A stretch of 37,759 nucleotides of DNA from Sulfurovum sp. GTDB taxonomy: Bacteria > Campylobacterota > Campylobacteria > Campylobacterales > Sulfurovaceae. This document shows, in pieces, positions 1-37,759 of the stretch (within the stretch, counting starts at the first letter, position 1; every line of letters starts with the position of its first letter). Made by a program: the position numbers and the translations under genes. Below the pieces are notes generated by a model. It did no database searches. It had not been told where the DNA came from and saw only the letters and a list, made by a program, of their open reading frames with translations. The stretch is from contig DYNJ01000004.1 of NCBI GenBank assembly GCA_020721085.1, positions 1-37,759 of the forward strand, read 5' to 3'.

Positions 1-543
1 GTGCGTGAAAATGAGATGGAGGATTTCTCTGTTTTTCAAAATACGAAGGTTGACCATATTTTGATGCCCTCTCGCATACTCATAGACAAGACTATCAATG
101 CCATCATCAGACCAACTGCAGACACTTTTGCGCGCAATATCCACAAACTCACAGAGCAAGATGCCATCCTTGCCATCAAAACACTTCTTAAGATAGACAA
201 TCAGCCGCTCCTAGAGGAGATCACTGTCTCCAAAAATGAGACCCATGAGATACACAAACGCCTTACCAACAACGAAGAGATTACCCTTGATATCTTCAGA
301 AAATCACTCTCCAATAAACACACATTCAATAATGTTTTCATTTTGATGATTGCCAGAGGCGAGAGCGAAATACTTTTGCCCCAATGGGACGAGCCTCTTT
401 GCGTGGAAGATACGATTTTATTTGGATGTGATCGTAACGCCGATAAAGATATCATGCGCATCGCCAATAATCCATATGAGTTTGAATATGCTTTTTATGG
501 GAGAGAAAAATCAAATATACCGTTTTTTGGCAAAAGATCATAA
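1..543 (+). CDS. C-terminal part of a hypothetical protein, possibly RCK/TrkA-C-type ion channel regulatory domain; may begin upstream of the window
   Basis: ORF open from base 1; tail LPQWDEPLCVEDTILFGCDRNADKDI resembles RCK_C-like ends; family assignment by eye only. Confidence 0.45.
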   Translation: MRENEMEDFSVFQNTKVDHILMPSRILIDKTINAIIRPTADTFARNIHKLTEQDAILAIKTLLKIDNQPLLEEITVSKNETHEIHKRLTNNEEITLDIFRKSLSNKHTFNNVFILMIARGESEILLPQWDEPLCVEDTILFGCDRNADKDIMRIANNPYEFEYAFYGREKSNIPFFGKRS

Positions 544-618
544 AATCAAATTGTTAAGTAGTTATGCTAAAATACCGTTATTTTCTTGCTGCATATCACA
601 GCAATCGAAGGATTGATT

Positions 619-1740
619 ATGGTTTCAAACGATACATTCAGTGACAAAAACTGCTTACCTAACTTTTTAGTTATATTGATTTTACCTTTTCTTTTCCTCG
701 GCGGTCTTGCGGCAGGATATATTGGTCTAATCCCGCTCAAGGCAGAGATCCATACTTTGGTGATTATCTCTTTGATCTTCGTCGTTTTTGTTTTGTTTGC
801 CAAGCATAATGCAAATTATGCGATCTGTCAAATGCGCGGTTCGTTCGGACGGATGGAGTCCGACCTCCAAGAGGCACTTCGTGACAATGCCTTGACAGTT
901 ATGGGTGAAACCAAATCAACACTTCCCATTAGAGAATTTATCGCTGATTATTATAAAGAGATCAGAAATGACAACTTCGCCAAAATAGCGCCCAGTGTTT
1001 TTCCAATGCTGGGAATATTGGGTACTTTTGTCGCTATTGCCCTTTCGATGCCTGACTTTTCCGTCAAAAATACAGAAGCCCTCGACCGCGAGATCACTAT
1101 TTTGCTCTCCGGGATAGGGACTGCATTTTATGCATCAATCTATGGTATCTTCCTCTCATTGCTTTGGATATTTTTCGAAAAACGAGGCTCAGCCAAAGCA
1201 GACAAGATGATCTATGATCTTGAACGCCTCTATAATAGGCGCATTTGGAAAAATAGCGAACTGATCAAACACGCACATGAGCAAAGCGAACTCAAAGACC
1301 AGCAGATTGTCAAGACACTCAAAGAGACATTTAACCTTGACTTTATCAAAGATCTCAACGAGCAGTATCTCAGACATTACAAAATGATCATCGATGATAC
1401 CACAAACAGCTTTTCCCATTTAAGTAACCATATGCAGCTTGTCTCCAAGGAGCTCAGAGAGACCCTTGCTTCTATCCAAAGCAGAGATGAGAGTATCAAT
1501 GCCGTCGCACATATCAAAGCCAATATCGAAAGTTTCAACCAAAACGCACTCAATCTTCACAAAACTATCGAGCGTTTCGATGACTCCATAGATCATACTT
1601 TTGACAAATTTGATACTGAAATAGCCCAGATCGTTACCAAGCTCGGTGATTTTGCTCTGCTGATCCACGAGCAAAACAAAGAGATCCAGCATAGCCTCGA
1701 CCATCCAAAGCCGGCTCTTCAGACCAAACCGGAAGTTTAG
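619..1740 (+). CDS. MotA/TolQ/ExbB proton channel family protein with C-terminal helical/coiled-coil tail
   Basis: ATG 619 preceded by GAAGGA; TM segments, FPMLGILGTFVAIAL and SGIGTAFYASIYGIF typical of MotA/TolQ/ExbB. Confidence 0.85.
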   Translation: MVSNDTFSDKNCLPNFLVILILPFLFLGGLAAGYIGLIPLKAEIHTLVIISLIFVVFVLFAKHNANYAICQMRGSFGRMESDLQEALRDNALTVMGETKSTLPIREFIADYYKEIRNDNFAKIAPSVFPMLGILGTFVAIALSMPDFSVKNTEALDREITILLSGIGTAFYASIYGIFLSLLWIFFEKRGSAKADKMIYDLERLYNRRIWKNSELIKHAHEQSELKDQQIVKTLKETFNLDFIKDLNEQYLRHYKMIIDDTTNSFSHLSNHMQLVSKELRETLASIQSRDESINAVAHIKANIESFNQNALNLHKTIERFDDSIDHTFDKFDTEIAQIVTKLGDFALLIHEQNKEIQHSLDHPKPALQTKPEV

Positions 1741-1741
1741 A

Positions 1742-2812
1742 ATGTTTAGAGAAAAATCAACTCAAGAGGAGAGCAACTTTTGGATATCATATGCGGATCT
1801 GATGGCTGGGTTGCTTTTCGTCTTTATCCTTCTCGTAGGCGCTATCGTCTCCAAGTCGATCATCCTCAAGCTTGATCTGCATGCCAAAGAGTTTAAACTT
1901 TCACAAACAGAAAAAGATTTGATCAGCAAGCAGGAAAAGCTTGTGCTGCTGACTTCTGATATTGAAAATAAAAAAAGCAAACTGATCCTTAGAGATGATG
2001 AGATCAAAAAGCTCAACAAGCTTCTCTTGGAGATCAATACAAAAAACGATCAGCTCAACGGCAAAATCGTGATTGTGCAAAATCTATTGGATACCGAGAA
2101 AAGCAAAAATATCAAAAATGAAAAATCACTCAGAGATTATCAAGACAAAGTGGTCATCCTTTCAAATCAACTTACCGATACCAACAGCACCCTTAAGCTT
2201 AAAGACGAGGAGCTGCTCAAACTGCTAAATGCGCTTGACGAAAAAGAGACGCAGTATGACAAAATCGTAGCAGCTCTTCAAAAACAAAAAGCACAGATAA
2301 AAAGTCTCACAGGTATCAAGATCAAAGTCATTGCTATGCTTAAAGATGAGCTTGGTGACAAGATCACCATCGATCCAAAAAGCGGTTCGCTCAAGTTTTC
2401 CTCCAATATTCTTTTTGATGTGAGTAGCGCAGAGCTCAAAGAAGAGGCGAAAACAGAGCTTAAAACGGCATTTGAGGAGTATATTGGAGCTCTCGTCACC
2501 AATGACTTTATCAAGCCTCATCTTGACAAGATCGTGATCGAAGGGCATACTGACAGCGATGGCGGATATCTGTACAATCTAGACCTCTCTCAGAAACGGG
2601 CATTTGCCGTGATGAACTATCTGCTTACTCTGGATCTGATCGAAAAGTACAATATCAAGCCGCTTATGACTGCGAGCGGACGAGCCTTTATCGATGCTAT
2701 TCAAACCAATGGAATAGAAGACAAAAATGCTTCACGAAGGATAGAAATCCAGTTTAGGCTGAAAAATGACGATGCGATGCATGAGATAGAAAAGGTGCTT
2801 GATGCGCAGTGA
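1742..2812 (+). CDS. MotB/OmpA family protein: N-terminal TM with conserved Asp, long coiled coil, C-terminal OmpA domain
   Basis: FWISYADLMAGLLFVFILLV TM; ILFDVSSAELKEEAK...IVIEGHTDSDG...LSQKRAFAVMNYL OmpA-like peptidoglycan-binding motif. Confidence 0.88.
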   Translation: MFREKSTQEESNFWISYADLMAGLLFVFILLVGAIVSKSIILKLDLHAKEFKLSQTEKDLISKQEKLVLLTSDIENKKSKLILRDDEIKKLNKLLLEINTKNDQLNGKIVIVQNLLDTEKSKNIKNEKSLRDYQDKVVILSNQLTDTNSTLKLKDEELLKLLNALDEKETQYDKIVAALQKQKAQIKSLTGIKIKVIAMLKDELGDKITIDPKSGSLKFSSNILFDVSSAELKEEAKTELKTAFEEYIGALVTNDFIKPHLDKIVIEGHTDSDGGYLYNLDLSQKRAFAVMNYLLTLDLIEKYNIKPLMTASGRAFIDAIQTNGIEDKNASRRIEIQFRLKNDDAMHEIEKVLDAQ

Positions 2813-2966
2813 TTTCAAACCCAGCAAGATCAAAAGCGCCAAACAAAATCTTGCCAAAAATCTAGAGATTGCACGCGGAAGGCGCAAGACGATCGTTCCG
2901 GAAGAGCCGCCAAAACCATCATATTGGGATAGATTTAAACAAAAAATATCAGGCTTTTTCAAATAG
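2802..2966 (+). CDS. small basic protein of unknown function (54 aa)
   Basis: ATG 2802 overlaps the upstream stop (2810-2812); encodes MRSDFKPSKIKSAKQNLAKNLEIARGRRKTIVPEEPPKPSYWDRFKQKISGFFK; absent from the supplied ORF track because of length. Confidence 0.55.
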   Translation: MRSDFKPSKIKSAKQNLAKNLEIARGRRKTIVPEEPPKPSYWDRFKQKISGFFK

Positions 2967-3000
2967 ATAAAAATATTGCTCAATGTTTCACGGCCTGTGA

Positions 3001-3019
3001 TATAATAATAAAAAAGGAG
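3001..3019 (+). promoter_or_regulatory. -10 box (TATAAT 3001-3006) and Shine-Dalgarno (AAGGAG) for the lipoprotein gene at 3025
   Basis: tataataataaaaaaggagttgtaATG. Confidence 0.5.
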
Positions 3020-3024
3020 TTGTA

Positions 3025-3468
3025 ATGATTAAAAAAATCAAATACCTTGGGGCTGTTGCGGCGCTCTCTTCTGCTTTATTGATGACGGGATGTACGCCGG
3101 AAGAGCAGGCTTTGGCAACAGGCGCAATAGTAGGAGCTACAGCAGGCGCTGCGATGGCTTCTGCTTACAGTTATCCATACTATTATGACAGACCATATTA
3201 TTATTATGGCGGCAGGTATTATTACGGCGGATATTATCGCGACGGATATTACTTTTATAATGGTCGTCGATACTATAATGGACACTATTACACCAACAAC
3301 TATCGCTACTATAATGGGCGAAGATACAACGCATATGACGGGCGGTATGGCTACTATAAAAACAGACACAGTTATGAAAGTCGCCATAAATACAATTCAA
3401 GAAACTATGACAGATCAAGAAATTACGATAGATCATATCAGCATGACAGGCATAGATACTATCGTTAG
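3025..3468 (+). CDS. Tyr/Gly/Arg-rich putative lipoprotein
   Basis: Lipobox LLMTGC; glycine-zipper-like GAIVGATAGAAMA; then repeated YYYGGRYYYGGYYRDG segments. Confidence 0.75.
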   Translation: MIKKIKYLGAVAALSSALLMTGCTPEEQALATGAIVGATAGAAMASAYSYPYYYDRPYYYYGGRYYYGGYYRDGYYFYNGRRYYNGHYYTNNYRYYNGRRYNAYDGRYGYYKNRHSYESRHKYNSRNYDRSRNYDRSYQHDRHRYYR

Positions 3469-3485
3469 AAGCGATATACAGTGTC

Positions 3486-3875
3486 TTAATGCTGCATAAA
3501 AGTTGCAAGCCGGTTTTTCAGCTGTTCTACAAAGAGTTCAAAAGAGGGAAGGGTAAGATCGGCTTCTCTTTGCCGTACTCCCCACATCGGTTCGGGAAAA
3601 TAGCTATCAGAATCAAAGCGTGCCATGATATGCCAATGCAGATGAGGCAGGTGGTTGCCAAATGATGCGATATTGATTTTTACGGGTCTGAAATAGACAA
3701 TCATCTCTTTTTCGATCAGATCAAGCAGTTCATAAATCTCTGTTTTTATCTCAGATGGCGCTTCACTCATTTCTCGGTAAGGATATTGGGTAAAGATCTT
3801 GAGCCAAGGGATCTCACTTTCGTGGATTTCGATCCTCACAGCCTTGTCTTCCCAGACAATCATATTTTTATCCAT
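3486..3875 (-). CDS. HIT family protein
   Basis: HLPHLHWHIMARF histidine-triad signature (HxHxH). Confidence 0.85.
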   Translation of the reverse strand: MDKNMIVWEDKAVRIEIHESEIPWLKIFTQYPYREMSEAPSEIKTEIYELLDLIEKEMIVYFRPVKINIASFGNHLPHLHWHIMARFDSDSYFPEPMWGVRQREADLTLPSFELFVEQLKNRLATFMQH

Positions 3876-4327
3876 CAGCGAATCCTTTTTGCTCTGATAT
3901 TATTTAATCTGACTATCTTTGATGCCTCTTTATCATCCGCTTTGATGGGAAATCGCACTACCACATCGGCTTCATTTCTGGCGAATGTCTCATCGTATCT
4001 CTGTCCGCTTAGATTGGCGGAAGTAGTGTATGCCCAGTCTAGTTTGCCGATGAGATGAGCGTGGGGTGTGTGTTTGATGATACGGAAAGAATTGCCGTCC
4101 GGTACGATAAATGTAGTTCTTTGTGCTCTTCTGATGAGGTTATGGTGCATTAGAGGCACCCTGGTAAAAGATCTGAGTTTTTGAAGCGAAGGAATCGCTT
4201 TGATATAGTGCTTGTTAGGCGGGCGTTCTTTGATACGGCTTAGTTGTGCAGCGTCTTGTGAGATGAAACCGATTGTTGTATCGGTAGGGGTCAGATATAC
4301 TAAACTTTTATCTCCAAAAATTGACAT
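3875..4327 (-). CDS. Sua5/YciO/YrdC/YwlC family protein (short form)
   Basis: LTPTDTTIGFI and YTTSANLSGQRYDE motifs. Confidence 0.82.
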   Translation of the reverse strand: MSIFGDKSLVYLTPTDTTIGFISQDAAQLSRIKERPPNKHYIKAIPSLQKLRSFTRVPLMHHNLIRRAQRTTFIVPDGNSFRIIKHTPHAHLIGKLDWAYTTSANLSGQRYDETFARNEADVVVRFPIKADDKEASKIVRLNNIRAKRIR

Positions 4328-4339
4328 AAGACCGAACGA

Positions 4340-7300
4340 TCACACATTTGTCACAAGAAGATAATCTTGCAGCGCCTTCGGACCAAGATCTCCTCCGGTA
4401 GTTTTGAGTTCTTTGATCGCCAACGCTGTTACTCTGGCTGCCGCTATAGTAGTGAAATATGCCACATTATTGCTCAGAACTGATTGTCTGATAGTTTTGG
4501 CATCATCCTTACTCGCTTTATTGTCACTCGTATTGATCGCCAGTGCGATCTCTTCGTTTCGTATCATATCATCTATATTCGGTCGCCCTTGGGAGACTTT
4601 GAAGACTTTTTCGGATGCTACTCCGGCAGCCTCTAGTGCAGCATGCGTACCGGATGTCGCAACAAGTTCAAATCCAAGCTCTGCGAACATACTGCCGATT
4701 TCGCCTGCAAATGGCTTGTCGGCCTCTGTGAGCGATAAAAAGAGTTTGCCGCCAAGCGGAATATTGTTTTTGCTGGCAAACTGACTTTTGGCAAAGCTCA
4801 TACCGAAATTATCAGAGATACCCATGACTTCACCGGTTGATTTCATCTCTGGTCCCAAGATCAGATCTGATCCGGGAAGTTTATTGAACGGAAATACAGC
4901 TTCTTTGACAGCTATATGATTTTTGAGATTTGGCTCCATGATCGGCTTGTCGAAGTTGACCACATCAAATGAATCATAGAACTTAAGAGCCTCTTTGAGA
5001 TCGCCTTGTATCATGACTCTCGTAGCCACCTTCGCCAAAGGCACACCAGTCGCCTTGCTGACAAACGGTACCGTTCTTGAGGCTCTTGGATTGACCTCGA
5101 TCAGATAGATTTCACCCTTGTGGATGGCAAACTGGATATTAAGAAGTCCAACTACGCCGAGCCCCAGCGCGATGGCCGCAGTTTGCTCCTTGACTTGCTC
5201 TTGAAGCAGCTCCGAGATGGAAACCGGGGGGAGTGAACAGGCGCTGTCTCCCGAGTGAATTCCTGCCTCTTCGATATGCTGCATCACGGCACCGACATAG
5301 ACATCTTTGCCATCCGTGATAGCATCTACATCAAGCTCTATGGCGCTGTCAAGAAACTTATCGATCAGCACAGGTGCATTATGGGAGACGCTGACTGCTT
5401 CATCCATATACTCTTTGAGCTCTGCATCGTTGTAAACTGTACGCATACCGCGTCCGCCCAGAACGAAACTGGGGCGCACCAGTACGGGATAACCTATCTT
5501 GTTAGCGATACCTATCGCCTCTTCTTTGGCAAAAGCTGTACCGTTGTTAGGCTGCTTGAGTCCTAGTTGATTGATGAAGTTCGAAAATTGTTCTCTGTCT
5601 TCGGCTAAGTCGATCACTTTTGCTGATGTACCGGATATTTTTGCACCGATCGCGGTAAGTTTTTTGGCAAGTTTCAATGGTGTCTGTCCGCCGAAATGCA
5701 CTATCACCCCATCTGGATTTTCGACTTCGATCACATTGCGTACATGCTCAAAATCGATCGGTTCAAAATAGAGTATATCACTGGTATCATAGTCTGTCGA
5801 GACAGTTTCAGGGTTGCAGTTGTACATGATTGATTTGATGCCCATCTCTCCAAGAGCAAATGCCGCGTGTACACAGCAGTAGTCAAATTCAATCCCCTGT
5901 CCGATTCTGTTGGGTCCTCCGCCGATGACAAGCACTTTTTTGTCTTTTGAGACGATCGGTTCATTTTTGGGCAGTATTGTGATATTCGTCGTCGAATAAA
6001 GATATGGGGTCAAAGCTTTGTATTCGGCCGCACAGGTATCAACTTCGTTGTATTCTAGCTGGATATTAAGCTTCGCTCGTGCGTTATAGATGTCGTTTTC
6101 GTTGAGTTCCAATCCCTCTGTTTCATTGATCACCTCTGCGATCATCGCATCAGAAAATCCTTCACTTTTTATTTTTCTTAACATTGCTGCATCTTTGAGC
6201 AGTGTTAGATTCATCGCTTTTTCGCTCTCGCAAAGCTCTTCTATCTGATAGAGAAACCATCGATCAATTTTGCAAAGAGCATAGATTTCATCGACGCTCA
6301 TCCCTCGTCTCAATGCTTCAAAAACATATAAAATTCGTTTTTCATTGGGGCGTCTGATTTCACGTACAAGTTCGTCGCTGTCGCATTTGACTCTATCAAA
6401 GCCTATCAGCCCCGTTTCGAGCGAACAAAGCGCTTTTTGGAACGACTCTTTAAAGGTGCGGCCGATGCTCATCACCTCTCCGACACTTTTCATGGCGGTC
6501 GTCAATGTTGAGTTTGCCATCGGAAATTTTTCGAATGTAAAACGGGGGATTTTGGTGACTATGTAGTCTATGACAGGTTCGAAACTGGCAGGGGTGCCGG
6601 TGATATCATTGGTGATCTCATCTAGCGTAAAGCCTACTGCCAAAAGCGTTGCTACTTTGGCGATAGGATAGCCGGTAGCCTTCGAAGCCAAGGCTGATGA
6701 GCGGCTTACTCTGGGATTCATTTCAATGACGATCATGCGGCCGGTGTCGGGATTGATCGAAAATTGTACATTGGATCCGCCCGTATCCACGCCGACTTCA
6801 CGCAAAATACTAAAAGAGGCATCTCTCATATGTTGATACTCTTTGTCTGTCAGGGTAAGCGCAGGCGCTATCGTAATACTATCGCCCGTATGGACACCCA
6901 TTGGATCTAGGTTTTCGATAGAACAGACGATGATGCAGTTGTCTTCTTTGTCCCTGATCACCTCCATTTCATACTCTTTCCAGCCAAGAAGTGACTCTTC
7001 GATCAAAATCTCCCTGATAGGACTTGCCTCCAGGCCGCCCTTGACGATATCCTTGAACTCATCTAAATTGTACGCCACGCCTGAGCCCCCGCCGGCCAGT
7101 GTATAAGAGGCACGGATTATCAGAGGAAATCCTATCTTTTTGGACGCATCAAGAGCCTCTTCCATCGTATAGGCATATTGCGAAACGGGAAGATCCATAC
7201 CGATCTTGATCATTGCTTCTTTAAATGCCTGCCGATCCTCTCCCTTTTTGATGGCTTCCGGTCTGGCACCCAGAAACTCTATGCCGTGAAGCATGCCTTT

Positions 7301-7612
7301 TTCGTGCATACTCATTGCCACATTGAGCGCTGTTTGTCCGCCCATAGTCGGCAAAATGGCGTCAACATTCTCCATGCGTATGATCTTGGCGATCACCTCT
7401 TCCGTGATGGGCTCGATATAGGTTCGGTGCGCAAACTCGGGATCGGTCATGATTGTCGCCGGATTTGAGTTGATAAGTACAACTCTATATCCGAGCTCTT
7501 TGAGTGTTTTTGCAGCCTGAGTGCCTGAATAGTCAAATTCGCAAGCTTGTCCGATCACGATCGGTCCTGATCCGATAAGCAGAATTGTTTTGATATCTTC
7601 GCGTTTTGGCAT
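4340..7612 (-). CDS. carB: carbamoyl-phosphate synthase large subunit
   Basis: Full-length 1090 aa; [33 protein letters not shown] and duplicated ATP-grasp halves. Confidence 0.98.
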
Positions 7613-7639
7613 GGAGGGTACCCTTATTTTTAGTTGGAT

Positions 7640-7645
7640 ATTATA
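7640..7645 (-). promoter_or_regulatory. putative -10 box (TATAAT on minus strand) of carB
   Basis: minus strand gagTATAATatcc about 30 nt before the carB start. Confidence 0.4.
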
Positions 7646-7713
7646 CTCAATGATTGGTCAAAAAGCTCTTAACGGCAATACAGCTCTTGTCGCCGCCCAA
7701 TTTAGCATCTATT

Positions 7714-8829
7714 TTAGAATATATCTAGATTGTCAGCTTTCGGTTTTGACGGCGCTTTCGGTTTTGACGGCGCTTTTGGTTTTTTAGGCTTTCTTGATAT
7801 CTGCTCTTCTAAAGGTGTTTCAAGCTTTGCCGGATCAACCTCTTCAGCGCGTGTCTGCTCAACTGCTTGAGACTCTGGCGGAAGCACTGACGGTACGCTG
7901 GAAACCGATGGATCCTCCAAGCTGCTGCTCAATGAGCTGTTTTGATCGGACTTGTGCGTGAGATTGGTATCTGTAAGTGTTTTGTTATGATCCGGCTGCG
8001 CCAAAGTTATGTTGCTGTCCTTGATGACTGTGCCGTCAAATTCAGATGCCAGCGTCACAGACGGATCGACGATCAGATAGAAAAAATTTGGATGAAGGAT
8101 ATCAGCATATGTTTTGATATGCGCTACTTTATAGCTATTTTCAACATCCACGCTCTGCACCAAACCTACGGGAATACCTGCAAAAAATATCCCGTCAAGC
8201 CCGCTTGTTACTACTTCGTCTCCCTGTTTTATCTGCGCCCATTTCGGGATGAACTTGATAAGCATCTCGTTCGTGTTTGTTCCGATAGCAATACCAGGTG
8301 CACGCTTTGGGCCGACAAAGATCGAAAAACGGCACAAATCATTGGAGGTGAGGGCGGCATATATGTTGTGGTTGCGTATCTGCGCTACTCCGGCAGCCAG
8401 ATTGCCTTGTATCAAGCCATAAAGCCTATCTTCTTTTCCGTGAAGAGTTGTAGGTTTTGTCAGGATAAGCTGGCTAAAGCTGTTTAGCTTGGCATAAGAT
8501 ATCGTCTGGACGATCTCAATACTTTTATTGGGGATTCGTTCAAGGGATGGTATCTTGGTATAGAGATCTTTGACTTGCTGGATATAATGCTTTTGTTCCA
8601 AAAGGCGCTTACGAAGGTATTTGTTCTCTCTATTAAGCTCTTGGATATGCTCTTTTTGATAGAGATAGCTTTGGCTTTTGTCTTCCACTTTTTGGGTTAT
8701 ATTGGTGTATATTTGTTTGATCGGATTGACGATAGAGAGCAGGGCGTCAGCGACCCTGTCGTCTTTTCTCGTGACTATGATAGTCAGAAAAAGCAAAAGC
8801 GCGATAACGATAAGGATTCTACTCTTCAT
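7714..8829 (-). CDS. mreC: rod shape-determining protein MreC with low-complexity C-terminal tail
   Basis: Position directly after mreB, N-terminal TM, coiled coil, GDEVVTSGLDGIFFAGIPVGLV MreC motif. Confidence 0.93.
   Translation of the reverse strand: MKSRILIVIALLLFLTIIVTRKDDRVADALLSIVNPIKQIYTNITQKVEDKSQSYLYQKEHIQELNRENKYLRKRLLEQKHYIQQVKDLYTKIPSLERIPNKSIEIVQTISYAKLNSFSQLILTKPTTLHGKEDRLYGLIQGNLAAGVAQIRNHNIYAALTSNDLCRFSIFVGPKRAPGIAIGTNTNEMLIKFIPKWAQIKQGDEVVTSGLDGIFFAGIPVGLVQSVDVENSYKVAHIKTYADILHPNFFYLIVDPSVTLASEFDGTVIKDSNITLAQPDHNKTLTDTNLTHKSDQNSSLSSSLEDPSVSSVPSVLPPESQAVEQTRAEEVDPAKLETPLEEQISRKPKKPKAPSKPKAPSKPKADNLDIF
7737..7783. repeat. 18-bp tandem repeat (about 2.6 units) in the mreC 3' end
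   Basis: CTTTCGGTTTTGACGGCG twice followed by CTTTTGGTTTT; encodes PKAPSKPKAPSKPKA. Confidence 0.85.
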
Positions 8830-9853
8830 AAGCCATTTGTTGTAGGATATCTATCTCGTCAAGAGCTTTACCGGTACCTCTTGCAACCGCTAGCAGAGGA
8901 TCTTCGGCTATATAAACAGGCAATTTAACAATGTCCGAAAGATATTTATCCAAGCCTCTGATCAAAGCACCTCCGCCGGTCAAACAGATACCGTTGAGTA
9001 CGATATCGCCTGCCAGATCAGGCGGTGTCTGCTCAAGAATATTTTTAAGCGCTTCGCCGATCTCGCGAAGCGGTTCTTTCATTGCCTCTCTGATATGCTC
9101 GCTGTCAACCTCCACAGATATAAGTGTTCCCTCCACCTGATCACGGCCGCTGACTGTGGCGGTAAGCTCTTCGGTCAGCGGAATGGCAGTACCGATCTTG
9201 ATCTTGATGTCTTCGGCTGTCCTTTCTCCGATGAGAAGGTTGAACTTCTTTTTGATATATTCCGCAATCGCGCTGTCTATCTTGTCGCCCGCAACACGGA
9301 TAGATTTGCTGACCACCAGTCCGCCCAAAGAGATGACGCCGATCTCTGTGGTGCCTCCTCCTATATCCACTATCAGGTTTCCGTTGGGTTCTTTGACAGA
9401 AAGTCCTGCACCAATCGCTGCAGCCATCGGTTCTTCTATGAGATAAACGCTGCGTGCACCGGCATTGACGGCAGCTTCTCTAACCGCTTTTCTCTCTACC
9501 TGTGTCAAGCCGTAGGGAACACAGATGATGATGCGCGGGCTAAAGAATCTCTTTCTTTTGTGTGATTTTTCGATAAAGAAACGAATCATCTTTTCAGTTA
9601 TATTAAAATCGGCGATTACCCCATCTTTCATCGGACGAATCGCAGTGATACCGCTAGGAGTCTTACCTACCATATCTTTTGCCTCTTGTCCGACCGCCAA
9701 AATATGTTGTACACCGTTTTTGCCTGTTTGTATAGCCACGACTGACGGCTCATTGATACTGATCCCCTGGCCTTTGACCAATACAAGAGTATTTGCTGTT
9801 CCAAGATCGATCGCAAGATCGTTGGAGAACATTCCAAAAAGTTTTTTAAACAT
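8819..9853 (-). CDS. mreB: rod shape-determining protein MreB
   Basis: LAIDLGTANTLVLVKG, VDIGGGTTEIGVISLGG. Confidence 0.98.
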   Translation of the reverse strand: MFKKLFGMFSNDLAIDLGTANTLVLVKGQGISINEPSVVAIQTGKNGVQHILAVGQEAKDMVGKTPSGITAIRPMKDGVIADFNITEKMIRFFIEKSHKRKRFFSPRIIICVPYGLTQVERKAVREAAVNAGARSVYLIEEPMAAAIGAGLSVKEPNGNLIVDIGGGTTEIGVISLGGLVVSKSIRVAGDKIDSAIAEYIKKKFNLLIGERTAEDIKIKIGTAIPLTEELTATVSGRDQVEGTLISVEVDSEHIREAMKEPLREIGEALKNILEQTPPDLAGDIVLNGICLTGGGALIRGLDKYLSDIVKLPVYIAEDPLLAVARGTGKALDEIDILQQMAYEE

Positions 9854-9865
9854 TATAATCCTTTA

Positions 9866-11089
9866 TTATGCGCTTAATTTGTTTTTTATATAGATTGGTT
9901 TTGTACCGTGCTCGATCACATCGGCTGTGATCACTGCTTCATAACCGCTGTATTCCGGCAATTCATACATGATCTCCAGCAGAGCCTGCTCCATGATCGA
10001 GCGAAGCCCCCTAGCGCCTGTTTTGCGTTCGATCGCCCGTTGTGCGATCATCTCCAGCGATTCCGGCTCGAAAGAGAGGAGGACACCGTCTATCTTAAAG
10101 AGTTTTTGGTACTGCTTGACCAATGAATTTTTCGGTTCTACCAATATCCGCACCATATCTTCTTTGGTGATCTGGTTGAGTGCGGCGTGGACATGAAGAC
10201 GGCCGATCAGTTCCGGGATGAGACCAAAGCTGACAAGATCACCGGATTCTGCGAATTGAAGCAGATCACTTTCGTCTTTTTTGCTTCTTTTCTCTTGCCC
10301 GAAGCCTAGTATATTGCTGCCTAATCTTCTTCTGATGATCTCCTCGAGCCCGTCAAAAGCTCCTCCGCAAATAAAGAGAATATTGGTCGTATCTATCTGC
10401 AAAAAGTCCTGATTGGGATGTTTGCGTCCGCCTTTGGGCGGGATGTTGACGATAGAACCTTCGATGATCTTCAGCAATGCCTGCTGAACGCCTTCTCCTG
10501 AGACATCCCGTGTAATCGAACGGTTCTCTCCCATCCGCGCAATTTTGTCAACTTCATCGACAAAAACAATACCTCGTTGGGCAAGCTCTATATTGCCGTC
10601 CGCCTCTTGGAGAAGTTTGGTAAGGATATTTTCGACATCTTCTCCTACATAACCGGCTTCGGTAAGGCTGGTAGCATCGGTAATCGCGATAGGGACATTC
10701 AAAAATCGTGCGATCGTCTGTGCAAGCAGAGTTTTACCGCTTCCGGTCGGTCCTATCAAAAGGATATTGGATTTGGCGATCTGTGTTTGATCTTTTTCGT
10801 CATTGCTAAAGATGCGTTTATAGTGGTTGTAAACGGCCACGCTCAGCGTTTTTTTGGCAATATCTTGTCCGACCACATACTCATCGAGCATATGTTTGAT
10901 CTCTTTGGGCGCAAGCAGCATCTCTTGGATATCCAGATCTGTAAAACCGGATTGCTGTTCTTCTTCGCCAAAAAGTATTTTGTATGCCGAAACGACACAA
11001 TTGGAGCAGATATATGCATGGTCACCTGCAATCAACAGATTCTTGTCACTCTCGTGAGTTCCGCAAAAACTGCATTCATTCTCAGACAT
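9866..11089 (-). CDS. clpX: ATP-dependent Clp protease ATP-binding subunit ClpX
   Basis: N-terminal Cys4 zinc motif CSFCGT...[22 protein letters not shown]; ClpX family sequence. Confidence 0.98.
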
Positions 11090-11870
11090 TCTGACTCCTT
11101 ACAAAAGGGATGCCCCGTTTTGTGTTGATGATAAACTCGCTAAGCTGCGCAATATAGATTGAGTTACTGTTTTTTGAAAGTTGTTTGGCACACTCTTGCA
11201 CGGGCAATCCTTGCCCAAAAAGCTCTCTATAGGCATTTTTGAGCTCATCGATAGCTTCCCTGGGCAGATTTCTTCTTAAGCCCGTGAGATTGAGACCCCG
11301 CAGGGTAGCTCTGTTGCCCTCTGCCATGCAAAACGGAGGCAGATCCTGCGTCAATGCGCTTGCACCCGCAAGCATCGCGTAATCGCCCAGTTTGACAAAC
11401 TGATGTATGGCGGACATGGCTCCTATGACAACACGGTTACCGATCTCGACATGACCTCCTAAATTGGCAGCATTGGCCAGGATGCAGTGATCTTCAATGA
11501 TCACATCATGCCCCACATGCACATATCCCATCAAGAGGTTGCCGCTGCCGATACGCGTGACACCGCCGCCGCCTTCCGTTCCGGGATTGATCAGGGTAAA
11601 TTCGCGGATAGTATTGTCATCGCCTATCACCAGTTTCACATCTTCTCCGTCAAATTTTAGATCCTGAGGTATCGATCCGACGACCGCATGGGAGAAGATA
11701 CGGTTATTTTTGCCGATCTGCGTATCGCCCTCGAGCAGAACATGTGAAGCAACCGTCGTACCGCTCCCGATCTTCACCTTTGATGAAATATAGGCAAAAG
11801 CGCCGATTGTAACATTGTTGCCTATGACTGCGCCTTCTTCTATGATCGCTGTCGGATGTATGTTTTGCAT
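11082..11870 (-). CDS. lpxA: acyl-ACP--UDP-N-acetylglucosamine O-acyltransferase
   Basis: Hexapeptide-repeat protein [22 protein letters not shown], 262 aa, next to fabZ. Confidence 0.96.
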
Positions 11871-11885
11871 CTATCTGGCCACCCG

Positions 11886-12335
11886 CTATTTATCTACTAT
11901 CATTGCTTTGAGCTCGGCTTGTGCGACAACCTTGTCGTCTACATATGCTTTGGCATCAAACTGCCAAACCGCACCTTTGCGTTTCATGACAACAATCTTA
12001 TATACAAGTTTATCTCCGGGTGTGACAGGTGCTCTAAACTTTGCATTGTCGATACTCATGAAATAGACGACTTTGGTATCAGCCTGATTTTGTTCTTCTA
12101 TCGGAAGACTTTTGAAGGCCAGCACACCGCCTGCCTGCGCCATACCTTCGATGATCATAACGCCGGGATAGATCGGATGCCCCGGGAAGTGACCTTGAAA
12201 TACTCCCTCTGAGATAGTCACATTTTTATACCCTTCGATCAAATGACCCTCTTGTATCTCGGTGATTCTGTCGACCAGCAAAAATGGGTAACGGTGAGGC
12301 AATATCTTTTGGATTTCAACAATATCTATAAGCAA
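11886..12335 (-). CDS. fabZ: 3-hydroxyacyl-[acyl-carrier-protein] dehydratase FabZ
   Basis: [39 protein letters not shown]. Confidence 0.97.
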
Positions 12336-12364
12336 TTTTCGACCTTTTGTGAAAAATAAATTTT

Positions 12365-12370
12365 ATTATA
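12365..12370 (-). promoter_or_regulatory. putative -10 box of the fabZ-lpxA-clpX-mreB-mreC operon
   Basis: minus strand gggaTATAATaaaa about 30 nt before the fabZ start. Confidence 0.35.
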
Positions 12371-12434
12371 TCCCAAAAAAGCTAAAAATTTAATATCAAG
12401 TGGATGTTTCGATTTTTTTGTATTTATTAAAGGC

Positions 12435-12839
12435 TTAGAATTCTACTTTTTGAACCGCAACTATTTTTTTGATATCATTTATGCAGCATCTCCCTGCTGG
12501 GTGCCTCAAATCACATCGGTTGCCAAAGTTATCAATTCTGATCTTGATTTTATCCAAAAGACTATTGCTGACAAGCTCTGCCTTTGGGTAATTATAGCAA
12601 TAGCACAACAAAGCCTGATCCGAGGATGAGCTTTTGATTCCGATCTCTTTGTTGACCATGCTTGTAGTGAAAAGATCATCTTGGCTGTAATAGACTATAT
12701 CGCACTCTGGCGTACTGCAAAAATAGTAGGCGGCATCGCTGATTCTGCTTATATCTTTGACATGATGTATCATCGTATCAGATGATACTTTGTGTCCAGC
12801 CAGATTGCATGATGGACATTTATCTGCGAAAAAAAGCAT
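12435..12839 (-). CDS. CopZ N-terminal-domain-like Cys-rich metal/[2Fe-2S] protein
   Basis: Start 12839 preceded by AAAAGGA; CPSC, YYFCSTPECDIVYY, LCYC, RCDLRHPAGRCC pattern as in CopZ N-terminal domains. Confidence 0.7.
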   Translation of the reverse strand: MLFFADKCPSCNLAGHKVSSDTMIHHVKDISRISDAAYYFCSTPECDIVYYSQDDLFTTSMVNKEIGIKSSSSDQALLCYCYNYPKAELVSNSLLDKIKIRIDNFGNRCDLRHPAGRCCINDIKKIVAVQKVEF

Positions 12840-12924
12840 TTTAATCCTTTTGCATACGGCTATAAGTGCCAAAATGCGATAGAGCTTGGCAATTATAACG
12901 ATTTTTGCTGAAATACCCGTAAAG

Positions 12925-12992
12925 AATTAATGTCTCTTTAATCGACCAAAAGAGATAATTGAAATATTATTCGTGATGAAATGAATAATATT
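12925..12992. promoter_or_regulatory. two adjacent dyad-symmetric elements upstream of the 13024 gene
   Basis: AATTA(atg)TCTCTTT-9nt-AAAGAGATAATT, then AATATTATTC-10nt-GAATAATATT (perfect 10-bp arms). Confidence 0.6.
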
Positions 12993-13023
12993 AAAAAATT
13001 ATCAATAGTGCAGGGAGTACAAA

Positions 13024-13620
13024 ATGGATTTTTTGTGGAAAAGAACAATACAAGTATCAGTCTTGGCACTGCTATTGGCTGGCGTTGCGGTCGCTGACGA
13101 TGTAACCGATACGATAGATGAGGCAGTTGCGGCATATAAAAACGGTGAATTTGGCAAGGCTGCCGAGGATCTGACTTATGCTCTGGATCTAGTCAAACAA
13201 AAAAAAGGCGACAGCCTCAAGGCATATCTGCCGGAGCCTTTGAGCGGATGGACTGCCGAAGAGGCAAAATCCCAAACTGCCGGTGCTGCGATGTTTGGTG
13301 GGGGTACAATGATAAACCGCACCTACCGCAAAGGTGATGCGTCTGTTACGATCGATATAATGACAGACTCTCCGCTCATGCAGGCTATGACTGCTATGAT
13401 ATCCAATCCCATGCTTGCATCTTCGGATGGTGGCGAGTTGATGCGCATCAACCGTGAAAAGGCGATCGTCAAATACAACAAAGCAGATAAATCAGGTGAA
13501 GTTATGCTGCTAATTGACAAACGATTCATGATCACAGTCAAAGGCAACGAAGTCGCCAAGGAAGATTTGATAGAGTATGCCAAAACTATTGATGTCAACA
13601 AGCTTAAAAATATCAAATAG
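13024..13620 (+). CDS. secreted protein of unknown function, possible TPR-like N-terminal segment
   Basis: Signal peptide VSVLALLLAGVAVADD; AVAAYKNGEFGKAAEDLTYAL; AGGGAG upstream. Confidence 0.75.
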   Translation: MDFLWKRTIQVSVLALLLAGVAVADDVTDTIDEAVAAYKNGEFGKAAEDLTYALDLVKQKKGDSLKAYLPEPLSGWTAEEAKSQTAGAAMFGGGTMINRTYRKGDASVTIDIMTDSPLMQAMTAMISNPMLASSDGGELMRINREKAIVKYNKADKSGEVMLLIDKRFMITVKGNEVAKEDLIEYAKTIDVNKLKNIK

Positions 13621-13686
13621 CGAATTTAGATATACAGTTTTGCACATAAAAACTCTTGGTCCTTCCCGTACAGGATGAAAAGCGTC

Positions 13687-13713
13687 AAAAAATGATAACT
13701 TCTTATCGTTTTT
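13687..13713 (+). terminator. possible AT-rich hairpin terminator after the 13024 gene
   Basis: AAAAATGATAA-CTTC-TTATCGTTTTT, one wobble pair. Confidence 0.4.
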
Positions 13714-13802
13714 AGCTTGTAGCGGGTCAAACACGATGTTGGCATGTGCAAAAGTTGAGTTAGATATATTGTTCTTAAAATGATAAGAGAAAAGGTTTTT
13801 AA

Positions 13803-14906
13803 ATGGCAATTTCTAAGTTTTGGCTGGTTGTATTGCTCATGACTCTGACAACAACCCTGTTAATCTCCGGTGAAGCAGAGCCGTACTTTAGGCGTTATGC
13901 GATAGAGTCTGCCGTTGTCAGCTATGAGATCAACGGCAGCGGGAAGATCGCAGAGAAAAGCCAAGTGACTATCGATGGCATCGCTACTTTAATATTTGCA
14001 GACTGGGGAGTCCGACAATCGTATCTGGAATATTATACCAAGTCAACAAGCGGAGGGATCAAGAAAACCGAAGTGATTCGTACTTTGTTTGTCGAAGATC
14101 ACGGTATGGTCTATAAGGTCGATTTTGATAAAGAGAAGATCGAAAAAAATGTAAATCCCATGATCAAAGATGCGATCAGCTCAAAAAAAGATCTCTATTT
14201 GACCCAGATGGAAGAGCTCAAGTCCAAAGGAAAAAAAGTAGGCTCTTCGGTCGTGCTGGGGCTTCAATGTGAAGAGTGGCAAGTCGGAGGAAACAAACTC
14301 TGCTATTATCAAGGTATTGTACTCAAAGAGGAATCGAAAGTGTCCGGTATCACTTTGGTTAAGACTGCTGTTAATATCGAGTATGAGGCAATTCCGGAAG
14401 ATGCGTTTGCTTTGCCGGACATGGCGCTTCTGAAACAAAAAGGATATCTGCTGGAACCAAAAGAGCAGTATATTGCCAATGCGCCGCAAAAGCCGTCTAA
14501 GGCACAGACAGCAACCGCTTCGGACGGGAACAACACAGAGGAGATACCGGAAGATGCCCAAAGCCAAACGGCCTACCTGGTCAAAGAGAGCGATGCAGAG
14601 ACACTGTTTAAGCAACAAAAGGAGATGTTGCAAACGCTATTGACTCAGACACAAGAGGCGCGGGTCTGTCTTGAAAATGCCGATGACAAGAGTGAGGCGG
14701 AAAAGTGTATTGAGGAGATGGTATATACCAAAGAAGAGATTTACGGCGACAAAGATCAAGAGTGCGGGATTTTGGATTGGACGGAGAGTATCAAAACAAA
14801 GAGACTTGAGAAGCTCGAAGATGAGACCATGAATCTCAAAAGAAAAATGCCTTGCATAAGAGGAAGCCGCAATTATCAAGACCTATCCGGCTGTATGTCT
14901 GATTGA
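13803..14906 (+). CDS. secreted protein of unknown function (DUF4412-like appearance)
   Basis: Signal peptide; YLEYYTKSTSGGIKKTEVIRTLFVEDHGMVYKVDFDKEKIEK. Confidence 0.7.
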   Translation: MAISKFWLVVLLMTLTTTLLISGEAEPYFRRYAIESAVVSYEINGSGKIAEKSQVTIDGIATLIFADWGVRQSYLEYYTKSTSGGIKKTEVIRTLFVEDHGMVYKVDFDKEKIEKNVNPMIKDAISSKKDLYLTQMEELKSKGKKVGSSVVLGLQCEEWQVGGNKLCYYQGIVLKEESKVSGITLVKTAVNIEYEAIPEDAFALPDMALLKQKGYLLEPKEQYIANAPQKPSKAQTATASDGNNTEEIPEDAQSQTAYLVKESDAETLFKQQKEMLQTLLTQTQEARVCLENADDKSEAEKCIEEMVYTKEEIYGDKDQECGILDWTESIKTKRLEKLEDETMNLKRKMPCIRGSRNYQDLSGCMSD

Positions 14907-15050
14907 GAAGTCCAGTTTTTTCACTACATCGTTAAAATTGAATCCTTCGTTCATTTGTCCATCCTTTAGAATATAAAATTCTATCGGACTAACACGAAAT
15001 TTCTAACACTCCCGAAGTTTCATCGAGTCTCTATCGAGTGTTGACCAATA
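14883..15050 (-). other. possible degenerate end of a mobile element with a 23-codon N-terminal ORF remnant
   Basis: Minus-strand AAAGGATggacaaATG opens MNEGFNFNDVVKKLDFSIRHTAG*, preceded by an AACACTC/GAGTGTT inverted repeat. Confidence 0.3.
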
Positions 15051-15129
15051 TATATTTGGGTTGCGAGGGTGTGACAAAGCTTGGTGATCCGCATGATCAA
15101 AGCTTGGATGATGTTTTGGTAGTCCTTTG

Positions 15130-15203
15130 AAATTTATTACAACCCCACTACTTCAAGCATTGGCATGGCTTAGACAAACCCTACTGCATAATCCGGGTTT
15201 AAG
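15130..15203. repeat. copy A of a diverged intergenic repeat (partner at 32861-32933)
   Basis: AAATTTATTACAACCCCACTACTTCAAGCATTGGCATGGC...TGCATAATCCGGGTTTA aligns by eye with the partner. Confidence 0.45.
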
Positions 15204-15212
15204 CTGACTGCT

Positions 15213-15755
15213 TTAGCGTACGATTTTGGTGAACTTGCTGCCCTCGATTGTCAAGTTATACATCAAGCCCTTGCTACCGAAGACAAAAGCGATGATGGGT
15301 TTGTTGAATGTCGCATTGCTGATATCTTTGCCTACACCCCATTCGATGATCGCTACAGAGCCATCGACACCGACTTCCCACCCGTCACTTTTTTGAAACT
15401 TATTTAGTGCCTCGTCGGTTAAAAAGGCGATAATAATACTTTTTTGCTGTGCGCCAAACTGGAATCCCACGGAGGCTGAGGCCGTACTGTAGTACTGTGT
15501 ATTTTTGCCTCCGACTCTGAGTACTCCCTCCCCATATTCACCGCCGATACCAATTCCGGCTTTGATCACTTTGGGAAAAATGAGTATGCCTTTGGCATTT
15601 TTGGTGATAAACTCTGAGGAGCCTTGTATCTCTTTGTTGAACTGAGCGATCGCCATATCTGCTTCGGTATTGATGACTTCCGCTGTTTTGGCATGAAGCA
15701 CCCCACTCGCAAGAGCCATGAGTAAAAAAGCTAACATGGATTTGATAAGTTTCAT
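15213..15755 (-). CDS. SYLF/YSC84-domain lipid-binding family secreted protein
   Basis: AKGILIFPKVIKAGIGIGGEYGEGVLRVGGKNTQYYSTASASVGFQFGAQQKSIIIAFLT. Confidence 0.88.
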   Translation of the reverse strand: MKLIKSMLAFLLMALASGVLHAKTAEVINTEADMAIAQFNKEIQGSSEFITKNAKGILIFPKVIKAGIGIGGEYGEGVLRVGGKNTQYYSTASASVGFQFGAQQKSIIIAFLTDEALNKFQKSDGWEVGVDGSVAIIEWGVGKDISNATFNKPIIAFVFGSKGLMYNLTIEGSKFTKIVR

Positions 15756-15862
15756 TGGATATCCTTCGTGTAATTTTGTATATTATATCATAAATAAAAC
15801 TCAAAAATTCTAATATTTATTTGGTATAATACGCCGAAAGTCAAAATTGAAAGGTCTTATAA

Positions 15863-16276
15863 ATGCAAATCAAATCACTATTTTTACCCATCTCATTAGC
15901 TCTTGCAGGTTTTAGTATGTCAGCGTGTTCTGTCTATGATAAAATGCTTACGGTACCAAAAACTCTGACTGCAACAGGGCAGGTTAAGCCAAAACAGATT
16001 CCAGAAGCTTCTGCAGCTTACACTGCCGAGGAGAAGGAAAAAGCATACAAAAGCGCGATGCAGGATGTTGGCAAGAAGATCAAGCAGGATCCGAACTACA
16101 AAAAGCTTGCTCTTGCAACACCGGAAGATAAGAGTTGGTTTGGCGACTTGACCTATAAATTATGGGATCACCAAATCACAAAAGAGCAGTTTGTCTCTAC
16201 CGGACTCAAAAAATATCCGGATCGTTCATATGAGTTCAATTTCGTAGCCGACGGACTTCTCTCAAAGCCGCTTTAG
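15863..16276 (+). CDS. putative lipoprotein of unknown function
   Basis: Lipobox-like LAGFSMSAC; 137 aa; upstream AAAGG. Confidence 0.7.
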   Translation: MQIKSLFLPISLALAGFSMSACSVYDKMLTVPKTLTATGQVKPKQIPEASAAYTAEEKEKAYKSAMQDVGKKIKQDPNYKKLALATPEDKSWFGDLTYKLWDHQITKEQFVSTGLKKYPDRSYEFNFVADGLLSKPL

Positions 16277-16321
16277 AGGTGCCTTTTATTCTATATTTTT
16301 AAATTCGTCCTACCTATTATC

Positions 16322-16349
16322 TTGGTTGGAAAGATAGCGATTGTATAAT
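16322..16349 (+). promoter_or_regulatory. putative sigma70-type promoter between convergent genes
   Basis: TTGGTT - 16 nt - TATAAT, with no ORF downstream on that strand. Confidence 0.35.
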
Positions 16350-16433
16350 ATCTTTTGAAGTGTAGTCAAGATATATAAATGAAGCTTAATTTCAATTTTT
16401 ATTTAAAAGAGGCACCCTAAAGATATGACGGGC

Positions 16434-17024
16434 TTAGATCACACTTTGGACAAACGCATCCATCTCATCTACTATCACTTCGAGCGCTCTTTCGCCGTTG
16501 ATGACTTTCAAGATATTTTTGTCTGTGTAAAACTGCTGTATCTGAGCTAGCGGATCGGTATATATCTTCATGCGGTCATAAAATACATCTTCTTTGTCAT
16601 CGCTTCTGACTACTTCTGACTGGGCGGCGCGTCCCAAGATACGCTCTTTGGCTACCTCTTGGCTTACCCGTACTTCGATGACTGCTACGAGGTCAATCTC
16701 TTGGTGTGTCTGGAGGATCTCATCAAGCGCCGTCATCTGCTCTACGCTTCTAGGATAACCGTCGATCAAAATGACACTTTTGGGTGATCCGTTGATAGCG
16801 GATATGATAGTTTCGATAATAATAGACAGAGGTACCAATGCGCCTTTGGAGATGAAACTCTCAATTATGTGGCCAAGTTCGCTGCCGCTGGCTACTTCTG
16901 TCCTGAGCAGATCACCTGTAGAGAAGTGCGCTATCTGACCGCTATGTCTTTGGGCGATCAAATCAGCATCGGTTGTCTTGCCGGAGCCCGGAGCTCCGAT
17001 GATAAGAAAAAGTTTTTTTGCCAT
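16434..17024 (-). CDS. adk: adenylate kinase
   Basis: [38 protein letters not shown]. Confidence 0.95.
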
Positions 17025-17043
17025 TTTTGTTCCTTTATTTGTT

Positions 17044-18810
17044 TTATTTTACTGCTGACTGGCGAATTCTCAAACTCAACTCTTTGAGCTGTTCTTCATC
17101 TACTTCGCTTGGTGCTTTGGTCATGAGACACTGTGCTCTTTGCGTCTTTGGAAAGGCGATCACATCTCTGATGCTTTCTGTACCGCTGAGCAGCATGATC
17201 ATCCTGTCAAGACCCATCGCAAATCCGCCGTGTGGAGGCGCTCCGAACTTGAGTGCGTCGAGAAGGAAGCCAAATTTGACTTTGGCCTCTTCTGTGCCGA
17301 TGCCTAGTAGTCTGAATATCTCCGACTGGATCTGCTCTTTGTGGATACGGATAGATCCTCCGCCTAGTTCTGTGCCGTTGAGTACGATATCATAGGCGAT
17401 AGACTCGATATCTTCAATCTCTTCATAGTCTAGCGTACCATTGTCTGATACCTTTGGCATCGTAAACGGATGGTGCAGCGCTTTGACTTTGCCCTCATCT
17501 ACCTCAAACATCGGGAAGTCCACAACCCAGAGGAATGCAAATCTGTCTTGGGGTATGATCTTCATCTCTTCAGCAAGATAGATACGGAAACGACCCATAT
17601 AATCAAGAACTCTTTTTTTGTCTCCCGCACCGAAAAAGACCGCATCACCCACTTCAAGTTTACATCTGTCGATAATCGCTTCTAGATCTGAATCGGTAAA
17701 AAATTTAGCCAAAGGACCTTTGAGTCCATCCTCTTTCATCTGGAAGTATCCAAGTCCCTGTGCACCGAATTTGCGTACAAAATCCTCAAAACCCTTCATC
17801 TGTCGCTTGGAGAAGATCATATCCCCTTTGGGCACCCTGAGCGCTTTAATGCGATTTTTCTTGGGCGTTTTTGCGATTGAGGAGAAGATTTCATTGTCGC
17901 ACCGTTCGAAGATATCGATCACATCTACCATAGGCATCTCATAGCGCATATCCGGTTTGTCGCTGCCGTATGTCTCCATAGCCTCTTTGTATGTCATGCG
18001 GTCAAACTTGGCAGGGATCTCCTTCCCGCAAGCTCTGAAGATATCACCAAGCAGTTTTTCGGCTACCCTCATCACATCTTCTTGATCGCAGAAGCTCATC
18101 TCTACATCGATTTGGGTAAATTCGGGCTGCCTGTCAGCTCTGAGATCCTCATCGCGAAAACATTTAGCGATCTGGAAATAACGGTCAAATCCGCTGACCA
18201 TCAAGAGTTGTTTAAAAAGCTGCGGAGACTGCGGAAGAGCATAGAATTCACCGCCATGCACACGGCTGGGTACCAGATAGTCCCGTGCGCCTTCTGGTGT
18301 TGATTTGGTCAAGATTGGTGTCTCGACTTCGAGGAAGCCTTGCAGGTCAAGCGAATTTCTTGCCGCGATAGAGGCTTTGGAGCGAAGTTTGAATATGTCA
18401 TAGCTCTTTTGCGTGCGTAGTTCTAAGTAGCGGTACTTGAGGCGTATCTCCTCATTGACTTTTTCGTCACCGAGTTCAAACGGCATCGGAAGAGAGCGAT
18501 TTTCGATCACAATATTTTCTGCAACGATCTCGACCTGTCCTGTTTTGAGGTTGGGGTTTTCCAGTCCTTCGCCTCTGGCTCTAATTGTGCCAGTTGCGAT
18601 CAAAACGAACTGATCCCGTACCTCTTCGGCATGTTTGTGTGCTTGTGCGTTGTCTGCGGGATCACAGACGATCTGCACCACTTGATCTTTGTCGCGAAGG
18701 TCGATAAATATGACGCCCCCATGGTCTCTTCTGCTGGAAACCCAGCCGCTGACAGTAACTCTCTGTCCGATATGCTCCTTGTTGATCTGGGCACAATAGT
18801 GTGTTCTCAC
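17044..18810 (-). CDS. aspS: aspartyl-tRNA synthetase
   Basis: 588 aa; [56 protein letters not shown]. Confidence 0.97.
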
Positions 18811-19028
18811 GCAACTTCCTAACGGGCACCTCTAAAAACCACAATATTTCAATAGGTTATCGGATATGTCCTAACAATAAATTTTCGCGATTATAGCCAA
18901 GTTTTATTGAAAAACAGGAATGAGAACTGGTGGAACGGGTATCGAAATAGGGCAGGTAAAGGGATTTTATTGTATGCTGTCTTATTCAAAACGAGTACCC
19001 AAAATAGCATATTTGTGCAAGGATGCAG

Positions 19029-19898
19029 ATGATGGAATCAAAGCGCATACAGATAAATACAGCAGGATTTGTCCTCAAGCCGGAAATGCCGGAGATCAAG
19101 GCGCTCTACGAGACGATCAAGGCACAGTTTGAAGCCAAAGGCATCCGAGTGCTATTGTCAAGTAAATCTGCCAAGACGATAGGCAAAAATGGTATCGAAT
19201 TTAAACAAATGTGCGAAGAGTCTGATTTTTTGGTCTCTTTGGGCGGGGATGGTACGCTTCTGTCATTGGTACGGCGAAGCTATCTGTACAATAAGCCGGT
19301 CCTGGGGATCAACGCGGGAAATCTTGGATTTTTAGCGGATATCAAGATCAATGAAGTGGACTCATTTCTAGATAACCTGCTAAGCGGTGAATATCGTATT
19401 GATGACCGCATGATGATCGAAGGCTTCATCCTAAAGAAAAATGACAAAATCAATTTTTATGCTTTCAATGATGTGGTGATCACTCGGCCGACCATCTCCA
19501 AAATGGCAAAGATCAACTCCTCTATCGAAGGCGAGTGGTTCAATACTTACCGAGGAGACGGATTGATCATCTCGACATCTACCGGATCTACTGCCTACTC
19601 ATTGGCTGCGGGAGGACCGATATTGTATCCTCTGACAAAAGCATTTGTGATGACACCTATCTGCGCGCACTCTCTCACACAGCGTCCTTTGGTGGTGCCG
19701 TCTGATTTTACGATCGAACTGGACTCTCCGGATGAGAAGGTGATTGTCTGGATCGACGGACAAGACAGTTATGAGATGTATGTCGGCGATAAGTTGATGA
19801 TCAAAGGAGCTGCCATAGGAGCCAAACTGCTGCATAAGAAAAAAAGAAGCTATTTTGCCATATTGCGAGAAAAACTATCATGGGGTGATGAGAGTTGA
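19029..19898 (+). CDS. nadK: NAD kinase
   Basis: FLVSLGGDGTLLSLVRR, GNLGFLADI, STSTGSTAYSLAAGGPI; start 19029 or 19032 after AAGGA. Confidence 0.95.
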   Translation: MMESKRIQINTAGFVLKPEMPEIKALYETIKAQFEAKGIRVLLSSKSAKTIGKNGIEFKQMCEESDFLVSLGGDGTLLSLVRRSYLYNKPVLGINAGNLGFLADIKINEVDSFLDNLLSGEYRIDDRMMIEGFILKKNDKINFYAFNDVVITRPTISKMAKINSSIEGEWFNTYRGDGLIISTSTGSTAYSLAAGGPILYPLTKAFVMTPICAHSLTQRPLVVPSDFTIELDSPDEKVIVWIDGQDSYEMYVGDKLMIKGAAIGAKLLHKKKRSYFAILREKLSWGDES

Positions 19899-21427
19899 GC
19901 ATCAAACGGCTGTATATCAAGGAGCTGCTCAGTTTCGATGAAGTTAAGCTCGAATTTCATGCAGGACTGATTGTCCTGACAGGTCCCAGCGGAGCCGGAA
20001 AATCAGTCTTGATGCAGAGTGTTTTGTCAAATTTCGGATATGAGGGCAGTGAAGCCAAAGTGTGTGAGGTAACGATTGATAAGCCGTATGGCCTAGAGTC
20101 TGATGAGTATGAGCTAGGTGATGAGCTGGCTATCAGAAGCCTCAAAAAAGACCGTACCAGACTCTATATAAATGATCAAAATATATCCAAAAAAGCGCTT
20201 AACAGACTCTTTGCGCCCCATGTGCATTATCTAAGCGTGAGAGACAGCAGCGGATTTGAGAGTGGTATGCTTTTGGGGCTTTTGGACAGATCGTCTGTCC
20301 GACAAGACAGATCGTACGAGGAGCTTTTGGAGAGTTATCTGTCAAGGTACCGTAGCTATCGCATCAAACTCAATGAGCTGGAAACTATCAAAGAGCAAGA
20401 AAAGAGACTTACCGAGTTGATCGAATTTACTACCTTTGAGATCGAAAAAATCAAAGTGATAGATCCCAAAATTGGCGAGGATGAAGAGCTGCTCAAGATC
20501 AAGCATAGACTCTCCAGGATAGACAAGATCAATGACGCTCTGAGTTTGGCAAGTGATATTTTTCAAAGTGAAGCTCAGATAAACAGTCTTTTTCGATTGC
20601 TCGAGAAGGATGCTGGATATTTTGGCGATACTATGAATCGTCTGCGAATAGATTTTGAAGAGGCGCAGACACTCTCAGAGGAGCTTTCGGAGATCGATAT
20701 CGAAGAGGTTCTTGACAGACTTGAAAAGATAGCGGGATTGAAAAGCCGTTATGGCGGGGTCGCCGAGGCGATAGAGTATCGGAAGCTCAAAGAAAAAGAG
20801 CTTGCAGGATATGAGACGATAGAAAAAGATAAGAGCTTGCTTGAGTCTTGGCTTGCAAGGGAGTACGCCGAACTGGTTTCGATGGCAAGCAATATCTCCA
20901 AAGCAAGACAAAAAGAGGCATCTGCAGTAGAGCTGGAGCTTAAAAGCTATCTGTCTCAGCTCAAGCTTCCTGAAGTTCAATTTGTCTTTAGCGAAACGAA
21001 TCTATGTGAATCCGGTACCGATTTTGTTGATTTGAAGATGGGGCGCTCGACAGTCTCAATGCTGAGCGGCGGTGAATTCAATCGCCTCAGACTCGCATTA
21101 ATGGCGGCAGTAATGCATAACGATGAGCAAAGCAGGGGGATCGTTATTCTAGATGAAATCGATGCCAATGTCAGCGGTGATGAATCGATCGCGATCGCAC
21201 AGATGGTTTCTAAGCTCTCTTTGGCGTATCAGATCTTTGCTATTTCGCACCAAGCACACCTTTCTGCCAAAGCCGATCAGCATATTTTGATCACAAAAAA
21301 TAGTGGACTTAGTTATGCTAAGATACTTGAAAATGATGAGAGGATCACAGAAATCGCACGAATTATCGGTGGTGAAAATGCCGAGCAGGAGGCGATTGCA
21401 TTTGCTAAATTGCTGAGAAAAAATTGA
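19895..21427 (+). CDS. recN: DNA repair protein RecN-like SMC-family ATPase
   Basis: TTG start overlapping nadK stop; LTGPSGAGKSVLMQSV, SMLSGGEFNRLRLALMAAV, VILDEIDANVSG. Confidence 0.93.
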   Translation: MSIKRLYIKELLSFDEVKLEFHAGLIVLTGPSGAGKSVLMQSVLSNFGYEGSEAKVCEVTIDKPYGLESDEYELGDELAIRSLKKDRTRLYINDQNISKKALNRLFAPHVHYLSVRDSSGFESGMLLGLLDRSSVRQDRSYEELLESYLSRYRSYRIKLNELETIKEQEKRLTELIEFTTFEIEKIKVIDPKIGEDEELLKIKHRLSRIDKINDALSLASDIFQSEAQINSLFRLLEKDAGYFGDTMNRLRIDFEEAQTLSEELSEIDIEEVLDRLEKIAGLKSRYGGVAEAIEYRKLKEKELAGYETIEKDKSLLESWLAREYAELVSMASNISKARQKEASAVELELKSYLSQLKLPEVQFVFSETNLCESGTDFVDLKMGRSTVSMLSGGEFNRLRLALMAAVMHNDEQSRGIVILDEIDANVSGDESIAIAQMVSKLSLAYQIFAISHQAHLSAKADQHILITKNSGLSYAKILENDERITEIARIIGGENAEQEAIAFAKLLRKN

Positions 21428-21428
21428 T

Positions 21429-21938
21429 TCAGGCAAAAGTAAATTGTTCTTTGAGTTTTGACTGGCACTCTTTGAGATTATGCAGATGTTCTGCGATGAT
21501 CTCCATATCATTCCCTGTTTTGCAATAGGCGTTGAAGTCGATTAGGACGCTTGCAACTCCACCTGTGCCGATGTTGGTCGCGGAACCTTTGATGGAGTGG
21601 ATCAGGCGTTCGATCTTGGTATAGTCTTTTTCATTGATCGCAGCTTCGATTTGTGGAATCTGCTCATCTATCTGTCCTATCAGCTCTGCGCAAAAATCAT
21701 CCGCATCCTCCTTTGACAATCCCATATCCAAAAGACGGCTGTTGTCAAAGTCCTGATAGACTGTGGTCGGCAGTTTTTTTAGTGCAGTGGGAGCGATTGT
21801 TTCTGGGATTGTTTCTGGGATTGTTTCTGGCTTGGGCGTAGTAATCGGAGATGTTTTGGTGTCAACGCTTACAATAGAAACTTTTATAAGTAAAGCAATG
21901 ATGACCAACAATATAATTCCAAAAATTACTTCAGCCAT
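21429..21938 (-). CDS. membrane-anchored Hpt (histidine phosphotransfer) domain protein
   Basis: N-terminal TM; linker PETIPETIPET; LIHSIKGSATNIGTGGV Hpt motif. Confidence 0.82.
   Translation of the reverse strand: MAEVIFGIILLVIIALLIKVSIVSVDTKTSPITTPKPETIPETIPETIAPTALKKLPTTVYQDFDNSRLLDMGLSKEDADDFCAELIGQIDEQIPQIEAAINEKDYTKIERLIHSIKGSATNIGTGGVASVLIDFNAYCKTGNDMEIIAEHLHNLKECQSKLKEQFTFA
21795..21830. repeat. 12-bp microsatellite, three exact units, in the Hpt protein linker
   Basis: GATTGTTTCTGG x3; one unit is four codons. Confidence 0.9.
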
Positions 21939-22036
21939 TATATGCTACTGTCTCCTGCTTTAAAAAGAAAATATAATATTGAAAACTCATTGTATCATCT
22001 CTATCAAAAAGGTTGCTTAATATCATCAATTATTGA

Positions 22037-22762
22037 TCAGTTGAGGTAGAAGTTCAAGGTATAGTTAAGATCTTCATCAAGCTCAAGTGTACGGTATAGC
22101 CATCTTAGATAGCCAATATCTTCTTTGGCGATTTTGCGTATCTCTCTTCCCTTGTATTTTCCAAATCGAAACAATTTCAATAAGACCGGTTTGGCGGATA
22201 GGTCAGCGAATGTTTGAAGAAGATCTTTTTGAGGATATTTATCTCTCGCGATCTCTTCTAGTTTGGCAAAAAGAAGCTTGAGAATGAGCACATCACTGAG
22301 CGCATCATGTGCTTTGTGCCCACTGCTTTTTTCTTGTTCTGTAGAGCAAAGACCGAGCGAGTTGCGCAAATTTTGCAAACCATGACTCTGGATATCCGGC
22401 AGCAGATGTCTTGCACAGCGAAGTGTATCAATCCGGGTATAACGGTTGATAAAGCCCTCCTTGGCAAGCATTTTCAGATCAAACGAGATGTTGTGTGCGA
22501 TCAGATAGTTTTCAGGACTGTTTAATTCATTTATTTTATGATAAAAATCAGTTTGTGTCAGCAGCAGCTGACCCGCTATCATATCTTGCGTTATATTGTG
22601 AAATCGGATTGCTTCAGGTTTGATGGGGACATCACACCCGCACATTCCATAGTATCTCTTGGTTTCACTGTTTTTTTCTGTTATGACAGCCCCATACTGG
22701 ATGATCCTGTCTTCGGGAGCAATTCCCGTAGTTTCAGTATCAAAAAAAATACAGACTGCCAT
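22037..22762 (-). CDS. DnaQ-like DEDD 3'-5' exonuclease with ExoX-C-like C-terminal segment
   Basis: CIFFDTETTGIAPEDRIIQYG, HNISFDLKML, HKAHDALSDVLIL; C-terminal RFGKYKGREIRKIAKEDIGYLRWLYR. Confidence 0.88.
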   Translation of the reverse strand: MAVCIFFDTETTGIAPEDRIIQYGAVITEKNSETKRYYGMCGCDVPIKPEAIRFHNITQDMIAGQLLLTQTDFYHKINELNSPENYLIAHNISFDLKMLAKEGFINRYTRIDTLRCARHLLPDIQSHGLQNLRNSLGLCSTEQEKSSGHKAHDALSDVLILKLLFAKLEEIARDKYPQKDLLQTFADLSAKPVLLKLFRFGKYKGREIRKIAKEDIGYLRWLYRTLELDEDLNYTLNFYLN

Positions 22763-22864
22763 ATTTATCTCTTTTGGTTTCCAATATGGATGTGATTAGG
22801 ATATTATCAGCGATATCATAATATAATAATCCTTATTTAAAATAGATATAGTGGTGGTGTGACG

Positions 22865-23308
22865 ATGGATGCGCAATTGATAGAGCATTTGATGGAGCCC
22901 AAAAATTATGGCTCTATGAGCGATGCCGACAGTGAAGGGATAGGTAAAAATCCGCTCAATGGCGAAAAGGTCGCCATTTATCTGCGTGTATCAGAGCAAG
23001 ACGGCGTACCGATCATCCAAGACATTCGCTTCCAAGCGATCGGCTGCACTACCACAGTGGTCGCAGGCTCTATGATCACACAAGAGGCGAAAGGATTAGA
23101 TTTCAAAAAGGCAGATGAACTTGTAAATACTACGATGCAATTTTTGGAGCAGATATCGCCATCTGATGCTGTATGTACAGAGATGGTCGCTATTGCGCTT
23201 AAAGCATCCATGGATACCTATCGGCTCAGAAAGGGTGATCCGGATCACCCTGCTGTTACCTATCAGGTTCAGCACAGTTGCACACTAAAAGAAGGAGAGA
23301 CAGAGTGA
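22865..23308 (+). CDS. NifU/IscU-like iron-sulfur scaffold-family protein (atypical)
   Basis: GIGKNPLNGEKVAIYL, FQAIGCTTTVVAGSMIT, SDAVCTEMVAIALKAS. Confidence 0.85.
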   Translation: MDAQLIEHLMEPKNYGSMSDADSEGIGKNPLNGEKVAIYLRVSEQDGVPIIQDIRFQAIGCTTTVVAGSMITQEAKGLDFKKADELVNTTMQFLEQISPSDAVCTEMVAIALKASMDTYRLRKGDPDHPAVTYQVQHSCTLKEGETE

Positions 23309-24132
23309 AGACGCTAGCTATAAAAATACACGAGGCATGGCTTGTTACCTTGATGGCAGGACTGATGAGCAGCACACAAAGCAAGCATATCCTTTTTGAT
23401 TTTGCAGATATCTTGTTTAGGCATTTTAGATGGATTGAAGCAGAGATGGTAAAAGCCGGAGAATCGTATGATTATGACCGAGATATGATCCCGATACAAG
23501 TAGATAAACTTAGTATAATATTGAATAATATCATAATGCGTTTAAATCAGATCGATTTACAGATTATCGGTATCAAAAGAGAGCTTTCAAACCGTATGAG
23601 CAGTGATCTAAGCTATATGAGAGAGATGATTGCTCATCTATCTGATGAGGAGGTGCATGCTTTTCATGCCAAGAGAAAGCTGGAGTATATCCCGCTTAGC
23701 GAAGAGGCAACTGATGCTTTGACGCTTTTTTTGTTTGAGGAGAGCAGCAAGGAGTATGAGCTGATCATGATCTACAACTATCTCAATGCGCACAGCAGCG
23801 ATCTGTATTTAAGCCGTGTATTTCAGGATCTGGTGGATGAGAGTCTCTTTCATCTCAAACAATTTGGCGACATGATGGCAAAAATGGGGATTCTCGGAGT
23901 ACCAAAAATGGTGCATAAAGAGCTTTATCAATCCATTAAAATAGAGGCATTTTTGCTAGCCGGCATAGATGAAGAGATCGCTGCCAAGGAGGAGTGCCGC
24001 AAGCTTTCTGAAGCAGTTGCCTCAAACTCAAAAGAGCTGGCAAAATTTTTTGATTTTATTAACAACCAGGAGAGTTATCACATCGTTTTGATGCAAGATG
24101 CACTGGCATATTGGAGAAGCAAAAATGGCTAA
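23305..24132 (+). CDS. putative ferritin-like (possibly two-domain) iron-binding protein
   Basis: GTG start at 23305 after GAAGGAGA, overlapping upstream stop; all-helical with EEVHAFH, DESLFH and QESYH segments. Confidence 0.5.
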   Translation: MKTLAIKIHEAWLVTLMAGLMSSTQSKHILFDFADILFRHFRWIEAEMVKAGESYDYDRDMIPIQVDKLSIILNNIIMRLNQIDLQIIGIKRELSNRMSSDLSYMREMIAHLSDEEVHAFHAKRKLEYIPLSEEATDALTLFLFEESSKEYELIMIYNYLNAHSSDLYLSRVFQDLVDESLFHLKQFGDMMAKMGILGVPKMVHKELYQSIKIEAFLLAGIDEEIAAKEECRKLSEAVASNSKELAKFFDFINNQESYHIVLMQDALAYWRSKNG

Positions 24133-24955
24133 ACACTACACCTCGATGATCTCATCAGTTTTTGGCAACTTTGCAAAAATGGCGTTTCCTGCACCTTTGC
24201 AGCATTTCGTCAATACCAGCTATGTGGCTTTGATGGGACTGGATATGAGTGAGTTCAAACATCCCAAGGAGTACAAGACACTCAATGCGCTCTTTACTAG
24301 ATCGCTTGAAAAAGAGCGCAGTTTTGACGGCAGCGAGGATGTAGTCATCTCTCCTGCGGATTCACTGGTGACTGATCTTGGCACGATCAAAGATAAGACG
24401 GCATATCAGATCAAAGGGATGGCTTATCGTCTCGATGAGTTGCTTGGAGGCGATTATAAAGGTTCAGCGCAAGAGCTGGAAGGAGGACGGTATATCAATC
24501 TCTACCTCTCTCCCAAGGACTATCATCGATATCATATCCCTATGGATCTCACAGTCAAGAGTCTGACGCATATTCCCGGTAAACTTTATCCTGTCAATAT
24601 GCCTCTTTTGAAGCGCAAACCAAATCTTTTTATTGAAAACGAAAGAGTAGTGATAGAATGTGCAGATACCTATGGCAGATTACATTTTCTGGTCCTGGTC
24701 GGTGCGCTCAATGTCGGCAAAATGGCTGTGACCTTTGAGGATGCTATCAGGACAAACAGCGAAGCCAATGTGTCAAAACACTACACATATAATAATCTGA
24801 GTTGCAAAAAAGGGGAGCTTTTCGGCTGGTTTGAGATGGGATCGACTATTTTACTCTTCAGCCAAAAAGATGCTGTAGCTCTTGGTGTTTCACTGGGTCA
24901 AAAAGTACGATTTGGAGATCAGATCGCCAAATTGCAAATACCGCCTAATCAATAA
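24125..24955 (+). CDS. psd: phosphatidylserine decarboxylase proenzyme
   Basis: SPADSLVTDLGTI, YHRYHIPMD, FEMGSTILLFSQ (GST cleavage motif). Confidence 0.93.
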   Translation: MAKHYTSMISSVFGNFAKMAFPAPLQHFVNTSYVALMGLDMSEFKHPKEYKTLNALFTRSLEKERSFDGSEDVVISPADSLVTDLGTIKDKTAYQIKGMAYRLDELLGGDYKGSAQELEGGRYINLYLSPKDYHRYHIPMDLTVKSLTHIPGKLYPVNMPLLKRKPNLFIENERVVIECADTYGRLHFLVLVGALNVGKMAVTFEDAIRTNSEANVSKHYTYNNLSCKKGELFGWFEMGSTILLFSQKDAVALGVSLGQKVRFGDQIAKLQIPPNQ

Positions 24956-24974
24956 ACTGCCGCAAGGGGTCAAA

Positions 24975-25892
24975 ATGGTCATCAAAGAGATACAAGAGTA
25001 TGGTGAGATACGTACAAAAGCTAGAGCATATCTGTGTTATTTGCTCAAACAAAACCTCCCAAGCAGACTTCCGAATATCGCATTGGAAGATATACTTTCT
25101 GCTCTTAAAAAAACAAGTGAAGAGATCCAGGTATTTGATGCGATCTATATCCTGGATCCAAGCGGACGGCAGATCACAAATACAGTGAGCGTCAATCCGC
25201 ACGATGCCAGAAAAGGGATGGGAGAAAATCGAAACGGACGCGCTTACTACTACCGCGTCATCAAAGAAAACAGATGCGTGCTGACAGATCCCTATCCGTC
25301 TTTGTCTAGCAATAATCTCGTGGTAACCGCCTCATATCCAATTTACAATGAACGAAATGAGATGATATATATTGTTTGTCTGGATATCTCGCTTGAAAAT
25401 ATCCTTCGTCTTGTGCATCCTACCTCGATAGATTCTATCTTCGGCAAAGTCAGCAAATATGTCTATGCGGCATTTTCGTTCGCCCTTGCTGCGGTAGCGA
25501 TGCTTCTATTTGTGCAGGGAATCAGCCATTTTTTGAAACACGGACTATTTTTTACAGAAATAAGTATCAAGGATATGTTTGAATCAACGATACTTTTGAC
25601 ACTCTCTTTGGCGATCTTCGACCTTGTCAAGGCGATTTTCGAAGAGGAGGTATTGGGAAACCGCAAAAAAAATGATTCCGACGAGACTCACAAAACTATG
25701 GTGCGTTTCATGGGATCTATCATTATTGCACTCTCTATCGAGGCGCTGATGCTGGTGTTCAAATTTGCCATCACCGATCCTAGCAAACTGCTGTATGCCG
25801 TCTATCTCATTGGAGGTATTACGGCGCTAATCATCGGATTGTCTGTCTATCTCAGAGCTATCAATAGCAATTCTGATAAACAAGACGGGTGA
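24975..25892 (+). CDS. PDC/Cache-like sensor domain membrane protein
   Basis: FDAIYILDPSGRQITNTVS...GRAYYYRVIKENRCVLTDPYPSLSSNNLVVTASYPIYN followed by several TM helices. Confidence 0.75.
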   Translation: MVIKEIQEYGEIRTKARAYLCYLLKQNLPSRLPNIALEDILSALKKTSEEIQVFDAIYILDPSGRQITNTVSVNPHDARKGMGENRNGRAYYYRVIKENRCVLTDPYPSLSSNNLVVTASYPIYNERNEMIYIVCLDISLENILRLVHPTSIDSIFGKVSKYVYAAFSFALAAVAMLLFVQGISHFLKHGLFFTEISIKDMFESTILLTLSLAIFDLVKAIFEEEVLGNRKKNDSDETHKTMVRFMGSIIIALSIEALMLVFKFAITDPSKLLYAVYLIGGITALIIGLSVYLRAINSNSDKQDG

Positions 25893-26512
25893 TGAGTAAA
25901 GAGCTTATCATCTTTGATATGGATGGGACACTGGTCGATAGTTCTGTGACTATCTCCAATGCGATCAATCATGTCCGCTCCAATCTGTCATTGCCACAAA
26001 TGGATCATGATCATATTATTGCAAAAATCAACGATCATACTATTGTCCCAGCCCGATATTTTTATGAAGCGGATCGCTTTGAGCCATATCATGAAGCTTT
26101 GTTTTCACAGTATTATACACTCCACCACGCCAAAGAGTTGATGCTCTATGAAGGTATCGGCGGGTTGTTGGAGGATTTGAAAACCAATGGATTCAAGCTC
26201 GCGGTTGCTACCAATGCCTACCGCAGATCCACTATAGAATCGCTGAAGCATCTTGATATTTATGATCTGTTTGATACTATCGCCTGTGCCGATGATGTGA
26301 GCAGAGGCAAGCCGTCTCCGGACATGCTGTTTAAAATTTTGGATGAGCTTGAAATTGTTGCCAATGATGCGTTTTTCGTAGGAGATGGCTCTCGCGATCA
26401 GATGGCATCCCAGAAGGCCTCGATCGAGTATCTGATGGTGAATTGGGGCTTTAGTGAGTATGAGGATGCGCTGCACAGTGTCGATGCATTGAGGCAGGTG
26501 TTATTTATTTAA
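25892..26512 (+). CDS. HAD-superfamily hydrolase (phosphoglycolate-phosphatase-like)
   Basis: LIIFDMDGTLVDSS, AVATNAYRRST, FFVGDGSRDQMASQKA. Confidence 0.9.
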   Translation: MSKELIIFDMDGTLVDSSVTISNAINHVRSNLSLPQMDHDHIIAKINDHTIVPARYFYEADRFEPYHEALFSQYYTLHHAKELMLYEGIGGLLEDLKTNGFKLAVATNAYRRSTIESLKHLDIYDLFDTIACADDVSRGKPSPDMLFKILDELEIVANDAFFVGDGSRDQMASQKASIEYLMVNWGFSEYEDALHSVDALRQVLFI

Positions 26513-26563
26513 AGCGTAAATTTGGTATCGTTGTTGATTGAATCGGCGTTAGAAAGAGTTGTG

Positions 26564-27289
26564 ATGAAAAAGGTATTTTTTTTTATGATCATCTCTATGG
26601 AGGTTTTTGCAATCACTCCGGACAAGATTATCAAAAATGTTGAGCACAATCTCCAAAGCAATAATAGCTATTCTCAAATCACGATGACCGTCACAACGGC
26701 ACGGGGGGAAAGAATGATGAAAATGGAGAGTTGGAATAGAGGGCATGAGAAGAGTTTTATCAAAGTACTTTACCCCAAGCAAGACCGCGGGATCACATTT
26801 TTGAAAATCGATACGACAATGTGGCAGTATGTCCCCAAAATAGAAAAGATGATCAAAATCCCAAGTTCTATGATGATGCAAAGTTGGATGGGAAGCGATT
26901 TTACCAACGATGATATGGCAAAGGAGAGCTCCATCGTTGATGATTATGATCCTGTATTGAGCTTAGAAGATGCCCATAAATATACATTGACCCTGCACCC
27001 AAAAGAAAATGCTGCGGTTGTATGGGGCAGGATCACTATAGAAGTAGAAAAAGTTCATTTTATACCGCTCAAAGCGATCTATTATGATGAGGATGGCATC
27101 CGGCAACGCATTCTGTACTACAGCAATATCAAAGTATTTGGAAGTCGTCATTTGCCTACCGTGATGACATTGGTTCCTATAAATAAAAAAAACAATAAGA
27201 CAGTCGTGCGTATGGACAAGGTAGATTTTGATGCACCGATCGATGATGAGCGCTTTACCAAAAATGCACTGATCAGATACAGCCAATGA
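26564..27289 (+). CDS. outer-membrane lipoprotein-sorting-like (LolA-fold) periplasmic protein
   Basis: Signal peptide; MWQYVPKIEKMIKIPSSMMMQSWMGSDFTNDDMAKE signature. Confidence 0.88.
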   Translation: MKKVFFFMIISMEVFAITPDKIIKNVEHNLQSNNSYSQITMTVTTARGERMMKMESWNRGHEKSFIKVLYPKQDRGITFLKIDTTMWQYVPKIEKMIKIPSSMMMQSWMGSDFTNDDMAKESSIVDDYDPVLSLEDAHKYTLTLHPKENAAVVWGRITIEVEKVHFIPLKAIYYDEDGIRQRILYYSNIKVFGSRHLPTVMTLVPINKKNNKTVVRMDKVDFDAPIDDERFTKNALIRYSQ

Positions 27290-28527
27290 TACTTTTGAAG
27301 ATGGCGTTTCGGGAACTGCTGATCCATAAAAAGCGTTCCGTCATCACTGTTTTACTGTGTGCTTTCTCGACAGCTCTTTTTATCTTTGTCAATGCGCTCA
27401 ATGACGGAAGCCATAAACAGCTGATCCGCTCAAGTGCTGAAACCTATCCCGGCTATATGCAGCTCACCGGTCGTGCGTTTGAAGATAATCCCAATTATGA
27501 CAATCTTATTTTTGATACACCCCGCATTCAAAATATACTCAAAGATCAAAAATGGATCAGTGCTTTCTCGGCGCGTTTTGAATCATACGCCCTCTATGCC
27601 ACGGATGAGCAGTCGATAGGAGGGATGTTTACCGCTATTGAGCCCGAAAGCGAGGCAGAAGTATCTCGTCTGAAGCGCTCTTTGGTCTCAGGAGAGTATT
27701 TGAGCAGCAAGGATACCAATGCGCTGTATCTGGGGGTAGAGTTCGCCAAGCGTCTCAAAGTAAAAGTGGGAGATGCTTTGTCGTTTATCTCTACAGGTGC
27801 AGATTACTCCTTTGCGGCGGATCATCTGATCGTCAAGGGGTTGTTCAAAACTAAGCTTTATGAGTTTGACAACAGTGCAGCTTTTGTTAATAAATCATAT
27901 TTTGACGAGGTGATGCACAGCACCGATAGCGCTACGCATATCATCATCACTCCGGCTGAAATTTCTCAAATTGATGCCGTCACTCAAAGGTTACAAAAAG
28001 TAGTTGGCGGCGAGATAGAGGTAAAAAATTATAAAATGATTCTTGAAGATTTGGTTTTGGCGATGAAGGTAGATCAAATATTTAGCTATATCACGCTTGC
28101 AATCTTCTTTGTAGTTATTTTCTTTGTCGTAGCCATCTTTGCGTTTCTCTCCGTCTATGCCCGTATCCGTCAGATAGGAGTGCTGCGGGCAATAGGGACG
28201 ACACCCGGTCAAGTGATGCAGTTGTTGTTGCTTGAGGCGCTTATTTTGGGGATCATCGGTGTCGGTATAGGTGGGGCAGCGAGCGCTCATGCGACGCACT
28301 ATTACGAAGAACATCCTATCTCATTCGGTTTCTGGGGGGATGTCGAGATCGAGGAGTATTATAAACAGTACAATATGGTTGCCGAGGTTACCATCCCGAC
28401 CCAATACAATCCGCCCAAGATCGCAGTCGAAATGCTGATCATGCTTATGCTCAATCTTGCAAGTGTGCTTTATCCGATGATCATACTCCGCCGTTTTACT
28501 CCGATAGAGGCAATGCGACATGTTTAG
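27286..28527 (+). CDS. ABC transporter permease (FtsX/LolC/MacB type)
   Basis: RSVITVLLCAFSTALF; RIRQIGVLRAIGTTPGQVMQLLLLEALILGIIG; ATGA overlap. Confidence 0.92.
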   Translation: MILLKMAFRELLIHKKRSVITVLLCAFSTALFIFVNALNDGSHKQLIRSSAETYPGYMQLTGRAFEDNPNYDNLIFDTPRIQNILKDQKWISAFSARFESYALYATDEQSIGGMFTAIEPESEAEVSRLKRSLVSGEYLSSKDTNALYLGVEFAKRLKVKVGDALSFISTGADYSFAADHLIVKGLFKTKLYEFDNSAAFVNKSYFDEVMHSTDSATHIIITPAEISQIDAVTQRLQKVVGGEIEVKNYKMILEDLVLAMKVDQIFSYITLAIFFVVIFFVVAIFAFLSVYARIRQIGVLRAIGTTPGQVMQLLLLEALILGIIGVGIGGAASAHATHYYEEHPISFGFWGDVEIEEYYKQYNMVAEVTIPTQYNPPKIAVEMLIMLMLNLASVLYPMIILRRFTPIEAMRHV

Positions 28528-29758
28528 AGACAGTGCTTTGTATCTCAAAATGGCGTTGCTTCATATCGTTCGACACAAGAGCCGTGCCGTTTTGATCTCT
28601 TTAATGATCGCTCTTTCACTTGTCGGATTGTTGCTGATGGAGGGGATGTATGAGGGGATGATGGCGCAGGTCACCCAAAATATGATTAAAACCGGCAGCG
28701 GAACTCTGCTGATCCAGCACAAAGAGTTTCGGGCCGAGAACAATATCAAATTTCAGATTATCGAACCGCAAAAGATAGCTTCGGTACTGGATATACAAGA
28801 AGGAGTACGCAGCTATGTGATGCGTGTGAGCCAGCACGGTCTGATCGCCACGGCAGGCTATTCACGGGGAGCCGACATCATAGGTATAGATTTGTTACGC
28901 GAAGCATCACATGCGCATCTGGATCAGTTTATCATCAAAGGAAATTATAGTTTGGGCAAGCGACAAGAGGGCGCCATTATTGGCTACCGTCTAGCCCGTA
29001 AACTCAAGACTGATGTTGGCAAAAAAGTGGTTATCACGATGCAAGACAGAGACAACGAGGTGGTCTCTGCCGCCCTTAAAATTGAGGGGATTATCAAGAC
29101 TAACAATATGGCGATTGACGGCAACGGAGTGCTGGCGGACATAGGAAAACTGCGTGCTTTGACAGGTATGCAGGGCGCCACCGAGATCGCCGTACTGCTG
29201 GAAGATCAAGATGCAGACATGAAAGTCAAGCAACAGATAGATGCACAGCTGAATGATCGCAATATTGCCGTATATTCCTACAAAGAGCTTTATCCGTCTC
29301 TGCATGAAGGAGAGGTCATGATGCAGACCTACAACTATATCAGTGCTGCTTTTATTTTTACGGTTGCATCATTGGGCATTTTTGGTGTTGTGCTAGTCTC
29401 GGTACTCGAGCGGGTACGGGAGTTTGGGATTATGATGGCGATCGGGACACAATTTCGAGATATTGTTCGTTTGATTGTTTTTGAGTCGATGATCATTACG
29501 ATGAGCGGTTATATTGCAGGAGCACTGATAGGCGGCGGGCTACTGTGGTATTTTAAAGAGTATGGATTGGATCTATCGGGATTCAGTGATGCTTTTGCGA
29601 TTTTTGGAATGGATTCAAGCATCCATGCAATCCTCAAAACAGAATATTTCATCAGTGCATTTTTGGGCGTATTTTTATCAACTTTATTAGCAACCGCTAT
29701 CCCTATACACACACTCAAAAGACGCAATCCTATCCAATCCATCAACGAGCAGGCATAA
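28520..29758 (+). CDS. ABC transporter permease (FtsX/LolE/MacB type)
   Basis: VRHKSRAVLISLMIALS; RVREFGIMMAIGTQFRDIVRLIVFES; overlaps upstream CDS. Confidence 0.92.
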   Translation: MFRDSALYLKMALLHIVRHKSRAVLISLMIALSLVGLLLMEGMYEGMMAQVTQNMIKTGSGTLLIQHKEFRAENNIKFQIIEPQKIASVLDIQEGVRSYVMRVSQHGLIATAGYSRGADIIGIDLLREASHAHLDQFIIKGNYSLGKRQEGAIIGYRLARKLKTDVGKKVVITMQDRDNEVVSAALKIEGIIKTNNMAIDGNGVLADIGKLRALTGMQGATEIAVLLEDQDADMKVKQQIDAQLNDRNIAVYSYKELYPSLHEGEVMMQTYNYISAAFIFTVASLGIFGVVLVSVLERVREFGIMMAIGTQFRDIVRLIVFESMIITMSGYIAGALIGGGLLWYFKEYGLDLSGFSDAFAIFGMDSSIHAILKTEYFISAFLGVFLSTLLATAIPIHTLKRRNPIQSINEQA

Positions 29759-30447
29759 TGAAATTTTTAACCGTACGAAATCTAAAAAAAGTGTTTCACA
29801 AAGGAAGCGAAAGCCAAACCAATGCGCTTGATGGCATCGATCTTGAGATCAACAAAGAGGAGTTTATCGTCATCTCGGGTCCCAGCGGAAGCGGCAAAAC
29901 AACCCTGCTTAACATCATCGGCGGACTTGACAGTCCCAGCGAAGGAGGTGTGGATCTTGAGGGGACTCTGATCACAGAGCTTAGCGAAAATGATCTGGCG
30001 CTGTTTCGACGCAAAAACATCGGATTTGTCTTCCAGGCCTACAATCTCATCCCTGTCCTTACGGCAAAAGAGAATATCTCATATGTGATGCGTTTGCTCG
30101 GATGTCCCAAAAGCGTGTATGATGCACGGACGCTGGAGGTTGCAAGGGAGCTTGATATAGACAGATATCTTGATAAATTTCCAGACCATCTCAGCGGCGG
30201 TCAGCAGCAGCGTATCGCAGTGGCGCGTGCCGTGGCAAGCAAGCCCAAACTCATCCTTGCTGATGAGCCGACTGCCAATCTGGATTCTAAAAATGCAGAA
30301 AAACTGATGGAGCTGATGCGCCGTCTCAATGAAGAGGAGAAGGTGACTATCATCTTCTCCTCTCATGATCCCTTGGTCATCAAGCAGGCACGCCGTTCCA
30401 TTGTGTTGAGAGACGGTAAAATCATCGAGGATGTTGTCTGTCCATGA
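29758..30447 (+). CDS. ABC transporter ATP-binding protein (LolD/MacB type)
   Basis: GPSGSGKTTLLNIIGG, LSGGQQQRIAVARA, LILADEPTANLDS. Confidence 0.95.
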   Translation: MKFLTVRNLKKVFHKGSESQTNALDGIDLEINKEEFIVISGPSGSGKTTLLNIIGGLDSPSEGGVDLEGTLITELSENDLALFRRKNIGFVFQAYNLIPVLTAKENISYVMRLLGCPKSVYDARTLEVARELDIDRYLDKFPDHLSGGQQQRIAVARAVASKPKLILADEPTANLDSKNAEKLMELMRRLNEEEKVTIIFSSHDPLVIKQARRSIVLRDGKIIEDVVCP

Positions 30448-31565
30448 TAAGAGTGTTATTGACAGTGGCGTTTTTTGTGTTGCCTGTGTGGAGCACGGAG
30501 TTTGAGACAACCTTTGAGAACAGTAATTTTATTCTTTCTATGCCGATAGACTGGACCGGTGAACATAAATTTTTAGATTACAACCGTTTGAGGATGAACG
30601 AGCATATTCGCGATGACAACTGGTTTGCAGTCGCGATTTTGGATATCGAAAATTATTTGGGACACGATATCGTCAATAGCGCTGCATTTGAAGCTGCAAG
30701 CTCGGTGCATTCTGATACACCATTTGTGACACAAACAGAACCTTATGATTATCAAGATGGACAAATCTATGCCCAGCTTTACCGTTTTTATGCCGGATAT
30801 GCCGACGAGAAGCACCGTATCAGCCTCGGACTGCAAAAGATAAGTTTCGGTGTCGGCCGTATCTGGAACCCTACCGATCTGTTCAATCCAAAAAATCCGC
30901 TCGCACTTGAGCCGGATGAGGTGTATGGGGTGTTTTCGACAATATATACCTATTCGCCAAACAGCCTAAGTCAGATCAATGCTATTGTTGCACAGCGCGC
31001 AGATGAGAGTTTCAAATACGCAGGGCGCGCCAAAAGTTATATTGGTTTTGCCGATGTGGCCATAAATACAGTTATCGCAGATGATGTCACTATGATCGGC
31101 TATGAACTCGAAGGAGAACTTGGCAGTACCGGGATTGCTCTCAGATCCGAAGGTGGATGGTTTTATGACAAAACAGTACAAGAAGAGATTTTTCAAGGGC
31201 TGATCGGCGCTGATTATGCATTTAAAAACTCTCTTGTACTCATGGGTGAGTGGCTACACACCTCAAAAGTATTTGACAAATACGAAATACTCAACACTCC
31301 TCAACGAGCCAAAAATTATCTTGTACAATCTCATGATTATGTAGCTCTTGGTGCCGGATATGAGTTTGATACACTCCTTTATGGTATGATTTCCTCTATC
31401 GTCAGCATAGATGATAACAGTTTTTATATAACACCTTCTTTGAGGTATTCACTCGCTGATGACAGAATGCTTGTGCTGGGTGCGATGCTCTATGACGGCG
31501 AAACCGGTAGTGAATTTGGTGATTATGGGCAAACATATTATGTTAATTTAAAAGTGACATTTTGA
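30444..31565 (+). CDS. predicted outer-membrane beta-barrel protein
   Basis: Signal peptide; GLQKISFGVGRIWNPTDLFNPKNP; alternating strands; C-terminal ...YYVNLKVTF ending in Phe. Confidence 0.72.
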   Translation: MIRVLLTVAFFVLPVWSTEFETTFENSNFILSMPIDWTGEHKFLDYNRLRMNEHIRDDNWFAVAILDIENYLGHDIVNSAAFEAASSVHSDTPFVTQTEPYDYQDGQIYAQLYRFYAGYADEKHRISLGLQKISFGVGRIWNPTDLFNPKNPLALEPDEVYGVFSTIYTYSPNSLSQINAIVAQRADESFKYAGRAKSYIGFADVAINTVIADDVTMIGYELEGELGSTGIALRSEGGWFYDKTVQEEIFQGLIGADYAFKNSLVLMGEWLHTSKVFDKYEILNTPQRAKNYLVQSHDYVALGAGYEFDTLLYGMISSIVSIDDNSFYITPSLRYSLADDRMLVLGAMLYDGETGSEFGDYGQTYYVNLKVTF

Positions 31566-31591
31566 TTGTCATCAGTGAACCACCACTCCGT

Positions 31592-32761
31592 TTAACCATA
31601 CATAGTAGCTATGATCGCATAAGAGATGAAAAACATCATATGTGAAACGCCTTCGAAGTAGTTTGTTTCTCCGTCATCAGTGGTTTTCCAGGTGAGGATG
31701 ATCGTCAAAAGCAGCGCGCCTATCTGAAACGCGTTGAAATCGAGCGTTAGACGGATACCGTTGAAATATGCCAGTGCCATCAGGATAGGGACGGTCAACA
31801 TGATAGACACTGTGGATGCACCCATGGCGATATTGACGACTCTTTGTATCTGGTCGCTTCTGGCTGCTTTGACTGCCGTAAATATCTCCGGCGATACTGC
31901 AATAACAGCGATGATAAGACCTGCCAGTCCGTTAGAGACGCCTAGGTCTTTGGCGACCATGATGCCATCGCTGGCAAAGATCTCAGCGAGGATGCCTATC
32001 AAAAATATAAAGCCAAAAATAAAAACAAGGTTTGCCATATTGCTTTGCCGGTCAAACAGATAATCTCCCTCATCCTCGTCCTCCTCTTCGTTATGGCGTT
32101 TGCGAAGTCTAAAAAGGCGGCTTTTGGCTGTCGCTTTGAAAAAATGGGTGTGAGTTTTGGTCTGAAAGATAAATATCGCAATATAAAAAACCATCAATAA
32201 TACGGCGATCATGACAGATGCATGGAAAAGATCAGATTTGTTATCGTCTGCATATGGAATCACGCTGGGCACCAGCAGCGCAGAGACGGCTACCAAGAGG
32301 ATCGTGGTGTAGGTATTGGAGGTATTTTCGTTGTGTATCTGCTCTTTGAAGTTGAGGCCGCCTATAAATACAGCTAGACCTAAAAGCACATTCATATCGA
32401 CTATAACTGCAGAGATGATACCTCCCTTAACGGTATCAAGCGCCCCTGGGGTATGTGTAGCTTCGAGAATGATCATGAAAAGCAGAATTATCTCCACTGC
32501 AACTGCCGAAAAGGTCAATACAAAGCTAGAGTAGGGCTCCTCAAGCCGTTCAGCTAAGATATCGGTGATTTCAGATACGGTGATAGAGAGCGCCCCGATA
32601 GCAAGCGCCGCGCTCAGTGTGGAGAGGTACGGCAGTCCGTTTTTATGGAAAACAAAAGCAATCAATCCAAAGATGATCCCCAAAATAATGTCAAAATAAT
32701 TGTTGAAAAAGTGCAAGATATCAAAGTCAGTTTGATCTCGCGAGGGGGGTATGGGGTCCAA
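31592..32761 (-). CDS. CAX/ChaA-type calcium(cation)/proton antiporter
   Basis: Multi-TM; FSAVAVEIILLFMIILEATHTPGALDTVKGGIISAVIVDMNVLLGLAVFIGGL and AVSPEIFTAVKAARSDQIQRVVNIAMGASTVSIMLTVP; TTG start after AGGAG. Confidence 0.87.
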   Translation of the reverse strand: MDPIPPSRDQTDFDILHFFNNYFDIILGIIFGLIAFVFHKNGLPYLSTLSAALAIGALSITVSEITDILAERLEEPYSSFVLTFSAVAVEIILLFMIILEATHTPGALDTVKGGIISAVIVDMNVLLGLAVFIGGLNFKEQIHNENTSNTYTTILLVAVSALLVPSVIPYADDNKSDLFHASVMIAVLLMVFYIAIFIFQTKTHTHFFKATAKSRLFRLRKRHNEEEDEDEGDYLFDRQSNMANLVFIFGFIFLIGILAEIFASDGIMVAKDLGVSNGLAGLIIAVIAVSPEIFTAVKAARSDQIQRVVNIAMGASTVSIMLTVPILMALAYFNGIRLTLDFNAFQIGALLLTIILTWKTTDDGETNYFEGVSHMMFFISYAIIATMYG

Positions 32762-32860
32762 GCAGACAGCTCCTAAGAAAGTTATTGTATTTAGCCGGAA
32801 TTTTGGAATAAAAATTCACCAATGCACACCAATTATTACAGTAATTTGGATATTGTTTAA

Positions 32861-32933
32861 AAATTTATACAAAACCCTACTACCGCAACCATGGACACTT
32901 CTTGATAAGTTTCCATTGCATAATATTTGTTTA
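32861..32933. repeat. copy B of a diverged intergenic repeat (partner at 15130-15203)
   Basis: AAATTTATACAAAACCCTACTACCGCAACCATGGACAC...TTGCATAATATTTGTTTA. Confidence 0.45.
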
Positions 32934-32961
32934 TCATAGCACAAAAATCATAAAAATTGAT

Positions 32962-33963
32962 TTATTCGTCAGAGGGAGCAAAAAGTGAATATTCTTTTTT
33001 TATATTATTTAATATTGACTTATCAAGCGTATAGACAAAAGCATAATTAAAGTGTGCTGATTTGAGTATCTTTCTGACCTCATCTTCGCTCTCAAACCAC
33101 ATCGGTCGGTCTAGGTTTTCGACCTTGGTTTTGGGTGGTGTCAATACGATACTTTTGACCCAGCTGTTTTGATATTTGATGTATTCTCTCGCTTTGTTTA
33201 TGTCTGTAAGATTGTCAGTGAAAATGACGACTTTGTCGCTTTTGGAAGACTGGGTAGTCTTGAGTTCGCCATCTATAAAGACAGGTATAAACTGTTTGGT
33301 ATATCTGATACGGTCGATCGAGTAGGGCTGATTATGAGTTTCGCAAAAATCAACCACTCTAAGCAGATGATCAAAATGAAAAGGAATCAACTCTTTGTTT
33401 TGATAGACATAACCTCCCACCTTGAAGGTTGTCCTAAATAATGTATCAGAGATGATATAACCCTCATTGATATCGCTTTTGAGGAGTTTGACATCAGGCT
33501 TGATCTGCTTCATCAGATCTTTATCTGTCCCTACAAAAAGTTTCTGCGAGGAGTTGAGGATTTGCTCGAAAGCCTTTTTCCAATCTTCGGCGATGAACAC
33601 GATAGCGCCTTTTTGGAGAATGATCATCTTGAGCAGACTGTTTTCATGTTCATTTAGAAGAAAAAACTCTATCTCTTTGGCGAGGATGACATATCGCAAA
33701 AGCCTGAATGCCGCATCTTCGATAGAGCCAACCTGGATCCAAGCGATCTCTTGGTCGCTGGGGATGATGTGTTCATCGTCATAGATGATGGCATAAGCGC
33801 CGTTTGCCAATGCGCTTTTGATCTCTTCAGGATCAGATGAGATGAAAAGATCGCCGTGTTCGACTTTGGAGGGAAATACAGTCGCTCCCTCAATGGATTG
33901 TATGGTTGGCGTGCTCTTGAGCATGCCGTCAGTCAAGTTGAGTAGTGCATCGATAGTCATCAA
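32962..33963 (-). CDS. MurE/MurF-like (Mur ligase-related) protein lacking a recognisable P-loop
   Basis: GATVFPSKVEHGDLFISSDPEEIKSALANGAYAIIYDDE resembles Mur ligase N-domains; no GxxGKT/S. Confidence 0.5.
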   Translation of the reverse strand: MMTIDALLNLTDGMLKSTPTIQSIEGATVFPSKVEHGDLFISSDPEEIKSALANGAYAIIYDDEHIIPSDQEIAWIQVGSIEDAAFRLLRYVILAKEIEFFLLNEHENSLLKMIILQKGAIVFIAEDWKKAFEQILNSSQKLFVGTDKDLMKQIKPDVKLLKSDINEGYIISDTLFRTTFKVGGYVYQNKELIPFHFDHLLRVVDFCETHNQPYSIDRIRYTKQFIPVFIDGELKTTQSSKSDKVVIFTDNLTDINKAREYIKYQNSWVKSIVLTPPKTKVENLDRPMWFESEDEVRKILKSAHFNYAFVYTLDKSILNNIKKEYSLFAPSDE

Positions 33964-35907
33964 TCAGCCGATCTTTGTGCCATTGACTTTGTGAGATTCC
34001 GGTCGGATCAGCGAGAGTCCATGAGCATCTCTAGCAGCCAATATCATCCCTTCGCTGGTGATGCCCATCAATTTGGCAGGCTTGAGATTGGCGACGATAC
34101 AGACTTGCGTGCCCAGCATCGACTCGGCACTGTACCACTCCTTGATGCCAGCGACCACCTGTCTGGGAGCCTCTTCGGCAATATCGACTTGGAGCAAGAG
34201 AAGTTTTTTGCTGCCTTCCACCTCTTCGGCTTTTATGACGGTGCCGACTTTGATAGAGGTTTGAAAAAACTGATCTATGCCGATCAATGCAATGCCGGTT
34301 TCACTCTCTTTGCTTGATTTGGGCTTCTCGGTCTTTACCGGTTCCTCAGGTTCTGACGGCGGATGCCCCAAAAGAGGCTCTTCTATGCGGGGAAACAGGG
34401 GTGGGATCTTTGTGATCTTAAATGGCTTGGGAAGCTCTTTGGATACTATAAGGCTATTCCAGCTATCGTAGGAGATCGTAAATCCAAGTGCCAAAGCGAT
34501 TTTTTGGGCGGTCTCTGGCATAACGGGAGCCAGCATGACGGCTACTTTTGCCAAGATGGCTGCGATAAGACCATTGAGCGCCATCGCCTCATCCTCTTTG
34601 CTCTCTTTCATCAATGTCCAAGGCTGATATTTGTCTATCGCTTTGTTTGCCACGCTCAAAGGCCGCCAAAGCTCTTCAAGATAACGGTGGATTTGCATCT
34701 CAAACAGAAGCGGTTCGAGCTTATCAAGTGACGCATCTACTTCGTTGAGTTCATCTTGATAGTATTGAGCAACTCTGTCACACTCCACAGTACCGTCGAA
34801 GTACTTCTCACTCATGCCGATGAGACGATTGAGTAGATTGCCCAGATCATTGCCCAGATCTGAGTTGATACGGTCTATCAGCGCCTTTTGGCTGAAGTCA
34901 CCGTCTCCGCCGAACGGTACCTCTCGGAGCATAAAATAGCGGAAATTGTCCAATCCGTAGGCATCGGCTACTTCTTTTGGATTGACGACATTTCCTTTGG
35001 ATTTGCTCATCTTGACACCGTCTTTGGTCCACCATCCATGTGCCGCGATATGTTTTGGCAGCGGCAACTCCAGGCTCATGAGAAACGCAGGCCAGTAGAT
35101 AGCATGAAAACGGAGGATATCTTTGCCTATGAGATGAACTCTTGCAGGCCAATAACCGATATTTTTCTCATCTGTGCCGTATCCGAGCGCCGTGAGGTAG
35201 TTCATGAGTGCGTCAAGCCAGACATACATCACATGTTTGGGGTCATTCAGTTCAGAGGGGAGTTTGACCCCCCAGTCAAAACTGGTACGGGTGATCGAAA
35301 GATCCTCAAGTCCCCCTTCGACAAAACGGATCACTTCGTTTCTTTTGCTTTTAGGCAAGATAGAGTTGGGATTTTCGGCATACCAGGCAAGGAGTTTGTC
35401 TTGATATTTTGAAAGCCTGAAAAAATAACTTTCCTCTTCGACTATGATCGTAGCCCTCCCGCACTCAGGACAGAATTCGTCATCGACGAGTTGGCTTTTG
35501 GGGAAAAATGTCTCGCAAGAGATACAATAGTGCCCCTTGTAAACATCTTTGTAGATATCCCCATGCTCCATCATCTTGATAAATGCTTTTTGAACCCCGA
35601 TCTTATGTGCTTCATCAGTTGTGCGGATAAATTTGTCATAACTTATGTCAAAATCATCCCATAAATTTTTGAAAGACAAAGAGATTTCGTCAGCATACTC
35701 TTGGGGTGTTTTGCCTTTTGCCAAGGCTGAGTGTTCGATCTTCTGCCCATGCTCATCAGTGCCCGTGAGAAAAAATGTATCCAAACCAACCATACGAGAA
35801 TAGCGTGCCAGCATATCGGCGATGATAGTGGTATAGGCATGACCAATATGGGCGATGTCGTTCACATAATAGATAGGAGTCGTGATATAGACTTTCTTGC
35901 AAGACAT
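33964..35907 (-). CDS. metG: methionyl-tRNA synthetase with C-terminal tRNA-binding domain
   Basis: YITTPIYYVNDIAHIGHAYTTI, CISC/CPEC zinc knuckle, GVKMSKSKGNVV, C-terminal IKVGTVIKAEEVEGSKKLLLLQVD. Confidence 0.97.
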   Translation of the reverse strand: MSCKKVYITTPIYYVNDIAHIGHAYTTIIADMLARYSRMVGLDTFFLTGTDEHGQKIEHSALAKGKTPQEYADEISLSFKNLWDDFDISYDKFIRTTDEAHKIGVQKAFIKMMEHGDIYKDVYKGHYCISCETFFPKSQLVDDEFCPECGRATIIVEEESYFFRLSKYQDKLLAWYAENPNSILPKSKRNEVIRFVEGGLEDLSITRTSFDWGVKLPSELNDPKHVMYVWLDALMNYLTALGYGTDEKNIGYWPARVHLIGKDILRFHAIYWPAFLMSLELPLPKHIAAHGWWTKDGVKMSKSKGNVVNPKEVADAYGLDNFRYFMLREVPFGGDGDFSQKALIDRINSDLGNDLGNLLNRLIGMSEKYFDGTVECDRVAQYYQDELNEVDASLDKLEPLLFEMQIHRYLEELWRPLSVANKAIDKYQPWTLMKESKEDEAMALNGLIAAILAKVAVMLAPVMPETAQKIALALGFTISYDSWNSLIVSKELPKPFKITKIPPLFPRIEEPLLGHPPSEPEEPVKTEKPKSSKESETGIALIGIDQFFQTSIKVGTVIKAEEVEGSKKLLLLQVDIAEEAPRQVVAGIKEWYSAESMLGTQVCIVANLKPAKLMGITSEGMILAARDAHGLSLIRPESHKVNGTKIG

Positions 35908-35937
35908 TTTGTAGTTTCCTCACTGCATTTCGACAAA

Positions 35938-35957
35938 GATATGAAATATATCATATC
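35938..35957. promoter_or_regulatory. perfect dyad upstream of metG
   Basis: GATATGA-aatata-TCATATC. Confidence 0.35.
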
Positions 35958-35987
35958 AAAAATATGCTGTGAAGGAGCCGAAGAGGA

Positions 35988-37181
35988 TCACCTCCTCTCC
36001 TCTCTTGTCTTGAATGTTTCGTTATTGTTGCTCTGAGGGCGTGATCGGATCTGATCGTTTTGTTGTCGCGAGCGCATTTGGCTTTGCTGATCAACTCTTT
36101 GTCTTGAAAATGACTTTGACTGGATGTTTTGACGATGATCGAGTCTTTGGTTGTCTTGGATTTTCCTATTTGTGTAATGCGAGCGCATTTGGCTTTGCTG
36201 ATCAACTCTTTGTCTTGAAAATGACTTTGACTGGACATTTTGACGATTATCGAATCTTTGGTTGTCTCGGATCTGGCTGTTGCGCTTGTTTCTCTCTTCG
36301 ATCTGCCGTTCACGAAGATGCCGGTTTTGGTGTTGAAGCTGATTTTTGTGCAAATTACGAGGAGTATCCCTTTGTATATTTTGATTATTTCCGGATGGTA
36401 TGCGCTCACGATCTTGGATCTTAGAACGGTCTGGATGACGCGTAGAGCGATTTTCTTGCCTGAAACGATCCTCTCGTCTCTCAACACTTCTATAATCCCT
36501 CCGTATTTTCGTATCTTCATGGCGGCGGCGATCTAAATGTGTGCGTTGCCGTGTATGTCTGTAATAGTTGTCGCTTCTGATATGTTTGTTGATATGCTCA
36601 CGATAATACGGTACCGGATGAGGACGCCATGGTCGGTAGATAGGTGGATAGTAGCCCCATCTGTATGGTGAATAATAGGCACGATGTACGACAGCTCCGC
36701 TCCAGCCCGCCCAAAAATATGAGTAGATCGTAGGCGTATTGACATAAACAGGCTCTACGAAGTAGTTATCGCCATAGATATTAGGATCACCGATGATCTG
36801 CACAACCATATCATTGTCATCTCTTTGGATTTCGATAGTCGCGACATCTTGATAGTAGTCATCACCGAGAACTGCTTGGATCACGATCAGGTGCAGTCCG
36901 TTTTCTTCTGTCTCGAAGACACGCAGATAGTCAACATTGCCATCACGGTTGAGATCAAGATTGGAAATTTGGCGATCAGGATCATTGAGTCGTCTTTCAA
37001 ATTCGTACAAGTCTTCAGATTGACCAAATATAGATGCTACTGCATTGAGATTGAGATTTTGACTGATATGGCTGTCTTGTGCATATACGACTGTTTTGTC
37101 ATATGCCAAGAGCGGATTTGACAAGGCAAAAAGTAGTGTCCATCCCATCCCAAGAGTGATTAATTTATGTCTTATTTCCAT
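35988..37181 (-). CDS. secreted protein with N-terminal globular region, Tyr/Pro/His segment and Arg/Gln/Asn/Ser-rich repetitive C-terminus
   Basis: Start 37181 gives MEIRHKLITLGMGWTLLFALSNPLLA signal peptide; IIGDPNIYGDNYFVEPVY; repeat KSFSRQRVDQQSQMRS. Confidence 0.75.
   Translation of the reverse strand: MEIRHKLITLGMGWTLLFALSNPLLAYDKTVVYAQDSHISQNLNLNAVASIFGQSEDLYEFERRLNDPDRQISNLDLNRDGNVDYLRVFETEENGLHLIVIQAVLGDDYYQDVATIEIQRDDNDMVVQIIGDPNIYGDNYFVEPVYVNTPTIYSYFWAGWSGAVVHRAYYSPYRWGYYPPIYRPWRPHPVPYYREHINKHIRSDNYYRHTRQRTHLDRRRHEDTKIRRDYRSVERREDRFRQENRSTRHPDRSKIQDRERIPSGNNQNIQRDTPRNLHKNQLQHQNRHLRERQIEERNKRNSQIRDNQRFDNRQNVQSKSFSRQRVDQQSQMRSHYTNRKIQDNQRLDHRQNIQSKSFSRQRVDQQSQMRSRQQNDQIRSRPQSNNNETFKTREERR
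36068..36289. repeat. 111-bp tandem duplication (2 units) inside the secreted-protein gene
   Basis: First 57 bp of each unit identical (GCGAGCGCATTTGGC...GACTGGA), starting at 36068 and 36179; 111 bp = 37 codons. Confidence 0.9.
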
Positions 37182-37407
37182 TTTATTTCCTAGTGTAATG
37201 AAATTTGCAGTCGTATTATGACAAAGAAATGTGTAGAGATTGTGGATACTGTTTAAGGGGGTGTCAAAAGACAACCGGCGCATTTGAGTAAGAATTATCT
37301 TTAAGAAACGGAGATAGTACATGGATAAGATGTGTGATCTGCTACCCCTTATTCAGACAAAAAACATTAAAGATTCCCAGTTAAAATAAACAATAAGCGA
37401 GGAACAG

Positions 37408-37713
37408 ATGAGAAACAGTAAACACACAAGAGAATTTAGAGATTCAGCTATACAATTGGTACTCAATTCAAATGAAGAAATCAAAACCATAGCAGAAGAT
37501 TTAGGTGTAAATGCAAAAACACTTTATAATTGGGTCTACAACCACAAGAAAGATAACACCCTTCAAGCCTATCAGCGTAACACGACTAAAATCAGTACCA
37601 AAGAATCTTTAGAAGAAGAGCTACGCAGACTGCGTAAAGAGAATCGCCTATTGAAGCAAGAGCGTGACATACTAAAAAAGGCAACCGCATACTTCGCCAA
37701 AGAAACTCTGTGA
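37408..37713 (+). CDS. IS3-family transposase OrfA
   Basis: RNSKHTREFRDSAIQLVLNSNEEIKTIAEDLGVNAKTLYNWV...LRRLRKENRLLKQERDILKKATAYFAKE. Confidence 0.93.
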   Translation: MRNSKHTREFRDSAIQLVLNSNEEIKTIAEDLGVNAKTLYNWVYNHKKDNTLQAYQRNTTKISTKESLEEELRRLRKENRLLKQERDILKKATAYFAKETL

Positions 37714-37759
37714 AGTATGCATGGATGAAAGAGTACGAGAAGAGTTTCACTATATCAGT
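37680..37759 (+). CDS. IS3-family transposase OrfB, N-terminal portion (frame reached by -1 frameshift; truncated by window end)
   Basis: -1 frame GNRILRQRNSVKYAWMKEYEKSFTIS; internal GTG at 37710 overlaps the orfA stop. Confidence 0.75.

Follow-up and report, generated by a model that had tools for sequence, protein, structure and literature searches.

The window analysed here, a 37,759-nucleotide stretch from a Sulfurovum sp. draft genome (1.58 Mb, 147 contigs, 87% complete), carries a cassette of five genes, all on the same strand, that encode a LolA-fold carrier, two FtsX-type permeases (P1 and P2), an ABC ATPase and a predicted outer-membrane barrel. Both the five-gene layout at 26564-31565 and the overlaps of 1-8 nt between consecutive genes that had been proposed in the initial annotation were confirmed, the overlaps measuring 4 nt (carrier/P1), 8 nt (P1/P2), 1 nt (P2/ATPase) and 4 nt (ATPase/barrel). 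For the carrier gene, an alternative longer TTG start is found at 26522. The features of the locus are as follows:

24098-26512, plus strand: genes for a phosphatidylserine decarboxylase, a Cache-domain membrane protein and a HAD hydrolase, immediately upstream of the cassette
26564-27289, plus strand: LolA-like carrier (PF17131), 241 aa, ATG start
26819-26914, plus strand: carrier region of highest conservation, MWQYxPKIExxIKIPxSMMxQxWMGSDxxNDD, almost unchanged across 25 cassette carriers
27286-28527, plus strand: P1, FtsX-type permease, 413 aa
27799-27822, plus strand: ADYSFAAD segment of P1, conserved among P1 proteins
28520-29758, plus strand: P2, FtsX-type permease, LolE/LolF/MacB-like, 412 aa
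29758-30447, plus strand: ATPase of the LolD/FtsE/MacB class, 229 aa
30444-31565, plus strand: 373 aa protein, predicted to form a porin-like outer-membrane barrel of 18 strands
30828-30929, plus strand: best-conserved segment of the barrel, GLQKISFGVGRIWNPTDLFNPKNPLALEPDE and the subsequent residues, in the long loop that connects strand 5 to strand 6

The three upstream genes run in the same direction as the cassette and end 51 nt before the carrier gene. They may be co-transcribed with it; they are not kept beside other cassette copies. The window holds several further features. An ORF of 284 aa without a match in Pfam or NCBIfam (23278-24132) overlaps the phosphatidylserine decarboxylase gene, and a 333 aa ORF without family match (32962-33963) adjoins the gene for methionyl-tRNA synthetase. 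At 586-2812, a ZorA-like protein of the MotA/ExbB type (384 aa) is followed by a ZorB-like OmpA-domain protein (356 aa), matching the Zorya ZorA and ZorB models with E-values of about 1e-18 and 1e-54, respectively. None of the genes next after this pair resembles ZorC, ZorD or ZorE, and the two proteins may form a stator pair with another role. A small lipoprotein-like ORF with the lipobox MTGCTPEEQ and an exceptionally high content of Tyr, Arg and Gly lies at 3026-3469.

The carrier matched PF17131 (LolA_like) at 158 bits and was assigned by Pfam to this family only, not to the LolA family PF03548 expected of a Lol member. Its closest solved structures (9tp6, 4z48, 3buu and 3bk5) are all LolA-fold proteins. 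The N-terminus resembles a signal peptide and is devoid of a lipobox, which favours a soluble carrier over a lipoprotein of the LolB type.

The inner-membrane components showed the features of type VII (MacB/LolCE/FtsX) ABC transporters, i.e. an FtsX-like C-terminal domain, a periplasmic core and an ABC ATPase. An FtsX domain was detected by Pfam in both P1 (52 bits) and P2 (65 bits), P2 additionally matched MacB_PCD, and LolF/LolE were the best profile matches of the two permeases. With 93 bits for P1 and 69 bits for P2, both stayed below the curated lolCE cut-off of 362 bits. The ATPase matched ABC_tran at 115 bits in Pfam and scored 203 bits against a curated LolD cut-off of 308, a threshold that is not decisive, given that every ATPase of this genome, even the likely housekeeping LolD, falls short of it and that an ATPase reaches it in just one of 14 control genomes. 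The ADYSFAAD segment of P1 sits at the position of a longer hairpin in the periplasmic domain of LolF, and by this sequence correspondence the region could match the LolA-binding Hook.

The last protein of the cassette had been annotated as an outer-membrane beta-barrel ending in Phe, an assignment supported by structure prediction; its C-terminus reads ...KVTF. With six sequences, AlphaFold2 gave a model of low confidence (pLDDT 64); an alignment of 54 sequences yielded an 18-strand barrel with a pLDDT of 90.8 and a pTM of 0.84. Foldseek related this model to porins, namely C. jejuni MOMP, Occ channels and AlgE, with a TM-score of about 0.6 and approximately 10% identity; like the 18-strand porins of the Occ/AlgE/MOMP type, it has 18 antiparallel strands, with strands 5 and 6 joined by a long loop. 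The most conserved stretch among the 54 barrels, GVGRIWNPTDLFNPKNPLALEPDE, falls into this loop by the AlphaFold2 strand assignment. In classical porins, the same position is occupied by the constriction loop L3. Judged from the model, the strand 5-6 loop of the cassette barrel may likewise line the pore. The window barrel had no match in Pfam or NCBIfam, none of the 54 cassette barrels matched DUF1302 in Pfam, and their profile similarity to a DUF1302-containing set was weak (84 columns, hhalign probability 30%). The barrel thus represents a previously undescribed family without a Pfam entry.

Conservation of the unit was evaluated by scanning GTDB genomes with the barrel alignment. The order carrier-P1-P2-ATPase-barrel was found in 62 of the 80 loci kept from other genomes, a recurrence far beyond chance. 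These loci were all found via the barrel and, with many drafts of the same genera, are not statistically independent. Where at least 4.5 kb of upstream sequence was available, the order was present in 58 of 64 loci, and departures from it were mostly due to cut contigs, inserted genes or an undetected carrier. Cassettes occur in Campylobacterota and in bacteria of Desulfobulbales type, with representatives in Sulfuricurvum, Sulfurimonas, Sulfurovum, Arcobacteraceae, Desulfobulbaceae and Desulfuromonadaceae. In the reverse test on 150 genomes of the order, relatives of P1 were found in seven and relatives of the barrel in six, and all six were shared; in the seventh P1 genome the contig stops inside P2. 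A Thiovulum genome has retained all components, with P1-P2-ATPase, carrier and barrel on three separate contigs. Together, these data indicate that the barrel is conserved with the ABC genes, a point on which the initial annotation had made its interpretation depend. In Sulfuricurvum sp. PC08-66, two P1 permeases are arranged in tandem and a third P1-like permease is located between ATPase and barrel.

Given its Lol-like gene content, the cassette might simply be this genome's housekeeping Lol system, mistaken for something out of the ordinary. The same genome, however, contains a PF03548 LolA, SecA and a LolC/E-type (LolF) permease side by side on another contig (C101), and a LolD-like ATPase, likely the housekeeping LolD, that adjoins rpsB-tsf on a further contig (C5). 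The cassette is therefore additional to housekeeping Lol, as had been proposed on first reading. Its occurrence in just six or seven of the 150 genomes of the order also contradicts a housekeeping role, which we rejected as extremely improbable. A MacAB-like operon (C57) and an FtsEX-like pair (C66) are encoded elsewhere in the genome.

The carrier family itself is more widespread, with PF17131 present in 44 of the 150 genomes. Out of 47 PF17131 loci, 29 lie beside an MMPL/RND pump and nine beside FtsX-type permeases, the other nine being unassigned mostly because of the flank limit of 1.5 kb. Next to the carrier, five of six MMPL loci with longer flanks encode an extra 389-492 aa protein that looks exported, and most of these proteins end in Phe. 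Four such carrier-adjacent proteins were scanned; three matched DUF1302, one of the three scoring just under the cut-off. A second ABC form consists of one permease, the carrier and a barrel (four loci: L053, L055, L059 and L061), and its barrels are homologous to that of the window with an hhalign probability of 99.7%, a figure raised by the presence of L053 in the query alignment as well. In the carrier tree, ABC-partnered and MMPL-partnered proteins formed separate clades with support of 100/99, the placement of L055 and L060 being less certain due to their very long branches. The carrier lineage thus goes with its engine, and we regard the cassette as the ABC-powered counterpart of the MMPL/RND-driven PF17131 loci. 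In two of the MMPL-driven loci (L052 and L054), genes resembling TetR-type regulators, identified by eye, adjoin in divergent orientation. Divergent TetR-type regulators are usual for inducible efflux pumps.

The neighbourhoods of the cassette loci bear on what it may transport. No genes for making or degrading a cargo were consistently linked to it. The genes upstream of the window's cassette, not being kept at other copies, were dismissed as a functional hint. So were the conserved flanking genes of other loci (leuA-like, glnA-like, phosphate transport and purH-like, as read from their sequences), as they reflect shared synteny. Most cassette-bearing organisms look like sulfur oxidisers or sulfate reducers; elemental sulfur as cargo was considered from taxonomy alone and set aside, the cassette being present in only six or seven of the 150 genomes of the order.

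Genes for response regulators or histidine kinases were found at most four genes away in 15 of the 80 loci, in Campylobacterota as well as Deltaproteobacteria. In eight loci of Deltaproteobacteria type or from Sulfurimonas (L134, L139, L142, L091, L109, L115, L120 and L141), histidine kinase and response regulator genes adjoin the cassette and possibly regulate it. Such nearby regulators, together with the MacB-like core domain of P2 and the precedent of AmeABCD (PMC6394551), would fit a pump for drugs or toxic compounds that is induced by envelope stress and uses the barrel as a substitute for TolC. We consider this unlikely, since the cassette has neither a MacA-type adaptor nor a TolC-type channel, the genome has its separate MacAB-like operon, and two-component genes are not a general feature: most loci, including that of the window, have no regulator beside the cassette.

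An accessory Lol system for a subset of lipoproteins, in which the barrel would replace LolB as a receptor or serve as a surface-display channel, would account for the LolF/LolE-like permeases and the LolA-fold carrier, and lipoproteins were considered a possible cargo by the authors who described the Borrelia BBJ23-29 cluster (PMC13078400). Yet the genome is already provided with a housekeeping LolA-LolF and a LolD-like ATPase, the carrier is of PF17131 rather than PF03548, and lipobox genes were not enriched beside the cassette (3/259 near it versus 7/345 further away), although this last comparison is weak evidence. As the MMPL sister loci moreover resemble a hydrophobe-efflux group, lipoprotein cargo is weakly disfavoured, and a lipoprotein-specific system appears to us a minor possibility.

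Transport in the opposite direction, with the cassette moving lipids from the outer to the inner membrane in the manner of Mla, could be suspected from an Mla/Mce-like operon, recognised by gene pattern and not by profile search, that lies just downstream in some Sulfurovum loci. This operon is unconserved in other loci, and those type VII ABC transporters whose function is known either extract their cargo from the inner membrane or push it outward, so that we judge a retrograde system very improbable. Of the broader initial proposal, which envisaged a dedicated system for export or retrograde transport of lipids, lipoproteins or other hydrophobic cargo, the distinction from housekeeping Lol and the conserved barrel have thus held up, whereas the retrograde option is disfavoured and the lipoprotein option weakly so.

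The reading that we favour, and hold to be probable, is that the cassette encodes a trans-envelope exporter, Lol-like in kind and dedicated to a hydrophobic cargo, either a lipid or a small lipophilic compound. Type VII ABC transporters have no pore and use ATP-driven movement to extract or push substrates on the periplasmic side of the membrane; LolCDE in this way extracts lipoproteins from the inner membrane and passes them to LolA, and YbbAP is proposed to do likewise for hydrophobic compounds (PMC12646458). By analogy, the ATP-driven permease-ATPase engine of the cassette would extract a hydrophobic molecule from the inner membrane, the hydrophobic half-barrel of the soluble LolA-fold protein would take it up and ferry it across the periplasm, and the carrier would then pass the molecule to the 18-strand porin-like barrel of the same cassette, for entry into or passage through the outer membrane. 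For the DUF1302 and DUF1329 proteins of P. putida, binding to each other has been predicted by co-folding (PMC10866462). We infer the outward direction, the hand-off from carrier to barrel and a lipid or hydrophobic small molecule as cargo, the cargo class being carried over from AmeABCD, YbbAP and related cases. Three findings speak against a hydrophobic exporter: genes that make or degrade a cargo are not consistently linked to the cassette, the barrel fold resembles ordinary porins and could form a channel for a polar cargo, and the link between the cassette barrels and DUF1302 is weak, as reflected in the low hhalign probability.

Beyond the Lpt, Lol and Mla routes, little is understood of the passage of lipids and highly hydrophobic molecules through periplasm and outer membrane. 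A compact and conserved five-gene unit in which every compartment is represented, along with its RND-driven counterparts in these bacteria, renders this question directly testable. More tentatively, as an idea slightly less likely than not, we suggest that these loci constitute a separate class of Gram-negative exporters composed of an engine, a LolA-fold shuttle and a dedicated barrel. The engine would be interchangeable (type VII ABC or MMPL/RND), the ABC version would end in the previously unrecognised 18-strand channel family, and lipids or hydrophobes would reach the cell surface by a route involving neither TolC nor LolB.

Compared with known systems, the cassette has, in common with LolCDE/LolF-LolA, type VII permeases from the LolCE superfamily, an ATPase resembling LolD and a soluble LolA-fold carrier, and it probably works like Lol up to the carrier. 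By the features examined it is not a Lol member: the permeases and the ATPase fall well short of the curated Lol cut-offs, the carrier belongs to another Pfam family, the cassette coexists with housekeeping Lol, and its route ends in a barrel, whereas that of Lol ends at LolB or at LolA itself. With MacAB-TolC it has in common the type VII ABC engine and, in P2, the MacB_PCD match, but there is no MacA adaptor in or beside the cassette and no TolC, and a shuttling carrier is presumed instead of a sealed conduit. In its proposed use of a type VII ABC transporter to draw hydrophobic compounds from the inner membrane, the cassette parallels YbbAP-TesA (PMC12646458), where the partner is a hydrolase and both carrier and barrel are missing.

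Among systems backed by experiments, the nearest is AmeABCD of Castellaniella defragrans, which comprises an RND pump of the HAE3 family, a DUF1329 protein, a COG4447 protein and a DUF1302 barrel, and whose deletion lowers monoterpene tolerance (PMC6394551). Like the cassette, it unites an inner-membrane engine, a periplasmic protein of the LolA superfamily and an outer-membrane barrel; the MMPL sister loci of the order, which combine PF17131 with MMPL and in several cases with a DUF1302 barrel, resemble it as well. Unlike the cassette with its ABC engine, AmeABCD is proton-driven, has a DUF1329 carrier and a DUF1302 barrel, and includes the extra component AmeC. In the open-access literature searched, the only ABC version found was the BBJ23-29 cluster of Borrelia, described in 2026 from prediction only (PMC13078400). 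There, too, a type VII ABC transporter, a LolA-like carrier and an outer-membrane barrel are clustered, and a non-polar cargo was proposed. While BBJ23-29 has a homodimeric single permease, an Omp85-family barrel and TPR proteins, the cassette described here combines two permeases with an 18-strand porin-like barrel, is devoid of TPR proteins and occupies a different host range.
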